This document shows, in pieces, positions 1 to 64,000 of a DNA stretch of 64,000 nucleotides. A program made the position numbers and the translations under genes. The DNA comes from Acidobacteriota bacterium. Lineage in GTDB: Bacteria > Acidobacteriota > Blastocatellia > UBA7656. The notes under the pieces were generated by a model. That model ran no database searches. It was not told where the DNA came from and saw only the letters and a program-made list of their open reading frames with translations. The number at the start of each line of letters is the position of its first letter. The stretch's first letter is position 1. The stretch is from positions 1 through 64,000 of the forward strand of contig JBBPIG010000012.1 in assembly GCA_038040445.1 (NCBI GenBank), in the 5' to 3' direction.

Positions 1-27
1 TGCCTGCCTCTTCTAGCGCAACGCAAA

Positions 28-51
28 GCAGGCAGGGATGCCTGCGCTCCC
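28..51. repeat. Short dispersed palindromic repeat, copy 1
   Basis: A 24-bp segment containing GCAGGCAGGGATGCCTGC lies just upstream of the first gene. The reverse complement of 54686-54709 is nearly the same, differing at two positions. The repeat is partly self-complementary (GCAGGCA...TGCCTGC). Its presence in two spacers argues that the open frame running upstream of position 75 is not coding. Confidence 0.6.
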
Positions 52-74
52 AGGTTGAACCCGCTCGGACCTTG

Positions 75-1409
75 ATGCCACACCCAGCCATTTTCAAATC
101 GATCGTCAAGCCAATCGCGGCAGCATTTGCGTTCATTCAGGGCGCGGGCGCGGCTGCGTGGACCTTTCCATCGGTGCTAGGCTCGGCGATGCTGATCGCC
201 TGGGCCGCCGAAGCCGCGCAGTTTCTGATCTCGCAAGGGCTCGCTCTTGCAATGCTGGCGTGGCTTCAGACGTTGCCGGAGTTCGCCATCGAAGCGGTCA
301 TCGCCTGGCAAGCCGGACTTGTTGCCGGCGATCCCAATATCACTCCCTCGGTGAAGCTACACGCGACCTCTTTGATGACCGCGAACCTGACGGGGAGCTT
401 GCGTCTCCTGGTTGGGCTCGGCTGGCCGATGATCTACGCCACCGCTGCGATCTTTTATCGCAGACAGAGCAAGAAGCGGCTCAGAGAAATCAAGCTCGAA
501 CGCGAGCACGCGATCGAGATAGTCTTCCTGCTCGTGGCTATCGCTTATTTCGCGGTGATCTGGCTTAAGGGCACGCTTAGCTGGGTTGATACAATAGTCT
601 TGTCGGTGATCTACTTCGTCTATCTCTACTTTCTCAAGAAGATTCCGCCTCAGTCAGAAGAGAGGATCGAAGACCTGGATCGCATCCCGCGATTCATCCT
701 GCGCCAGCGCCGGCCGCTTCGAAACGCGATGATCGGGGCGATGTTCGCGGGGGGCGGGTTGATTCTGTACTTCGCGGCGCACCCGTTTCTTGAGAGCCTG
801 AAAGCTATTGCCATCGGGCTCGGGATTTCGACGTTCGTCTTTGTTCAGTGGGTCGCGCCTTTCTTGTCGGAGTTCCCCGAAAAAGTTTCCGCGTTCAACT
901 GGGCGCGGCGGGTGACCAGCGCGCCGATGGCCTTGATGAATATGGTCAGCTCGAACATCAACCAATGGACGATGCTTGCTGCGATGCTTCCGATCGCATA
1001 CGGGTTTGCGCTCGGCCGCGCGGATACAATTGATTTCGATTCGCATCAAGAGCTCGAGGTACTGATGACAATAGGACAGTCGCTGCTTGGCGCATTGTTT
1101 CTGGCGAACATGAAATTCACCTGGTGGGAAGCGGCGCTGCTATTCACCCTTTGGGCCGCTCAGTTCGTGCTTTCAGGATTCGAAAAGCCTATCGATCCGG
1201 CGATGCCTGACAACAACTTCGCGGTGCACGTCGCCGGATGGCTATCGATCTCAGCCGATCAGGTCCAAGGCTTCGCCCACCACGGTAAGGAAGTTATTAC
1301 CGCTTTGTATTTTCTCTGGACGGGCGTCATCATTGCTATCGCGGTCAAGAGCCGAAGCCAGTTTGAAGCGTTTGCTGTTTTTCCAAAGCTGATGCGAGAG
1401 CATTGGTAG
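75..1409 (+). CDS. CaCA-family (sodium/calcium exchanger-like) membrane protein
   Basis: A polytopic inner-membrane protein of 444 residues that resembles cation/Ca2+ exchangers. Two internally repeated alpha-like motifs are visible: TLPEFAIEA (66-74) followed by TANLTGS (102-108), and PFLSEFPEKVSAF (262-274) followed by SSNINQ (292-297). Acidic residues in these two inverted repeats bind the cation in the CaCA superfamily. About ten hydrophobic segments surround them, with a charged cytosolic loop around residues 128-147 and another around 190-216. The ATG at 75 is preferred over the TTG at 72; no good SD is visible, and the frame stays open to the window edge, but the upstream bases are a dispersed repeat. 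A universal stress protein follows. The transported ion cannot be told from sequence. Confidence 0.75.
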   Translation: MPHPAIFKSIVKPIAAAFAFIQGAGAAAWTFPSVLGSAMLIAWAAEAAQFLISQGLALAMLAWLQTLPEFAIEAVIAWQAGLVAGDPNITPSVKLHATSLMTANLTGSLRLLVGLGWPMIYATAAIFYRRQSKKRLREIKLEREHAIEIVFLLVAIAYFAVIWLKGTLSWVDTIVLSVIYFVYLYFLKKIPPQSEERIEDLDRIPRFILRQRRPLRNAMIGAMFAGGGLILYFAAHPFLESLKAIAIGLGISTFVFVQWVAPFLSEFPEKVSAFNWARRVTSAPMALMNMVSSNINQWTMLAAMLPIAYGFALGRADTIDFDSHQELEVLMTIGQSLLGALFLANMKFTWWEAALLFTLWAAQFVLSGFEKPIDPAMPDNNFAVHVAGWLSISADQVQGFAHHGKEVITALYFLWTGVIIAIAVKSRSQFEAFAVFPKLMREHW

Positions 1410-1410
1410 A

Positions 1411-1529
1411 GTGATGCGTGAAGAGTGATGCGTGATGCGTGACCGGATGGATGCTGATGAACGCGCACTTCCACCTCGTCCGGTCACGCATCACGCATCA
1501 CGCATCACGTTTCACTCTTCACGCATCAA
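1411..1529. repeat. Heptamer inverted repeat (GTGATGC family)
   Basis: The left arm (1411-1445) is five consecutive 7-mers: GTGATGC, GTGAAGA, GTGATGC, GTGATGC, GTGACCG. The right arm (1481-1529) is seven 7-mers which, read on the other strand, give TTGATGC, GTGAAGA, GTGAAAC, three GTGATGC and GTGACCG. The order is the same in both arms and they differ by two whole units. The innermost 23 bp pair perfectly. The loop is about 30 bp. The element fills the spacer between the exchanger and uspA genes. Confidence 0.85.
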
Positions 1530-1544
1530 TCCGGGGTCACAGTC

Positions 1545-2003
1545 ATGATCAAGACCATCCTTGTGCCAACCGATTTCAGCGAGCACGCCCAGAGAGCCTT
1601 TGAAAGAGCGTCCGATCTGGCTCGGCAGCTCGACGCGAAACTCTACTTGTTGCACGTTCAAACAGGAAGCGACTTAAGGATCGCAGTCAGAGAGGGCTTG
1701 CTCGCCGGAACTTCCACTGACGAAGAGGTTCATAAAGCCGTGGAGCAGTTAACCGAGCAGCGCTTCTCCACGTTGTGCGGAGCCGACCCTTCACAACTCC
1801 CGATTGAACACACTTGCCGGCGAGGCGAGCCGGGCGCGGTGATTGTAGCTTACGCGAAGGAGATTGGCGCCGACCTGGTAGTAGTTGGAAGGCGCGGCGC
1901 GGGTTTGCTCGAAGAGATGCGCGAAGCAGTCATCGGGTCTGTTACTGAAAATGTTATCAAGAAATCCCCGTGCCCGGTTATGGTTGTCAGACGCGAACAC
2001 TAG
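1545..2003 (+). CDS. Universal stress protein, UspA family
   Basis: A single Usp domain of 152 residues, the usual family size, predicted cytosolic. It opens with the typical MIKTILVPTDFSEHA beta1-loop containing the adenine-contacting Asp, and ends with GADLVVVGRRGAG and IGSVTENVIKKSPCPVMVV. The ATP-binding signature G-2x-G-9x-G-(S/T) appears as GRRG followed by twelve rather than nine residues before GS, so the loop carries a three-residue insertion and nucleotide binding is uncertain. Usp proteins are linked to stress survival, but the partner is unknown. It may be co-transcribed with the upstream exchanger, although a heptamer hairpin separates them. Start at ATG 1545, the only in-frame start giving the full first strand; no strong SD. 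Confidence 0.88.
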   Translation: MIKTILVPTDFSEHAQRAFERASDLARQLDAKLYLLHVQTGSDLRIAVREGLLAGTSTDEEVHKAVEQLTEQRFSTLCGADPSQLPIEHTCRRGEPGAVIVAYAKEIGADLVVVGRRGAGLLEEMREAVIGSVTENVIKKSPCPVMVVRREH

Positions 2004-2013
2004 CCCGAACGGA

Positions 2014-2106
2014 GAAGATCGAGGATCGAAGATCGCGATCCTCCGTCCTCTATCCTCGATCCTCTATCCTCGATCCTCTATCCTCGATCCTCTATCCTCG
2101 ATCCTC
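2014..2106. repeat. Heptamer inverted repeat (GATCCTC/TATCCTC family)
   Basis: The left arm is three 7-mers (GAAGATC, GAGGATC, GAAGATC; 2014-2034). After two bases the right arm runs as ten unbroken 7-mers (2037-2106), alternating TATCCTC and GATCCTC after an initial GATCCTC and CGTCCTC. The arms are complementary but very unequal in unit number. The array lies between the convergent uspA and ADOP 3' ends and ends 13 bp before the ADOP stop codon. Confidence 0.85.
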
Positions 2107-2119
2107 AACGCCCGGCATC

Positions 2120-4540
2120 TCATTCGCACCGGAGCGCGACCATCGGGTCGACCTTCGTTGCTTTGCGCGTGGGTACATAACACGCCACCATCGCGACGGT
2201 ACCCAGCAACACCGAGATTCCCACAAAGGTGAGCGGATCGGTCGAAGTGACCCCGTACAGAATCTGCGCCATCGCCCGGGTCATCGCAAAGGCGCCTGCA
2301 AGTCCGATGACGATGCCGATGAGAGTTAGCGTCAATCCCTGGGTGATGACCAGCCTAAAAATATCTCGAGCCTGGGCGCCCAACGCGATGCGAATGCCGA
2401 TCTCGTGAGTGCGCTGGGAGACGGCGTAGCTCATCACCGCGTAGATGCCTACCCCCGCAAGCACGAGCGCAAGCAGCGCGAAGACCGCCATCATCGACGA
2501 CGCCAATCGCTTGGGCGACATTCGAAAAGCGATTACTTGCTCCATCGGTTGGACGTTGAAGACTGGCAGCGTCTTATCGAGCGCGCTCACTTCACCACGC
2601 ACTGCAGAAGTGAGTTGCGCCGGGTCAGAGGCGCTGCGAATCACCAGGGATATCGAGCGCCATACCTCCTGCGTGTAAGGGGCGTAAATCTGCGCCTCGA
2701 GTTTGTCATCGAAGTCTGCATTCATCACATTGGCCGTCACGCCGATGATCGACACTGCCGGACCGCGGGGTTGTGCGAACTGCTGTCCGATGGGATCCTG
2801 GCCGGGCAGGAACTCGTTCACGAACGCTTCGTTGACCAACGCGACGCGCGGTGAATCGCCGCGATCCTGGCTGGTCAAGTTACGGCCTTTGATGAGCCGG
2901 GTACCGATGGCTTCGAAATAGCCGGGCGTAACCGGAGTGTACAGGACGTTTGGTTGCTTACCTTGCGGAAAAACGGTCTGCCCGATTCGCTCGATGCCAT
3001 GGCTGTTGTTGAACCCGCCCATAGGCAGATTGCCAACCCCACCGACGCGCGTCACACCGGGCAACGCTTCGATGCGATCCAGAAGCTGGTTGTAGAAGCT
3101 GAGTCGCGTCTCGACCTTACCGTATTTTTCATTTGGCAGCGAAACTTCCATAGTCAGGACGTTTGTCGGCTTGACGCCGAGGTCCGATCGTAGCAATTCG
3201 ACGAAGCTGCGAATCATCAACCCTGCGCCGATCAGCAGCACCAGCGACAACGCGACCTCCGCAACCACCAAAATGTTGCGCGCGCGATTGTGCGACGCCT
3301 TGCCCGATGAGCCTTTGCCGCCTTCTTTCAAAGCTTCGTTGAAATTCGTCTTGGTGGATTGCATCGCCGGAACCAGCCCGAAGAGCAGGCCGGTTAACAC
3401 CGACACGATGAGCGTGAAGACGAACACTGTTCGATTGATGACAAGGTTATGCCAGCCGGGGATGAACTTGGAAAAATCGTCGGGGATGGCGCGTGAGAGC
3501 GCTCCTACGCCCCAGACCGAAACCAGCAATCCGAGCGCGCCGCCGGCCAGACTTAGAAGCAAACTCTCGGTGAGCAACTGGCGAACGAGCCGCCACCGGC
3601 TCGCGCCCATTGCCAATCGAATCGCGATCTCTTTCTGCCGGGATGCACCGCGCACAAGCAACAGATTTGCGACGTTGGCGCACGCGATCAGCAGTACGAA
3701 GCCGACAGCGGCCAGCATCACCGGCGCGTACATGCGCGAGCCGCGCGTTGCGTCTTCCGTCATTGAAAGGACGTTGACGCTTCGTCCGGCGTTGGTTTCC
3801 GGAAACTGCTCGGCCGCGCGCGCCGCAATCCCCTTGAGGTCTTCGCGAGCTTGTTCGCTGGTCACGCCCGGCTTGAGCAAGCCCATCACTTGCAGATAAT
3901 GATCGCCGCGGTTGGTCAGGTCTTTTGCGTCGAAGACGATGGGCGCCCACATCTCGCCGCCGTTGAACGGATAGTTGAACTGCGGCGGCATCACGCCGAT
4001 CACGGTGAAGTTCTTGCCGTTGACCCGGATGGTTTGGTTGACTATGTTCGGGTCCGCGCCGAAGCGGCGCTGCCAGAGATTGTGCTTCAGAACGACGACT
4101 TGTTGCTTGCCCGCCTGGCCTTCATCGGGCGCGAACGTGCGGCCATACATCGCCCGGACACCGAGCGCGTCGAAAAAGCTCGCCGACACGAGGTAACCCA
4201 AGAACCGCTCCGTCTCGTCGAGCTCGGTCAGATCGAAGTAGCGCTGGCTGATGGCAACAACCTGTTCGAAGGTTTGATTCTGCTCACGCCAGTCGTTGAC
4301 GTTGGCTGGCGCAACCGAGCCGCGTTTGAAGCCAAGTTGCGGGTTGGCTTCCCAAAGCATCAGCAGCCGGTCCTGATTCGGAAAAGAAAACGGATGAAAC
4401 AGCGTCGCATCCATAGCGCTGAACGTGGTCGTGTTGGCGGCGATGCCAAGCGTGATCGCAAGCAGAGCCACTGCTGTGAACCCGGGACTGCGCAGCAGCA
4501 TTCGGATTCCAAAGCGGACGTCTTTGATGACAGTTTCCAT
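2120..4540 (-). CDS. ADOP (MacB/FtsX-type) permease 1
   Basis: An 806-residue member of the acidobacterial duplicated orphan permeases: an N-terminal membrane segment (GFTAVALLAITLGIA), a MacB-like periplasmic domain, an FtsX-type three-helix block, then a second half with the same plan. The two cytoplasmic signature loops read [13 protein letters not shown] and [13 protein letters not shown], each preceding an FtsX block. It ends [12 protein letters not shown], the stereotyped family tail with Cys in place of the more common Tyr. The family resembles MacB permeases but lacks the ABC ATPase, and its substrate is unknown. I prefer the ATG at 4540 (METVIKDVR), which matches paralogs; an ATG two codons earlier (4546) overlaps the stop of the restored four-helix-bundle frame. 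No clear SD. Confidence 0.88.
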   Translation of the reverse strand: METVIKDVRFGIRMLLRSPGFTAVALLAITLGIAANTTTFSAMDATLFHPFSFPNQDRLLMLWEANPQLGFKRGSVAPANVNDWREQNQTFEQVVAISQRYFDLTELDETERFLGYLVSASFFDALGVRAMYGRTFAPDEGQAGKQQVVVLKHNLWQRRFGADPNIVNQTIRVNGKNFTVIGVMPPQFNYPFNGGEMWAPIVFDAKDLTNRGDHYLQVMGLLKPGVTSEQAREDLKGIAARAAEQFPETNAGRSVNVLSMTEDATRGSRMYAPVMLAAVGFVLLIACANVANLLLVRGASRQKEIAIRLAMGASRWRLVRQLLTESLLLSLAGGALGLLVSVWGVGALSRAIPDDFSKFIPGWHNLVINRTVFVFTLIVSVLTGLLFGLVPAMQSTKTNFNEALKEGGKGSSGKASHNRARNILVVAEVALSLVLLIGAGLMIRSFVELLRSDLGVKPTNVLTMEVSLPNEKYGKVETRLSFYNQLLDRIEALPGVTRVGGVGNLPMGGFNNSHGIERIGQTVFPQGKQPNVLYTPVTPGYFEAIGTRLIKGRNLTSQDRGDSPRVALVNEAFVNEFLPGQDPIGQQFAQPRGPAVSIIGVTANVMNADFDDKLEAQIYAPYTQEVWRSISLVIRSASDPAQLTSAVRGEVSALDKTLPVFNVQPMEQVIAFRMSPKRLASSMMAVFALLALVLAGVGIYAVMSYAVSQRTHEIGIRIALGAQARDIFRLVITQGLTLTLIGIVIGLAGAFAMTRAMAQILYGVTSTDPLTFVGISVLLGTVAMVACYVPTRKATKVDPMVALRCE

Positions 4541-4542
4541 AA

Positions 4543-4928
4543 TCATATTTTCGATTTCCGATTGGCGATTGCCGATTGCTTCCGGCGCGCTGCTGAGATC
4601 CGCGAGGCCGCCATGATTGCGACCAGTTCGTTAGCGTCCTAAGCAAGGGCTCGACCTTGCCGGCGGGGAGAAGGCTTCCCCCGATGATCAATTCCATCCA
4701 AAAGGCGCTCTCATCAGCTTCTTCTTCTACGACCCCAATCTTGGCAATGAACTCCGCCCGCGATCGACCCCGACAGCAAGCTCGGTAGTTAGATCCGACT
4801 CCAGTGCCGCTGCGCACGAGTTGGTTGCCAATCGCCCGTCCTGAAACGGTCTTTGGAAGAGCCTCAACCAAACTCATAACTCTCAATGCAAATCTTTTTG
4901 TTCTCGCTTTCAGCTCGGCCTTATTCAT
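4543..4928 (-). pseudogene. Frameshifted four-helix-bundle protein (23S rRNA IVP-like)
   Basis: Starting at ATG 4928 (MNKAELKARTKRFALRVM) this reads as a four-helix-bundle protein of the family named after ORFs in 23S rRNA intervening sequences: VSGRAIGNQLVRSGTGVGSNY, then EFIAKIGVVEEEADESAFW. The original frame then turns into low-quality sequence. Reading one base over from about 4635 restores the family C-terminus (DANELVAIMAASRISAARRK) and ends at TGA 4545-4543. One missing G in a G run near 4635 explains this. The restored stop overlaps the ATG at 4546 as ATGA. The last codons (QSAIANRKSK) are encoded by heptamer repeat units. Function in this family is unknown. The frameshift could be a true mutation or an assembly error. 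Confidence 0.75.
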
Positions 4929-4932
4929 TATG

Positions 4933-5024
4933 TTTCCGATTTCCGAGTGGCGATTGCGGATTGCTTGTTCACCTTCAGCGTGAAATCGGCAATCGCAAAT
5001 CGGCAATCGGAAATCGGAAATCAA
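4933..5024. repeat. Heptamer inverted repeat (TTTCCGA/TTGCCGA family)
   Basis: Left arm 4933-4967 is TTTCCGA, TTTCCGA, GTGGCGA, TTGCGGA, TTGCTTG. Right arm 4983-5024 is AAATCGG, CAATCGC, AAATCGG, CAATCGG, AAATCGG, AAATCAA. The arms are complementary and all units stay in 7-bp register. A lone left-type arm of the same family lies at about 4550-4580 inside the broken four-helix-bundle gene. Confidence 0.8.
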
Positions 5025-5028
5025 TGTA

Positions 5029-7461
5029 TCACTCATACCTGAGCGCGACCATCGGATCAACCTTTGCGGCTCTGCGCGCCGGCATGAAACAGGCTGCCAG
5101 AGCCACAACCGTCAGCAGCACCGCAGTGACAACGAATGTGATCGGATCGGTCGCGGTGACCCCGAACAAGAAGCTCGACAACAAGCGGGTCAGCCCGATC
5201 GCCCCGCCCAGCCCGATCGCGATCCCGATCACCGCGGGCAACATGCCCTGAGCAACAACCAGCTTCACTACATCCCCTGAACTTGCGCCCAACGCTACGC
5301 GAATCCCGATCTCGCGGGTGCGCTGCACCACCGAGTAAGCTACGACGCCATAGATGCCGATCACCGCCAGCACTAATCCTATCACTGCGAACAACCCGAG
5401 CAACGCGGTGTTGAACCGATCCTGCGCCAGCGACAGCGAAACGATCTGTTCAAGCGATTGAATATTGGTCACCGGCAGCAACGGATCGACGTTAAGCATC
5501 TCCCGCTTCACGGTAGACGTCAGAGTCAGCGGATCGATAGCCGTGCGTAAGGCGAACTTCATCGTCACATACTGGCGGGCTACCAGCAATACCTTGTCGG
5601 GCACTTGCGCCAACGGCACAAACACCGCGGCAGGAGCGGGCGAGCTTAGCCCGAATTGTTTCAAGTCGCCGACCACTCCAATAACCTGGCACGATCGGCC
5701 GTTCGCAGCGGAGCGTTGAACGATTAACCGCTGACCGAGCGGGTCGGCTTCCTTGAACACCTGACGCGCATATGTCTCGTTGACGATCGCCACCGGCTCC
5801 GAACCGGCCATGTCCGTCTCGGCGAACTCGCGTCCTCGTTTGATCGCCATCCGCATAACCTGGAAGTATTCGGGCGTGATCATGCGGTACTCGGTTGAGC
5901 GCTCTGAATTTGGGCGCCCCTCGACCTCGACCGTCAGATTGAGCCAGCGGCTCAGGGGCAAATTGCTGGTGACCGCAGCGGCCTCAACACCGGGTATCGC
6001 CTTGAGCCGTTCGAGCGACCGCTGGACATAGTCGGTGTGCTTGGCCGTCGTTTTGTATTGCTCGCCATTTGGCGCGACCTCGAAAGTCAGCACGTTGCGC
6101 GGATCGAAGCCGGGGTCAACGCCGCGCAAGCTGGCGAAGGTGCGAATCAATAAGCCGGCGCCGATCAGTAACACGAGCGCGAGCGCAATTTCCGACATCA
6201 CCAACGCGCTGCGAACTCGCCCGCGATCATCGCCAATCGCTCCTTTTCCTCCACCCTGCTTGAGCGAGTGGTTGACGTCGACTCGAGCTGCTTTGATCGC
6301 CGGCGCCAACGCGAACACCAGACCGGTGAGCACCGATGCGCCGAACGCGAAGCCCAGCACTCGCCAGTCGAAACCGATTTCACCGGTCCGCGGAATCAGA
6401 TCCGCCGGTATGAAAGCCGCGATCATCTCTACTCCCCATTGAGCCAGGAGCAACCCCGCAAGTCCGCCAACAAGCGCGAGCACGACGCCTTCGGTCAGCA
6501 ACTGCCGCGCGATCCGAGACCAACTTGCGCCAAGCGCCTGACGCACAGCCATCTCCGAACCGCGTCCGGCAGCTTGCGCCAGTTGTAGATTGGCGACGTT
6601 GGCGCACGCGATCAAAAGCACAAAGCCAACCGCGCCCAACATGATCAGCAACAGCGGGCGCGCCTCAGCAGTCAGGCTTGCAAGATAGGGCTCGACTCCA
6701 ATGCCGTCTTCCTGACGCCAGAGCATCTTTGGATACGCTTCGCCGAACCTGTCAAAGACCCCTTTCATATCTGCGACGGCTTGCTCTTGCGACACGCCCG
6801 GCTTGAGTCGCGCCAGCACGGTGTAGTTGTGCCCCTCCTCGCCGCTCGCTGGATTCGTCCGCATCGGGAACAGCAGGGCTGCCTGTGCGCCGTAGCGAAA
6901 GCTCGGCGGCATGATGCCGATGGCGGTGTAATCTTTGCCGTTGATCAAAACAGTCTTGCCGACCACCACCGGATCAGCGCCGAAACGCCTCCGCCATAAA
7001 CCGTCGCTGAGAATAACCACTTGTTCGCCGTTGGGCGAATCTTCCTGTTCGGTGAAGTCGCGCCCGATAACCGGATGCACGCCAAGCACGCGGAAGAAAT
7101 CAGCCGAGACCTTCACGCCGCTTACGAACTCCGGTTCATTCCCGCCCGACAAGTTCACGCCCGAGCCCATTCCGGTTGTCGCGGCGACGCCCTCGAATGA
7201 CCGGCTGTGATCTCGCCAGAACACAAATTTCGGTTCGCTCGCGGCTGAAAGGGCCGACCCGGCCCTGGTGGGCGATAAAGCCATGATCCGGCCGGGTTCT
7301 GAATACGCCAGAGGACGCAACAGCACCGCGTTGACTACCGAGAAGATTGCCGTGGTCGCGCCGATGCCGAGCGCGAGCGTCGCAACGGCGATCAAGGTAA
7401 AGCCCGGCCGCTTGAGCAGCATCCTGAATCCATATCGCACGTCTTGCAACAAGGTTTCCAT
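5029..7461 (-). CDS. ADOP (MacB/FtsX-type) permease 2
   Basis: An 810-residue orphan permease beginning [15 protein letters not shown]. The first transmembrane helix is [21 protein letters not shown]; the MacB-like periplasmic domain carries the family stretch [16 protein letters not shown]. The first FtsX signature is [11 protein letters not shown], diverged from the usual KEIAIR, and the second is [13 protein letters not shown]. The tail is [13 protein letters not shown] good SD (AAGGTGA) sits five bases before ATG 7461. It is the middle gene of a three-ADOP run, separated from both neighbours by heptamer hairpins, so each gene probably has its own transcript or a heavily structured intercistronic region. 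Substrate unknown; no ATPase is encoded nearby. Confidence 0.88.
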
Positions 7462-7475
7462 GATTCACCTTTTCT

Positions 7476-7610
7476 CAGGGTTCCGGGTTCAAGGTTCAGG
7501 GTTCCGGGTTCAGAGTTCAGAGTTCCGGGTCCACGGTTCTACGTTCTGACACTCGTCGAAGCTGATAAATAAAACGTCAACCCTGAACCCGGAACTCTGA
7601 ACCCTGAACC
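7476..7610. repeat. Heptamer inverted repeat (GTTCAGG/GTTCCGG family)
   Basis: About ten 7-mers in the left arm (CAGGGTT, CCGGGTT, CAAGGTT, CAGGGTT, CCGGGTT, CAGAGTT twice, CCGGGTC, CACGGTT, CTACGTT) are followed by a roughly 40-bp loop. The right arm (AACCCTG, AACCCGG, AACTCTG, AACCCTG) ends seven bases before the stop codon of the next ADOP. The arms are complementary, with more units on the left. Confidence 0.85.
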
Positions 7611-7616
7611 TAGTTA

Positions 7617-10124
7617 CTATTCACATCTGAGCGCCGCAAGCGGATCAATGCTTGCGGCCTTGCGCGCGGGGAGATAACCCCCAAGCAGAGTCGCCGCACT
7701 CAACAGCACCCCGGCTCCAACAAATACAATTGGGTCGCCGGCCTTCACGCCAAACAGCAGCGATTCCGTCAACCGGCCAAGCCCGTAAGCGGCTGGCAAC
7801 CCGACCACAAGTCCCACCAAAGCCAGCACGACGACTTCTCTTAAGATGAGCCACGACACAATTCCCCGAGTCGCTCCCAGCGCCATGCGAATGCCGATTT
7901 CGCGGGTGCGCCGCGTCACCGTGTAGGCCATCACGCCGTACAGTCCGATTGAGGCAAGCAACGCCGCCAGCAGCGCAAAGCACAGCGAAAGAAACGTCAG
8001 GAACTTGTCGGCGAACAGCGATTCGTCTATTTGCCGTTCGAGCGTCTTTAGATCGAACACGGGCAGATTGCCGTCCAGTCGTTGCACTTCGCGCCTCAAT
8101 CCCGCGGACACAGCACCGAGCTCCTGCCTGGTCTTCACGTAAAAAGTGATATTCCCAACCGTCTTGAACTGGGAGTAGGGCAGATAAACGAAAGGTCCCA
8201 CCTTGTCGCGAACGGTGGCGTGCTTGTTGTCCTTCACCACGCCTACGATTTCGATATCCGGACGAACCTTGTCGCCCGCGCCGAAGGTAAAATGCGCGCC
8301 CATGGGGCTTCGATTGTCGAAGAAGCGCCGGGCCATGGATTCGTTGATGATCGCGACCTTCGAACTGCTCGTTGTGTCCGCCAATCCAAATTCGCGCCCT
8401 GCCAGAAGCGGAATCCCCATCGTGGAAAAGTAGCCGGGCCCGATCCAGTTCTGGTGGGCTTCCATCTCTTCTTCGTCCTGTGCCTGGTATCCTTCAACGG
8501 TGATGTTGGCGGACGAATTGCTGTTGGTGAACACGGGTATCACAGCTTCGCCAACAGACTCGACGCCCGGCTGTGATATCAGATTCTGGTGAAGCTGATC
8601 CAAAAATGCGATGGTGCGTTGCGGCGTATAACCATTCAGTTCGGGAGCGATTGAGAAGGCGACGAGATGATCGGCGCGCAGTCCGAGGTCGAGATGCTGG
8701 AGGTTGTTGAGACTCCTCGCAAACAGCCCCGCGCCCACCAGCAGCACCGTAGTCAGCACAACCTGCGAAACGACCAGCCCCTTGCGGAAACGCACCTGCG
8801 AGAGCCCGCCGGAAACGCTGGACCCTTGCTCGCGCAGCGTGCTTTCGAGGTTCAACCGCGTCGCCTTCATCGCCGGCATTAGCCCGAACAACAGCCCGGT
8901 CAAAACCGAAAGAGCGATGGTGAAGATGAGCAGCCGAAGATCGAGACTTGATGAGAGGCCAACCGCCCCGGTGCTTTCCGGAATAGCTCCAACCAGCAAG
9001 CTGATTGTCCACGAGGCGACCAGCAGCCCGGCTCCTCCTCCGATCACGGACAGCGTGAGACTCTCGACGAGAAACTGCCGCACCAGCCGCCAGCGACCCG
9101 CGCCTACCGCCATGCGTATGGCAATCTCTCGCTGCCGCGCAGCGCCACGAGCCATCAAGAGGTTCGCTACATTGGCGCAAGCGATCAACAACACCAGCCC
9201 TACCATGCCCATCAGCACAAGGAGAGGTTCCTTCGCATCACGCTGCAGAATCGGCCTGCCTCTCGAGCCAGGATCCAACAACATTCGCCTCTCAAGAAAG
9301 CGTTGCTGCATCTCCGAGGAAAACCTTCCCATCAGCGGAAGTTCTTCTTCGAGTATCTGGCGGTAGACCGGAGCGAGTGCATCCTCGCCCTGTGCAGGCG
9401 AAAGTCCCGGCTTCAACCTACCAATGATTGCGAGCCAAAAGTCCTTGTGGTCATTCAGCCCGTCCCAGTTCGGCGTCATCTGGGCTTTCATTGTTATGGG
9501 AATAAAAAGGTCAGGCGTTTGGCCGACCTGCACTCCGTCGAAACCGGAGCGCGCCACTCCGACGACAGTCATCAATGTTCCGTTTACGATAAGCGTCTTG
9601 TTGAGAATACCCGGGTTGGCTCCAAAGTGGCGGGTCCAGTAGCCGTGACTCAGGACGATGACCTGACCTTCGCCGGCAACGCGATCATCGTCCTGGGTGA
9701 ATACGCGCCCAAGCGCAGGGCGAACCCCCAGAACGTCGAAATAGTTTCCTGATACCAGCTCGCCGTTGGCGCGTTCCGTCTGGCCTTCGCCCGCAACGCT
9801 CAGAGAAACCGCGAATCGCGCCAGCAGCCCCGCGAAGACGTTGTTTTTATCCCGCAGCTCTTTGTACAGCGGATATGAGAGTGAGGCGGCCCCATCGCCA
9901 TCGCTCGACACTCGTCCCTGTTTTGGTCCGGGTGAGCGAAGCACAACCAACTCTTCCGGTTTCTCGACCGGCAAAAGCCGCAAGAGTATTTGATCGGCCA
10001 ACGAGAATATCGCCGTGTTAGCGCCCAACCCGAGCGCCAGCGTCACAACGGACACGATCGTGAAGCCTGGATTCTTAAGCATCACTCGCAGCCCATAGCG
10101 AAGATCTTGCAAGAAATTGTGCAT
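7617..10124 (-). CDS. ADOP (MacB/FtsX-type) permease 3, long subfamily
   Basis: At 835 residues this is longer than most of its paralogs. It shares with permease 7 (41406-43910) a distinctive periplasmic segment: SYPLYKELRDKNNVF here and SYPLYREVRRRNQVF there. It also has an insertion before the first FtsX block (ILEEELPLMGRFSSEM region). Signatures are RQREIAIRMAVGA and [13 protein letters not shown]; the tail is ASIDPLAALRCE rather than the usual [11 protein letters not shown]. The start ATG 10124 (MHNFLQDLRYGLRVML) has an SD-like GGGAGAGG upstream. It is the first of the three-gene ADOP run on this strand. The divergent tail and insertion suggest an older lineage than permeases 5, 9 and 10. 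Substrate unknown. Confidence 0.87.
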   Translation of the reverse strand: MHNFLQDLRYGLRVMLKNPGFTIVSVVTLALGLGANTAIFSLADQILLRLLPVEKPEELVVLRSPGPKQGRVSSDGDGAASLSYPLYKELRDKNNVFAGLLARFAVSLSVAGEGQTERANGELVSGNYFDVLGVRPALGRVFTQDDDRVAGEGQVIVLSHGYWTRHFGANPGILNKTLIVNGTLMTVVGVARSGFDGVQVGQTPDLFIPITMKAQMTPNWDGLNDHKDFWLAIIGRLKPGLSPAQGEDALAPVYRQILEEELPLMGRFSSEMQQRFLERRMLLDPGSRGRPILQRDAKEPLLVLMGMVGLVLLIACANVANLLMARGAARQREIAIRMAVGAGRWRLVRQFLVESLTLSVIGGGAGLLVASWTISLLVGAIPESTGAVGLSSSLDLRLLIFTIALSVLTGLLFGLMPAMKATRLNLESTLREQGSSVSGGLSQVRFRKGLVVSQVVLTTVLLVGAGLFARSLNNLQHLDLGLRADHLVAFSIAPELNGYTPQRTIAFLDQLHQNLISQPGVESVGEAVIPVFTNSNSSANITVEGYQAQDEEEMEAHQNWIGPGYFSTMGIPLLAGREFGLADTTSSSKVAIINESMARRFFDNRSPMGAHFTFGAGDKVRPDIEIVGVVKDNKHATVRDKVGPFVYLPYSQFKTVGNITFYVKTRQELGAVSAGLRREVQRLDGNLPVFDLKTLERQIDESLFADKFLTFLSLCFALLAALLASIGLYGVMAYTVTRRTREIGIRMALGATRGIVSWLILREVVVLALVGLVVGLPAAYGLGRLTESLLFGVKAGDPIVFVGAGVLLSAATLLGGYLPARKAASIDPLAALRCE

Positions 10125-10436
10125 AGCCTCTCCCGGTTTTAATCGTGTCAGTCAAATCGGTTTGGCAAACCGTAGAAGCGCTCGCGATTCACTTTCGTTA
10201 GTGAGAGCCGAAACGCCCAGGTTGCACCAAAAACCGTATGCCTTCACTACCAAACGCCGTGCCACCCCGCCAGCAAAAAAGGGCCGCTCGGAACTCGACA
10301 TGACAAAGTCCTTCCTGATGGTCTTGCTCCAGCCGTGTGCGATTATGGGATGGACATTCTCAAAATCAAAAAGCTCCCCTTCCCGTCGGCGGCCCACGGC
10401 CCCCAAACCAGCAGGTTCGCTCTGCGATTGAATTTC
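10125..10436. other. 312-bp spacer, no supported gene
   Basis: An 84-codon minus-strand frame (10152-10406) is open here, but it has no SD, no recognisable domain and an unusual composition (GFWCNLGVSALTNESESRALL). I do not call it. Unlike other ADOP spacers, this one has no heptamer hairpin. It presumably holds the promoter of permease 3. Confidence 0.5.
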
Positions 10437-10898
10437 CTACTGAGCGTAGCTCGATCTAAGCTTGACGCCCCAGCGTCCGTTTTCTTTTGTCAGGATGTAC
10501 AGCGATTCATATGTGCCGATTTTGCTCCCGTCGGCGCGATATCGCGTGAACTTCGTATCGACGTGAACCTTATCCCGAGACGCATGAATGATGCGCCGGC
10601 GATCCCACTTGCTGTGGTGCCAATCGCTGCCTGCTGAGGCCCAGACCCGCGCCGCATCCTGCATCCCGGGCCGCTCCAGTACTGTCATCTTGCCGCTGGC
10701 AAGACGATAGTGTGGGAAACTAAAGGTGCCCTCCCAGCCAGCGAGATCCTTTCGATTCCACGCGCTCATATAATCGTCCAGTACCTTTGTGACTTCAGCT
10801 TCGATCTGATGATCTGGACGATTCGTTTCATTCTGATGAGCGTAACCGGCTCCGGTCATCAGCCCGATGATTAGCGAGATGCTCATGATGGTTTTCAT
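10437..10898 (-). CDS. Secreted NTF2-like / DUF4440-type protein
   Basis: A 153-residue protein with a clear signal peptide (MKTIMSISLIIGLMTGAGYA). The mature part has the cone-shaped NTF2-like/SnoaL pattern: an N-terminal helix pair (EVTKVLDDYMSAWNRKDLAGW), then alternating strands ending YILTKENGRWGVKLRSSYA. The helix start and the closing GRWGVKLRSS strand match the calcium/calmodulin kinase II association domain and DUF4440 groups, which are often non-catalytic or bind small ligands. No catalytic residue set can be named. The SD AGAGGT lies upstream of ATG 10898. It is monocistronic, with about 90 bp to the next gene upstream. Role unknown. Confidence 0.7.
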   Translation of the reverse strand: MKTIMSISLIIGLMTGAGYAHQNETNRPDHQIEAEVTKVLDDYMSAWNRKDLAGWEGTFSFPHYRLASGKMTVLERPGMQDAARVWASAGSDWHHSKWDRRRIIHASRDKVHVDTKFTRYRADGSKIGTYESLYILTKENGRWGVKLRSSYAQ

Positions 10899-10988
10899 TC
10901 GGTGACCTCTCTTGAACGTGTGTGCGCTGGATTATGTCTCTTGGTGTTAGTTGTCGAATCTTCACAGGATTCTGTGTGTACCTGAGGT

Positions 10989-11810
10989 TCACTCTTCGAA
11001 CATCAAGCTGATATCCCGAAAGCTCACGATTCCCTCGCCGAAAGTGAACGTTCCGTGATCTCGCATTTCTTCAGCAGCTCTCAGAAACGCGCCAAGCGCG
11101 ACTCGAGAGAGCACGCTGCCGACGCTGATGCGCCTCACTCCGATCTCCGAGAGCTCGGCGAGACTTAGTTGAAAGCCTGCGAGTCCCATCAACACATTCA
11201 CCGGGCGATCGACGGAACTGACTACCGCGGCGATATCTTCCTTGCTCGCAAGTCCCGGCGCATAGAGAACATCCGCACCCGCCTCCTGATATGCCTGAAG
11301 CCGCTTGATCGTGTCGTTCAGATCGCGCCTTCCGAACAGGTAGTTTTCTGCGCGTCCCGTTAACGTGAAAGGAAACGGAAGAGCGCGGGCGGCCTCCGCG
11401 GCGGCGCGGACGCGGTCAGCCGCCCGTTCCAGCTCATAGATAGGAACATCCCGGCGCGTCGTGGAATCTTCGATCGATCCGCCGACAAGCCCCGCCGCAG
11501 CGCCAAGCCTGATGGTTTCCGCGGCCGTTTCGGGATCATCCCCAAAGCCGTTCTCGAGGTCAGCGCTCACTGGCAGATCCGTTGCCGCGGCGATATCGCG
11601 CACGTGAGCAATCATTTTGTCGCGGCCGACGGTGTTGTCCCGCTGCCCGATGGAGAACGCGTAACCGGCACTGGTGGTCGCCAGGGCCTCAAAGCCCAGA
11701 TGCGCAAGGAGCCGCGCCGTGCCAATATCCCACGGATTCGGAATGATGAACGCGCTGTCCCGTTCGTGAAGCGCGCGAAAATTGATTCCTTTTTCTTCTT
11801 GAGTTCGCAT
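10989..11810 (-). CDS. Isocitrate lyase/PEP mutase-superfamily enzyme
   Basis: A 273-residue TIM-barrel enzyme of the PEP mutase/isocitrate lyase superfamily, which makes or breaks C-C or C-P bonds of 2-oxo or carboxylate substrates with Mg2+. It shows IIPNPWDIGTARLL near the N-terminus, the metal-site region PVSADLENGFGDDPE (family D-x-D-x-G-x-G becomes DLENGFG), and TGRAENYLFGRRDL, corresponding to the R-x-(D/E) substrate loop. The Cys of true isocitrate lyases is absent; this subgroup is usually annotated only as 'PEP mutase family'. An SD (GGAAG) precedes ATG 11810. It stands 25 bp downstream of the Doc toxin gene in the same direction, so it could be read from the same transcript. The substrate cannot be assigned. 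Confidence 0.82.
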   Translation of the reverse strand: MRTQEEKGINFRALHERDSAFIIPNPWDIGTARLLAHLGFEALATTSAGYAFSIGQRDNTVGRDKMIAHVRDIAAATDLPVSADLENGFGDDPETAAETIRLGAAAGLVGGSIEDSTTRRDVPIYELERAADRVRAAAEAARALPFPFTLTGRAENYLFGRRDLNDTIKRLQAYQEAGADVLYAPGLASKEDIAAVVSSVDRPVNVLMGLAGFQLSLAELSEIGVRRISVGSVLSRVALGAFLRAAEEMRDHGTFTFGEGIVSFRDISLMFEE

Positions 11811-11834
11811 GATTTCTTCCTTCGAGCGACCGTC

Positions 11835-12221
11835 TCAGGAGAGCGCCGCCAAATGCTGCTCGATCCAATCCGTCAGTTCCGCTCGCGACAGTTCGCCGCC
11901 CGCGACTTTCATAAACACGGTTTCCTGTTCATCAATTTCGGCCTCGACCTCGAGGCCGTTTATTACGAGAAATACTTCCATTGCCGCGTGACCAATACGT
12001 TTGTTGCCGTCGTTGAATGGATGATTCTGAACCAATGAGTGAGCAAGCGCCCCGGCTTTCGCGGCCGGAGTTCGATACAGATCGACGCCATCGAAGGTCA
12101 TCATCGGCTGTGCTACAGCAGATTCAAGGGCGTTCAGATCACGCAGGCCAGCGGCCCCGCCAGATTGAGAAATGACGAGGCGATGCAAATCCATCACCTG
12201 CTCGAGTGTCAGGTAGCGCAT
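11835..12221 (-). CDS. Doc-type Fic-fold toxin
   Basis: A 128-residue death-on-curing/Fic protein. The catalytic loop is HPFNDGNKR (67-75), with His67, Asn73, Lys74 and Arg75 in place. This is closer to the Fic consensus HPFxxGNKR than to P1 Doc, which has ANKR. Known Fic enzymes are AMP-transferases, and P1 Doc phosphorylates EF-Tu; which chemistry applies here is inferred only. The start [16 protein letters not shown] is typical for Doc-like toxins. The ATG overlaps the antitoxin stop by one base (TGATG), so translation is coupled. It forms a two-gene toxin-antitoxin operon with the 65-residue protein upstream. Confidence 0.88.
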
Positions 12222-12418
12222 CAGGCAAGACGCCGATAGAGTTCGGCATTTTTGTTTAGAACATAGCTGGCTGCAGCAACAAAATCCTGGTCAAGTCGCA
12301 CCAACATCTCCTCGACGCTGATCTGCGCAAGAGACTCCGGCGTAATACCTAACTTCTCGGCTGCCTCCTGGAGCTTGGAAGCAGTCTGATCGGGCAACTC
12401 GACTTCCAAAGTGTGCAT
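12221..12418 (-). CDS. Antitoxin of Doc-type module
   Basis: A 65-residue protein directly upstream of, and one base overlapping, the Doc toxin gene. The N-terminus ([24 protein letters not shown]) looks like a small DNA-binding antitoxin that would autorepress the operon. The C-terminus [13 protein letters not shown] is the short helical tail often found in antitoxins paired with Doc/Fic toxins and probably blocks the toxin cleft. No strong SD precedes ATG 12418. The antitoxin-first order fits most type II modules. The assignment rests on size, tail motif and gene order. Confidence 0.8.
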
Positions 12419-12464
12419 AGCGCTACTCTACCGTACCGCGCCGACGCGTTCAACGTACGAGCCA

Positions 12465-13328
12465 CTATGAATTCTCGATCTTGGCAGACAACATCTTCGC
12501 GACTTCGGGCGGCAGGCCAGTCGGATCAACCAACATATCGTAGAGCTTCAACCAGTGCGTGTGCGCAAGCTGATGCAACGCGAACGAAGTCTGCATTGCT
12601 TGCACGCGACCCTGCGCGTCTTCAGCTACATTCACTGCCTCTTTTGTCAGCTTGAGAGCAAAGAGCGATTTCGTTGTGATCTTCCTGGCCATCTCAATTG
12701 CGGCGTCTTGGAGCTTGTCGCGCGGAACGATCTGGTTGACCATACCGAGTTGTTTCGCCTCCGCTGCCGAAAACCAATCCGAAGTGAACAGCAGCTCTTT
12801 AGCTTTCCGCGCGCCCAGTTCCCAGGGGTGAGCGAAGAACTCGACGCCGCCGATGCCGAAGCTGACAACCGGATCGCAAAACTGCGCGTCGTCACTGGCG
12901 ATGATGATGTCACACGGCCAGATCAACATGAGACCGCCGGCAACTACCTTGCCCTGGACCGCCGCGATAGTTGGCTTGGGAATGTTGCGCCAACGTTCGC
13001 AGAAGCCGAGGTAGATCTCCTTCTCGCGCGCCATCTGGGCTTCAGCGCCGGCACAGGTGAAGCCGCACCAGGTGCCAACTGTGCCGAATTCAGACATCTT
13101 CTGATAAGAGTCCCGTTCACGGAGATCATGGCCCGAAGAAAAATGCGGCCCGTTCGCCGCGATGATAATGACTTTGATGTTGTCGTCCTGCGCGGCAATA
13201 TCGAAGGCGTCGTTCAGCTCGTAGAGCATTCTGGTGTCTTGAGAGTTTCGGGTTTCGGGTCGGTTCAACACGATACGAGCGATGTGCTCGGCTGGGTTCT
13301 CATACAGGATGGTCTCGAAATCGGTCAT
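12465..13328 (-). CDS. Enoyl-CoA hydratase/isomerase (crotonase) family protein
   Basis: A 287-residue crotonase-fold protein. It has the CoA-binding/oxyanion segments HFSSGHDLRER (first oxyanion position) and AVQGKVVAGGLMLIWPCDIIIA (second), then DPVVSFGIGGVEFFAHPWELG and RKAKELLFTSDWFSAAEA. Crotonases act on acyl-CoA substrates in the cytosol (hydration, isomerisation or related reactions). The GVEFFAHPWELG block resembles an actinobacterial-type EchA subgroup of uncertain substrate rather than the beta-oxidation enzyme, so a specific reaction is not claimed. A strong SD (GGAGG) lies seven bases before ATG 13328. No beta-oxidation partner gene is adjacent, so it is probably monocistronic. 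Confidence 0.87.
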   Translation of the reverse strand: MTDFETILYENPAEHIARIVLNRPETRNSQDTRMLYELNDAFDIAAQDDNIKVIIIAANGPHFSSGHDLRERDSYQKMSEFGTVGTWCGFTCAGAEAQMAREKEIYLGFCERWRNIPKPTIAAVQGKVVAGGLMLIWPCDIIIASDDAQFCDPVVSFGIGGVEFFAHPWELGARKAKELLFTSDWFSAAEAKQLGMVNQIVPRDKLQDAAIEMARKITTKSLFALKLTKEAVNVAEDAQGRVQAMQTSFALHQLAHTHWLKLYDMLVDPTGLPPEVAKMLSAKIENS

Positions 13329-13556
13329 AGAGCCTCCAAAATCTCACTAGAGTCGAGAGCATGGTTCATCTATTGCTCCGTTCTTAACAGCGTCTTCGAT
13401 CAAATTCAGCTCAATGATTGATCACGCTACCGATTTGCACGTCAATCGTCAATGGGGTCCTCCTACGCGCGGGTTGATGCCACCAGTGGCGTCCTGATTG
13501 AAAGCAAGAACCTTTAGGATTAAACTGGGCCAGCTTCTGGACCCTGAGGAAGGCTG

Positions 13557-16500
13557 ATGGTCTCAGAGACAATCTCGCATTACCGGATCATTAAGACAAT
13601 CGGCGCAGGCGGGATGGGCGAAGTCTATCTCGCCGACGACACAAGGCTGCGCCGTAAGGTAGCCCTTAAACTCTTGTCCTCTGATGTAACTCAAAAGCCA
13701 AATCTCTTGCACCGCTTCGAGCAAGAAGCTCAAGCCGCATCAGCACTCAATCATCCAAACATCCTGACAATCTATGAGTTTGGCGAAGAGAAGGGCACGC
13801 ACTTCATCGCTACGGAATTCGTAGATGGCGAGACGCTGCACAAGAGAATAGCTCGCTCTCAGATGAGCATTCGCGAGGTGCTGGATGTAGCTGTGCAGAC
13901 AGCCAGTGCATTAGCGGCAGCGCACGCAGCAGGAATAATCCATCGCGACATCAAGCCGGAAAACATAATGCTGCGATCTGATGGCTACGTGAAGGTGTTG
14001 GATTTCGGGTTGGCTAAGCTAATGCAGCGGGAGAAAGTGACGACGACAGAAACCGAAGTCCCGACGATGATGAACACAGCGCCCGGCCTGGTGCTCGGCA
14101 CCGTCTGTTACATGTCACCAGAGCAAGCCAGCGGTCTTATGGATGTGGATGGGCGCTCTGACATCTGGAGTCTCGGCGTGGTGATCTATGAGATGCTCGC
14201 GGGCCGTGTGCCATTTGGATTTGAGGGGGCCACACCCACTCAAGTCATCTCACTTATTATCCAAAAGCAGGCCCCGCCGGTCAGTCAGTTCGCACCTGTG
14301 GTCCCCGAAGAGCTGAGTGGGATAGTCATGAAAGCTCTCGAGAACAAGAAAGAGGATCGTTACCAGAGGGCGGAGGATATGCTGGGCGATTTGCGGCGTC
14401 TGAGTAGGCAATTAGAGCGCGACTCCGAAGACGGGCTGACGGTGACGCTAGACTCAGCCGGCCGCGGAACGTCTCCGCAGCGTAGCGTGCCCACTCAGTC
14501 CGCAGCATCGCAGCATTCAAGCGCACTGATGATGCTATCGGATGTGATTCGCCGGCCACGTCTCTCGGTCGGCTCTTCTATTCTTGCTATAACGGTGACG
14601 GGACTGATCGTCTGGGCTGCCCTGTACTGGTGGCGACCTTCCCCGCATCAACCAACGGCTGAAGCGCGTTTCTGGTATGAGAAGGGAGAGCACGCGTTAC
14701 GAGACGGCACCTACTATCAGGCGAGCAAGGCGCTTGAGCGAGCCGTCGAGCTGGATGACAAATTCGCACTCGCACACGCGCGATTGGCCGACGCATACGC
14801 AGAGATAGACTACACCGACAAGGCGAAAGATGAGTTGTTAGCCGCGTCATCGCTGGTGCCAGATCGATCCGCGCTTCCGAAGACCGACGCAAAATACCTG
14901 GATGCCATCGCGGCAACCGTAAGGCGCGAGTTCCCCGCCGCCATCGAGCACTACCGCACGATCGCGGAGCAAGCGACGGACTCGGAGAAACCGAACGCGT
15001 ATGTGGACCTGGGCCGCGCGTACGAAAAGAATGAGAACATCGAGAATGCGATCGCGAGCTACCTTGAAGCGTCGAAGCGCGATCAGCAATCAGCAACGGC
15101 CCTCCTGCGGTTGGCAATCCTCTACGGCCGGCAACAGAATTTGAAAGAGGCCACAGAAGCATTCAATAAAGCCGAAGCGATCTATCAGGCTTTGAGCAAT
15201 CTGGAAGGGGTCACGGAGGTGGTCTACCAGCGCGGCGTCCTCCTGAACAAAATAGACAAGCTGGCCGAGGCGCGCGTGCAATTGGACAGAGCCCTGGAAA
15301 TAGCGCGGACCACTTCCAACAAGTATCAGGAGATAAAAACGCTATTGCAATTGAGCAGCGTCTCTTACAGCGGAGGAGATACCGCGCGAGCCAAACAGCA
15401 AGCAATGGAAGCGATAAATCTGGCGCAAGCCAACAACATCGAGGACCTTGCGACAAACGGGTTGATTGAGCTCGGCATTACATTTTTGCTTCGTGGCGAA
15501 CAAGCGGATGCGGAGAAATATTTCAAACAGGCGCTTGACTTTGCGCAGAGGAGAAAGGCGCGTCGTAGCGAGGCGAGGGCTTTGATGATGCTAGGAAGCT
15601 TGAATCAGCAACGGCGCAATGCCGACGAAACAATACGCTACGCGGAACAAGCGCTCGCTTTTTATCAGCCGGGAGGGTATCGCAAAGAGACATCGCAAGG
15701 CCTTATCTTGCTGGGACGCGCCAATCAACAAAAGGGAGACTATGCGGCTGCACTCCAGATTTTCGAACAACAGCTTCAAGTTGCCAACGAACTAGGCGAC
15801 CCATCGCAGGTAGCTTCTTCGCAGTTGAGTATTGGCCTCTTGCTTATGGAACAACAGCAGTACCCGGCGGCGCTTCCCCACTTCGATGAGAGTTACAAGA
15901 TCGATGAGTCACTGGGGGCAAAACAAAGGATAGGAGTTGACCTGCTCAACCGCGGCACCTTGCTGTGGCTTTTGGGACGTTACCAGGAAGCGCGGGCCGC
16001 TCTTGATCAGGCGTTTTCCATAGCAGACCGCCCTGAGTCCGGCTATAAGCGATTGTTGGCAGGCGTGTACCTGTCATATGCCCAGATGGCGCTGAGTGAG
16101 CGGCGCTTTCCGGAAGCCAAGGCAAAGGCTCAACAAGCCTCCGAGGTAGCGGGTACGCAATTCGAGGAGTTAGCCCTTCAGTCCAGATATACAATTGGCT
16201 TAGCCCACGTACTTTCCGGTGCCCCTCAAGCAGGCAGGCCGCTGTGTGAGCAAGCAGTGGCAATGGCGAAAGAGAAGAGCAATCCCGGACTGCTTGCCAA
16301 TGCGCTGCTTGCGCTTGCGGAGGTAATGCTCAAAGCCGGCGACGCCCAGAACGCATCAACGACGGCGCTGCAGGCGCAAGCGACGTTCGCGCGTTCAGGA
16401 CGAAGAGACTCCGAGTGGCATGCGTGGTTGATTGCGGCACGCGCAAGCCAGCTCGCAGGCAACGAGCCGGTGATGCGTGATTACGCATCGCGTGCCGCCG

Positions 16501-16619
16501 GGTTGCTCTCAGAGCTTCAACAGAAATGGGGGCCGGAAGCATATGGCAGCTATTTGAGCAGACCGGATATTCAGTCCTGCCGTCAGCAGATAGACCAAAT
16601 ACTTGCGAAGAGCAAATGA
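13557..16619 (+). CDS. Membrane serine/threonine protein kinase with TPR sensor domain
   Basis: A 1020-residue Hanks-type kinase. Cytosolic kinase domain about 8-280: glycine loop GAGGMG (16-21), Lys38 in VALKLL, catalytic HRDIKPEN (129-136), DFG (149-151), and the activation/P+1 region GTVCYMSPEQASG. One transmembrane helix spans about 340-359 (SSILAITVTGLIVWAALYWW). The rest, about 370-1000, is tandem TPR helices, for instance ARFWYEKGEHALRDGTYYQA. By this topology the TPR part would be periplasmic and likely sense or scaffold proteins. SD GAGGAAGG lies upstream of ATG 13557. It stands alone, divergent from the enoyl-CoA hydratase-family gene. This architecture is common in Acidobacteriota. 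Substrates are unknown. Confidence 0.93.
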   Translation: MVSETISHYRIIKTIGAGGMGEVYLADDTRLRRKVALKLLSSDVTQKPNLLHRFEQEAQAASALNHPNILTIYEFGEEKGTHFIATEFVDGETLHKRIARSQMSIREVLDVAVQTASALAAAHAAGIIHRDIKPENIMLRSDGYVKVLDFGLAKLMQREKVTTTETEVPTMMNTAPGLVLGTVCYMSPEQASGLMDVDGRSDIWSLGVVIYEMLAGRVPFGFEGATPTQVISLIIQKQAPPVSQFAPVVPEELSGIVMKALENKKEDRYQRAEDMLGDLRRLSRQLERDSEDGLTVTLDSAGRGTSPQRSVPTQSAASQHSSALMMLSDVIRRPRLSVGSSILAITVTGLIVWAALYWWRPSPHQPTAEARFWYEKGEHALRDGTYYQASKALERAVELDDKFALAHARLADAYAEIDYTDKAKDELLAASSLVPDRSALPKTDAKYLDAIAATVRREFPAAIEHYRTIAEQATDSEKPNAYVDLGRAYEKNENIENAIASYLEASKRDQQSATALLRLAILYGRQQNLKEATEAFNKAEAIYQALSNLEGVTEVVYQRGVLLNKIDKLAEARVQLDRALEIARTTSNKYQEIKTLLQLSSVSYSGGDTARAKQQAMEAINLAQANNIEDLATNGLIELGITFLLRGEQADAEKYFKQALDFAQRRKARRSEARALMMLGSLNQQRRNADETIRYAEQALAFYQPGGYRKETSQGLILLGRANQQKGDYAAALQIFEQQLQVANELGDPSQVASSQLSIGLLLMEQQQYPAALPHFDESYKIDESLGAKQRIGVDLLNRGTLLWLLGRYQEARAALDQAFSIADRPESGYKRLLAGVYLSYAQMALSERRFPEAKAKAQQASEVAGTQFEELALQSRYTIGLAHVLSGAPQAGRPLCEQAVAMAKEKSNPGLLANALLALAEVMLKAGDAQNASTTALQAQATFARSGRRDSEWHAWLIAARASQLAGNEPVMRDYASRAAGLLSELQQKWGPEAYGSYLSRPDIQSCRQQIDQILAKSK

Positions 16620-16696
16620 ACGGGCACCCACCTCAAACGAGAGACTTACATCATTCCGAATTGCAGAATTGATGGCTGCTCTGAAGTTGCCGCGCA

Positions 16697-18088
16697 TCAC
16701 TTTCGAACTCCGTCCTCATCGATCCCTGAATAGGCACCGGCCGGCCGCAAGCCGAGCCACGCGTCCCAACTCGGGGTCAGGAACAACTCGGCGTAGATCC
16801 TCTCATTCAAGCTCGCAACGTCGGAACTCACAGCTCCGCTCGCGAGCCACCGGTGAATCCGAGCGCGAAACACATACTCATTGCGAACGGTGTCTTCGGC
16901 AACCGCACGCTCAAGAGACGTGACTGCCGCTTGAAGCGAGGCGCCGGACAGCGATGGGTCTTTGAACAACATCAACGCGCGCGTCGCCTGATCCAAAGTC
17001 GCGTCCTCGGCGTGCAACCCGGCAATCATCGACCAGCCAGCGTCGCTTCCAATTGAGTCCAGCGACTTCGGATTGTCCGACATGCTGCGGAGTATGGGCC
17101 GCTCAACCATCACAGATTTGGAGATCGCAGCGGCGGCTGCCCTCTGAGCGCTCGGCGGGCTTGAACCGGCGCTCGCGGGTTTAGGAATCTCGCGCGACGG
17201 CGCCACTCGAAGGCCGGCTCGCTTCACGTCGATGAGCCACGCATTCTCTAATTCGACTAGTCGCGAGTCGTGATATCGACGCAGCGCGGAGTTGCCCTTG
17301 TCATCTGCTCGGAGCGCAGCCAGGCTCGCCGCGACCGAGGATGCGCGAACCAGCTCGCGCAAGAACGCTACCGGGCCGTAGAGACCGGGCAGCGCGTCGA
17401 TCACGCGGCCATCGGAGTCGAGCACGTAGTGAATGCTGTTGCCGGTGAGCGTCCGTTCCATCTTGCGCCCGTCGCCAAAATCGATCGTCACTCGAGGGAC
17501 CGGCCGCACCGATTGCCAGTGCAGAACGTAGCGTTCACGCAAGAGCTTGGACACCCGTTCGTTTGCATAGAGCGTGATTCGAAAGAGGCGGCTATTGGCG
17601 CAACTCAAATCTTCGTCCAATCTCCCGAGCAGTCGCAACGAGAGGATGGGCTTGCCTTGCGCTCGCGCGGCAGACTTAGCTTGCTCGAGGTCTGTGTACC
17701 AGTAAAGCCGCGACGCGTAGCAATCCTTCTGTTGGCAAATCGAGTCAAGCGCCGCCAGCACTTGATTGTTTTGCGCCGGCCGCAAGCGATCGCGCGAGTC
17801 GCCGGGTGTGTAAATCGCCGCTTCGATCTCGGGGCGATTCGCTTCAAGAAAGGCGCGCAATCCTTCAGGCCCCATCGATCGCAGCTCGGCAATAGCATTC
17901 GCTGATTCCCCTTTGTGAGCGGCTAGTGCTCGTCGCGCGATTGATTCCATCGAGTGCTTGGTTGATGAATCGGCCAGCGGCGTTGGTGGATCAGGCAGCG
18001 CTGTTGGTGAAAAGGCCAGCGCGGTGCTCGACATCGAAAGGGCAACGACCATCGCCAACAAGTTTTTTGGCAACGAGTGTCTTGGCAT
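16697..18088 (-). CDS. Secreted thioredoxin-fold-like protein of unknown function
   Basis: I start this at ATG 18088 (MPRHSLPKNLLAMVVALSMS), which has the SD GGAGAG and gives a clean signal peptide; an in-frame start 17 codons earlier does not. Length is 463 residues. The central region (YTDLEQAKSAARAQGKPILSL, then a short strand/helix unit, then FLRELV) has the layout of thioredoxin-like domains used to handle cell-surface proteins. The usual CxxC pair is missing: only a lone Cys in LSCANSRLF sits near the expected place, so redox activity is doubtful. The C-terminal third is helical. It converges on the kinase gene with a 77-bp gap. Function unknown. Confidence 0.65.
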   Translation of the reverse strand: MPRHSLPKNLLAMVVALSMSSTALAFSPTALPDPPTPLADSSTKHSMESIARRALAAHKGESANAIAELRSMGPEGLRAFLEANRPEIEAAIYTPGDSRDRLRPAQNNQVLAALDSICQQKDCYASRLYWYTDLEQAKSAARAQGKPILSLRLLGRLDEDLSCANSRLFRITLYANERVSKLLRERYVLHWQSVRPVPRVTIDFGDGRKMERTLTGNSIHYVLDSDGRVIDALPGLYGPVAFLRELVRASSVAASLAALRADDKGNSALRRYHDSRLVELENAWLIDVKRAGLRVAPSREIPKPASAGSSPPSAQRAAAAAISKSVMVERPILRSMSDNPKSLDSIGSDAGWSMIAGLHAEDATLDQATRALMLFKDPSLSGASLQAAVTSLERAVAEDTVRNEYVFRARIHRWLASGAVSSDVASLNERIYAELFLTPSWDAWLGLRPAGAYSGIDEDGVRK

Positions 18089-18229
18089 AAATTCTCTCCG
18101 ATTGCGAATTGGGGTACGGGCGGGCAGTCGAATCTGCAAACGCGACCACGTCCGGCTTGTTCCGGTTTCTTAGCTTGTGGCTCCGATGTGTGAATCAGGC
18201 GGACAACATCGTCGGGACATGGGAACCAT

Positions 18230-18529
18230 TCACCGCTGATTAGCATAGACGCGTGCCATCTTTTCTTTAGGGATGTATAGCACGAAGCTGCCTTGATCCC
18301 CAGGATGAGCAGCGGCTGCCAGCGCACGGGCCTCCTCAGACCTGTCATCGGCGAACACTTGCTCGCCAGCCACACAAATGAATTTACCCCGATACTTCTC
18401 GTAGACTTCCGTGGCGTGAGTTCGAAGCCAGGCAACGTTTCGATCAAGCTCCGCACGGCGAATCCGCGCCTTAGATACCTCTGCCGGATCGGTCACTTCT
18501 TCCATCACAATTGCTGAAGTTCTCTCCAC
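18230..18529 (-). CDS. Small DUF5678-like protein
   Basis: A 99-residue cytosolic protein. The segment ATEVYEKYRGKFICVAGEQVFADD followed by a helix and FVLYIPKEKMARVYANQR resembles DUF5678 (a helix, then K-x-x-G-K-x-(V/I) strand, then a Val/Ala-rich turn). The start is GTG 18529; an ATG eight codons later (18505) is an alternative, with GGAG about 18 bases upstream. Function unknown. Proteins of this size and type often accompany retroviral-protease-like partners, but none is adjacent here. It may share a transcript with the secreted protein downstream (141 bp gap). Confidence 0.6.
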   Translation of the reverse strand: MERTSAIVMEEVTDPAEVSKARIRRAELDRNVAWLRTHATEVYEKYRGKFICVAGEQVFADDRSEEARALAAAAHPGDQGSFVLYIPKEKMARVYANQR

Positions 18530-18797
18530 GTCAACCCCCGAACCACAAGTGCATCAGAACCTTCGAAACGGAATCTCGCCGGACCCTTTTTGTGTGCGAT
18601 GACTCCTCTACCCTACCTTTCATGCAATGAGTCGTCAACGCTACGCCGAGCCGGTCCAGCCGCTGTTCGTCTTTGCGCAGAGATGTAGGCTCGTTCGGCA
18701 AAACCGCTTGTAAAAAAGAAACCTAAATTCCCGGATCATCGCTTATAATGCCCGGCGAAGGCTTGGCAGACAAATCACCAAAGAAGGAGAGTCCCGG

Positions 18798-20000
18798 ATG
18801 AAACCAACCAAGGCAGTGGGTATTTCTGTACTTATCTTGCTGGGGTTTCTGGTCGCCGCTACTAACCGCGTAGCTGCCCAGGGGACCAATCCTCAGTCCA
18901 CCTCGAGCGACGGCCCCGTAGTCACAGCATACGGAGGAAACCTCGAGCTGGATGACATAGTTTGGGTTGAGGTCCAGCACCTCTCCGACTGGGCGGAAAA
19001 GAACGATGCCTCGAAACTCGTTCCGTATTTGAACGGCCGTGCGATTCGTGGGAACTATCCCGAAGAGATTCACACCGCAAAGAACCAACTCCAATTTCAT
19101 TTACGGATCACACCTGAGAATAAAGCCGTCTGGGTCGATTTGCTGGGCGCACCGCAAGACATTCGCAAAGCGGTATCCCTTAGTGTGGGGCTGGAAGGTC
19201 AGTCGCCGTTCGATTCGGTCTTCGAGAATACCCCAGTCACCCTTACCGTGATTTCAGCCTGGTACGGGGTCGTCGCGTCGATCGTGGTTCTGGCGACGCT
19301 GGTACTACTGCTCTGGCTGGCGCGAACTACCAACCTCATCCGTGAGCCGGGCCCGGCGCCGGTCAGTGGAAAGCTCAGGCCTTACAATCTGGGCCGCACT
19401 CAGATGGCATTCTGGTTCTTCCTGATCGACGCATCGTACGTGGTCATCTGGCTGATTACCGCGTCGCTCGATACGATCACGCCGTCGCTGCTCGGGCTTA
19501 TGGGGATTAGCGCCGGCACCGCTTTGAGCGAGGCCCTGATCGATTCCGGCAAGGACGCCGCGAAGACCGGGCAATTGCAGCAGCTCACTGCCGAGAAGCA
19601 CGCGCTGGAGCAGAGCATCCCCGAGCTTCAGTCGCACGCCGCGGCCATTAACGCGAAGACCACAATGTCGCCGGATGATCTTACCAACCGCGACAGCTTG
19701 AACAGACAAATCCAGGAGAGCCGGACGAGACTTGCCCAGCTCGATCAGCAAATCAGGGCGCTCAACCCGCAAGCCTCAGCGGGCGCCTCCATAGGCTTTC
19801 TGCGAGACATTCTCGGCGACTCGAGCGGGTATAGCTTCCATCGTTTTCAGATTTTCGCCTGGACCATTGTGCTGGGGATTATTTTTGTCTCCTCGGTATA
19901 CAACGGGCTGACCATGCCGGAGTTCAGCACGACGTTGCTTGGGTTGATGGGGATCAGCTCCGGGACCTACATCGGTTTCAAATTCCCTGAACAGAAGTAA
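18798..20000 (+). CDS. Membrane protein with signal peptide and paired LLGLMGIS motifs
   Basis: A 400-residue protein I do not recognise as a named family. A signal peptide (residues 1-28, ending VAAQ) is followed by an extracytoplasmic beta-rich domain of about 120 residues, a membrane helix at about 155-178, then two membrane pairs. Both pairs end in near-identical motifs: LLGLMGISAGTALSEALID and LLGLMGISSGTYIGFKFPE. Each is preceded by an aromatic stretch (LGRTQMAFWFFLI and FHRFQIFAWTIVL). A coiled coil (about 250-315) lies between the two halves. This looks like an internal duplication split by a coiled coil. SD AAGGAGAG lies upstream of ATG 18798, and a TATAAT sits at 18744-18749. A 352-bp spacer separates it from the cytochrome gene. 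Confidence 0.7.
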   Translation: MKPTKAVGISVLILLGFLVAATNRVAAQGTNPQSTSSDGPVVTAYGGNLELDDIVWVEVQHLSDWAEKNDASKLVPYLNGRAIRGNYPEEIHTAKNQLQFHLRITPENKAVWVDLLGAPQDIRKAVSLSVGLEGQSPFDSVFENTPVTLTVISAWYGVVASIVVLATLVLLLWLARTTNLIREPGPAPVSGKLRPYNLGRTQMAFWFFLIDASYVVIWLITASLDTITPSLLGLMGISAGTALSEALIDSGKDAAKTGQLQQLTAEKHALEQSIPELQSHAAAINAKTTMSPDDLTNRDSLNRQIQESRTRLAQLDQQIRALNPQASAGASIGFLRDILGDSSGYSFHRFQIFAWTIVLGIIFVSSVYNGLTMPEFSTTLLGLMGISSGTYIGFKFPEQK

Positions 20001-20352
20001 GCCGAGCGCAAGGGGTCGATCCACCGGAGCGGGGATGACGGCGAGCCTATCCCGGTTTTAGGAGTCCCCGACCCGCAAGCGTGATTTTACTAGCATTCGG
20101 CGGCGCACTGTGATATATACCGCGCGTCACTCAAGCGGCTCGCACGATTTGCCGCCGGGATCTTCGGCAGGTCCGCCGAAGAAGCAGTGACAAACAATCA
20201 ACAAAGCAGTTCGGGGAAACCGGTTCAAAGGATGCAGAAGCGGACGGAGGAACCGAAATCTGAGAGGGGCCTTTCAGGTAGTTGGTGACGTGGTTATCCC
20301 GCCGAAAGTAGGAATGACATCTACTTCAGTTCGGCATAACAATGGAGGAGCA
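20001..20352. promoter_or_regulatory. 352-bp leader of the cytochrome/molybdoenzyme cluster with hairpin
   Basis: No gene is visible. A perfect 8-bp inverted repeat with a 6-base loop (TCTTCGGC...GCCGAAGA) lies at 20161-20182. It has no following T run, so it is not a typical intrinsic terminator. Leader length and hairpin suggest regulation of the downstream operon, but I recognise no riboswitch consensus. The SD GGAGGAGCA directly precedes ATG 20353. Confidence 0.4.
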
Positions 20353-21753
20353 ATGAGCCATTCTCGAAATAAGTGGTGGTTGCTAATAGCCGGAACTTTG
20401 ATAACTCTCGCATTCGCCTCGGTCCTGGTCGGTCAATCCAGCCGCGCGACCGGCGCGGCGGGCCTGGCTTTTCGAAACAGCGTGGACAAGCCGCCTCCCA
20501 ACTGGCGCGGTCCCACCTTCAAGTTGAGCCACAACTACCCGCGGACAAAACCCAAATGCGAAGCTCCGTGGCTCAAGCGCCAGGTCTCGTTCACCTCTCC
20601 GAATCCGAAATGGGAGGATTGGGAAGGCTACGTGCAGGACATAATAGACTACGTCAAACAGGACCAAGTCTTTACCGATGGCTGGAACGTGGACGTCAAG
20701 GGTCAAACTCGCTGGTACCACGTGCCCTGGATGGCGTATGACGGCGAGCGAGGACGCGAGTTCGTGCACGGGTTGACCAATGAACTCTCCACCGCGCTCT
20801 CGAAGTTCATAGCGTTGGGCCGCGGAACCGGCAAGCACACTCTTCCCGGGGCGAAGCCCACGCCTCTTTTTGAAACGTGGTCCGTAGGCATGTACAACCC
20901 CTGCGGCGGGTGGTCGATAGGAAAGGTGTTTCCGCCGTCGGGCGAGCCAGCCACCTATGCGGAATCGGGCAAGAATTTCGCGCGGGGAATGCCGTTTCCT
21001 GAAGGCACGGTGGTCGTAAAGATTCTTAATACCACTGCAACCGAAAACGACGTCCCCTACTTGAAAGGCTCCACCACATGGAAGGCAAACGGCCACAAAC
21101 AACACACGCCGACTGAATACTCTACTTGCGAGCGGCAGGTGCGAGACGTCCACCTGGTCCAGGTCGATCTAGCAGTCGTTGACAGCCGCTCTCCTACCCG
21201 TTGGGTGTACTCCACGCTAGCCTATGACGGCAGGGACTACGACGACAGCAAAAAAGGCGAGTCTATCTGGCGCCGGCTGCGGCCACTGGGCGTGCAATGG
21301 GGCAACGATCCAAAAAGCTTCCCCGCCGTCCCCGAGTCGCAAAGCCGGCCGCTGCAGGAGACGGTGCTTGCGCCCATCAATATATTCGAGCACTACGGCT
21401 GCCAGAAACGGCTGGCCGGCACGGTGGATCAGTCCAACTCGAGCTGCGTGAGCTGCCACATGGGCGCCTATGCCGCGCCGCCGCCCTACCTCAATCTCCA
21501 AGGGCAAACTGTACCGCCGATCTTCAACTTCTGCGGTATGTGCACGCAATACAATCCAGCGAACGCTCAGTACTTCTCGGACTACACGTATCCAGCTACA
21601 TTCCCCGGAAATCAGTTCACGAGCGCGATTCCGCTCGATTCGTCCCTGCAACTGGCGGTGGCGTTCGCTCAGTATGCGACCTACAAGAATTCGCACGCGC
21701 TGCCGCTCGCATGTCCGGATGCCAGAAGCTCTCGCAGTTCCGATAGGCGCTAG
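20353..21753 (+). CDS. Exported c-type cytochrome-like protein (one CxxCH)
   Basis: A 466-residue exported protein; the start at ATG 20353 is set by GGAGGAGC and gives a signal anchor (WWLLIAGTLITLAFASVLVG). One covalent haem c site is visible, CVSCH at residues 365-369. Two more cysteines follow in CGMC about 35 residues on. The N-terminal 350 residues are Trp-, Pro- and Tyr-rich (KPPPNWRGPTFKLSHNYP, VGMYNPCGGWSIGKVFPPS), which I do not recognise as a catalytic fold. It is followed 21 bp later by the xanthine dehydrogenase-like gene on the same strand, so an operon is likely and an electron-carrier role in the periplasm is inferred. The CGMC could bind metal or form a disulfide. Confidence 0.75.
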   Translation: MSHSRNKWWLLIAGTLITLAFASVLVGQSSRATGAAGLAFRNSVDKPPPNWRGPTFKLSHNYPRTKPKCEAPWLKRQVSFTSPNPKWEDWEGYVQDIIDYVKQDQVFTDGWNVDVKGQTRWYHVPWMAYDGERGREFVHGLTNELSTALSKFIALGRGTGKHTLPGAKPTPLFETWSVGMYNPCGGWSIGKVFPPSGEPATYAESGKNFARGMPFPEGTVVVKILNTTATENDVPYLKGSTTWKANGHKQHTPTEYSTCERQVRDVHLVQVDLAVVDSRSPTRWVYSTLAYDGRDYDDSKKGESIWRRLRPLGVQWGNDPKSFPAVPESQSRPLQETVLAPINIFEHYGCQKRLAGTVDQSNSSCVSCHMGAYAAPPPYLNLQGQTVPPIFNFCGMCTQYNPANAQYFSDYTYPATFPGNQFTSAIPLDSSLQLAVAFAQYATYKNSHALPLACPDARSSRSSDRR

Positions 21754-21774
21754 TTTTTTCGAAAGGGACCATTC

Positions 21775-24700
21775 ATGTCATCAACCCCTGAGACCGCCGG
21801 GCAATTCGCCGCCGATTTACGGTTCTGTCTGAACGGGTCAGACCTCGTCATCGAGTCAGTCGATCCCACGGTTCTGCTGGTGGACTGGCTGCGCTCTCCC
21901 AGCGTTGGTCTGACTGGCACAAAGAAGAGTTGCGCCCAGGGAGGCTGCGGCGCATGCACCGTGATGCTGTCCCGCTGGGATCAACCACAGGAACGTGTGG
22001 AATACCTGGCAATCAACTCGTGCCTTCGTCCGCTCTGTTCGTTGGATGGCATGGAAATCACCACCACGGAAGGCACGGGAAGCTGCCGCAGCAAACTCAG
22101 CCCCGTTCAGTACCGGATCGCAAAGGAGAACGGTTCTCAGTGCGGCTTCTGCACGCCCGGGTTCGTGATGAATATGCATGCGTTCCTCGCCACGAACCAG
22201 GAGCGGAACATGGGTCAGAAGGAGATCGAGGATCTCTTCGATGGCAACCTTTGCCGATGCACCGGGTACCGCGCGATTCTCTACGGCATGAAACACTTTG
22301 CCAGCGACTGGGGACCGGAAGACGAGGCCGGATGCTTGCACACCGTGGTTGACCCCGCCGAGCGCGTGCCGCATGCCCAGAAAGTGCACACATCTTTCCC
22401 CAGGGATTTGAAACGCCCTCCGCGCGCAGTGCACTACTCAAAGAACGGATACCACTGGTTTCGCCCCATCACCCTTGAACAGGTGCATGCCATCCTGGCC
22501 GAGCACGGGAGTATCGCGGAGGTGAAGCTCGTCGGCGGGAACACCTCGATCGGCGTGTACGACCGCTTTGTGGAAGATCCCCACGTGCTAATCGACATCT
22601 CCCAACTCGATGAGCTGCGTGGAATCGAAGTTGGGGAAGCCGGTCTCTCGTTCGGATCGGCAGTCACTTATGGCGAGCTCCTCAGCGAACTCGAGCGGCT
22701 GGTAGCAGACTCACCCCCCGAGCAACAGGCGGGCGTCGAAGCTCTGCGGTATATGGCGCGGCGGACCGCGGGCACGATAGTCCGCAACGCGGCTACGGTA
22801 GCCGGAAACACGATGCTGGTGGTGAGGCACATCCGGGAAGGCGAACCATTTCCTTCGGATATGTTCACTGCTCTCGCTTCGCTCGATGCCGCAGTCGAAG
22901 TCAGTCTCGACGGCGGAAAATCCATCGAGTTGCCGATCCTCGAGTTCGCTCACCAGTATCAGGATTCGAAGGAGCTACAAGACGGAGTACTGAAGCGCTA
23001 TCACGTGCGGTGGACTAAACCGAATGAGTACGCCCGCACCTACAAGACTGCGCTGCGGGAAGAGAACGCGCATTCGATCGTGAACGCCGGCCTGCGGATC
23101 CGCTTCACCGATGGCGGCACGGTGGAAGACGCGGCCATCGTTCTGGGCGGCATCGGGCCGGTGGCCTTCCACGCGCGATCGGCCGAAAAGTTTCTGATCG
23201 GCAGGGCATGGGACGACAAGAGCTTGAAGCAAACGTTGAAGCGCGTGCGTGACGATGTTGCGGCGAATTTCAGGAAGAATCGGAAGCGCATGCGCGGGCT
23301 GCCCTATGAAGGATTCACCGAGGAGTACCGGACTCATCTGGCGGAGAGCTTCTTTTATCAGTTCTTTGTCCACGTTGCCGAGAAGCGCGCACCCGGCAGC
23401 ATACCGCCGGACCTGCGATCGGCCGGCGAACGTCCCGTGCGCCCGGTCAGCAAGGGCAAACAGAGCTACGAAAAGTACAAGGACGAGTATCCGGTCGACC
23501 TGCCGCTCGTCAAGCTGGCCGCCTTCCTGCAAGCCACCGGCGAGGCGTGCTACACGCAGGACATCGCGGGGCCGGAGCGGACGATGGAATCCGCGGTGGT
23601 CACCAGCTCGCAGACGCTGGCCTCCATCGCCTATCGCATTCCCGACGGTGATAGCTATTGTCCGGTGGACGTCGACGGTCTGATTGCTTACTTAAAAACC
23701 CGGTATACCGGTTTTCAGGACTACGTCACTGCGAGCGACATCCCGAAAGGCGGCTCGCAAAGCGCTGAAGATCCCATCTTCGCAACAGACAAAGTCACCT
23801 ACTTCGGACAGTGCATCGGCGTGGTGTTGGCAACAAACGAGCAACTCGCAATCGATATCGCCCATTTCATTTCAACCTCGTGCATCGAGTACACGCCGGC
23901 CGGGACCGCCATCCTGACCATAGCCGATGCCATTCGCAAGAAATCGATCTTCAAGGATTTGCCGCCGTATCCAGTCCACATCTGGAAGATTCGGCGGCCG
24001 GCCAGCGATATCTCGTGGACCAAAGCCGACAAGGCGGTCATCGACGGAATCCCCTGCCGGGTGGTCAGGGGGACACAGTTAAGCGGCTCGCAGATTCACT
24101 TCTACATGGAGACGCAGGCGTGCGTCGCCGTGCCGGGCGAGCGCGATGAGATGGTGGTCTACCCATCGAGCCAGAGTCCAGACTCCGTGCAAGGTGGCGT
24201 CCGCGGCATCCTGGCGGTCCCGGCCAGCCACGTCGACGTCAAGATCCAACGCGTGGGTGGTGGTTACGGCGGCAAGACCACCCGCTCCCCGTATGTAGCG
24301 TCCGCAGTGGCAGTCGCGGCCTGGAAGCATCATCGGCCGGTGCGGTTGGCCGTGCGCCGCGAAAACGACAGCGCAATGATCGGCCACCGCCACCCCCTGT
24401 TCAGTAAGTACGCCATAGCCATCGCCGATACCAGCGACCCCCACGAGAAGGGCCGCATCCTGGGTATCTCGACTGATTTCCATGCCGATGGCGGCGCTAC
24501 CTACGACTGTTCGTTCGTGGTGATGGACTGCATTCAGCTCCGCTGCGACAGCGCGTACATGGTTCCCAACTATCAAACCTCGGGAGATGTCTGCCAAACA
24601 AACAAAGCGAGCAACACCGCAATGCGTTCGATGGGTTTGGTGCAGGGAATGCTGGCGCAGGAGGACGCGATTGAAGCGGCCGCGCACCGCATAGGGATGC

Positions 24701-26004
24701 TTGCCGAAGACGTCCGCGCAAAGAACCTCTACCAGCAAGGGCAGTTGACACCCTTCGGACAAGTCGTGGACTACTGTTATCTCGACGAGGTCTGGAAGCG
24801 CATAGCGAAGCTTTCCGATTTCGATCGCCGTCGCGCCAAGGTCGAGCAGTTCAACCAACAAAACCGCTGGCGCAAGCGGGGCATCTCGATGATTCCGGTG
24901 AAATACGGCAGTGGCTACAACGCGGCGTTTCTCGAGCAGGCCGGTGCGCTCGTGGAGGTCTATGACGAGGACGGCAGCGTCCTCCTGCGCCACGGCGGCG
25001 TGGAGATGGGTCAGGGGCTGCTGACGAAGGTCGCGCAGATCGCCGCGCGTGAACTGAACCTGCCGCTCTCGCTGATCGAGACCAGCGCGCTCGATACACA
25101 GGTGGTGCCCAATCCGATCAGCACCGGCGCCTCGACCGGCACGGCGTTCAACGGCGCCGCCGTCCAGGAGGCCTGCCGCGTTCTTCGCAGAAGGCTCGAG
25201 GATTACTGCCTCGACTTGCTGCAACAGAATGGGCCGGCGAAGTGCAAGAAGCAAGGCATCAACTTCTGGGACTACAGCGAAGGATGGAAGGCGACGGTTG
25301 AGGTCCAGGGTCACCCCACGCTGGTGTGGCTAAACATCGTCCAGGCGGCCGACAATGATCGCATAAATCTCTCTTCTCAGGTGCGCTTCGTGCAACAGGG
25401 CGGAGAAGCAATCGACTCCGGTTTGATCTTCAAGCAAGACGCTTCCAAACCGGTTTCCGAAACGGTCAATCACTTCACCGGGTTTACCTTCAGCGCTGCA
25501 TGCACGGAAGTTGAAATCGATGTGCTCACCGGCGAAACCACCGTGCTGCGCGCCGACCTGGTATACGACATGGGCAAGAGTCTGAATCCGGCGATCGATA
25601 TAGGTCAGGTCGAAGGCGCGTATGTCCAGGGTCTGGGATACGTGCTCACCGAGGATGTGATATTTCAACCGGACGGCCCCGCCCGCGGTGCGTTGAATAC
25701 TGATAACACGTGGCGCTACAAGGTGCCGGCCACCACCACGATTCCGCTGGAATTCAACGTGGATCTGTTTCCGCGCTCGGATGCCCCGGAGGTCCCCGAG
25801 AACCCGTACGATCTGCTTTCGTCCAAGGAAGTCGGCGAGCCGCCGCTGGTACTGGCGATCACCGCGTACTTCGCGCTCAAGCACGCCGTCCTTGCCGCGC
25901 GGCGAGATCGTGGTCACCCGGAGTGGTTTTTCCTTGAAGCCCCGGCAACCGTTCAGCGCGTTCGCGAAGCGTGTCTGGTAGAAATCATCGATCTCAGAGT
26001 GTGA
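21775..26004 (+). CDS. Single-chain xanthine dehydrogenase/aldehyde oxidase-like molybdoenzyme
   Basis: A 1409-residue fusion of all three modules of molybdenum hydroxylases, which bacteria usually encode as two or three chains. The [2Fe-2S] domains: plant-type cluster Cys53, Cys58, Cys61, Cys83; second cluster Cys123, Cys126, Cys160, Cys162 (CGFC and CRC). The FAD domain spans about 220-420 (LVGGNTSIG). The Mo-cofactor domain runs from about 570: GGGYGGK, HGGVEMGQGL, LNPAIDIGQVEGA, and catalytic Glu1355 in GEPPL. Many stretches match the animal enzyme closely, down to the final LRV. Thr835 replaces the purine-orienting Glu802 of bovine XDH after GGK, while Arg951 (TAMRSMG) keeps the Arg880 position. 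So it hydroxylates a heterocycle or aldehyde, probably not hypoxanthine. No signal peptide. Confidence 0.93.
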   Translation: MSSTPETAGQFAADLRFCLNGSDLVIESVDPTVLLVDWLRSPSVGLTGTKKSCAQGGCGACTVMLSRWDQPQERVEYLAINSCLRPLCSLDGMEITTTEGTGSCRSKLSPVQYRIAKENGSQCGFCTPGFVMNMHAFLATNQERNMGQKEIEDLFDGNLCRCTGYRAILYGMKHFASDWGPEDEAGCLHTVVDPAERVPHAQKVHTSFPRDLKRPPRAVHYSKNGYHWFRPITLEQVHAILAEHGSIAEVKLVGGNTSIGVYDRFVEDPHVLIDISQLDELRGIEVGEAGLSFGSAVTYGELLSELERLVADSPPEQQAGVEALRYMARRTAGTIVRNAATVAGNTMLVVRHIREGEPFPSDMFTALASLDAAVEVSLDGGKSIELPILEFAHQYQDSKELQDGVLKRYHVRWTKPNEYARTYKTALREENAHSIVNAGLRIRFTDGGTVEDAAIVLGGIGPVAFHARSAEKFLIGRAWDDKSLKQTLKRVRDDVAANFRKNRKRMRGLPYEGFTEEYRTHLAESFFYQFFVHVAEKRAPGSIPPDLRSAGERPVRPVSKGKQSYEKYKDEYPVDLPLVKLAAFLQATGEACYTQDIAGPERTMESAVVTSSQTLASIAYRIPDGDSYCPVDVDGLIAYLKTRYTGFQDYVTASDIPKGGSQSAEDPIFATDKVTYFGQCIGVVLATNEQLAIDIAHFISTSCIEYTPAGTAILTIADAIRKKSIFKDLPPYPVHIWKIRRPASDISWTKADKAVIDGIPCRVVRGTQLSGSQIHFYMETQACVAVPGERDEMVVYPSSQSPDSVQGGVRGILAVPASHVDVKIQRVGGGYGGKTTRSPYVASAVAVAAWKHHRPVRLAVRRENDSAMIGHRHPLFSKYAIAIADTSDPHEKGRILGISTDFHADGGATYDCSFVVMDCIQLRCDSAYMVPNYQTSGDVCQTNKASNTAMRSMGLVQGMLAQEDAIEAAAHRIGMLAEDVRAKNLYQQGQLTPFGQVVDYCYLDEVWKRIAKLSDFDRRRAKVEQFNQQNRWRKRGISMIPVKYGSGYNAAFLEQAGALVEVYDEDGSVLLRHGGVEMGQGLLTKVAQIAARELNLPLSLIETSALDTQVVPNPISTGASTGTAFNGAAVQEACRVLRRRLEDYCLDLLQQNGPAKCKKQGINFWDYSEGWKATVEVQGHPTLVWLNIVQAADNDRINLSSQVRFVQQGGEAIDSGLIFKQDASKPVSETVNHFTGFTFSAACTEVEIDVLTGETTVLRADLVYDMGKSLNPAIDIGQVEGAYVQGLGYVLTEDVIFQPDGPARGALNTDNTWRYKVPATTTIPLEFNVDLFPRSDAPEVPENPYDLLSSKEVGEPPLVLAITAYFALKHAVLAARRDRGHPEWFFLEAPATVQRVREACLVEIIDLRV

Positions 26005-26053
26005 GCAGCAGAAGCATCGCCGGCCGAATAACTCTCGCGCTCAAGGAGCAAAC

Positions 26054-27766
26054 ATGAATCGAATCAAAAGACGTGACGTGCTCAAAGCCGGAGGCGCGGT
26101 GCTGGGAGGCGCGCTTCTGCAGAGCAAGACTAGAGCTCAGAATCGGCCTAGAGACTATCGGATCCTTGACTGTAAGTGGATCGAAAAAGTCATCGACGGC
26201 AACCGCGTACGGATGCGTACCTACAGCGGCGAGGTGCCCGGACCCCTGATCAAGACCCGACCCGGCGAGACCTTGCGGATTCGGGTGAAGAACTCGCTGC
26301 CGCCCTATGATTCCACGGGCTGGAACGGCGACCACAACGTTCCACATCAGCTCAATACCACCAACCTGCACCTACACGGCCTGGACATTCAGCCCCATTT
26401 GTTCGAGCCGCTGGGCACCGCCAATCCGCTTGCGGCAATGATCGCCATCGAGCCGGGCAGGCACTATGACTACAGCTTCAAGATCCCCGACGACCATCCA
26501 CCCGGCCTGTACTGGTATCATCCGCACCATCACGGCTCGACCGCCGTTCAGGCGACCAGCGGGATGGCCGGCGCGGTGATCGTCTACGGCAACATAGATG
26601 AAGTTCCGGAGATCAAAGCCGCGCGCGACATTCACCTGGTGATGCAAGACCTCGGTCTTTTCCCGAGCGAGACGAATTCAAACGTATGGGTCTACGAGCC
26701 CAAGCAGAACGCCATCTGGCAGACATTCGGCGGCAACGTCACGATCTACGATCCGGCCACCCAGAAGAACACTCCCACGACGCTCAAAGGCGGTTTCTCG
26801 ACCGGTGACTACGCGCTTCACTATTACCTGATCAACGGACAGGCTTTTTTCAAGGAAACGCACAACCAGAGCGCTCCGCAACAGCCAACCACCAAGCAGC
26901 TAAGCGTGCCCCGCTATACTCTTGCGCCAGGCGAAGTGGTTCGCTTCCGCATGCTCAACGGGTGCTCGGACAACATGATGCCCATCGTCGTAGAAGGGCA
27001 CACCATGTACCTGGTTGCCCTGGATGGCGTCAATTTCCCGGCGCCTCAAGCGATTCCCACGCAGCCCATCACCGGCGCCAACGGGCAGGTTCTACTCGCT
27101 CCCGCAAACCGGGCTGAGTTTCTGATCAAAGCGAGCACGACCCCAAACATTTATCGAATCGTGCAGCTCGCGCAGAACCAGCAGTTCATCCAGAGCGACC
27201 AGAAGATCATCGCCGAGATCGAGGTGAAGGGCGCTCCCAAGGACATGCCGCTGCCGCAAAAGCTTCCGACTCCCTCTCGTTACTATCCACTGATTCAGCA
27301 GAATCAGGTCCAACAAATCCGAACGATCGCCTTCAGCGGAGCGTTTCCCGCAGTGATGAATCCTTACGTCGGCGGCGACTTCTCGATCAACAACACCCTG
27401 TACCAGGAAACTGCCGTACCCGAGGTGGTCGAACTCACGGGCGTCGAAGAATGGCAGATTCAAGTGGGTGACGCGCATCATGGCGGCACCGAAGGCCATC
27501 CCTTCCACATTCACGTGAACCATTTCGAAGTCATTTCGATCAACAACGTGAATCTGCCGCCCGGCACGATTCAAGACACGATCTGGGTCCCGGCCAATTC
27601 GACGGCGGTGATCAGGACGAAGTTCAAGCAGTGGACCGGCAAGGCGGTCTATCACTGTCACATTCTCCCTCACGAGGACACCGGGATGATGGCGAATTTC
27701 CTGATCGTCCCCAACACACCCGGCAAGCGGCGCGGCTCCGGCCACACTCGGACGCACGGAGGATAG
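26054..27766 (+). CDS. Tat-exported multicopper oxidase
   Basis: A 570-residue periplasmic oxidase. The N-terminus MNRIKRRDVLKAGGAVLGGALL is a twin-arginine signal. All four copper-ligand blocks are present: HLHG (106-109), HPHHHG (156-161), HPFHIH (482-487) and HCHILPHEDTGM, where His534-Cys535-His536, His540 and Met545 supply the type 1 and trinuclear sites. The three-cupredoxin length fits laccase, CueO and bilirubin-oxidase types. It couples one-electron oxidation of a donor to reduction of O2 to water. SD AAGGAGC lies upstream of ATG 26054. It follows the molybdoenzyme by 50 bp, so it is probably the last gene of the cytochrome-molybdoenzyme-oxidase operon. The stop codon lies inside a heptamer repeat. 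The physiological donor is not known. Confidence 0.93.
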   Translation: MNRIKRRDVLKAGGAVLGGALLQSKTRAQNRPRDYRILDCKWIEKVIDGNRVRMRTYSGEVPGPLIKTRPGETLRIRVKNSLPPYDSTGWNGDHNVPHQLNTTNLHLHGLDIQPHLFEPLGTANPLAAMIAIEPGRHYDYSFKIPDDHPPGLYWYHPHHHGSTAVQATSGMAGAVIVYGNIDEVPEIKAARDIHLVMQDLGLFPSETNSNVWVYEPKQNAIWQTFGGNVTIYDPATQKNTPTTLKGGFSTGDYALHYYLINGQAFFKETHNQSAPQQPTTKQLSVPRYTLAPGEVVRFRMLNGCSDNMMPIVVEGHTMYLVALDGVNFPAPQAIPTQPITGANGQVLLAPANRAEFLIKASTTPNIYRIVQLAQNQQFIQSDQKIIAEIEVKGAPKDMPLPQKLPTPSRYYPLIQQNQVQQIRTIAFSGAFPAVMNPYVGGDFSINNTLYQETAVPEVVELTGVEEWQIQVGDAHHGGTEGHPFHIHVNHFEVISINNVNLPPGTIQDTIWVPANSTAVIRTKFKQWTGKAVYHCHILPHEDTGMMANFLIVPNTPGKRRGSGHTRTHGG

Positions 27767-27864
27767 AAGATAGAGGATCGAGGATCGAAGATAGAGGATA
27801 GAAAGGAAGCTATCCTCGATCCTCATCTCTATCCTCGATCGTCTATCCTCTATCCTCGATCTTC
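27759..27864. repeat. Heptamer inverted repeat (GAGGATA/TATCCTC family) entering a CDS
   Basis: Left arm in register from 27759: GAGGATA, GAAGATA, GAGGATC, GAGGATC, GAAGATA, GAGGATA, GAAAGGA. The oxidase stop codon (27764-27766) spans the first two units. Right arm 27811-27864: TATCCTC, GATCCTC, a 5-base break, TATCCTC, GATCGTC, TATCCTC, TATCCTC, GATCTTC. The bases after it (ACGCGTCACGCTTCAC) resemble the GTGATGC family. It ends 12 bp from the next ADOP stop. Confidence 0.85.
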
Positions 27865-27876
27865 ACGCGTCACGCT

Positions 27877-30318
27877 TCACTCGTATCTCAGCGCAACCAT
27901 CGGGTCTACCTTTGCAGCTCTTCGCGCCGGCACGTAGCACGCTACCAGCGACACTCCCGCGAGCAGCAAAGCCACCACAACGTAGGTCAAGGGATCGGTT
28001 GCGCTCACACTGAACAGCAGACTCCGCATCACATAAGTCAACACGAGCGCTCCCACGAGACCGAGGCCGACTCCGGCCAATGACAGCTTCATTCCCTGCC
28101 CTACCACCATCGCCAGCACATCGGACACCCGCGCGCCGAGCGCCATGCGTATGCCGATCTCGTTCGTTCGATGGGCAACTGAATAGGACATCACGCCATA
28201 CAAGCCAACCGACGCCAGGATCAGCGCGACAACCGCAAAGATGCCGAGCAGAGTCATCGTAAAGCGCCGCTGGGTCATCGAATCGGTGACCATACGTTCC
28301 ATCGTGGTGACTCGGAACACAGGCAACTCGGGATCCACTTGCTGAATCGAGCCGCGCACGGCCCCAGCTAAACTTGCAGGCTCGGCCGCGGTTCGCGCAA
28401 TCAGGAAGACGCCGGGCACCGGCAACTGGCGATGCGGTATGTAGTACTGAACCGGCGATTCTCCTTCAAGTCCCTTTGCCTTTACGTGGCCGGCCACGCC
28501 GACTACCTCTCGCCAGATGGGATTGCCCTGCGGGTCGCGCTGGAAGCTTATGCGTTTGCCGATCGGGTCTTCGCCGGCCCAGAACTTGCGCTCCATCGTT
28601 TCGTCGATGATTGCGACTTGAGGCGCATCCCTCACATCGCGATCGTCAAAGTAACGTCCTTTGAGGAGCGGAATCCCCATCGTCTGAAAGTAGGTGGAGC
28701 CCGCAAACCAACGATTGCCCCACGGCGACATTTCGCCCGGCGCAACCGTCCGCCCTTCAATGGAGAAGCTGCCGCTCGAGCCCGATCCGCTCATCGGCAA
28801 ACTGGTGCATACACCGGCAGACTCGACGCCGGGCAGCGCTTTTATCTTTTCCAGCGCCTGTGCGAAGAAGGCATCGACCTGTTGCGGGTCTTTGTACCGG
28901 TTGGCCGGCAATGAAATCTGCATGGTCAGCACGTGGTCCGGTCTAAAGCCCGGGTTGACCTCTTGCAGCTTTTGAAAGCTCTTCAACAGCAGTCCAGCGC
29001 CAACCAGGAGCACCAGAGCCGCCCCCACTTCCACGACGACGAAAAGACCGCGCACGCTTCGCTGCGCCGAGCCGCTGCGGCCGCCTTCCTTCAACACCGC
29101 GTGCAAATCAGTCTTCGAAGTTTGCCATGCCGGGAACAGCCCGAACAGCACGCCGGTCAACAGCGAAACCCCGACGGTGAAAAATAATACGCGCGCATCG
29201 ATGCCTATCTCATTCGAGCGCGGGATCCCGCCTTCGTTGAGCGATAGCAGCGCGCCTATTCCCCAATACGCGAGCGCCAACCCGATCGCTCCGCCGATGA
29301 CCGCCAGCAGCACGCTCTCGGTGAGCAACTGCCGAATCACTCGCCCGCGCGCAGCGCCCAACGCCGAGCGAATCGCAATCTCTTTGTGCCGCAGCGCCGC
29401 CCGCGCCAGTAGAAGGTTCGCAACGTTCGCGCAGGCGATCAACAACACAAAAGCAACTGCCACCAGCAGCATCAGCAATTGCGGGCGAATCTCACCGACC
29501 GTGATCTCGCGCATCGAGCGAACCAGCAATCCCCAACTGCTCGGATCGTTCGCATCGCCGCCGCCAAAGTACTGCTCTCTCACGTTAGCCGCGATGGTAT
29601 CCAATTCGGCCTGCGCCTGTGCGATCGTGACATTCGGTTTGAGTCTGGCGACGACAAACAAAAACTCATTTCGCCACCGTTGCGGGTTCAACTGTTCGGG
29701 AGTGAATCCGATCGGTGAATACAGGTCCGGCGCCTGGCCAGTTTCACGGCCGAACTGGAAATCTGGCGGCATGATACCGATCACTGTGTAGTTTTCGCCG
29801 TTGAGTCTGATGGTGTTGCCAACCAGATTGGGATCACCTCCAAAGCGTCGCTTCCACAATCCATCGGTGAGGACTACGACGCGATTATGTCCCGGCTGAT
29901 CTTCTTCGGGCGAGAACACCTGTCCGCGCGCTGCTTCTACTCCAAGCGTGGGAAAGAAACTATGGGTTACAGCCATGCCCTGCAATCGTTCGGGATCACC
30001 CGCATCAGTCAGATTAACGGGCCAGCCTGTCCCAGCCGCCACCTCTTCGAATGAATCGCCGTGCTCGCGGTAGTGGGTATACCCACTCGCCGACACCCCG
30101 GCTTTGAGGTCGAGCTTAGGGTAGTTGTGATTGATCTGCACCAGCCGGTCCGAGTCTTTGTAGTTGAACGGGCGCAGCAGAATCGCATTGACGACGCTAA
30201 AAATCGCCGTGTTCGCGCCGATACCCAAAGCTAGCGCAATGACTGCAACCGCCGTGAAGCCGGGTTGCTTGAGCAGCATGCGCGCGCCGTAGCGAAGATC
30301 TTGAATCAGTGTTTCCAT
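27877..30318 (-). CDS. ADOP (MacB/FtsX-type) permease 4
   Basis: An 813-residue orphan permease starting METLIQDLRYGARMLLKQPGF at ATG 30318, with SD GGAGGAATA. Periplasmic domain 1 includes VVLTDGLWKRRFGGDP; the first FtsX signature is RHKEIAIRSALGA and the second RTNEIGIRMALGA, with the tail [12 protein letters not shown]. It lies convergent to the multicopper oxidase and is the last gene of a three-ADOP run. The periplasmic half carries a short inserted acidic loop (REQYFGGGDANDPSSWG) not seen in neighbouring paralogs. Like the others it lacks an ATPase partner, so any export role would need one encoded elsewhere. Confidence 0.88.
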   Translation of the reverse strand: METLIQDLRYGARMLLKQPGFTAVAVIALALGIGANTAIFSVVNAILLRPFNYKDSDRLVQINHNYPKLDLKAGVSASGYTHYREHGDSFEEVAAGTGWPVNLTDAGDPERLQGMAVTHSFFPTLGVEAARGQVFSPEEDQPGHNRVVVLTDGLWKRRFGGDPNLVGNTIRLNGENYTVIGIMPPDFQFGRETGQAPDLYSPIGFTPEQLNPQRWRNEFLFVVARLKPNVTIAQAQAELDTIAANVREQYFGGGDANDPSSWGLLVRSMREITVGEIRPQLLMLLVAVAFVLLIACANVANLLLARAALRHKEIAIRSALGAARGRVIRQLLTESVLLAVIGGAIGLALAYWGIGALLSLNEGGIPRSNEIGIDARVLFFTVGVSLLTGVLFGLFPAWQTSKTDLHAVLKEGGRSGSAQRSVRGLFVVVEVGAALVLLVGAGLLLKSFQKLQEVNPGFRPDHVLTMQISLPANRYKDPQQVDAFFAQALEKIKALPGVESAGVCTSLPMSGSGSSGSFSIEGRTVAPGEMSPWGNRWFAGSTYFQTMGIPLLKGRYFDDRDVRDAPQVAIIDETMERKFWAGEDPIGKRISFQRDPQGNPIWREVVGVAGHVKAKGLEGESPVQYYIPHRQLPVPGVFLIARTAAEPASLAGAVRGSIQQVDPELPVFRVTTMERMVTDSMTQRRFTMTLLGIFAVVALILASVGLYGVMSYSVAHRTNEIGIRMALGARVSDVLAMVVGQGMKLSLAGVGLGLVGALVLTYVMRSLLFSVSATDPLTYVVVALLLAGVSLVACYVPARRAAKVDPMVALRYE

Positions 30319-30343
30319 TATTCCTCCAGCTTTCGGGGTCCGG

Positions 30344-30476
30344 GTTCAGAGTTCAGGGTTCAGGGTTTCTGGTTTCTCGTTTCTGGTCTTTCGCTTCTGG
30401 CGTCTCTTTTCTGATATTGCTTACAAGACCGAACAAGAAACCAGAAACCCGGAACCCTGAGCTCTGAACACGGAAC
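30344..30476. repeat. Mosaic heptamer inverted repeat with shared loop core
   Basis: Left arm from 30344: GTTCAGA, GTTCAGG, GTTCAGG, then a switch to GTTTCTG, GTTTCTC, GTTTCTG, GTCTTTC, GCTTCTG, GCGTCTC, TTTTCTG, all in 7-bp register. The loop holds TTGCTTACAAGACCGA (30417-30432), a relative of the loop cores at 35563 and 61338. The right arm first has GAAAC-type and then GAAC-type units, mirroring the left. Confidence 0.85.
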
Positions 30477-32882
30477 CTACTCGTATCTGAGCGCGATGAT
30501 CGGGTCCACCTTCGTCGCCCGGCGAGCGGGCACGAAACAGGCTGCCAGAGCCACGCCTGTCAACACCGCCGGTATCACAACGAAGGTCAAAGGATCGGTT
30601 GCGCCGATGCCGAACAGTAACGTCGCCATCAATCGAGTCAGCGCGAACGCCGCCGCCAGTCCGATGCCGACCCCGGTGAGCGCCAGTATCATTCCCTGAC
30701 CTACTACAAGCTTCAACACATCCGACTGTTGCGCTCCCAAGGCGGCGCGGATTCCAATCTCGTGCGTGCGTTGGGTAACTGAATAACTCATTACGCCGTA
30801 CAGCCCTACGATCGAAAGAATGAGCGCCACCGCGGCGAATATGCCTAGAAGAAGCATAGAGAAGCGCTGCCTGGCCACGGATTCAGATACGAGCTGCTCG
30901 AGCGGTCTTATGCGCGAAACGGGCTGCTCTTTGTCAATCGCCAGCACCTCGCCTCGTATTGCCGCGCCGAGCGGCGCAAGGTTGCCCTCCGCGCGCACCA
31001 CCAGAGTCATACCCGAGAACGGCATTTGTAGATACGGCTCGTACGTTTGCAGCGTTGTCGGTTGGGCCAGGCCATATTGCTTGACGCCGCCGACGATGCC
31101 GACGATCTCGCGGAAGACTTCAGGCCCTTGCGTTACGTGGATGCGTTGGCCGATTGGATCCTGATCGGGAAAGTATCTCTTTGCCATCTCCTCATTGATG
31201 ACCGCTACTCTCGGCGCGTCCTTTTTGTCTTGCTCGGTGAACACGCGCCCCCTCATCAGTGGAATACCCATCGCCTTGAAGTAGTCAGGCGTAACCGCAT
31301 AGTAGTTCGTGCTGGGGTCTTCGCCCGGAGCGTCAGGCGGCCGGCCTTGAATCTTGAAGCCGAGCAGATAGTCGCCCTGAATCGGAAGCGACTGACTCGC
31401 TCCAACTGCTACAACGCCGGGAAGCGCGGAAATTTTTTCGATCAACTGGGTGAAGAAAGCGGAACGCTGATCGTTCTGCGTGTACTTCCTCCCCGGCAAC
31501 GACACGGTTACCGCCAGTGCGTTGCTGGGATTGAACCCTGGATTGACTTGCTGCAACCGATAGAAGCTGCGAATCAGCAAACCTGCGCCAACCAGCAGGA
31601 GAAGGGCGAGAGCAACTTCAGTAACCACCAGCGCCCCGCGAACGCGATGGTGCCCTCCTGTAGTGCCGCGCCCGCCTTCCTTGAGCGTCTCATTGAGATT
31701 CGGGTTGGACGCTTGCAGAGCCGGGACCAGTCCAAAGATCACGCCTGTCAGCAAGGTTACGAGCAAGGTAAAGCCAAGCACCCCAGCATCGAGCGTGACA
31801 TCTTTCACACGCGGCAGGTCTTGCGGAGCGAGCGCGAGCAGCGAACCGATGCCCCACTTCGCGAGCAGCAATCCCACAGCTCCACCTGCCAGCGCCAGCA
31901 GAACGCTCTCCGTTAGAAGCTGCCGAGCCACGCGCCAGCGGCTGGCGCCCAGCGCCGCGCGAATCGCAATCTCTTTTTGCCGCACCGTTGAGCGAGCCAG
32001 CAGCAGGTTAGCCACATTGGCGCAGGCGATCAGCAACACCAGCGCGACTGCGCCCAGCAGCACGAGCAGCGCCGGCTTGATATCGCGCACGTCGTACTCT
32101 TGCATTGGGAAAACACTTATCCCCCAACCGGCATTGGTATCTTGATATTGCTCGGCCAAACGCTCCGCGATAGCGTTCATGTCAGTGCGCGCCTGCTCTG
32201 CGGTCGCGCCAGGCTTCAGGCGCCCGATCACAGAAAGGAAGTGCGAGCCGTGTGCTTGAGCGTCTCTGGCCGTGAAAGCTACAGGCGCCCACAGATCTGT
32301 TTCACGGTCGGGGAATCCGAAGCCCGCCGGCATGACGCCGATGACCGTGAAGCTGATTCCGCTGAGCGTTATCGTCTGGCCGAGGACGTTTGGATCAGCC
32401 GCGAATCGCCGCTTCCACAGACCGTTGCTAAGAATGACCACGTTCTCGCGGCCCGGTTGATCCTCTTCCTCGAGAAACGTGCGCCCGAGCGCCGGGATTG
32501 CGCCAAGCATTTCAAACAGGCCCGCTGAAACGCGCGCGCCGCGAAGCCGCTCCGGTTCCGCTCCTTCGCCAACCAGATTGTAAGCAGCGCCATTGATCGC
32601 AACGAGCTTCTCGAAAACCGTGTTCTGCTTCTGCCAATCGAGGAAGTTTCCAGGCGAGACACTAAACTCGGGAAACTGCGGCGGCTTTTTCTCCCTCACG
32701 ACCATCAGCCGATCAGGGTCTTCGTACGGAATTGGACGCAGCAGAACAGTATTCACCACGCTGAAGATTGCGGCGTTGGCTCCGATGCCCAGAGCAAGCG
32801 CGATAACCGCCACAACTGCAAAACCGGGGTTCTTCAAAAGCATCCGAATGCCGTAGCGCAAGTCCTGCAATAACGTTTCCAT
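30477..32882 (-). CDS. ADOP (MacB/FtsX-type) permease 5
   Basis: An 801-residue orphan permease, start ATG 32882 ([21 protein letters not shown]) with SD GGAGG. Signatures are [13 protein letters not shown] and [13 protein letters not shown]; the tail is [12 protein letters not shown]. The cytoplasmic loop [13 protein letters not shown] is shared with permease 9 (49721-52144), which suggests these two are close paralogs. It is the middle gene of the second three-ADOP run. Mosaic heptamer hairpins lie on its 3' side and a nested hairpin on its 5' side. Nothing in the sequence indicates the substrate. Confidence 0.88.
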
Positions 32883-32893
32883 TAGACCTCCGA

Positions 32894-33050
32894 GTTCAGT
32901 TTCAGGGTTCCGGTTCAGAGTTCCAGGTTCCGGGTTCGTAGTCCCGCCTTCAGGCGGAAGGTTGTCTAACTAGCTTCTACCAACGCGGCTACGAACTTCC
33001 GCCTGAAGGCGGGACTACGAACCCGGAACCCCGAACCCGGAACCACGAAC
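32894..33050. repeat. Heptamer inverted repeat with nested 27-bp perfect palindrome
   Basis: GTTCAGG/GTTCCGG-type units flank an inner perfect 27-bp inverted repeat, 32934-32960 paired with 32996-33022, with a 35-bp loop. The inner arm starts GTTCGTAGTCCCGCC, continues with its own small palindrome CCGCCTTCAGGCGG, and its first seven bases continue the heptamer register. The outer right arm (AACCCGG, AACCCCG, AACCCGG, AACCACG) is complementary to the left. Confidence 0.85.
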
Positions 33051-35492
33051 CTATTCGTATCTTAGAGCGACCATCGGATCGACTTTCGTAGCCCTGCGAG
33101 CCGGCACATAACAAGCCAGCAGCGCAACGCACGTCAACAACAACGCAAGCAGCGCGAACGTTGCCGGATCGGTGGCGCTCATACCGAACAACAGACTCGC
33201 CATCAACCTGGTCAAGACGAATGCCGCGCCCAGACCGATTCCGACTCCGAGCAGCGCCAGCCTCATCCCCTTCTTCAGCACAAGACTGAGGATGTCGCGC
33301 CGCGGCGCGCCCAAAGCCAATCGCACACCAATCTCCGGAGTGTGCTGCACGACGAAATAAGCCAGCACGCCATAAATCCCCAACGTGGCCAGCAGCAGAG
33401 CAACGGCGGCAAAGATCACCAGCAGAGTCATGCCCAACCGCCGCATCGCAGTCTCCTGGCCAAGCACTTCATCCATCGTCCGAATGTTCGAGACAGGTTG
33501 ATCAGGATCGATCGCGTGAATCGCCTCACGCACGGCTGCGGCAAGGCTCAACGGATCAACCGCCGTGCGCACGGCCAAATCGCGCGGCGCGTAGAACTGG
33601 TGATCCGGAATTTGACGCTGAGGCAAATACATCTCGGCCTTGACCGGCTCGTCGATTCCCATTTGCCGCACGTCGCCGGCGATGCCGGCGATAGTTATCC
33701 ACGGCCTCTTAGTTTCCGGGCCGCCAAGCTTGAAGCGTTTGCCCACTGCGTCTCCACCCGGCCAATACTCGCGAGCCATTGTTTCGTTGACCACTGCGAC
33801 GGGAAGTGTCTGCTCATTGTCGCCGTCGTCGAAATAGCGTCCTTGCCGCAGCGGGATGCCCATGGTCTTCAGATAGTCGCCGATTATCTGACGATGATTC
33901 GCGTCGTAGGACAGGCCTCCCGCGCGAGATTCTTCGACCGTGAGGCCCTCCGGGTAGAAGCCGCTCGTGCCGCCCTTCCACTCCAACGGAACTGTGGTGG
34001 CGTACCCGGCGGAGATGACTCCCGGCAACGCTTTCACGCGCTCGAGCACTTGATTGTAAAAGGGTGTGCGTTCATTTTGTTCGCGGTATTTGTATCGCGG
34101 CAGCACTGTTCGCACCGTCAGCACGTTTTGCGGCCGCAACCCCGAGTATTGATCGCGCAGCTTGAGGAAGGTTTGAATCAGAAGCCCCGCGCCAACCAGC
34201 AACACCAACGCCAAAGCGACTTCAGCGACGACCATCACGCTGCGCAGCCTGTTGCCTCCCGCGCTCAAGCCCGAGCGCCCGCCGCTCTGTTTCAACGCCT
34301 CGTGAAGATCGATCTTTGACGCTTGCAGCGCCGGGGCTAAGCCGAAGACGGCGCCGGTGACTAACGAAACAAGCAAGGTGTAGCCAAGCACTCGCAGATC
34401 CAGCTCGAGGTTGGTCGAGAGAGCCAGAGCATCGGGGATGAGGCGCTTCAAGAAGGCAAAGCTCCACCAGGCGAGCAACACCCCGAGCACCGCGCCGGTC
34501 ATCGACAGGAGGATGCTTTCAGTCAACAACTGCCGCACGATTCGCGATCGGCCCGCGCCAAGCGCCAAGCGCACCGCGATCTCGCGCTTGCGACTCGCCG
34601 CGCGTGACAGCAAGAGGTTTGCGATGTTCGCACAAGCAATCAGCAGCACGAATCCGACTGCTACTAGCAGGACGAGCAGCGGGCGCCGCAGATCGCCGGC
34701 CAACTGCTCGCGCAGGCTCATCACGTAAGCGCTGATCCGTCCGGCTTCATCTGGATAGTCGCGCGCTATGCGCTGCTGAATCGTTTCAATGTCGGCATTC
34801 GCTTGCTGCAAGGTAACGCCTTGCTTCATTCGCGCGACAACCTGCAGGTAGTGACTTCCGCGCTGGGTCAATTGCTGCGAGGTGAAAGCCATCGGCACCC
34901 AGAGTCCGATCTCGCTTTCCAAAAACTGAAAGCCCGCCGGCATCACACCAACTACGGTGTGTTTATCGCCGCTAAGCAGAAGCTCACGCCCGATGATGCT
35001 TTGCTCGCCGCCGTAACGCTGCTGCCAGAGCCCGTAGCTGAGCACGACCACCTTGTTGGCTTCCGGCTTGTCGTCTTCCGGCAAAAAGACCCCGCCTAGG
35101 ACAGGGTTGACGCCGAGCAGCGGGAAGAAACTAGCGGTCGCTCCATAAGCCGCGACTTTCTCAGGCTCGCCGTCGCCCGTCAGGTTAAAGCTGCGTTCAT
35201 CAAGGGCGCCGATGTCTTCGAATACCTGATTCTGCGATTTCCAATCGGCGTAGTTGGCCGGCGCGGGCGTGTTGCGCGGGAACCCGGCGAATGATACGTC
35301 TTCCCAAACCATCACCAGGCGGTCCGGTTCATGGAAGGGCAACGACCGCAGCAACACTGCATTCACCACACTGAAGATGGCTGTGTTCGCGCCGATCCCC
35401 AACGCCAGCGAAAGCACGGCGATCGATGCAAAACCTGGATTCCTGGCCAGCATCCGACCCCCGTAACGCAAGTCCTGCAACAACGCTTCCAT
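33051..35492 (-). CDS. ADOP (MacB/FtsX-type) permease 6
   Basis: An 813-residue orphan permease, start ATG 35492 ([21 protein letters not shown]) with SD GGAGG. Signatures are RKREIAVRLALGA and HTPEIGVRLALGA, where Pro replaces the usual His, Asn or Arg in the second loop. The tail is [12 protein letters not shown]. The periplasmic domain keeps PANYADWKSQNQVFEDIGALDERSFNLTG-type sequence that several paralogs share. It is the first gene of the second ADOP run on the minus strand, so its upstream region (about 600 bp, with a heptamer hairpin) should contain the promoter for it or for the run. Confidence 0.88.
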   Translation of the reverse strand: MEALLQDLRYGGRMLARNPGFASIAVLSLALGIGANTAIFSVVNAVLLRSLPFHEPDRLVMVWEDVSFAGFPRNTPAPANYADWKSQNQVFEDIGALDERSFNLTGDGEPEKVAAYGATASFFPLLGVNPVLGGVFLPEDDKPEANKVVVLSYGLWQQRYGGEQSIIGRELLLSGDKHTVVGVMPAGFQFLESEIGLWVPMAFTSQQLTQRGSHYLQVVARMKQGVTLQQANADIETIQQRIARDYPDEAGRISAYVMSLREQLAGDLRRPLLVLLVAVGFVLLIACANIANLLLSRAASRKREIAVRLALGAGRSRIVRQLLTESILLSMTGAVLGVLLAWWSFAFLKRLIPDALALSTNLELDLRVLGYTLLVSLVTGAVFGLAPALQASKIDLHEALKQSGGRSGLSAGGNRLRSVMVVAEVALALVLLVGAGLLIQTFLKLRDQYSGLRPQNVLTVRTVLPRYKYREQNERTPFYNQVLERVKALPGVISAGYATTVPLEWKGGTSGFYPEGLTVEESRAGGLSYDANHRQIIGDYLKTMGIPLRQGRYFDDGDNEQTLPVAVVNETMAREYWPGGDAVGKRFKLGGPETKRPWITIAGIAGDVRQMGIDEPVKAEMYLPQRQIPDHQFYAPRDLAVRTAVDPLSLAAAVREAIHAIDPDQPVSNIRTMDEVLGQETAMRRLGMTLLVIFAAVALLLATLGIYGVLAYFVVQHTPEIGVRLALGAPRRDILSLVLKKGMRLALLGVGIGLGAAFVLTRLMASLLFGMSATDPATFALLALLLTCVALLACYVPARRATKVDPMVALRYE

Positions 35493-35510
35493 TAGTCCTC
35501 CGAATTCCCG

Positions 35511-35645
35511 GTTCAGGGTTCAGGGTTTCTGGTTTTTGGTTTCTGGTTTATGGTTCTTGGCTCCAGTCTCGTAACCAAAAATCAGAAAGAGACGCCCAGA
35601 AACGAGAAACCAGAAACCCGAAACTCTGAACCCGGGACCCTGAAC
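35511..35645. repeat. Mosaic heptamer inverted repeat with shared loop core
   Basis: Left arm: GTTCAGG, GTTCAGG, then GTTTCTG, GTTTTTG, GTTTCTG, GTTTATG, GTTCTTG, in strict 7-bp register. The loop core CCAGTCTCGTAACCAA (35563-35578) is the exact reverse complement of 61338-61353. The right arm begins with GAAAC-type units (ACGAGAA, ACCAGAA, ACCCGAA) and ends with GAAC-type units (ACCCTGA), mirroring the left order. Confidence 0.87.
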
Positions 35646-35817
35646 CTATTCAGTTCCGAAGTAAGTGGCGCACCACGGCTTCAGGTTTCATTCTCGTCGT
35701 TAGAAATGATGCCTTGCTCGAATCTGACTTTTACTAGAGAGCAATACGCTAGTTTCACACTTGAGAATGCTCCGCTCGAAACACACCAATACCCGGACAC
35801 GGATGCACCCCACGACA

Positions 35818-35935
35818 TACCAATCTTCGTGCCAATAATTTCCGTTAGCTAAACCGCGTGAACAAGAGAGAAAGTAGCGCGCCGGTTTTTTGCCCGTGTG
35901 AGCCCATGTTCGATTCCGACAATGGCTTTCCCAAG
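35818..35935. repeat. Diverged dispersed repeat, copy A
   Basis: Shares with 45114-45233 a colinear set of blocks: TACCAATCTTCGTGCCA (17 identical bases), GCTAAAC about 30 bases on, and GTTCGATTCCGA about 90 bases on, followed by a similar GGCTTTCCCA/GGGTTTCCCA run. No reading frame is shared. The rest of 35646-36136 shows no gene. Confidence 0.65.
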
Positions 35936-36136
35936 GATGGACTTCATTAACATGACACTGAAGGTTAGCCTTGTATCAACCGAGCATTGTTGATAGTCTC
36001 GAAGAGTCAGCTACCCCGTCGACGCCTCGAGGTTCCTCACCCGCCGCACTTGCGCAAAGTGCTCTTGAATAGAAAACATAGGTAGCACCCGATGCTACCT
36101 ATTCGAAATAACCGCTTACTGAAAGGAGTTTGTCAC

Positions 36137-36655
36137 ATGAGACGTTTTGCGTTAGCTCTTTCGATGTTTCTCTTAATGCTGTTGGCTTCGACGACAATAT
36201 CGTCGGCCAAGGGTCCGAAGATCATCAACAATCACGCGTTTGGTTCAACGCCTAACATAACGATTAGAGGCGTCGAGGCGGGTGCCGCTCCCTGGGTCGT
36301 GGACAATGGCAAGGTGATGCTCGATTCCAAAGGCCGGCTTCGAGTGTTCGTTACGAGATTGGTTATCGGGGAAGGCGCTCTGGCCAACGGGGATCCGGTT
36401 CCGGCAAATGTGGTTGGAACCGTCGCAACAGTCACCACCGTTCACGCGGCTTTGACGTGCGGCGGGCCAGGCGGCGGAGTTCCATTCACAATCACTTCGA
36501 CCGACGGCGTGCCGATCGACTCGGACGGCGACTTCGAGATAGACGCTCAAGTATCGATACCGTCTGTCTGCGCGCAGCCGATAGTGCTCATTCGAATCGG
36601 GACACCGGCAGCGCCGGGGCCGTGGATTGCGGCTTCGGAGCTCCCGGGAAACTAA
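36137..36655 (+). CDS. Secreted protein of unknown function
   Basis: A 172-residue exported protein. Start ATG 36137 has SD AAAGGAG, and the N-terminus (MRRFALALSMFLLMLLASTTISSAKG) is a clear signal peptide; an in-frame start 15 codons earlier lacks one. The mature part is beta-rich with glycine turns: ITIRGVEAGAAPWVV, GRLRVFVTRLVIGEGAL, and two Cys (CGGPGGG and VCAQP) that could form a disulfide. It ends with an ALL-beta pattern WIAASELPGN. I do not recognise the family; similar small secreted proteins are common in Acidobacteriota. It stands alone, downstream of the diverged repeat. Confidence 0.65.
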   Translation: MRRFALALSMFLLMLLASTTISSAKGPKIINNHAFGSTPNITIRGVEAGAAPWVVDNGKVMLDSKGRLRVFVTRLVIGEGALANGDPVPANVVGTVATVTTVHAALTCGGPGGGVPFTITSTDGVPIDSDGDFEIDAQVSIPSVCAQPIVLIRIGTPAAPGPWIAASELPGN

Positions 36656-36804
36656 CTCTAGAATGCCGCCCAGCGCGCTTCTATCAAGTCAACCTGCGCG
36701 AAAATCGGGGGCGAGGAAACGTGCGATGGCAATGTTTCTGTCGCCCCCTTTGTTTCGCATGTCAACCTGGAGAGTTCTCGGTTTCACTTCGTGCTAAGAT
36801 CACC

Positions 36805-37239
36805 TCAGACGGTGCCGCGTTCAAGGTTCTCGCGAGGCGTTATGCGCTCCCAGATCACGCGGCGGGTTGGCGAAGGCCTAAGAACAAGAACGTCGCCTGA
36901 GAATGTGAACTCTCGTCGCAAAACCTTCCCCACGCTGTCAGGGAGAACGTGGCCTTCAACGCGGTGAATGACGCTGCGGTTTACTTCGTCGACTTCGTAT
37001 GAGCCGAAGAACGCAGTGAACTCATCGAGAGCCTCTTTGATTTCTTCGGCGGGCAGGCTTTGCCAGCCGGCCGATGAAAGCGGCGCGCGGTGTCGTTTCA
37101 TGATCTGGACCGACATTCGACCCGATGAATCGTAGATGAGCAACCCCGCCGCATCCTGGCCGTAAGGGTGAACGACTTCGCCGTCAGGCCCATCTTCTTC
37201 GAACGCGACCAGTCGCCAGGCTCCAATGAATCTTTCCAT
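36805..37239 (-). CDS. Lipocalin-like domain protein
   Basis: A 144-residue protein. It begins MERFIGAWRLVAFEEDGPDGEVVHP, the G-x-W-x-L opening of the lipocalin-like family (Lipocalin_5 type), and continues with GLLIYDSSGRMSVQIMKRHR and a FGSYEVDEVNRSVIHRVEG strand pair, which are typical for this fold. I chose the ATG at 37239 because it starts at the fold's first strand; the open frame runs 50 codons further upstream without family sequence. No signal peptide, so predicted cytosolic. Such proteins are often annotated as small-molecule binders; the ligand is unknown. Its start lies 147 bp from the serine hydrolase 3' end, same strand. Confidence 0.75.
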   Translation of the reverse strand: MERFIGAWRLVAFEEDGPDGEVVHPYGQDAAGLLIYDSSGRMSVQIMKRHRAPLSSAGWQSLPAEEIKEALDEFTAFFGSYEVDEVNRSVIHRVEGHVLPDSVGKVLRREFTFSGDVLVLRPSPTRRVIWERITPRENLERGTV

Positions 37240-37385
37240 TGGTGGAATTCTATTACAATACCAGTGTCGGTACCACACAGGGATCTTCGAAGACGTGGTC
37301 GGCGCAACACCTCGGTTGAGTTTCGCGGATTCACGCGGTGGGCTTCGGTGCCGTCCATAGGTTCGCTGGTTCAGATGACCGGCCC

Positions 37386-38567
37386 TCAACGCGCTGGCGT
37401 CGTCCGAAGCGCGGCTTTTGCCAGGTCGTCAAGCAACTCTTTCAGCGATCGCTTCACAACAGAATCGTCGCTCGTGTTGATCTGGAGAGCGACCCCGATC
37501 CGTTCTTTCGGATACCACCGCACCTGCGTGAAGTATCCGGGGAAGTAACCGCCATGGCCGTAAGCTTCGCCGAGCGGCGTCGGCTCGACCTCCACTCCGA
37601 GCCCGGAGCGCGAGCCTTTGCCCAGATCCGGCGCGTCAACTGTCGTGAGGACATCGGGCAGCAGTTTCCGACTGAACGCCCGCCCTTCGCAGAAGTCGGC
37701 GATCCAGCGGGCGAGGTCCCGTGGGTTGGTGACAAAGCCTCCGCCGCCCCACTCAAACCGGGGATCGAATGTGAGCGCGCCGCCGACGAGGATTTTGTCG
37801 CCGCCGAACGGATTCTTCGCCCCCGCGTAGCCGGGGATGAGTCCCGGAATCCTGGGTCGGTCCGCCGCAACGATTCGCGTCAGACGGAGCGGCTTCAGGA
37901 TGCGGCGTCGAATCTCATCGTAGGCTCGCCTCCCGGTGACCTGCTCGACGACGAAAGCGAGCACCTGGTAATTGATGTCCGAGTACGAGAATGCTGCGCC
38001 TGCGGCGTTGACAGGCTTCGAGCCTGAGATCGACTTCACTGCTTCGAGCGGACTGCGCTCTTTGCCAGGCGACTCAACGAGCGCCTGCATGAACTTTTCG
38101 CCATAGCCCGGCAGCCCGCTTGTGTGGTTCAGGAGCATGCGCACAGTGATCGTGCTTGCGTTAGGGAGTTCGGCGAACCACGGCTCATTGCCCAGATACT
38201 TAGAGATCTTGTCGTCCAGCGAGAGCCGTCCCTCAGCGACGAGTTGCAGTGCGAGCGCCGCGAAGAGCGTCTTGCCCACGCTGCCCCCGTGCATGAGGTC
38301 GCTCTCTTTCATAGGGGTCTTCGTTTCGCGATCCGAGTAGCCGACCGCTACGGCGAACGAGTTGCCATCGGCGTAATAGACACCGGTGATGGCGCCGGGA
38401 AATCCGCTCTCGTTTCGGAAGTTCTCCAACACCCCTCGCACGTTTTCGCGCCGGGTCTTGACGCTCCGTTGCGATGAGGTCTGATGACGGTCAAAGGCCA
38501 GGGCCGAGAAACAGACGGCGAGAAGCGAGACGGCGAGCGTCGCGCGACGAAGAAAGATGACGAGCAT
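37386..38567 (-). CDS. Serine hydrolase, beta-lactamase/PBP-like family
   Basis: A 393-residue exported serine hydrolase of the class C beta-lactamase/DD-peptidase-like family. Start ATG 38567 (MLVIFLRRATLAVSLLAVCF) gives a signal peptide and has GGGGGAAA upstream. Motifs: S96-V-G-K99 (SxxK, nucleophile and base), Y195-S-D197 in FSYSDINY (family Y-x-N has Asp here), and HGGYFPG near the end for the third H-x-G box. Esterases, D-aminopeptidases and beta-lactamases all share this set, so antibiotic hydrolysis is not implied. It is transcribed away from blaI across a 178-bp spacer, which makes BlaI control of this gene a reasonable inference. Confidence 0.88.
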   Translation of the reverse strand: MLVIFLRRATLAVSLLAVCFSALAFDRHQTSSQRSVKTRRENVRGVLENFRNESGFPGAITGVYYADGNSFAVAVGYSDRETKTPMKESDLMHGGSVGKTLFAALALQLVAEGRLSLDDKISKYLGNEPWFAELPNASTITVRMLLNHTSGLPGYGEKFMQALVESPGKERSPLEAVKSISGSKPVNAAGAAFSYSDINYQVLAFVVEQVTGRRAYDEIRRRILKPLRLTRIVAADRPRIPGLIPGYAGAKNPFGGDKILVGGALTFDPRFEWGGGGFVTNPRDLARWIADFCEGRAFSRKLLPDVLTTVDAPDLGKGSRSGLGVEVEPTPLGEAYGHGGYFPGYFTQVRWYPKERIGVALQINTSDDSVVKRSLKELLDDLAKAALRTTPAR

Positions 38568-38692
38568 AAAGAGTGTTTCCCCCGAGAGATATTTGATGGT
38601 GCGCGCACCCAAAAGCGATCGAGCATTACGTAGACAAGGACGTTGAGAACGGGCCGAGCGTTAACACAACCGCGCGCCTCCTAATTTTTTAG

Positions 38693-38740
38693 TTGACACG
38701 CGGAAAGGTTTGGGCCTACACTCCTAAAACACTAGGAGGG
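38693..38740 (+). promoter_or_regulatory. blaI promoter with candidate operator
   Basis: TTGACA at 38693-38698 and TACACT at 38717-38722, spaced 18 bp, form a sigma70-like promoter. A perfect inverted repeat CTCCTA-N6-TAGGAG (38721-38738) covers the -10 end, the expected start point and the SD AGGAGGG, which sits five bases before ATG 38746. A repressor bound here would block both initiation and ribosome access. It does not match the TACA/TGTA operator of Firmicute BlaI. Confidence 0.6.
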
Positions 38741-38745
38741 AACGC

Positions 38746-39135
38746 ATGCCGCGCAAGAAGATAAAGCCGCTAACGCCGCTGGAGTTGGAAATCATGAACG
38801 TGCTTTGGGAGACGGGCCCCGCCAGCGTGCAGACTGTACAGCAGCAGTTGGCTGGCACGAGGGCTTATACCACGGTGCAGACGATGCTCAATGTGCTGCA
38901 TCGCAAGGGCAAGGTCACCCGCGCGCTCGCAGACAAAGCATACCTCTACCGGCCCGCCGTGAGCCGCAGCCAGGCGATGGGACACGCACTTGGCGATCTG
39001 ATCGACCGCATGTTCGGAGGTTCAGCCGAAAGCCTGGTGATGAGTCTCGTGGAAACGAAACGATTGACGCCTGCAAAACTCTCGCAGGTTCAAAAGCTTC
39101 TCAAAAAGGAGTCGCCTGATGAGCAGGATCAGTGA
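38746..39135 (+). CDS. BlaI/MecI/CopY-family transcriptional repressor
   Basis: A 129-residue winged-helix regulator. LTPLELEIMNVLWETGPASVQTVQQQL is the family helix-turn-helix opening, then TTVQTMLNVLHRKGKVTRALADKAYLYRPAVSR forms the recognition helix and wing, followed by the C-terminal dimerisation helices. In known systems a BlaR1/MecR1-like peptidase triggers its cleavage and derepression. Its 3' end overlaps the M56 peptidase gene by 17 bp, so the pair is translationally coupled. The palindrome at its own promoter suggests autoregulation. The likely cleavage region cannot be picked out with confidence. Start ATG 38746 has an excellent SD. Confidence 0.92.
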   Translation: MPRKKIKPLTPLELEIMNVLWETGPASVQTVQQQLAGTRAYTTVQTMLNVLHRKGKVTRALADKAYLYRPAVSRSQAMGHALGDLIDRMFGGSAESLVMSLVETKRLTPAKLSQVQKLLKKESPDEQDQ

Positions 39136-41251
39136 GTTTGCAATGCACTTCCTGGTTAACGCCGCCTGGCAGATAGCGGCCGTCGCGATCGGGGCGTCGA
39201 TAGGCGCGCGCCTTTTGCGAAACACAGCAGCGCGTTACCGCCACGCGCTGTGGACCGCCTCTCTGGTGTTGAGTCTTGCGCTTCCGCTTTGGGGCCTCTT
39301 CGATTTTCAAAGAAACGCGCCGCTCCATATTGGAGAGCAGCCAGCCGGCGCTGTTCAAGCGCGAGAGACTCTAACCTCCACGCCAGTCCGCGCGCCTGCC
39401 CCGGTTGTCAACGGCCGTGCGGAAGCAAGCGGTATCCGGCTCGACGACTTACTCCAAACCCGGCGTCGTTCTGTGGTGACCTCATCGACTCTGGCGCTGG
39501 TGCTCGCGATAGCTTATGCGCTCTTCTTGCTCTACCGTTTGATCATATTGTGGCGCGCGTGGTTGCAAGCGCAAAGCTTTCGGCGGTCGGCTCGCGAGCG
39601 CGAACTGCCTGCCCTGATGGCTTCAGTCGCCGCGCGGTGTCAGGAAGCAGTTGGCCTTAAACGCGTCCGGCTCATGTTCTCGGCGAAGGCGACGACTCCG
39701 GCAACGCTGGGAGCCTGGAAGCCTGTCATCATCCTGCCGGCGAGCTTCTACGAAGAGACATCGGAGGAGACGCTAGCCACCATGCTCGGTCACGAGATGG
39801 TGCACATCGCGCGTTGGGACTTTGCGCTCAACCTCGTCTACGAATTCTTGTGCCTGCCGATCTCGTTTCATCCGCTCGCATACTTTGTAAAACGACATAT
39901 GGATAGGACAAGAGAACTGGCCTGCGACGATATCGTGACTGAGCGACTGCTTGAGCCTGAGGCTTACGCGCGCTCTCTGGTGCGGGTCGCGAGCGCGCTA
40001 GTGTTGCCCGCCGGTCGCGCTCTAACGTTGGGCGTGTTCGACGCAGACATTTTGGAGGAACGAATCATGAAGCTCACACGAAACACGCGGCGACTCGGAG
40101 CGCGCGCCGCCCGGCTGCTCGCGCTCTGCGCTTTCTCATTGCTATGCCTGACCTGCATCGCTATCTCAACCTTCTCGTTTGATCTGCGAACGGACGGCGC
40201 GTCCGAGCACGCGACGGTAGTCGCGATCGATCAATCGGTGAACGAAACCCGCGCCGATGGTCAGTCGCGCAATCAATCTGACGCCCCCGCACAAGACCCA
40301 AACAGGACGACGATGACTCGCGCTGAGATAGCGCAGAGATTGAATTCAGTCAACGCACAAGTTCGCGCAGAGGCGGCGTGTTCTGCCGGGAAGAGTCACG
40401 CGGTGGAAGCCATCCCAATGCTCGTCGCGATGCTTGGAGACGACACCCCGATCTCCCAGCCTCTCAGATGCTGGGAGGAAGGCCAGTGGACTCCGGCGCT
40501 TGAAAGTTTCAAGCAGCCTTCGCCCGGCGAACAGGCTGCGATTGCTCTGGCGTCGATGGGAACCGCGGCGCTCGAACCTTTAACAAACGCGCTCAACGAT
40601 TCAAACTCCAGCGTCCGGCGCAACGCGGCGTGGGCAATCGGCGAGTTGACGAACATGCGAGAGGGTGGACGCGCGAACGCAGTTCCGCCGTTAGTCGCGC
40701 TGCTTCACGATTCGGACGAATGGGTGAGAATGGCTGCGGCTCGCGCCCTGGGTGAGATAAGAGACGAACGCGCAACCGACGGCCTCATCACGCAACTGTC
40801 GGATGGTCAGTGGCAGGTCAGAAAGCTCGCCGTCTGGGCGCTCGGCGAGATGAAGGAGAAGCGCGCGGTAGAACCACTTTGCAATCTCCTAGAGTCTGAT
40901 GCGGAGATCGAAGTGCGTACGACTACGGCGTGGGCGCTCGGCGAAATGCAGGACAGACGCGCGGTCGAGACTCTGTGCAATGTCCTACAGTCTGACCCGC
41001 AGGTCGAAGTGCGGGCGACCACGGCGTGGGCGCTCGGCGAAACAAAGGACAAGCGCGCGGTAGAGACTCTATGCAACGCCCTGTTGTCCGACGCGCAGGC
41101 CGGAGTTCGCGCAACCGCGGCGTGGGCGCTCGGCGAGATTCAAAGCCCCAAAGCCGTGTCCGCCTTGAAGCAGGCCCTCTCAGATCCGGGAAAAGGCGTG
41201 CGCGAAAAAGCTACGTGGGCTCTCTCGGAGATTGAGGACAGGGAGAGGTAA
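39119..41251 (+). CDS. BlaR1-type M56 metallopeptidase fused to HEAT repeats
   Basis: A 710-residue membrane protein. The N-terminal half is a BlaR1/MecR1-like M56 peptidase: several membrane helices, the zinc site HEMVH (225-229) and RELACD (265-270) for the third ligand. A further hydrophobic segment lies at about 333-355. In canonical BlaR1 the C-terminus is a penicillin-binding sensor; here it is replaced by about ten HEAT-like repeats (397-710) with the recurring motif AWALGE, spaced about 31 residues, and near-identical at DNA level between 40800 and 41130. So the sensed signal is probably protein-protein contact, not a beta-lactam. It overlaps blaI. SD-like GGAGTC sits inside blaI just before ATG 39119. 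Confidence 0.9.
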   Translation: MSRISEFAMHFLVNAAWQIAAVAIGASIGARLLRNTAARYRHALWTASLVLSLALPLWGLFDFQRNAPLHIGEQPAGAVQARETLTSTPVRAPAPVVNGRAEASGIRLDDLLQTRRRSVVTSSTLALVLAIAYALFLLYRLIILWRAWLQAQSFRRSARERELPALMASVAARCQEAVGLKRVRLMFSAKATTPATLGAWKPVIILPASFYEETSEETLATMLGHEMVHIARWDFALNLVYEFLCLPISFHPLAYFVKRHMDRTRELACDDIVTERLLEPEAYARSLVRVASALVLPAGRALTLGVFDADILEERIMKLTRNTRRLGARAARLLALCAFSLLCLTCIAISTFSFDLRTDGASEHATVVAIDQSVNETRADGQSRNQSDAPAQDPNRTTMTRAEIAQRLNSVNAQVRAEAACSAGKSHAVEAIPMLVAMLGDDTPISQPLRCWEEGQWTPALESFKQPSPGEQAAIALASMGTAALEPLTNALNDSNSSVRRNAAWAIGELTNMREGGRANAVPPLVALLHDSDEWVRMAAARALGEIRDERATDGLITQLSDGQWQVRKLAVWALGEMKEKRAVEPLCNLLESDAEIEVRTTTAWALGEMQDRRAVETLCNVLQSDPQVEVRATTAWALGETKDKRAVETLCNALLSDAQAGVRATAAWALGEIQSPKAVSALKQALSDPGKGVREKATWALSEIEDRER

Positions 41252-41295
41252 GAAGGCCGGCAGCTCGCTTGAAGTTTGGTTGTCCTAAGTTCAAT

Positions 41296-41395
41296 TCTCT
41301 GCGCGATCTCTGCGTCGGCGTCTCTGCGGTGAGCGATCTTTCGGCGTTGGTTTTTACCGCAGAGGCGCCGAGGACGCAGAGGTTGCGCAGAGAAA
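41296..41395. repeat. CTCTGCG-type inverted repeat
   Basis: Left arm 41296-41333 holds CTCTGCGCGATCTCTGCG and CTCTGCGGTGA. Right arm 41354-41395 (ACCGCAGAGGCGCCGAGGAC, then GCAGAGGTTGCGCAGAG) is its reverse complement apart from a 3-bp indel and a few mismatches. It lies between the convergent M56-HEAT and ADOP 7 genes. Confidence 0.8.
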
Positions 41396-41405
41396 ACTCC
41401 TCAAC

Positions 41406-43910
41406 TCACTCGCAGCGCAGCGCGGTCATCGGGTCGACTCGCGATGCCTTTCTTGCCGGGAGGTAGCCTGCAAGCGCCGCGACCGCTAACAGCAACAGGG
41501 TCGAAAACAAAATCGTCAATGGGTCAGCCGGCGTCAGACCAAACAGCAGACTCGTGACTAGTCGCGCGCCCGCGAGCGCGGCCGGCAATCCGATCGCGAC
41601 TCCTATCAGCACCGGCGCCAGGCCCTCGCGCATCACCAACCTCAGGACCTCGCCGCGCCCCGCGCCCAGCGCCATCCGTATCCCGATCTCGTTAGTCCGT
41701 CTGGCGGCCGAGTAGGACATGATCCCGAACAGCCCGATGCAGGCGAGCAGCAGCGCCAGCAAACCGAAGAAGCTCGATAGCCGCGCGATCAGCTTCTGTT
41801 GAACGAGCGAGCGGCCTACGTGCTCGGACATTCGCACAGCTTCAACGATCGGCAGTTGCCGATTCACTTCCTTGATTGCGCGTCGAGTCTCGGAAACGAT
41901 CGCGCCTGGGTTGCCGGTAAAGCTCACCTCGAAGTTACTCAGATAGTTGATGCTCTGAGTGTAAGGGTAGTAAGCCATCGGTTTGGGCTCTTCCATCAAG
42001 TCTCCGTACTTGGCGTCCTTTACGACGCCGACGACTTCGATGTCTTCGCTGTGTTCGGGACCGCCCAGACCGAAGCGTCTGCCCACCGCCGCGGAGCCAG
42101 GAAACAACCGATGAGCCAGTGCATCGCTGATCACCGCCACCTTGGGCGACGTTTCGGTGTCTTGTGCGCCGAAGCCTCGGCCCGTCAACAACGTCAGACC
42201 CATCGCTTCAAAGAAATCTGGCCCTACGCTGTTGTTGCGTATCGATTGCTGGGTGTTGTCGCCCGTCGAGTCTCCACGCGTGGATGCCGGCGACGTCCAG
42301 CCTCCCTGGTTGAAGGCGAACATAGAAAACGAAGCGGCCCGCACGCCTGGAATCGAGCTGACCCTCTCCTCGACATCTCGGTACAACTTCACAAGCTGCG
42401 AGTCCTGCTTGTAGCCAATCGAGTCGGTGTCGATCTGGAACAGCAGGACGTTCTCCTGATTGAAGCCGGTGTCCACGCGTTGCAGGTTTATCAGACTGCG
42501 AACGAAGAGCCCGGCGCCGACCAGCAACAGAAGCGACAACGCGACCTGCGAAGCAAGCAGCGCTTTGCCGAGCAGGCTTCGCGACATTGAGGACGCCGAA
42601 GCTCTGTTAGATCTCAGCGATGCACTCAGTTCGACTCGCGACGCGCGGATGGCCGGGACGGTTCCGAACACTACAGCCGAGAGCACCGAGACGATCACTG
42701 TGAACGCGAGGGCTCGCATGTCGGGCGCTACGTCGAGAGGCAACGCCTGAGGACCGGTAGACACCATCGATACGAGCGCTTCACTTCCCCACGATCCGAG
42801 CAGGATTCCCGCCGCTCCGCCGAGCAGCGCCAACAGAAGGCTCTCGGTAAACAACTGTCGTCCAATCCGCGCGGGACTTGCGCCAAGCGCTACACGCACA
42901 GTGAACTCCTGATTGCGGGCGGTGGCGCGCGCCATCAGTAGATTTGCTATATTCGCGCAGGCTATCAGCAGGACGACTCCGACTACGACCATGAGGATCT
43001 TTAGCGGCAGTGAGAATTCTGTACGCAGCGCGGAGAGACCGCGGCCCGCGGGTGTGAGTTCAATGCGCGCTTGCTGAATGTCCTGAAGGCGCTCGGCCGA
43101 AGGCTGCGGGCCCGCGTACTCGAGCAGAAGCTGCTTGAACAACAGATTGGTTTCCGCGCCCGCCTGCTCATCGCTGACGCCGCTTCTCAGACGCCCGATA
43201 AGGTACAGCGACTGAAACGACGGTTTGTCGAGACCCTTCCAACCGGGAGGCAACTGCGCTTCCATCGCCAGCGGCACCCAGATGTCGGGCGACTCGCCGA
43301 CTGTCGTTCCGAAAAAATCGCGGGGGGTCACGCCGATTATTGTGTAAGCAGTCTGATCTATGTTGATCGTGCTGCCGATGACAGAAGGATCGCCGCCGAA
43401 TCTGCGCTGCCACCAGGAATCGCTGGCAACCACAACGGGATGTCCGCCTGGAGTAACGTCTTCGTCAGATGTAAGCGTTCGACCAACAACGGCGTTGACT
43501 CCAAGCACGGAGAAGTAAGTGCCCGAGACCATCTGCGCGTTGATTTGTTCGAGGTCGCCGCTTGATTCGCGGGCGTGAACGACGCCGTGGACGCGGCTTG
43601 GCATACTATGCACCGCTGCAACATCCGAGAAGACCTGGTTGCGGCGGCGCACTTCGCGATAGAGCGGATAGGAGAAGAGGTCCCAACTAGAATCCGGGAA
43701 TCCGATGGTGACGCCCGCCGACTCGGCTTTGCCAAAGAGCATGAGGCGTTCGGGTTCGTGGACCGGAAGGGCTCTAAGCATCACCGCGTCAATCAAGCTG
43801 AAGATCGCCGTGTTGGCGCCGATGCCAAGCGCGAGCGAAAGCACCGCCACCGCAGTGAAACCTTTCTGCTTGAGCAGCATTCGCAGACCGTAACGCAAGT
43901 CCTGAATCAT
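41406..43910 (-). CDS. ADOP (MacB/FtsX-type) permease 7, long subfamily
   Basis: I start this at ATG 43910 (MIQDLRYGLRMLLKQKGF), five bases after a GGAGG; the frame is open 18 codons further upstream. It is 834 residues long and pairs with permease 3 through SYPLYREVRRRNQVF and an inserted stretch before the first FtsX block. Signatures are NQEFTVRVALGA (diverged) and RTNEIGIRMALGA; the tail is SRVDPMTALRCE. It is isolated from the ADOP runs, between the BlaR1-like gene and the DUF4097-like gene. The upstream spacer (43911-44016) lacks a heptamer hairpin; the 3' spacer has the CTCTGCG repeat instead. Confidence 0.87.
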   Translation of the reverse strand: MIQDLRYGLRMLLKQKGFTAVAVLSLALGIGANTAIFSLIDAVMLRALPVHEPERLMLFGKAESAGVTIGFPDSSWDLFSYPLYREVRRRNQVFSDVAAVHSMPSRVHGVVHARESSGDLEQINAQMVSGTYFSVLGVNAVVGRTLTSDEDVTPGGHPVVVASDSWWQRRFGGDPSVIGSTINIDQTAYTIIGVTPRDFFGTTVGESPDIWVPLAMEAQLPPGWKGLDKPSFQSLYLIGRLRSGVSDEQAGAETNLLFKQLLLEYAGPQPSAERLQDIQQARIELTPAGRGLSALRTEFSLPLKILMVVVGVVLLIACANIANLLMARATARNQEFTVRVALGASPARIGRQLFTESLLLALLGGAAGILLGSWGSEALVSMVSTGPQALPLDVAPDMRALAFTVIVSVLSAVVFGTVPAIRASRVELSASLRSNRASASSMSRSLLGKALLASQVALSLLLLVGAGLFVRSLINLQRVDTGFNQENVLLFQIDTDSIGYKQDSQLVKLYRDVEERVSSIPGVRAASFSMFAFNQGGWTSPASTRGDSTGDNTQQSIRNNSVGPDFFEAMGLTLLTGRGFGAQDTETSPKVAVISDALAHRLFPGSAAVGRRFGLGGPEHSEDIEVVGVVKDAKYGDLMEEPKPMAYYPYTQSINYLSNFEVSFTGNPGAIVSETRRAIKEVNRQLPIVEAVRMSEHVGRSLVQQKLIARLSSFFGLLALLLACIGLFGIMSYSAARRTNEIGIRMALGAGRGEVLRLVMREGLAPVLIGVAIGLPAALAGARLVTSLLFGLTPADPLTILFSTLLLLAVAALAGYLPARKASRVDPMTALRCE

Positions 43911-44016
43911 CTCATCCTCCAATCGCCATTGTCGCCGCTGCCGCGCTTCGCGGAAACCGCTCATTACGCCGATCCCGAGACAGGGCTTCTAGATTCGAGA
44001 GGCCATCAGACCTCTA

Positions 44017-44958
44017 CTACCTGTCATGCTTGCTGCCGGGCTTGCCGCCGGGCGACGTAATGGTGACGGGTCCGTTGACGGTGGAGAGCCGGATCACCGG
44101 CGTTGCGTCGCCAAACTGTATGACGGTTGGACGGTCCCAGGTCCGCACGGCCCCTTGGCACTGGATCGCTCTGCACTCGACGGGAGAATGCTTCGAAGCG
44201 TCCACACGCACGGATGACAGATAGTTCTCGGGCACCCTCAGCGTGAGCGGTCCGTTCTGTGTGCTGCCTTCAAGTTCTCCGCCTGACCACTGACTGCCAT
44301 CCAGCACGATGGTAAGGGGACCATTCTGAGCGCTCAGGTGAAAGTCCCCGCCGCTGCCATTTACGGTAATCGGGCCGTTCTGGACGTCAGCTCGAACCTG
44401 TCCGCTCACATCATGAAAAGTGATCGGGCCGTTGTTGTTTCTGGCCTGGATGTTCCCGGAGAAATCGCTCACGCCAATAGGACCGTTGTTGGACTCCAGA
44501 TCCAGGACCGCTCCATTTGGCGCTTGAATGAGCAGGTAAGCCATCCAATCCTGCGGGTTCGGCCCCTCGACCATGACTTTGCCATCCCGGATTGCGAGCT
44601 TGACTTGATCCAGGAGGGCTTGTGCCTCGCCTGCGTTGTCGCCCCCGGCTGCGAGGCACGCGGTGATTGAGTACTCGTCGCGATTCCAGCCCTGCACATG
44701 AATACCGCCGTTTTTGGTGGATCGGACCTGGAGCGTTGAGATCGCGGACCTGGGAACAGTCTGCACCAGTTGGGATCGAGCTGTTTCACCCCCGTCACCA
44801 ATCCGCATTCTGACTTGCCCGCAATCGGTGATCGTCTTTTCGGGCCCGGTGGAGATGGTGGTGTTGCCGCTGCGTTTTCTCTCCTGCGCCCCGGCGGGTT
44901 CGAAGATCATAAAGGAACCAAGAACGAGAACCATCAAGAAGAGCATCGTCTTTCTCAT
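44017..44958 (-). CDS. Secreted DUF4097-type beta-repeat protein
   Basis: A 313-residue exported protein. Start ATG 44958 has SD GGAGG, and MRKTMLFLMVLVLGSFMIF is the signal peptide. The mature part contains a run of short strands in which NNGPI, QNGPI or QNGPL recurs (SNNGPIGVS, NNNGPITFH, QNGPITVNG, QNGPLTIVL, QNGPLTLRV), a solenoid-like beta pattern matching DUF4097, a 'putative adhesin' family. Predicted cell envelope or periplasm. Function is unknown in this group; many members sit next to sigma factor or stress genes, which is not the case here. It is 106 bp upstream of permease 7 and in the same direction, so the two may be co-transcribed. Confidence 0.82.
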   Translation of the reverse strand: MRKTMLFLMVLVLGSFMIFEPAGAQERKRSGNTTISTGPEKTITDCGQVRMRIGDGGETARSQLVQTVPRSAISTLQVRSTKNGGIHVQGWNRDEYSITACLAAGGDNAGEAQALLDQVKLAIRDGKVMVEGPNPQDWMAYLLIQAPNGAVLDLESNNGPIGVSDFSGNIQARNNNGPITFHDVSGQVRADVQNGPITVNGSGGDFHLSAQNGPLTIVLDGSQWSGGELEGSTQNGPLTLRVPENYLSSVRVDASKHSPVECRAIQCQGAVRTWDRPTVIQFGDATPVIRLSTVNGPVTITSPGGKPGSKHDR

Positions 44959-45113
44959 CGCCAATCCTCCTATCTCTGACTAGCAAGTTTACCGTTTCGC
45001 CGTGAATATAGACGCTAGACGCCGCATAAGTGTTAGCCACAAAAAACTGAGAGTCTCGAGTCTCAAAATTCGAAGATTGAAAGCAAGCCAACAGCTAGAC
45101 GACTGTGTTCGAC

Positions 45114-45233
45114 TACCAATCTTCGTGCCAGCGTCTGTGACTCGGCTAAACGCTGCGAACACAAGGGCAAATCGCCGTGCGCCAATGTGTTCGGAGCGGT
45201 TCCGTTGTTCGATTCCGAGAAAGGGTTTCCCAG
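45114..45233. repeat. Diverged dispersed repeat, copy B
   Basis: Partner of 35818-35935, with identical blocks TACCAATCTTCGTGCCA (45114-45130) and GTTCGATTCCGA (45207-45218) and GCTAAAC at 45145, at nearly the same spacing. No gene is visible in 44959-45594, a 636-bp spacer. Confidence 0.65.
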
Positions 45234-45594
45234 TGGTGGGCCGAGCTAGTCCGTCCCAACAGATTGCATGGACGGCACGCGCCCGAGATGCCGGAGTGAG
45301 CCGGAGGGCGCCCGCTTCTCGCTTGTCCGTCCGATATAGGCGAGCAGACTTTTATCTGTGGTTCGATAGTCATACCACTCCGGACGCCCAGTCCTTAAGG
45401 CTGCATCATTAATCCTCTAGAATTCTACTTCGCGCTGAACCTTACAATTTGCCAACTCCGCAATCAAGGTAGCGCTGGGTACGCAAACTCACCTGTGGCT
45501 TGTCAAGCAATCCCTCGATGATTCAATGGTCCGAAGGATCGCATGTTTCAATGCACGCCTCGAGGTAGCAGTTTGTGTCTCGCGGTATTAAACT

Positions 45595-45837
45595 ATGAGC
45601 ACTGTGAAAGCCTACGAAGAGATCATAGAGTTTATCGCGGCGGGCACGACGCCAGACACCGTTGTTTCATTTCGCCCGTCGCCAGCAACCAAGACGCGCG
45701 TTTCAGAGTTGATCCATCAAGAAAAGACAACCGGCCTTTCGGCCGAAGAGAAGTCAGAATTGGACAACTACATGCAGTTGGAACACCTGATGAGGTTGGC
45801 CAAGGCACGCGCTCATCAGTACGTCGCCAATGAGTAG
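45595..45837 (+). CDS. Small helical protein paired with HNH nuclease
   Basis: An 80-residue all-helical protein: KAYEEIIEFIAAGTTPDTVVSF, then a helix (TKTRVSELIHQEKTTGLSAEEKSELDNYMQLEHLMRLAKARA). It has no named domain that I can assign. Its 3' end overlaps the HNH nuclease gene by eight bases, so translation is coupled and the two products probably act together. I recall similar small ORFs beside HNH genes in other bacteria; that is from memory and not checked. It could be an antitoxin or immunity partner, or a specificity subunit. SD evidence is weak. Confidence 0.7.
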   Translation: MSTVKAYEEIIEFIAAGTTPDTVVSFRPSPATKTRVSELIHQEKTTGLSAEEKSELDNYMQLEHLMRLAKARAHQYVANE

Positions 45838-46270
45838 CTACGTCAGCGAGGAATTGCGGCGGCTCGTTGCAAATCGGGCGGAGCGTCTTTGCGAGTACTG
45901 CCTGATTGGCGAGGATGACACATTCTTCGGCTGCGAGGTTGACCACATCGTCAGCCTGAAACACTCTGGCCCGACCGAAGCTATCAATCTTGCCTATGCC
46001 TGCTCCTTCTGCAATCGGAACAAGGGCAGCGATATTGCGTCTCTCTCGGGAGTAGCCGGCGAGCTGGTGAGGTTCTTCAATCCCCGAATCGATCTATGGT
46101 CCGAGCACTTTCGATTGGAAGGAAGCCTGATTGAACCACTGACGAGTGTTGGTGAGGCAACCGCTCGAATCCTGAAGTTTAACGAGAGCGAACGAGTTCT
46201 TGAGCGGGAAACGTTGATTGCAATCGGACGGTATCCGTCGAAACCAGCATCACTTCGTATGCGGAAGTAA
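45830..46270 (+). CDS. HNH endonuclease
   Basis: A 146-residue HNH nuclease. A zinc-binding Cys pair (CEYC) is followed by the HNH core: GCEVDHIVSLKHSG (His as general base), the mid Asn in INLAYACSFCNRNKG, and the closing Asn/Lys. A second Cys pair (CSFC) completes the structural zinc site. HNH enzymes nick or cut DNA with a divalent metal; the target is not predictable. The frame overlaps the upstream small ORF by eight bases. It lies close to permease 8, convergent. No homing or phage context is visible, so a defence or toxin role is only a possibility. Confidence 0.88.
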   Translation: MSSYVSEELRRLVANRAERLCEYCLIGEDDTFFGCEVDHIVSLKHSGPTEAINLAYACSFCNRNKGSDIASLSGVAGELVRFFNPRIDLWSEHFRLEGSLIEPLTSVGEATARILKFNESERVLERETLIAIGRYPSKPASLRMRK

Positions 46271-46300
46271 CGTACGATGCGCTCCTGATGCTCAGTCAGT

Positions 46301-48946
46301 CTATTCATACCTCAGCGCCACCATCGGATCGACGCGCGACGCGCGGCGCGCTGGAACAAAACAAGCCGCCAACGCAACAAAGACCAGCAACAAAGGGACT
46401 CCTGTGAAGACGACCGGATCGGTCGGGCTGACTTCGAATAGCAGGCTTGCAATCGCTCGTGTTAGAACGAGCGCGCCACCAACTCCGATTGCAATGCCGG
46501 CGGCGATGAGCAGCATACCTTCCCGTAGAACCAGGCGAAGCAGAACACCCGGTTGGGCTCCGAGCGCCAGCCGGATGCCAAATTCCTTCTTCCGGCTGCC
46601 GACATAGAGTGACATTGTGCCGTAGATGCCTACCGCTGCGAGCAGCAATGCCAACACCGAGAAGGACGCCAGCAGCAGATTCGTCAACCGCTGGCTATTG
46701 AGCGTTCGACCGATGACATCGTTCATGGATCTGATCGAGTACACCGGGATGTCGGGATCCAACCCGGACACCGCGGTCCTGACTGCACCGATGGTCGAGT
46801 TTGAAGGGCCGTCGGTTCTAATAACAAGCTTCGCCACCAGCGTCGGCGACTGCGAGAGCGGAGAATAAATGTGAGGCTGCAGCTTCTCCGCAAGCGCGTC
46901 TTGCTTGATTCCGCCAACCACTCCCACTATGGTCATCCATTGCAGATCACCAGTGGTCTCGACCCTTTTTCCAAGAGCGTCGCCATCCGGCCAATACATT
47001 CGCGCCAGCGTTTCATCTATTATCGCTACCGGTTGCGAGTCGCTTTTGTCTGATTCCAGAAAATCCCTTCCGCGCAGCAAAGGGATTCCCATTGCCTGAA
47101 GGTTCCCGGGCGTCATCGACAATAGCTGACCTTGGACCCCCTCATCACCAGTCCCTGGTTCGTGTCCTTCTACGATAAAGTTGTCAGTGTTGTCATCGCC
47201 GCCAAACGGGATACTCGTGGTGAGCCCTGCGGCGCGAACTCCCGGCAGGCTGCGCAGGCGATCGATCAGGCTCTGGTAGAACTGTAGTGATTGTTCGGGC
47301 TTCGAATATTTGCGAGCCGGAAGAGAGACGAACATCGTCAGCAGCTTCTCCGGATTGAATCCTAGATCGACAGACTGCAGACGCTGAAAGCTCTTCAGCA
47401 GCAGTCCCGCGCCGATCAGCAACACAAAAGAAAGCGCGAACTGCGCCGCCACAAGCGCGCTAGTTGACCGGCGGCTGGAGGTGCCGCCGCGTCCTCCTTC
47501 GTGCATTGCCGCAACCATCCCCATGCGATAGGCCCGCAACGCAGGCATAAGTCCAAACAGCAGCCCGGTCAGCAAGGCGAGACCGGCCGTGAACGCCAGC
47601 ACGCGTCCGTCGACCGTCACCGCTTCGATTCTCGGTATTCCGTCGACGGGCATCCTCCCGAGCATTCGCACGCCTAGCCAGGCGAGCATCACCCCGCCCG
47701 CTGCGCCGATGAACGCGAGCACCAGGCTCTCGGTCAGGAGTTGCCTCGCGACGCGAGACGGGGTCGCGCCGAGCGCGAACCGCACAGCAATCTCTCTGAC
47801 CCGCGATGTGGCGCGCGCCAAAAGCAAGTTCGCGACGTTGGCGCAGGCGATCAACAGCACCAGTCCTACTGCGCACAGCAAGATGAGCAGAGGCTTTTTT
47901 GTAGATCCGACCATCACCTGCTTCAGCGGCGTGACTATTGTCTTCAGAGCAGAGCCCTGGTCGAGCGGTATTCGGCTTTCGCCTATGTCGGGATGCTGGC
48001 GAGCGTAGTCCCAAAGCGCCGCCTTAGTTTCCGCCTCTGCCTCTGACAGCGATACACCTGGCCCAAGCCGCGCGATCGCTCTTAAGAAGTAGGGCGCGGT
48101 CCTCGTTGGATTCAGCGCGATGGGAATCCATATCTCGGTTTCCGGGCGAGGAAGGCTGAAGCCCGCCGGCATAACACCGACCACTTCGGTCGCGGTGCTG
48201 TTCAGGTTCAAGGATCGGCCGATTATGTTGGGATCGCCGGAAAACCGGCGCTGCCAAAAACCAAAACTGATAACGCAAACGCCATTGTTGCCGGGCGTAT
48301 CCTCGCCGGCACGAAAGGCTCGTCCGAGGACCGGCGGAATACCGAGCACCTTGAAGAAATCGGCGCTGACGGTGCCGAGGGAAACGCGTTCCGGGTCACC
48401 ATCTCCAGTGAGATTCGCGCCGCTGGTCGAATAAGCGGCCACCGCTTCAAGCGAATGTGTGTTGTCACGTAATGCGGCGAAACTCGCCTGCGAGAGATTC
48501 CAGGCGTCCAGTCCGAGTTGCCGTTGCGATTGTACCAACCTCACCAGGCGATCAGGCTGCTCATATGGGAGGGGGCGCAGGAGAATACCGTCAACCAGAC
48601 TGAAGATCGCGGTATTCACGCCGATCCCAAGCGCGAGGGTAATCACAACGATTGCGGTGAAGGCCGGATTCTTTCGCAGCATCCGCAGCGCATAGCGCGC
48701 GTCCAGCCATACCTGCTCGATCGTCGCTCCCAAGCGTACGTCCCTCACTTGCTCCTTCACTTGATCGACCCCTCCAAAATCGATTCGCGCTGCTCGATAT
48801 GCTTCGTCCGCGCTTAACCCACCGGCGACTTTCTCATCGATGAGCATTGCAAGATGCGCGCTCATTTCTTGGTCGAGCTCGCGCTCGGCGTGGTCTCTGT
48901 GAAACAGGTTCGATAACAGACTTCGAAGGCGATAGAACAACGGCAT
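46301..48946 (-). CDS. ADOP (MacB/FtsX-type) permease 8 with cytoplasmic N-terminal domain
   Basis: The longest ADOP here, 881 residues. An extra N-terminal domain of about 85 residues (YRLRSLLSNLFHRDHAERE, EMSAHLAMLIDEKVAGGLS, AARIDFGGVDQVKEQVRD) precedes the usual start WLDARYALRMLRKNPAF. This extension occurs in ADOPs linked to PadR regulators and is likely cytosolic. Signatures are RVREIAVRFALGA and RKKEFGIRLALGA; the tail is [13 protein letters not shown] start at ATG 48946 with SD GGGAG, six bases upstream; the TTG two codons before is unlikely. The PadR gene is 173 bp upstream in the same direction and presumably controls it. Confidence 0.9.
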   Translation of the reverse strand: MPLFYRLRSLLSNLFHRDHAERELDQEMSAHLAMLIDEKVAGGLSADEAYRAARIDFGGVDQVKEQVRDVRLGATIEQVWLDARYALRMLRKNPAFTAIVVITLALGIGVNTAIFSLVDGILLRPLPYEQPDRLVRLVQSQRQLGLDAWNLSQASFAALRDNTHSLEAVAAYSTSGANLTGDGDPERVSLGTVSADFFKVLGIPPVLGRAFRAGEDTPGNNGVCVISFGFWQRRFSGDPNIIGRSLNLNSTATEVVGVMPAGFSLPRPETEIWIPIALNPTRTAPYFLRAIARLGPGVSLSEAEAETKAALWDYARQHPDIGESRIPLDQGSALKTIVTPLKQVMVGSTKKPLLILLCAVGLVLLIACANVANLLLARATSRVREIAVRFALGATPSRVARQLLTESLVLAFIGAAGGVMLAWLGVRMLGRMPVDGIPRIEAVTVDGRVLAFTAGLALLTGLLFGLMPALRAYRMGMVAAMHEGGRGGTSSRRSTSALVAAQFALSFVLLIGAGLLLKSFQRLQSVDLGFNPEKLLTMFVSLPARKYSKPEQSLQFYQSLIDRLRSLPGVRAAGLTTSIPFGGDDNTDNFIVEGHEPGTGDEGVQGQLLSMTPGNLQAMGIPLLRGRDFLESDKSDSQPVAIIDETLARMYWPDGDALGKRVETTGDLQWMTIVGVVGGIKQDALAEKLQPHIYSPLSQSPTLVAKLVIRTDGPSNSTIGAVRTAVSGLDPDIPVYSIRSMNDVIGRTLNSQRLTNLLLASFSVLALLLAAVGIYGTMSLYVGSRKKEFGIRLALGAQPGVLLRLVLREGMLLIAAGIAIGVGGALVLTRAIASLLFEVSPTDPVVFTGVPLLLVFVALAACFVPARRASRVDPMVALRYE

Positions 48947-48979
48947 AATCAACTCCCATCAAGAGCCTGGTAGATTGTT

Positions 48980-49030
48980 CAACCTGCGGGCAGGTTGCCG
49001 GCACACAGCAGCAGGTTTACCAACCTGCTG
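48980..49030. repeat. Two short hairpins between padR and ADOP 8
   Basis: CAACCTGC-GG-GCAGGTTG (48980-48997) is a perfect 8-bp hairpin. CAGCAGGTT-TACC-AACCTGCTG (49009-49030) is a perfect 9-bp hairpin. Both use the AACCTGC core, so they can also pair with each other. They sit between the two genes of the PadR operon, where they could tune readthrough or stability. Confidence 0.7.
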
Positions 49031-49119
49031 TACACTATCCTGAACTTCGAACCTCAGCGCTTCGCGCTCGAGGCACTAAGTGAGACACCACTTCGGGTGA
49101 ATCAAGTATCTTGACGCCC

Positions 49120-49455
49120 TTATGAAGTCGCTTCGAGTGCGAGGAAGATCGCCGCGGCAATCCGCTCCCAGTTGGCGGTCTCGGTTTCGAGATGCCTCCG
49201 GCCCGTCCTCGTCAGCTTGTAGTACTTTGCCTTGCGGCGGTTCTCCGATTCGCCCCACTCCGACGCAAGCCAGCCCTTCTCCTCGAGCCGGTGAAGCGCC
49301 GGAAAGAGCGAGCCCGGTTTGGGATGAAATGTTCCCTGAGTGATCTGATTAATGCGGTGCGCAATCCCCAGCCCATGATTCGGGCCCAGACCAAGCGTCT
49401 TGAGGATCAGCAGATCGAGCGTGCCTTGAAGAAGATCATCCGTGCCTCCCGACAT
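49120..49455 (-). CDS. PadR-family transcriptional regulator
   Basis: A 111-residue winged-helix repressor of the PadR-like group: LLQGTLDLLILKTLGLGPNHGLGIA (helix 1 and start of the HTH), FHPKPGSLFPALHRLEEKGWLASEW (recognition helix and wing) and NRRKAKYYKLTRTGRRHLE (wing tip). PadR-like proteins in this family respond to small ligands or partner proteins and usually repress nearby transporter genes. It is upstream of permease 8, which has the matching N-terminal extension. Start ATG 49455 has AGGAGG six bases upstream. Its promoter carries two copies of a palindrome, so autoregulation is likely. The inducer is unknown. Confidence 0.93.
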   Translation of the reverse strand: MSGGTDDLLQGTLDLLILKTLGLGPNHGLGIAHRINQITQGTFHPKPGSLFPALHRLEEKGWLASEWGESENRRKAKYYKLTRTGRRHLETETANWERIAAAIFLALEATS

Positions 49456-49463
49456 AAGCTCCT

Positions 49464-49516
49464 CCTATAGACTGTCTGTAGGACATTAAGGCACGACCTA
49501 TAGAATGTCAATAGGA
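49464..49516 (-). promoter_or_regulatory. padR promoter with two palindromic operators
   Basis: On the minus strand TTGACA (49511-49506) and TAATGT (49488-49483) are spaced 17 bp, a good sigma70-type promoter. Two 19-bp copies of CCTAT-N9-(A/G)TAGG lie at 49497-49515 (over the -35) and 49464-49482 (at the start site and SD). They match at 16 of 19 bases and are offset by 33 bp, about three helical turns, so two dimers would bind on one face. Confidence 0.7.
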
Positions 49517-49550
49517 GCTGGCTCGTATTTGACTCTCGCTGCTCGCCAGA

Positions 49551-49720
49551 GTTCCGGGTTCAGGGTTCAGGGTTCAGAGTTCCGGGTTCAGAGTCCAGGG
49601 TTCAGAGTTCAGAGTTGGGTTCCACGAACCCGGAACCCGGAACTCTGAACCCGGAACCGTTGAACGACGAACCCGGAATTCTGAACCACGAACTCTGAAC
49701 CCTGAACCCGGACCCTGAAC
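49551..49720. repeat. Heptamer inverted repeat (GTTCAGG/GTTCCGG family)
   Basis: Nine or more left units in register from 49551 (GTTCCGG, GTTCAGG, GTTCAGG, GTTCAGA, GTTCCGG, GTTCAGA, GTCCAGG, GTTCAGA, GTTCAGA), then complementary GAACCCGG-type units to the next ADOP stop. The right arm is longer and less regular than the left, with interruptions (GTTGAAC, GACGAAC). Confidence 0.83.
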
Positions 49721-52144
49721 CTATTCATAGCGAAGCGCCGTCATCGGATCTACTTTCATCGCGCGGCGCGCTGGCGCCAAACAGGCTGCCAGAGCCACTC
49801 CCGCAAGGAGTATCGAAATGATGACGAAGGTCGCGGGATCGGTTGCGCCAACCGCAAAGAGCAGGCTTGTCAGCACCCTAGTCAACGCAAACGCCGCGGC
49901 AAGCCCGATCCCGACGCCAACCAGCGCCAGCGCCATCCCCTGTCCGACGACAAGCTTCAGCACGTCGGACTGCCTTGCGCCCAGCGCCATGCGAATTCCA
50001 ATCTCGTGCGTGCGCTGAGTGACCGAATAAGACATCACTCCATAGATGCCAACCGCCGCCAACACCAGCGCCACTCCGCCGAAGATACCCAGCAACAGCA
50101 TATTGAAGCGTCGCCGGGCGACTGAATCCGAGAGAAGCTGCTCCATCGTCTTGATGTCTGGAACGGGCAGATCCTTATCGACTGCCCAAACTTCGTTCCT
50201 CATCGCATTGGCCAGGCCCGCGGAACCCGATCCGCCGCGCACCACTATGGTCATAAACGGCCACGGGTCAATCGAGCAAGGCACATACAGCTCGGTCCTT
50301 GATTGAGAGTCCAACCCAAAGTGTTTCACGTCCGCGACTACGCCCACAATCTCCATCCATGGATCATCATCATCATCAATCCGCAAGCGCTTGCCGAGCG
50401 GGTCCTCATCGGGCCAGTACCGCCGAGCCATCGCTTCGTTGACGATGCCAACTCTAGCAGCGTCAACGGTGTCGCGGTCGGTGAAGTCGCGGCCTTTGGA
50501 AAGCGGAATGCCCATCGAACGGAAGTAGTCCGGACTTATCACCCGGTAATCCGCGCTGGGGCTATTGCCGGAGCCATCGTCCTGCCAGCGCTCGATCGTC
50601 AAACCGCGGCCGCTGTTTCCGGGCGTCAGCGGAAGTCGTGAAACTGCGCCGGCTGACTGCGCTCCGGGCAGAGACTGCAGACGCTGAATTACTTGCTGAA
50701 AGAAAACCGCTCGCCTCCGTCCATCAGGGTACTGTGCCGCCGGAAGAGAGAGACGCATTGTGAGAACGTCTCGACTGTCAAAGCCCGGATTCACCTGCCC
50801 CAGACGAACAAAGCTCTTGATCATCAGACCCGCGCCGACCAACAGCACCAGCGACAGCGCAATCTCCGAAACGACGAGCAGGCCGCGAACGCGATTGCGG
50901 CGCGCTCCCGCGCTTCCACCGCGCCCTCCTTCCTTGAGCGATTCGTTCAAGTCACCCTTCGACGCCTGCCACGCTGGAACGAGGCCGAATGCGACGCCGG
51001 TGACGAGTGAAACAGCAAGCGTGAACCCGAGGACCATCCCATCGATCCCAATATTCTGCGCTCCATAAATACTCGTTGGTATGAGCGAAACCAGCGGCCC
51101 GATTCCCCACAAGGCCAGCAGCAACCCTAGCGCTCCGCCGATCAGCGCAAGGACCATGCTTTCAGTGAGCAACTGTCTCACGAGTCTCAGACGATTCGCG
51201 CCGAGCGCCGTTCGAATGGCCATCTCCTTCTGCCGCGTTGCGGCTCGAGCGAGCAGCAGGTTGGCGACATTCGCGCAAGCGATCAATAACACAAAGCCCA
51301 CTGCCCCAAGCAGCACCAGCAGTGCCCACCGCACATCGCCTACCTCGTATTCACGCAGCGTCGCCAGGCGCACTCCGCGCCCCATGTTCTCGTTCGGGTT
51401 TTGGTCTTCCATTCGGCGCGCGACTGCGTCCATGTCCGCGCTTGCCTGCCCGAGAGTCACGCCCGGTTTCAGGCGAGCTATTGCGCTGAGGTAGTGACTG
51501 TCGCGGTTGGCCGCCATGTTTACCGTGGGATTCAATACGTGCTCGGGCACGATTTGTCGAGGTGGAACCCAGAGGTCAGCTCCTTCGGGAAATCTGAACT
51601 GGGCGGGCATCACTCCGACGATGGTGAAAGGCTCGCCGTTGGTAGAAAGCTTCTGCCCGATGATGTTCTTGTCGGCGCCGAAGCGGCGCTCCCACAGACC
51701 CTGGCTTATGACGGCGACGCGGCTGCTGCCGAGGTTCTCTTCGCCCGGTTGAAAAACGCGGCCCAGGATCGGCTGGACGCCCAACACCGGAAACAGAGCG
51801 GCAGTAGTCACAACTCCGGATACGCGTTCGGGTCTGTCGCCGCCGGTCAGATTGAAGCTCTCTTCCCGGTAAGCCGCGATGTTTTCGAAGCTCTGATTCT
51901 GCTCTCTCCAATCCACGAAGTTGGCCGCAGCGATAGCGTCCAGGCTGCGTCGCTGCAAGTTGCTCTCGAACACCATCACCAATCCATCCGGATTCGGAAA
52001 AGGTAGAGAGCGAAGCAGAACAGCGTTGACTACACTGAAGATCACGCTATTCGCCCCAATGCCCAGCGCGAGAACAACAACTGCCACGGCGGTGAAAGCG
52101 CGGTTGCTTGCCATCATTCGAAGCGCGTAACGCAGGTCTTGCAT
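49721..52144 (-). CDS. ADOP (MacB/FtsX-type) permease 9
   Basis: An 807-residue orphan permease. I start at ATG 52144 (MQDLRYALRMMASNRAF), with SD GGGGAG; the longer open frame upstream is translated heptamer repeat (for example KSAIGNRQSEMG) and is rejected. Signatures are RQKEMAIRTALGA and [13 protein letters not shown]; the tail is MKVDPMTALRYE. The loop [13 protein letters not shown] is shared with permease 5. It and permease 10 follow the padR gene on the same strand, upstream in transcription order, separated from padR by a heptamer hairpin and the padR promoter. Confidence 0.88.
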   Translation of the reverse strand: MQDLRYALRMMASNRAFTAVAVVVLALGIGANSVIFSVVNAVLLRSLPFPNPDGLVMVFESNLQRRSLDAIAAANFVDWREQNQSFENIAAYREESFNLTGGDRPERVSGVVTTAALFPVLGVQPILGRVFQPGEENLGSSRVAVISQGLWERRFGADKNIIGQKLSTNGEPFTIVGVMPAQFRFPEGADLWVPPRQIVPEHVLNPTVNMAANRDSHYLSAIARLKPGVTLGQASADMDAVARRMEDQNPNENMGRGVRLATLREYEVGDVRWALLVLLGAVGFVLLIACANVANLLLARAATRQKEMAIRTALGANRLRLVRQLLTESMVLALIGGALGLLLALWGIGPLVSLIPTSIYGAQNIGIDGMVLGFTLAVSLVTGVAFGLVPAWQASKGDLNESLKEGGRGGSAGARRNRVRGLLVVSEIALSLVLLVGAGLMIKSFVRLGQVNPGFDSRDVLTMRLSLPAAQYPDGRRRAVFFQQVIQRLQSLPGAQSAGAVSRLPLTPGNSGRGLTIERWQDDGSGNSPSADYRVISPDYFRSMGIPLSKGRDFTDRDTVDAARVGIVNEAMARRYWPDEDPLGKRLRIDDDDDPWMEIVGVVADVKHFGLDSQSRTELYVPCSIDPWPFMTIVVRGGSGSAGLANAMRNEVWAVDKDLPVPDIKTMEQLLSDSVARRRFNMLLLGIFGGVALVLAAVGIYGVMSYSVTQRTHEIGIRMALGARQSDVLKLVVGQGMALALVGVGIGLAAAFALTRVLTSLLFAVGATDPATFVIISILLAGVALAACLAPARRAMKVDPMTALRYE

Positions 52145-52155
52145 GATTCTCCCCA

Positions 52156-52242
52156 TTTCCGATTGCCGATTGCCGATTGCCGATTTCCGCGCTGCGGATG
52201 GCCAATTCTTAAGCGGCAATCGCCAATCGCCAATCGGCAATC
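52156..52242. repeat. Heptamer inverted repeat (TTGCCGA/TTTCCGA family)
   Basis: Left arm TTTCCGA, three TTGCCGA, TTTCCGC (52156-52190). Right arm 52213-52242 contains CAATCGC, CAATCGC, CAATCGG, CAATC. The loop is about 22 bp. Upstream frames through this repeat explain the false N-terminal extension of permease 9. Confidence 0.83.
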
Positions 52243-52245
52243 TTC

Positions 52246-54663
52246 TCATTCGTATCTGAGCGCAACCATCGGGTCCACTTTGGTTGCCCGTCGAGCAGGC
52301 ACGAAACAAGCTCCCAGAGCCACCCCTGTCAAAATCACAGAGACTAGAACAAAGCTCAGCGGATCGGTCGCACTTACTCCGAACAACAAGCCGGTCATCA
52401 CCCGAGTCAACAGAAAAGCCCCGACCAGCCCTATTGCGATGCCGATCAGCACCAGCGACATTTCCTGCCTCAACACCACTCTCAACACATCCGAAGTCTG
52501 CGATCCGAGAGCCATGCGAACGCCGATCTCGTGCGTGCGCTGAGTGACCGAATAACTTACTACGCCATAGATTCCAGCCGCCGCAAGCACGAGCGCCACC
52601 GCAGCGAATATGCTGAGCACAAGCATGGGGAATCGCCTGGCCGCGACGGACTCGGACACACGGTCTTCCATCGTCAGGACATCGTCAACAGGCTGATCTT
52701 TATCTATGCCGCGAACCTCGCTACGAATCGCGCGTGCGGCGCTGCCTGCGTCAGTTGCAGTTCGCACTGCCAGATACATGCTTGCGGCGGGACGTTGGAG
52801 ATAAGCAGCATAGAGCTCCGAGTGTCGCTCCTCATCAAGTCCCAGATGGTTGACGTCACCTACGACGCCAACGACTTCGCTCCACGGAGCATCGCTCCTC
52901 GTGCTGAACTTGATGCGCTTGCCAATCGGGTCCACGTCAGAAAAGAAGCGACGGGCCATCTCTTGATTGATGATAACCGCGCCGGAAGCAACTTGATTAT
53001 CGCGTTCGCTGAAGAATCTTCCGCTGAGCAGGGGAATACCCATCGCCCGGAAGTAGTCGGGGCTTGCGGTGCGATAACCCGAGGCGGGATCAACGTCATC
53101 AACAGGCCGCGTATCGCCTTCGATTGCGAAATAGCGGCCTTCCTGTGATTGGCTCAAAGGGAGGGAATTGACTACTCCCGCTGCTTCCACTCCGGGCAAG
53201 GCGCCGACTCGCTCGATGACCTGCTCGAAGAATGCTCTCTGCTGCTCACTTTTGGAATACCTCTGCCTGGGCAGCGCGATAAGCATGGTAAGAGTATTCC
53301 GGCGATCGAAGCCCGGGTCGACCTGCAGCAATCGGATGAAGCTCTTTATCATCAGCCCTGCTCCGATCAACAGCACCAGGGCGAGTGCGACTTCAGACAC
53401 GACAAGCGTGCTGCGAATGCGATTGCGCCGCATGCCGGCCGACGCGGTTCTGCCGCCCTCTTTGAGCGACTCATTCAGATCGGGCTTAGATGCCTGCAGT
53501 GCCGGCACGAGTCCGAAGACCACCCCCGATATCATCGAGACCGCAAGCGTGAATCCAAGCACCCGGCTATCAATGTTGATCTCGCGCGCGCGCGGGATGG
53601 TCTCAGGCATGATGGCGACCAGAAGATCTATTCCCCATAGCGTCAGCAGAAGTCCGGCGACTCCGCCTGCCACGGCGAGCAGGATGCTTTCCGTCAGCAG
53701 TTGCCGAACCAGACGGCTGCGACCGGCTCCCAGAGCCGATCTTATCGCGATCTCCTTCTGGCGCACGGCTGCGCGAGCGAGCAAGAGATTGGCGACATTC
53801 ACACAAGCTATCAGCAGGACAAAGGCCACTACGCCGAGAAAGATCATCAGGGCCGGTCGGGATCTACCAACGACGTGTTCGTGCGCCGGAACGAGGTTTA
53901 CTCCGCGGTCGCGATTTGTATCTGGATACTGCTCGGCAAGCCCGGCGGCGACGGAGTCCATCTCGGTCTGAGCTCGACCAAGCGGAACGCCCGGTTTAAG
54001 GCGGGCCATCACCGTCAGGTAATAACTCCTGCGCTCGTTATCGACCACCAGCGGCACCAACACGTTGGCCTTGGACAAGACCCAGCCCGACGGAGCCAGG
54101 AAGTCTGGCGCCAGAACACCAATGATAGTGTAGCTCTCGGTGTTGAGCGTCACCGGCTTCCCGATAACATCGGGATCAGAACCGAAGCGGCGCTGCCACA
54201 GCGCGTGGCTGAGCAGCACAACGCGATTCTTGCCAGGCTGCTCCTCTTCGGATAAGAAGCCGCGGCCAAGAGTGGGAGTGCTGCCTACAAACTCCAGCAC
54301 CTCAGGAGAGACTCGCATCCCGGAGATGCGCTCGGGTTCGTCATCCGCAGCAAGGTTGAAGCTCTGTCCGCCGCACGCGACCATCGACTCGAAGACCTGA
54401 TTCTGCTCCTTCCAGTCTCTGAATGCAGGGTACGAAACAACTCCTGTGCGGATATTGAATTTTGGGTTGGTCTCCCAGACCATCACCAGCCGATCAGCAT
54501 CCTTGTAGGCCAGCGGACGAAGCAGCACCGCATTGACGACGCTGAATATGGCGGTGTTGGCTCCGATGCCGAGGGCCAGAGCTATGATCGCAACGGCGGT
54601 CAACCCCGGACTTCTAAGCAAGGTTCGAAACCCATATCGGATGTCCTGAAGCAAGCTATCCAT
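52246..54663 (-). CDS. ADOP (MacB/FtsX-type) permease 10
   Basis: An 805-residue orphan permease, start ATG 54663 (MDSLLQDIRYGFRTLLRSPGL) with an AAAGGA sequence upstream. Signatures are [13 protein letters not shown] and RTHEIGVRMALGS; the tail is [12 protein letters not shown]. The periplasmic part includes VVLLSHALWQRRFGSDP. It lies next to the ADOP 3' scrap (54824-54865), so a second permease once stood directly upstream or recombination deposited its end there. The frame is open 42 codons further upstream but over repeat sequence, hence the shorter start. Confidence 0.88.
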   Translation of the reverse strand: MDSLLQDIRYGFRTLLRSPGLTAVAIIALALGIGANTAIFSVVNAVLLRPLAYKDADRLVMVWETNPKFNIRTGVVSYPAFRDWKEQNQVFESMVACGGQSFNLAADDEPERISGMRVSPEVLEFVGSTPTLGRGFLSEEEQPGKNRVVLLSHALWQRRFGSDPDVIGKPVTLNTESYTIIGVLAPDFLAPSGWVLSKANVLVPLVVDNERRSYYLTVMARLKPGVPLGRAQTEMDSVAAGLAEQYPDTNRDRGVNLVPAHEHVVGRSRPALMIFLGVVAFVLLIACVNVANLLLARAAVRQKEIAIRSALGAGRSRLVRQLLTESILLAVAGGVAGLLLTLWGIDLLVAIMPETIPRAREINIDSRVLGFTLAVSMISGVVFGLVPALQASKPDLNESLKEGGRTASAGMRRNRIRSTLVVSEVALALVLLIGAGLMIKSFIRLLQVDPGFDRRNTLTMLIALPRQRYSKSEQQRAFFEQVIERVGALPGVEAAGVVNSLPLSQSQEGRYFAIEGDTRPVDDVDPASGYRTASPDYFRAMGIPLLSGRFFSERDNQVASGAVIINQEMARRFFSDVDPIGKRIKFSTRSDAPWSEVVGVVGDVNHLGLDEERHSELYAAYLQRPAASMYLAVRTATDAGSAARAIRSEVRGIDKDQPVDDVLTMEDRVSESVAARRFPMLVLSIFAAVALVLAAAGIYGVVSYSVTQRTHEIGVRMALGSQTSDVLRVVLRQEMSLVLIGIAIGLVGAFLLTRVMTGLLFGVSATDPLSFVLVSVILTGVALGACFVPARRATKVDPMVALRYE

Positions 54664-54685
54664 AGCTATTTGTCCTTTCTTACCT

Positions 54686-54709
54686 GGAAGCGCAGGCATC
54701 CTTGCCTGC
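54686..54709. repeat. Short dispersed palindromic repeat, copy 2
   Basis: The reverse complement closely matches positions 28-51 of the window (GCAGGCA(A/G)GGATGCCTGC). It lies between permease 10 and the ADOP scrap. Confidence 0.6.
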
Positions 54710-54823
54710 CTCGTTCCGTTACCGGCTATTCTCTTTCCCGCGCATGCAGAGATGCTCGCTCTCCCTGGCTCGACCGAGTGACTAAACAAATGACCAATGA
54801 CACAGGGCTAAGCACCAAACTTT

Positions 54824-54865
54824 TCATTCGTATCTGAGCGCTACCATCGGATCCACCTTGGTTGA
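54824..54865 (-). pseudogene. 3' remnant of an ADOP gene
   Basis: The minus strand reads [13 protein letters not shown] and a TGA stop, the stereotyped ADOP C-terminus. Upstream of codon Ser (54865) the resemblance ends abruptly: the expected VPARRA sequence is absent. The 42-bp piece is a relic of a twelfth ADOP left by deletion or recombination. The following bases (54866-55159) hold no recognisable gene; the STAND protein starts at 55160. Confidence 0.85.
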
Positions 54866-55159
54866 GTCTTCTCGACCGGCTGATCCATGGTGAGCGCCCG
54901 CTGCTTCCGCGCGCAACGCCAATCATGCGGATCGGATTAGAATCAATCGTCGTGCCCTATCGAATCTGAGCCATAACTGATAATTCGCAAGGGATCGAAG
55001 TGATCGGCCATATTCACCCTGCCGGTTATGGGACTGGCCCGTCCCGGATTCGTGAACCACGGTCCCGCGCTTGTGGGCTCGCGAGGGTGGGCATAGTATG
55101 TGACATCCTACAAAAGCAGTCAGCGATTGTTCCCGAGAGCGGCAGAGAGAAGACGGACC

Positions 55160-57478
55160 ATGACGGATGCACCTCACCGAAAACGAAGACGCGGTTGGAT
55201 CATTGGAGCAATGCTCGCCGTGGTCCTCCTGCTCGGCGAAGTGGCCATAGAGGTACTGAGCGATGACCTAAAGGAAATGCTTCGCCCCTATCGCATCTAC
55301 GTATGGTCGGCGCTTGGGCTGGCGTTCATTGCGGCTATAGTTATGGCCATCAGAGAATCGCGCGCAAGCGACGATCCTTCTGCCCACGACCCGCTAGTCG
55401 AGCGAAACATCTCAGCGGAAGAAGTCAAGAACAGTACCTTCGTCACTGGCGATGAGAATGTGATTTCTGACCACACTCAGGGCGACGTTGTGCGCGGAGA
55501 CAAGATCACCGCCAGCGATGTAGTTCACGGCGACAAGCACATCCACATCCAACAGGCCGGAAGTCCAGCGCTCTCTGCTTGGCATCAGCTTCCGTCGCCG
55601 CCGCGCGATTTCACGGGCCGCCACGAAGAGATAGACGATCTTTTGCGCGAGATGGAAAACGGCGTAACCATATCGGGCCTGCGCGGGCTGGGCGGCGTGG
55701 GCAAGACCGCGCTCGCGCTTAAGCTGGCCGACATCGTAAAGGACCAATACCCGGACGCTCAGTTCTATCTCGACCTCAAAGGCGTGAGCGAACGCCCACT
55801 CACCTCAGCGGATGCGATGGCCCACATCTGTCGAGCCTATCATCCAGAGGCGAAGCTTCCCGATCAGGAAGCGGGGTTGAGCGCGCTCTACAACTCGTTG
55901 CTGAACGGCAAACGGGCGCTGCTCCTGATGGACAACGCGAAAGATCGAGCACAGGTCGAGCGGCTCATCCCGCCTGCTGGCTGCGCGCTGATCGTGACTT
56001 CGCGGCAACGCTTCACTCTGCCGGGGCTGTACGAAAAAGATCTCGATGCGCTGCCAGCAGCGGATGCGCGCGAGTTGCTGCTGAGGATCGCCAAACGAAT
56101 CGGTGATCACGCGGACGAGATCGCAAAGTTGTGCGGACGGCTGCCCCTTGCGTTGCGCATAGCAGCAAGCGCGCTTGCCGAGCGTAAGAACCTGTCTCCG
56201 GCTGATTACGTTCGGCGGTTGAGCGATGAAAAGCAGCGACTCAGTCACCTAAAGGAAGTAGACGTTGCACTGAGCGTAAGCTGCGAGATGATCGGCGAGG
56301 AGAGATTCGCGCTGTGGCGCAAGCTGGCGGTCTTTCCGAGCACATTCGATGACAGCGCAGCGTCGGCAGTGTGGGAGATGGAAGCGGATGCCGCAAAGGA
56401 CGCGCTCGGCGATCTGCTGGCGTACAGCCTTATCGAGTACGACGAAGAGACTGGTCGCTATCATCTCCACGACCTTGCCCGAATATTTGCCGATGGGCGA
56501 TTGAGCGAGGGCGAGCGTGATCTTGCGAAACGCCGCCACGCGGTGCATTACCGACAGGTGCTTAAACAGGCCGATGAGTTTTATCTGCAGGGCGGCGGCG
56601 CAGTCACACGCGGGTTGGCGCTGTTCGACAAAGAGCGCGAAAACATCGAAGCGGGATGGTCTTGGGCGGCGGCAGAGGCCGAGAGAGACGAAGAGGCATC
56701 GCAATTGTGTAGCAGCTATCCGAATGCCGGAGTATACGTTCTCGATCTGCGTCAACATCCGCGAGAGCGAATCAGGTGGCTGGAAGTTATGCTTGGATCC
56801 GCCCGTAGATTGAAGGATCGGCAAGCTGAGGGCTACGCGTTGGGCAACCTGGGCATTGCCTACGACGATTTAGGCGACGTGCACCAGGCGATTGAGTACC
56901 ACGAGCAACAGCTTGCGATAGCCCGAGAGACCGGCGACAAGACAGGAGAAGGCAATGGGCTGGGCAACCTCGGCAGCTCCCACTACGCGTTGGGCGAGAC
57001 ACGCAAGTCGATTGATTATCACAAGCAAGCCCTTGCGATTGCGCGAGAGATAGGCGACCTCAGACTAGAAGGGAACGCTCTGGGCAGCCTCGGCGTCGTC
57101 TACGCTGCGTTGGGCGAGACGCGCAACGCGATTGAGTATTACGAGCAAGTCCTTGCGATCGCGCGAGCGGCAGGCGACCGCCAATCCGAAGGGACCGTGC
57201 TGGGCAACCTAGGGAATGTCTATAAGAATTTGGGCGAAGCGCGCAAAGCGCTTGGGTATTACGAGCAGGACATTGCGATAGTGCGAGAGACAGGCGACCG
57301 CAGAGGCGAGGGCATTTCGCTATGGAATATGAGCCTGAGCCTATATCAACTGGGTGAGCGCAGACAGGCTGTTGCCAACGCTGAAGCGGCGCTCAGGATT
57401 CTTGAAGAACTCGAATCCCCATCTGCGGATAAGGTACGCACGCAACTGGCCGAGTGGCGGGCTGCGCCGCAGCAATGA
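55160..57478 (+). CDS. Membrane-anchored NB-ARC/TPR STAND protein (NLR-like)
   Basis: A 772-residue protein from ATG 55160 (an in-frame start 20 codons earlier is less likely). Two N-terminal membrane helices (12-33 and 45-63) are followed by a short Gly/Asp-rich beta segment with repeated GD turns (91-131: FVTGDEN, VVRGDK, VVHGDK). The NB-ARC NTPase follows: P-loop GLGGVGKT (176-183), Walker B LLLMDN (254-259), TSR (280-282), the GLPL-type CGRLPLAL (325-332) and an LHD in place of MHD (436-438). Five exact 40-residue TPR units close it (557-756), each starting GNLG or similar. STAND proteins switch between ADP and ATP states; defence or signalling is inferred. No effector domain is visible apart from the membrane part. 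Confidence 0.9.
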   Translation: MTDAPHRKRRRGWIIGAMLAVVLLLGEVAIEVLSDDLKEMLRPYRIYVWSALGLAFIAAIVMAIRESRASDDPSAHDPLVERNISAEEVKNSTFVTGDENVISDHTQGDVVRGDKITASDVVHGDKHIHIQQAGSPALSAWHQLPSPPRDFTGRHEEIDDLLREMENGVTISGLRGLGGVGKTALALKLADIVKDQYPDAQFYLDLKGVSERPLTSADAMAHICRAYHPEAKLPDQEAGLSALYNSLLNGKRALLLMDNAKDRAQVERLIPPAGCALIVTSRQRFTLPGLYEKDLDALPAADARELLLRIAKRIGDHADEIAKLCGRLPLALRIAASALAERKNLSPADYVRRLSDEKQRLSHLKEVDVALSVSCEMIGEERFALWRKLAVFPSTFDDSAASAVWEMEADAAKDALGDLLAYSLIEYDEETGRYHLHDLARIFADGRLSEGERDLAKRRHAVHYRQVLKQADEFYLQGGGAVTRGLALFDKERENIEAGWSWAAAEAERDEEASQLCSSYPNAGVYVLDLRQHPRERIRWLEVMLGSARRLKDRQAEGYALGNLGIAYDDLGDVHQAIEYHEQQLAIARETGDKTGEGNGLGNLGSSHYALGETRKSIDYHKQALAIAREIGDLRLEGNALGSLGVVYAALGETRNAIEYYEQVLAIARAAGDRQSEGTVLGNLGNVYKNLGEARKALGYYEQDIAIVRETGDRRGEGISLWNMSLSLYQLGERRQAVANAEAALRILEELESPSADKVRTQLAEWRAAPQQ

Positions 57479-57571
57479 ACACCCGAAGATCTTGCGACTC
57501 GGATTGTCCCTCTTGCACGGCGGGGCTATAATCGATCCGCAACTCATAAATTCGCCGCTGAGAGAAAGACT

Positions 57572-58231
57572 ATGATTACCGAGACCCTGGGTTACTTTGA
57601 AATCGCGTCCAACTTGCCGCCCGCTTCGGAAGTTACTTTTCATGATGTCAGTTGGGATGAGTACGAGGAACTGATCGAGGAACTGGGCGAGGCAAGAGGG
57701 CTGCGTGTCAGTTACAACGAAGGGACCCTGCGGATTATGACTGTTTCATCTGAACACGAAAGCTACGCGGCTTTCATTAACCTCTTGATCGGTCACCTGA
57801 GCTTCCGGCTACGCATCAACATACGCTTCTTCGGGTCGGCTACGATGAGAACGAAGAAAAAGAAGAAAGGCAACGAGCCGGATGCGTGCTTTTATGTTCA
57901 GTCGGCCCCGGCCATCGGCAACAGGATTCAAATCGACTTCGCCGTCGATCCTCCGCCCGACGTCGTTGTCGAAGTCGACATTCATCACGACTCCCGGGAC
58001 AAGTTTTCGATCTACGCGGCGCTCGGCGTGCCTGAGATCTGGCGCTATGACGGAGAGGAATTGACCATCCATTTCCTTCAGGAAGATCAATACGTCGAGG
58101 TGGAAAGGAGCCTCGCGCTGCCTATGCTATCCGGCTTTGCGCTGACGGATTTCCTGGCCCGGCTCCCGAAGGACGGCGAATCTCAAACACTCGTCGCCTT
58201 TGACGAATGGCTCCAATCCCTCCAGCGATGA
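57572..58231 (+). CDS. Uma2-family (DUF820) putative restriction-endonuclease-fold protein
   Basis: A 219-residue protein of the Uma2 group, PD-(D/E)xK-fold proteins abundant in cyanobacteria and Acidobacteriota. The core shows EGTLRIMTVSSEHE, NEPDACFYV (Asp of the PD pair) and PPDVVVEVDIHHDSRDKFSIYAALGVPEIWRYDG, carrying the E-x-D and the downstream Lys/Tyr. No cleavage activity has been assigned to most members, so a nuclease function is inferred from fold only. A charged Lys stretch (MRTKKKKKGNE) precedes the core. SD AGAGAAAG lies a few bases before ATG 57572. It is 93 bp downstream of the STAND gene on the same strand; co-transcription is possible. Confidence 0.85.
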   Translation: MITETLGYFEIASNLPPASEVTFHDVSWDEYEELIEELGEARGLRVSYNEGTLRIMTVSSEHESYAAFINLLIGHLSFRLRINIRFFGSATMRTKKKKKGNEPDACFYVQSAPAIGNRIQIDFAVDPPPDVVVEVDIHHDSRDKFSIYAALGVPEIWRYDGEELTIHFLQEDQYVEVERSLALPMLSGFALTDFLARLPKDGESQTLVAFDEWLQSLQR

Positions 58232-58255
58232 TCCTATTGCTACTCCGAAGGGTCA

Positions 58256-58370
58256 GTTCCGGGTTCACGGTTCAGGGTTCAGAGTTCAACCTTTAGGTTG
58301 CTCCTCGCCGTCGCCCGGCAAGCTAAAGCTTGAACTCTGAACCCGGAACCTGAACCCCGGAACTCTGAAC
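58256..58370. repeat. Heptamer inverted repeat with inner stem
   Basis: GTTCCGG, GTTCACG, GTTCAGG, GTTCAGA (58256-58283), then a distinct inner stretch with short palindromes (CAACCTTTAGGTTG and CAAGCTAAAGCTTG), then complementary GAACTCTG/GAACCCGG units to the amidohydrolase stop. The inner segment is not heptameric, as in the nested element at 32934-33022. Confidence 0.8.
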
Positions 58371-59879
58371 CTATCTTTGCGCGTACGAAGCCGCCATCCC
58401 GTCGAGCATCTTGCGCAGCTCGTCTTCGGTAAACCATCGCCCGCGAGTCATCACCCCGGTTCGGCGCGATGCATTGTTCACGTCTTTGAGTGGATCGCCT
58501 TCGACCAGAATCAGATCGGCCGTCTTGCCAACTGATACCGTTCCGAACTTATCGCTTCTCAAGAACTCGGCGGCATTCGCCGTCGCGGTTCGCAGCGCCT
58601 CATAAGGCGTCAAGCCGGCAGACACCAGCTCACGCAGTTCGTCGTGCAGCGAGAACCCCGGCACAACGGAAGGCACCGGCGTATCGGTCCCGGCCAGCAT
58701 TCGCACACCCGCGGCGCGCAAGCCTTTGACAAGCTTGCTCAGCAAATCAGCTCGCGCGAAGAAACCCTTCGCGGTTTCTTTTTTGAACCGCTGAACGTAG
58801 GTGTTATTGCTCGCCTCGAATCTGGAAGCAATCCAAGGTGGCAGATATTTCATTTCCGGTCTCTTCAGGACCGCGTCAATGTCGTCCACTTGACGAGCAA
58901 TCCCACTGTAGACCGTCAACGTCGGGCTCACCCATATCCCGGCCCTAGCTGTAGCCTGGGCGACGGACGGGATTCGGCTTGCCTGGTCTCCAATCCAGCG
59001 GAGCTGCGCCTCTCGACTCGCTTCCGCCGGCGAGGTTGGGGGTTTGAAAAAGAAATAAGCGTATAGATACTCCTCGGCGTGAGCGATTGCGTCTTGCTTC
59101 TCTTCGAATGCCGCTTCGATCCCGAGATTGCGTGGCAGGTGGCCGATGACACGCATGCCTTCGCGGCGCGCAACCTCGAACAGCTTGTGATAAGCCTCGC
59201 GAGAAAAGTCCCCGTGAATCTTGATCAGGTCGTAGCCCGCGCGCTTCTGCGCGACGACCATGCGCTCAGCCTCTTCGGGCGTGGGAGTCGAGACCGGCGC
59301 GTTTGAGATAAACGGTCCGCTGGTGTAGATCGCCGGGCCCAGCGTCTCGCCTCGCGCGACCCGCTCTCGAAGCTCGAGAAACGCGGGCGTGCCGTAGAGG
59401 TTCAGCACAGTCGTCACGCCATTCGCCACAAACAACCGCAGCATCGCAGTGTTAGCGAGTTCATTGAAAACCTCGAAGTGAACGTGCATGTCGGCCAGTC
59501 CCGGCATAAGGTACTTGCCGCGCCCGTCGATCCTCAGCGCTCCGGCTGGGACCTTGACCTTGTCCGTGGGACCGAGAGCGGCTATCACTCCGTCCCTTAC
59601 GATGACGGTTTGTCCGGCCATCACTCGTTCTTCATCCATTGGGACTACGTTCACGTTGATGAAGGCGACGATCTGCTTTTGCCTAGCCTGGAGTTGCTTC
59701 ACTTCGCCGGAGGCCTGACGCCCAGTAGGTGAGTTGGATGAGTCGGCTGCGAAGTACAAAAAGGCGAGGGGCAGAGCGCCAATGCCAAACACCATGGCAA
59801 ACAGGCCAACGCCCATCAACAGATATCGTCTGAACCGATTCCATCGAGTGTTGCGAGGCTTCTTCAACGGAATATCCAT
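58371..59879 (-). CDS. Membrane-anchored amidohydrolase
   Basis: A 502-residue amidohydrolase-superfamily enzyme (imidazolonepropionase/prolidase-type). An N-terminal anchor (RRYLLMGVGLFAMVFGIGALP) precedes the barrel. Metal and catalytic residues: PGLADMHVHFE (HxH), KIHGDFSREAYHK (bridging Lys/His region), GHLPRN and HAEEYL (His ligands), and AGTDTPVPS (Asp). The second TPYEALRTATANAAEFL and GKTADLILVEGDPL are the typical C-terminal beta-sandwich turn. It is probably outside the cytoplasm, hydrolysing an amide-like substrate. Start ATG 59879 has AGGGA eight bases upstream; an ATG at 59900 would overlap the upstream gene as ATGA. Substrate unknown. Confidence 0.88.
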   Translation of the reverse strand: MDIPLKKPRNTRWNRFRRYLLMGVGLFAMVFGIGALPLAFLYFAADSSNSPTGRQASGEVKQLQARQKQIVAFINVNVVPMDEERVMAGQTVIVRDGVIAALGPTDKVKVPAGALRIDGRGKYLMPGLADMHVHFEVFNELANTAMLRLFVANGVTTVLNLYGTPAFLELRERVARGETLGPAIYTSGPFISNAPVSTPTPEEAERMVVAQKRAGYDLIKIHGDFSREAYHKLFEVARREGMRVIGHLPRNLGIEAAFEEKQDAIAHAEEYLYAYFFFKPPTSPAEASREAQLRWIGDQASRIPSVAQATARAGIWVSPTLTVYSGIARQVDDIDAVLKRPEMKYLPPWIASRFEASNNTYVQRFKKETAKGFFARADLLSKLVKGLRAAGVRMLAGTDTPVPSVVPGFSLHDELRELVSAGLTPYEALRTATANAAEFLRSDKFGTVSVGKTADLILVEGDPLKDVNNASRRTGVMTRGRWFTEDELRKMLDGMAASYAQR

Positions 59880-59896
59880 CAAGATTCCCTGGTCAA

Positions 59897-61201
59897 TCAT
59901 TGGCGCTTCAATTGGGCGACCACGGTCTTGGGAATTTTCGCCACGATGCTGACCTGCGTGCCGACGAGATCGGCCACGTCGTACTTAATCGCAAATCCCA
60001 GCACCATTGCCGACTCGGTCGAGTTCAGCTTCAAATCAGCTTCGAGCCAGCGCGCCATTTCGGTCGTGGCCCGCTGCAGCGCCTGGTCAAGCGACCCGCC
60101 GATGCCGATCGCCATCAAGTAGTCGGCATTCTCCGCGCGGGGTGTGCCGATTGATTTCTCCGGTATCACATCTACCGTGAACTCGAACTCCATCGAGGTT
60201 TCGAGAGCGTCGCCCGTCAATTCGCCGTCCCCTTGCGCGGCGTGGCCGTCGCCCATGAACAGCAACGCGCCTTCTTGAAAAACGGGCAGGTAGACCGTCG
60301 TTCCCTCGCGAAGCTGGTTGTAGTCCATATTTCCACCGAAGATCCCTGAATCCCGGGTGGCGATCACGTCGCGCCCCGGCGGAGCAACTCCGATACACCC
60401 GAGCATCGGCTGCAACGGAATGGTGAGCTGCTTCAACGGATCGGTTGGCTTATCCAGATACGCGACGCCCTTGTCCTTATCAAGCTTCCAGCGGCCGCTG
60501 AAGTTTTTGGCCCGGTTCAAATTCATCAGATACCCAGGCGTCAGCGCGTTGCCAACCACCGATTGACCGCTCGCCGCCCAGTCTCGATTGGTTCGCACGC
60601 GATTCAGCCGAACGACCAGGGTGTCTCCGGGCAGCGCCCCTTCAATAAAGAAAGGCCCGGTCAGCGGATTGCCGCCCATTGATCGGCGAACGGAGTTTTC
60701 ATCGGAGCCGCCAGCGTCAACACTCTTCGTTTGCACGGTATCGCCCGGGAAGATTCGCAGCGCGGGAGGAATGTTCCAGGAGAACACGCGGTGGAATTCT
60801 GCCGGTGTAAAAGTGTGCGTGCGAGGCGCGCCGCCTGGCCGCACCGAAGCCCGATGAGCGCTCCACTGAAGCTTCACGCCGCCCCAGATCCCTTCACCCT
60901 TGAGCAGGCCGTCCTGTGCTTTTCCGGTATAGGTCCCTTCCACGCGTGCTCCATCCGGAGTTAGCCATTTGAGAGTGATCACCGATTCGGTGATATCTCC
61001 CTCAATTTTCAAAGGACCCGACCGTCCGGTGATCTTGTTGCCGGCGACTTCCAGGCTCATACGGTGCGCTTGCGTTTCATCCTTAAACTGCTCGATCAGA
61101 ACCCAAGCACCGGCAATGTCGGCATCTTTTTGGGGACTCCCCTGTCCCAACGCCGACGTCAATGAAAGCAGTAACAGCACAGCTACAGAAATACGCAGCA
61201 T
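59897..61201 (-). CDS. Secreted acetamidase/formamidase-family protein
   Basis: A 434-residue protein of the FmdA/AmdA acetamidase/formamidase group, with a signal peptide (MLRISVAVLLLLSLTSALGQ). An added N-terminal beta domain of about 110 residues precedes the family core, which carries VFSWNIPPALRIFPGDTVQTKSVD, GGNPLTGPFFIEGALPGD, MLGCIGVAPPGRD, FGGNMDYNQLREGTTVYLPVFQEGALLFMGDGHAAQGDGE and EFEFTVDVIP. These enzymes hydrolyse short amides with a metal. SD GGAGG precedes ATG 61201. It sits just upstream of the amidohydrolase in the same operon, with an ATGA overlap possible, so both may break down amide compounds outside the cytoplasm. Confidence 0.9.
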   Translation of the reverse strand: MLRISVAVLLLLSLTSALGQGSPQKDADIAGAWVLIEQFKDETQAHRMSLEVAGNKITGRSGPLKIEGDITESVITLKWLTPDGARVEGTYTGKAQDGLLKGEGIWGGVKLQWSAHRASVRPGGAPRTHTFTPAEFHRVFSWNIPPALRIFPGDTVQTKSVDAGGSDENSVRRSMGGNPLTGPFFIEGALPGDTLVVRLNRVRTNRDWAASGQSVVGNALTPGYLMNLNRAKNFSGRWKLDKDKGVAYLDKPTDPLKQLTIPLQPMLGCIGVAPPGRDVIATRDSGIFGGNMDYNQLREGTTVYLPVFQEGALLFMGDGHAAQGDGELTGDALETSMEFEFTVDVIPEKSIGTPRAENADYLMAIGIGGSLDQALQRATTEMARWLEADLKLNSTESAMVLGFAIKYDVADLVGTQVSIVAKIPKTVVAQLKRQ

Positions 61202-61221
61202 CTCTTCACCTCCGCTAAACG

Positions 61222-61445
61222 GTTTAGAGTTCCGGGTTCAGGGTTCAGGGTTCCGGGTTCAGGGTTCAGGGTTCAGGGTTCAGGGTTCAGAGTTCCGGGT
61301 TCAGGGTTTCTGGTTTCTAGTTCTTGGTTTCTGGTTGTTGGTTACGAGACTGGACACCCGAAACCCGAAACTAGAAACCAGAAACCTGAACCCTCGACCC
61401 TGAACCCTCGACCCTGAACCCTGAACCCTGAACCCTGAACCGCAA
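61222..61445. repeat. Longest mosaic heptamer inverted repeat
   Basis: From 61222 eighteen consecutive 7-mers keep register without a break: GTTTAGA, GTTCCGG, then mostly GTTCAGG with GTTCCGG interspersed, switching at 61306 to GTTTCTG, GTTTCTA, GTTCTTG, GTTTCTG, GTTGTTG, GTTACGA. The loop core TTGGTTACGAGACTGG (61338-61353) is the exact reverse complement of 35563-35578. The right arm has four GAAA-type units first, then eight GAAC/GAC-type units, mirroring the left arm. Confidence 0.88.
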
Positions 61446-61447
61446 TT

Positions 61448-63922
61448 CTATTCAAATCGCAGCGCGACCATTGGATCGACTTTCGTGGCCCGGCGCGCGG
61501 GCACGTAGCTCGCCAGCAGCGCCACCAGCGCGAGAAGCAGCGGGATCGTCACAAACGTCCCCGCGTCAGTCGCGCTTATGTCGTAGAGCATGCTCCCGAG
61601 CAACCGGCTGATCGCCGCCGCCGCGACCATCCCGATGCCGATGCCGGCACAAACCAGAATCAAGCCTTCCTTGAGCACAAGCCTCAAGACGGCGCCCCTT
61701 CCGGCTCCCAGGGCCATGCGAATACCCACTTCGCGGGTGCGTTGCGCGACCGAGTAACTCATAACGCCGTACAGCCCGACTGCCGCCATCAGCAGCGCGA
61801 TCAAACCAAAGATCGTCGCCAGAGCGGCGATGGACTTAGGCCCCGATAGAATCCGATCCAGAAACCTGGGCATGGTCTTGACGCCATAGACCGGCAGCTC
61901 ACTGTCGAGATTGGCGACTTCCTGGCGAAGCGCCCCGGCCAGGTTCTCCGGTTCCCCTGAGGTGCGAGCGATCAACGTCATTTTGCCGTCGTAGTTCTGC
62001 GAATGCGGAACGAACATGTATTCGGTCGGCGGCTCGCCGAGCAGAAAGTACTTGCCGTCCTTGGCTACTCCGACGACTTCGCGAAATGGGCTTAGCGCGT
62101 TGCCAAGCTGCAAGCGTTTGCCGATCGGGCTCTCGTTTGGCCAGAAGCGCCGCGCCATCGTCTCGTTGACAACTACCACGCCCGGCGCGTTTTGATCGTC
62201 GTGTTCAGTGAAGCCCCGGCCTTCGACGATCGCCGTGTCCATCGCCTGAAAGTAGTCGTGGCCAACGATGCTGTAGTTCACGCTGAGCCGTTCGTTCTCA
62301 TACGCGGGCATTGCGCCTTCGACGGTCAATCTCGCGCCGTTGCTGTAGGCGTCCAGCGGCAACGGCCCGGCGAGGCTGGCGGCTTGCACGCCAGGCAGCG
62401 ATTTAACGCGCTCGACTATCTGCTTGAAGAAATTCCGTCCCTTCGTCTCGTCGTAGCCGTGCAGGCCGACATCAACTGAAGCCAGCAGGATCTGCTTCGG
62501 CTCAAAGCCGGGATTCATCTCTTGCACATTGCGCGTGCTCCTGATGAACAGCCCCGCGCTTATCAAAAGCATCAGCGACAACGCCACCTGCGCGACGACC
62601 AGCAGGTTGCGCAGACTCAACCGCCGCGTGCCCGAAGTCACCGAGGGACCCTCGCCCTTCAACACGGTCACCAGATCGGTCCTCGAAGCTTGCAACGCCG
62701 GCAGCAAGCCGAAGATGACCCCGGTCAGCGCGGACACACACAACGTGAAACCCACTACGCGGTGATCGAGCGCGAGATCGTAACTGAAGTCGATTGTCGC
62801 AAAGTCGAGTTGAGGGTTCGCCAGCGGAACAACTGCGTTGAACCACTGAGCCAGCAACAATCCCAAACCGCCGCCGATCAACGAAAGCAATACGCTTTCA
62901 GTCAACAACTGACGCACGAGCCGCCGGCGGCCTGCGCCGAGCGCCAGGCGAATCGCGATCTCGCGCCGCCGCACCGAAGCCCGAGCCAACAGAAGATTTG
63001 CTACATTCGCGCAAGCGATCAACAGCACCAGACCCACTATCCCCATCATGAGTCCGGCAACTATCGGGATGTATCCGAGCAGAGTGAGCGCAGGCTGAGT
63101 CTTGCTGCCGCCCGGAACCATGCCAACGCTGATGTTGGCATTCGTCTTCGGATAGGCTTCGGCAAGTTGCTGCGCGTAGGTGTTCATCGCCGCGGTCGCT
63201 TGCTCGATGGTAACGCCCGGTTTGAGACGCCCGTTGACATTGAATGATTGGCGGCCGCGGTTTTCGAGCCAATCTTCGCTTCCGGCGACGACCTGGGTAT
63301 GCATTGCAATCGGGATCCACACATCAGGAATGAAGCCGACGAAGCGCGTTCCCGAAAAGCCTTGCCGCGCAACTCCGACAACCGTGAAGTCGTGGCCATT
63401 CAACCGTACGTCTTTGCCGACGATGTTCGGGTCGGCGCCAAATCGCTGCTTCCAGAACCCGTGACTCAGGACTGCGACCGGGTGCCCGCCCTCGGCGCGA
63501 TCGTCGTCCGGCGTGAGGACACGCCCGGCCGCCGGCGTAACGCCAAGCCCAGTGAAGTAGTTCCCTGAGACCAACTCACCCCAGATCAGCTCGGCCTTGT
63601 CGGCGCTGTTTTTCATGCTGACCGGCGTACCGTCGTGCAGGAACAGATCGCTGAAGACTTCGTTGTGGTCTCGATAGTCCCGGTAGTCGGGATAGGAGAA
63701 TGCGTCCGGATATCTCGAATTCGGTTCGATGGTGTAGAGCGCCACGAGTTGTTCGGGATGCGGCACCGGCATCGGCTTAAACAAAACCGCGTTGACGAGT
63801 GTGAAGATGGACGTATTTGCCGCAAGGCCCAACGCAATCGACAACACGGCGATGAGCGTAAAGCCCGGAGCTTTTATGAACGTACGGGCGGCATATCGGA
63901 GATCCTGCCACAATCTATTCAT
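61448..63922 (-). CDS. ADOP (MacB/FtsX-type) permease 11
   Basis: An 824-residue orphan permease, start ATG 63922 (MNRLWQDLRYAARTFIKAPGF) with SD AAGGTGA. Signatures are RRREIAIRLALGA and RTREVGIRMALGA; the tail is [12 protein letters not shown] (Phe for Tyr). The periplasmic part has a longer loop (AMHTQVVAGSEDWLENRGRQSF) and the SYPDYRDYRDHNEVF block reminiscent of the long subfamily (permeases 3 and 7). It stands alone, flanked on both sides by mosaic heptamer arrays. The last gene in the window; no ATPase nearby. Confidence 0.88.
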   Translation of the reverse strand: MNRLWQDLRYAARTFIKAPGFTLIAVLSIALGLAANTSIFTLVNAVLFKPMPVPHPEQLVALYTIEPNSRYPDAFSYPDYRDYRDHNEVFSDLFLHDGTPVSMKNSADKAELIWGELVSGNYFTGLGVTPAAGRVLTPDDDRAEGGHPVAVLSHGFWKQRFGADPNIVGKDVRLNGHDFTVVGVARQGFSGTRFVGFIPDVWIPIAMHTQVVAGSEDWLENRGRQSFNVNGRLKPGVTIEQATAAMNTYAQQLAEAYPKTNANISVGMVPGGSKTQPALTLLGYIPIVAGLMMGIVGLVLLIACANVANLLLARASVRRREIAIRLALGAGRRRLVRQLLTESVLLSLIGGGLGLLLAQWFNAVVPLANPQLDFATIDFSYDLALDHRVVGFTLCVSALTGVIFGLLPALQASRTDLVTVLKGEGPSVTSGTRRLSLRNLLVVAQVALSLMLLISAGLFIRSTRNVQEMNPGFEPKQILLASVDVGLHGYDETKGRNFFKQIVERVKSLPGVQAASLAGPLPLDAYSNGARLTVEGAMPAYENERLSVNYSIVGHDYFQAMDTAIVEGRGFTEHDDQNAPGVVVVNETMARRFWPNESPIGKRLQLGNALSPFREVVGVAKDGKYFLLGEPPTEYMFVPHSQNYDGKMTLIARTSGEPENLAGALRQEVANLDSELPVYGVKTMPRFLDRILSGPKSIAALATIFGLIALLMAAVGLYGVMSYSVAQRTREVGIRMALGAGRGAVLRLVLKEGLILVCAGIGIGMVAAAAISRLLGSMLYDISATDAGTFVTIPLLLALVALLASYVPARRATKVDPMVALRFE

Positions 63923-63935
63923 CAGGTCACCTTCC

Positions 63936-64000
63936 GTTTCTGGTTCCGGGTTCAGGGTTCAGGGTTCCGAGTTCAGGGTTCAGGGTTTGTAGTTTTTGGT
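63936..64000. repeat. Heptamer array, left arm at window edge
   Basis: GTTTCTG, GTTCCGG, GTTCAGG, GTTCAGG, GTTCCGA, GTTCAGG, GTTCAGG, GTTTGTA, GTTTTTG run to the edge in strict register. The right arm lies beyond the window. Confidence 0.8.

Follow-up and report, generated by a model that had tools for sequence, protein, structure and literature searches.

Heptamer-armed hairpins with a shared core in an Acidobacteriota genome and their probable relation to PF05635 elements

The intervening sequence (IVS) of Coxiella burnetii, which has been called selfish, encloses an S23 ORF; it has terminal inverted repeats with a 28-bp stem and is cut by RNase III, and three tandem heptameric repeats precede the ORF (PMC4990558). 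The elements described here resemble 23S rRNA IVSs in being hairpins with complementary ends around a PF05635/S23 ORF (mirror score 25.7 vs. 9.0, see below). Unlike those IVSs, they lie in the spacers of protein-coding operons, as judged from the annotated examples and the family-A sites that we read, and since their location is not in rRNA we do not class them as rRNA IVSs. They also differ in having tandem-repeat arms on both sides, many copies per genome, putative ORF-less derivatives and a repeat unit whose length is tied to the protein clade.

Heptamer repeats have been described separately. Xanthomonas genomes carry 70-75 convergent pairs of GGGAATC repeats each, near genes, which that study read as G-quadruplex repeats and in general did not link with mobile elements (Rehm et al. 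2015, PMC4692102). Like the hairpins here they are intergenic arrays of G-rich heptamers but, unlike them, they are reported without a PF05635 link or shared cores; a solved PF05635 protein, 2gsc (XCC0516), comes from Xanthomonas campestris. The heptanucleotide repeats of the cyanobacteria Calothrix and Nostoc and the TAACTGA repeats of Beggiatoaceae are likewise abundant, intergenic 7-bp tandem repeats, and the cyanobacterial PF05635 genes that we collected have 7-bp arms. In contrast to the elements here, these repeats are mostly reported as direct repeats without a hairpin, core or gene.

The PF05635 (TIGR02436) proteins are a family of four-helix bundles. The genes of the ORF-bearing elements L113, L157 and L217 match the PF05635 profile with 138.7, 120 and 138 bits, respectively, above the curated cut-off of 33.8. 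There is also a likeness to Avd of the diversity-generating retroelements, a related fold family whose homology with the PF05635 protein has been stated (PMC10053308); the matches to bAvd (E 1e-8) and to NCBIfam Avd (E 4.5e-7) are both below the curated cut-off. Unlike those retroelements, the elements here are not known to come with a reverse transcriptase, template or variable repeat. In a search of the open-access literature we found no paper joining PF05635 with heptamer arms in general, and none connecting Coxiella-type IVSs with the Xanthomonas GGGAATC heptamer pairs; novelty is provisional to that extent.

Hairpins and cores in the window

The window, by which we mean the whole stretch of 64,000 nucleotides analysed, contains the following features. 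Family A denotes the hairpins that carry core A, whose 16-bp part is TTGGTTACGAGACTGG.

2014-2106: ORF-less hairpin built of the units found in L176, a PF05635 element of this genome
4547-5028, minus strand: PF05635 (S23/IVP) gene enclosed by CGATTGC/GATTTCC heptamer arms, an ORF-bearing element located in an ADOP spacer
7475-7610: ORF-less hairpin of GGGTTCA type with another core, units as in the PF05635 element L157
27762-27865: ORF-less hairpin, also with the units of L176 of the same genome
30336-30477: ORF-less hairpin of family A, between two ADOP permease genes
30417-30432, plus strand: diverged core, 12/16 (longer core 30397-30432)
35507-35646: ORF-less hairpin of family A, arms of GGGTTCA outside and GGTTTCT inside
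35563-35578, minus strand: exact 16-bp core (longer core 35563-35599)
52155-52242: ORF-less hairpin whose units are those of the element at 4547-5028
58256-58371: ORF-less hairpin of GGGTTCA type with another core, units as in L157
61221-61441: ORF-less hairpin of family A with long GGGTTCA arms
61338-61353, plus strand: exact 16-bp core
63942-64000: left arm of a further family-A hairpin, whose exact core lies just past the window (C12:64007-64022)

An earlier note on this DNA had pointed to a 16-bp core common to three of these hairpins, and a direct reading of the sequence bears this out. Positions 35563-35578 read CCAGTCTCGTAACCAA, the reverse complement of which is found exactly at 61338-61353, while 30417-30432 (TTGCTTACAAGACCGA) is identical to it at 12 of 16 positions; each of the three cores lies near the apex of mirrored heptamer arms. 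The window contains three matches to the 16-mer at three or fewer mismatches vs. 0.21 expected, and the recurrence of the core is therefore not due to chance. A match with two mismatches at 36347-36362, inside an ORF and without arms, looks like a chance occurrence.

The RNA folds of the hairpins with cores at 35563, 61338 and 30417 are far better than those of shuffled sequences, with energies of -80.9, -69.5 and -57.4 kcal/mol and z values of -11.3, -7.9 and -7.3. No match to Rfam 15 was obtained in the window at the gathering score. The usual layout is that of a G-rich left arm, a centre and a right arm that is the reverse complement of the left, with GGGTTCA in the outer and GGTTTCT in the inner part. 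Both heptamers are frequent in the genome (298 matches vs. 0 for the control in the case of GGGTTCA, 166 vs. 4 in that of GGTTTCT), and 55 heptamer arrays were counted in about 500 kb around matches, out of 6.75 Mb. A second core family (CCAATAGCCCAAGCGCGAAACT) is common to four other elements, and the remaining cores appear to be unique.

Two other hairpins of the window should be mentioned. The one at 1408-1528 is built of the heptamers GTGATGC/TCACGCA and is without an ORF-bearing partner among the 70 elements described below. The other, at 32897-33051, is of GGTTC type, lies between two ADOP genes and has a different inverted repeat at its centre (CCGCCTTCAGGCGG ... CCGCCTGAAGGCGG).

Distribution and dispersal of the core

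A search of the whole genome (6.75 Mb, 72 contigs) for the 16-mer in either orientation gave 10 matches with at most one mismatch vs. 0 for the reversed control pattern, and all 10 copies lie inside mirrored heptamer arrays. At three mismatches the matches are mostly noise (48 in all vs. 37 for the control). In about nine copies the 16-mer belongs to a longer core at the apex, with the consensus CTGGCGTCTCCTTTCTGATTTTTGGTTACGAGACTGGAACCAG, which contains GTCTC...GAGAC, able to pair; core A is shortened in the remaining copies. Altogether there are at least 15 family-A hairpins in the genome, plus a partial one at C12:175.5 kb. Contig C12 has sites at 30.4, 35.6, 61.3, 64.0, 71.8, 104.6, 110.9 and 113.5 kb, and the others are on C3, C5, C7, C10, C26 (two) and C59. 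In a core scan of genome contigs of other organisms, 4 matches were found, none of them in arrays, where we estimate that about 7-8 would be expected by chance. The core as a stand-alone motif was ruled out, since every close copy sits in arms.

The flanks of 9 of the 14 family-A copies tested are related to those of another copy and consist mostly of ADOP permease genes (the gene at 33051-35492, for instance, matches NCBIfam ADOP with 1014 bits, which suggests an acidobacterium), and some of these copies may have been duplicated together with their neighbours. The flanks of the other 5, including copies on C5, C7, C10 and C26, are unrelated to those of any other copy, showing that the core was copied and not merely duplicated along with its neighbours. 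The idea that arms compensate each other individually within family A was not supported (complementarity of 39.6 between a copy's own arms vs. 33.3 with the arms of other copies).

The earlier proposal that the core is a discrete copied element thus holds as far as copying, occurrence in either orientation and constant association with arms are concerned, but not in the sense of a general or required site. Most GGTTTCT hairpins of the genome lack it, contrary to the expectation that hairpins with GTTTCTG repeats would carry it. There is also the second core family. The core marks one lineage of copies. The 16-mer could be a protein or RNA binding site, but no observation sets it apart as one. 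The feature common to all hairpins is the arms, and it is the arms that tie them to PF05635 elements.

A further check that had been proposed was whether the core is missing from the same spacer in relatives; it is absent from three orthologous spacers in the one congener compared, G001. In the 30.3 kb spacer of the window, G001 has similar outer arms of GGTTCA type, but neither the inner GGTTTCT arms nor core A. At C10:185.8 kb, the gene immediately after the core-A hairpin begins, by eye, like an aspartokinase. This site is occupied by a GGGGCGG-type hairpin in G001 and by a heptamer-like hairpin with the unit GTCCGGT in G002; in G004, where the upstream gene reads by eye as aspartate-semialdehyde dehydrogenase, GGCAGTA arms enclose a small gene, and G005 and G003 have practically no spacer. 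The C7:204 kb site has a GGGGCGG-type hairpin in G001 and no spacer in G005. In G001, a neighbouring spacer also contains a heptamer hairpin that is missing from the window's genome. The same gene junctions take different hairpin types in different species. The GGGGCGG-type hairpin of G001 (TGTAGGGGCGGGCCTCCGTGCCCGCCCC) is found in L111 (about 3230-3370) and L119 (about 1795-1885), at two core-A spacers.

PF05635 genes between mirrored arms

The small gene within the GGCAGTA arms of G004 encodes a PF05635 protein (23S rRNA-intervening-sequence protein, E 1e-40). PF05635 matches were found in 16 of the 17 related genomes searched, with up to 17 per genome, and 70 loci from related genomes, taken from the best matches, were compared with 58 control intervals. 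The best period in the left and right flanks was 7 in 51 and 52 loci, 8 in 9 and 9, and 9 in 5 and 4, respectively, and the two flanks of a locus usually agree. With a strict threshold for period 7, both flanks scored in 30 of 70 loci vs. 0 of 58 controls, and at least one flank in 51 of 70 vs. 1 of 58; in about 10 of the 70 loci, periodic arms are weak or missing. Left and right flanks are mirror complements of each other, with a score of 25.7 vs. 9.0 both in controls and between flanks taken from different loci. In 56 elements the G-rich units are directed towards the centre, in 6 away from it. The PF05635 gene of the window element at 4547-5028, probably frameshifted near its end, scores 33.6 bits, just below the curated cut-off.

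The length of the arm unit follows the PF05635 protein clade, whereas its sequence varies freely. In a tree of 78 proteins (123 columns), in which many forks are unresolved, one clade holds 11 of the 12 elements with 8-bp units and draws its members both from cyanobacteria and from the class to which the window belongs; another, with a support of 99, holds all four elements with 9-bp units. The 8-bp label requires 3 changes on the tree vs. 11.3 when shuffled, and none of 500 shuffles was as low.

Heptamer arms surround PF05635 genes on plasmids of Nostoc (TAGGGAG and AGGGAAC), Anabaena (AGGTGAC) and Calothrix (AGGGTGT), and the same architecture is seen on plasmids of Azospirillum and Riemerella; Leptolyngbya and Nostoc plasmids have loci with 8-bp arms. 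Exceptions on plasmids are a Calothrix locus without arms and a Pseudanabaena locus with direct instead of mirrored arrays; in some loci, one of the two arms is short. Among phage contigs with PF05635, 17 of 26 have a mirror score of at least 14. PF05635 elements in mirrored repeat arms look like a widespread kind of selfish element that has apparently gone unrecognised so far.

Movement and origin of the hairpins

Copying is shown by genome G005, where the elements L166 and L184 are 94.9% identical over 447 bp comprising arms plus gene, and have unrelated flanks. Similar but older pairs occur in G053 and between two cyanobacterial plasmids. Arms and gene are thus copied as a unit to new places. 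No target-site duplication was evident in the one junction pair read. For 54 of 64 PF05635 elements and 25 of 39 ORF-less ones, one outer end of the arms falls between -12 and +15 bp from a stop codon, compared to 7% of random positions, an effect whose size is overstated since the controls were mostly coding. Proximity to stop codons may reflect targeting or selection against disruption.

To relate ORF-less to ORF-bearing elements, we compared the 10-mers of nine ORF-less hairpins of the window with the flanks of the 70 ORF-bearing elements. The best partner was in the same genome for 8 of the 9. The hairpins at 2014-2106 and 27762-27865 have 36 and 48 10-mers in common with L176 (next best 8 and 14, respectively), and that at 52155-52242 has 42 in common with the window's own element at 4547-5028 (next best 8), an ORF-bearing copy that, as is true of many family-A hairpins, is situated in an ADOP spacer. 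The five GGGTTCA hairpins have 20-48 in common with L157; among these, only 35507-35646 has a close runner-up (20 vs. 18). Likewise, the GGTCTTT arrays of G016, from another family of the class, best match the element L175 of that genome. Terminal inverted repeats in common with an ORF-bearing element of the same genome, one criterion for MITEs, were found for 8 of the 9 window hairpins. This suggests that the ORF-less hairpins are non-autonomous derivatives of PF05635 elements, the direction from parent to derivative being read from the shared units alone.

Several other explanations were weighed. The hairpins might be plain heptameric simple-sequence repeats that slippage and template switching turned into quasi-palindromes, the core being a relic spread by duplication or gene conversion among paralogous ADOP spacers and PF05635 a bystander. 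Heptamers are the commonest repeats of 5-11 nt in many bacterial genomes, with slippage proposed as their cause (PMC4679880, PMC4692102), and the related flanks of 9 of the 14 family-A copies are consistent with this idea. However, it accounts neither for mirrored arms around one gene family across phyla, nor for a unit length that follows the PF05635 clade, nor for the copying of arms and gene to unrelated places, and the family-A copies on C5, C7, C10 and C26 do not have related flanks. It is already disfavoured by these observations and we consider it unlikely. That the hairpins are palindromic, intergenic, dispersed and multi-copy could also mean that they depend on an ordinary transposase (IS or REP-associated tyrosine transposase), as its MITEs or REP-like elements, with PF05635 as cargo; the different, GGGGCGG-type hairpin of the congener at two of the same sites would agree with this. 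The ORF-bearing units of about 420-530 bp leave no room for a transposase, however, and unit length follows the PF05635 clade; we consider this origin improbable.

RNA-level regulation (terminators, RNase III or mRNA-stability sites), with hairpins under selection in operon spacers and the core as a binding site, would fit the strong RNA folds, the position just behind stop codons and the cutting by RNase III of rRNA intervening sequences with the same protein (PMC4990558). We nevertheless regard it as highly improbable, given that the hairpin type turns over at a single junction between relatives, with hardly any spacer in two of them, and that most hairpins lack the core; a regulatory effect could be a side effect.

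The explanation that we favour, and think probable, is that core A is the non-repeat apex of one copied lineage of ORF-less hairpins, non-autonomous relatives of PF05635 elements, to which they would stand as MITEs do to transposons. PF05635 multimers may attach to the tandem units; an assembly of five four-helix bundles is named in the title of the paper on the 2gsc structure. The protein, acting in trans on these units either as DNA ends or as an RNA stem, would lead copies of the element to new sites, in most cases directly after a stop codon. ORF-less copies would use the protein in trans as well. The arms may afterwards grow or shrink by slippage and change by exchange between elements, with the core persisting as a recognisable mark of the lineage. 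A reverse transcriptase working with an Avd-like protein is an attractive candidate for the copying step.

A broader proposal, to which we would give about even chances, is that PF05635/S23 proteins define widespread mobile elements with tandem-repeat ends of 7, 8 or 9 bp, free in sequence and with a unit length determined by the protein. The heptamer repeats of many bacterial genomes would be their footprints and the rRNA IVS a special case, with mobility perhaps via an RNA stem and a reverse transcriptase with an Avd-like protein. If true, this would put a common protein family whose function is unknown into context and suggest a role for it that can be tested. It would also account for the abundance of heptamer repeats between bacterial genes and make rRNA intervening sequences, an old puzzle, part of a general class of selfish elements. 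Because unit length is linked to protein clade, a direct biochemical test is possible.

Some individual loci have features of their own. The best flank period of L201 is 13 on both sides, perhaps a further unit length. In L068, L075 and L083, from another family of the class, we found intergenic mosaics of AAATCGT, AAATCCC, GCCAGTA, GTCAGTA and TTTCCTG, partly nested as hairpins within hairpins, beside a stretch of repeats of about 10 bp. At L179 in the window's genome (C16:109.0-110.7k), a partial second copy of the element's own gene lies to the left of the PF05635 element, as though an existing copy had been hit, or joined at its side, by a later one. PF05635 elements with heptamer arms also occur in IMG/VR viral contigs (L233-L264) and could travel on phages. 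On cyanobacterial plasmids, PF05635 genes lie between cas6 and cas4 (twice), cas10 and cmr3, and nrdB and nrdA; the elements located in CRISPR operons (L218, L224, L226) could be mistaken for accessory cas genes.
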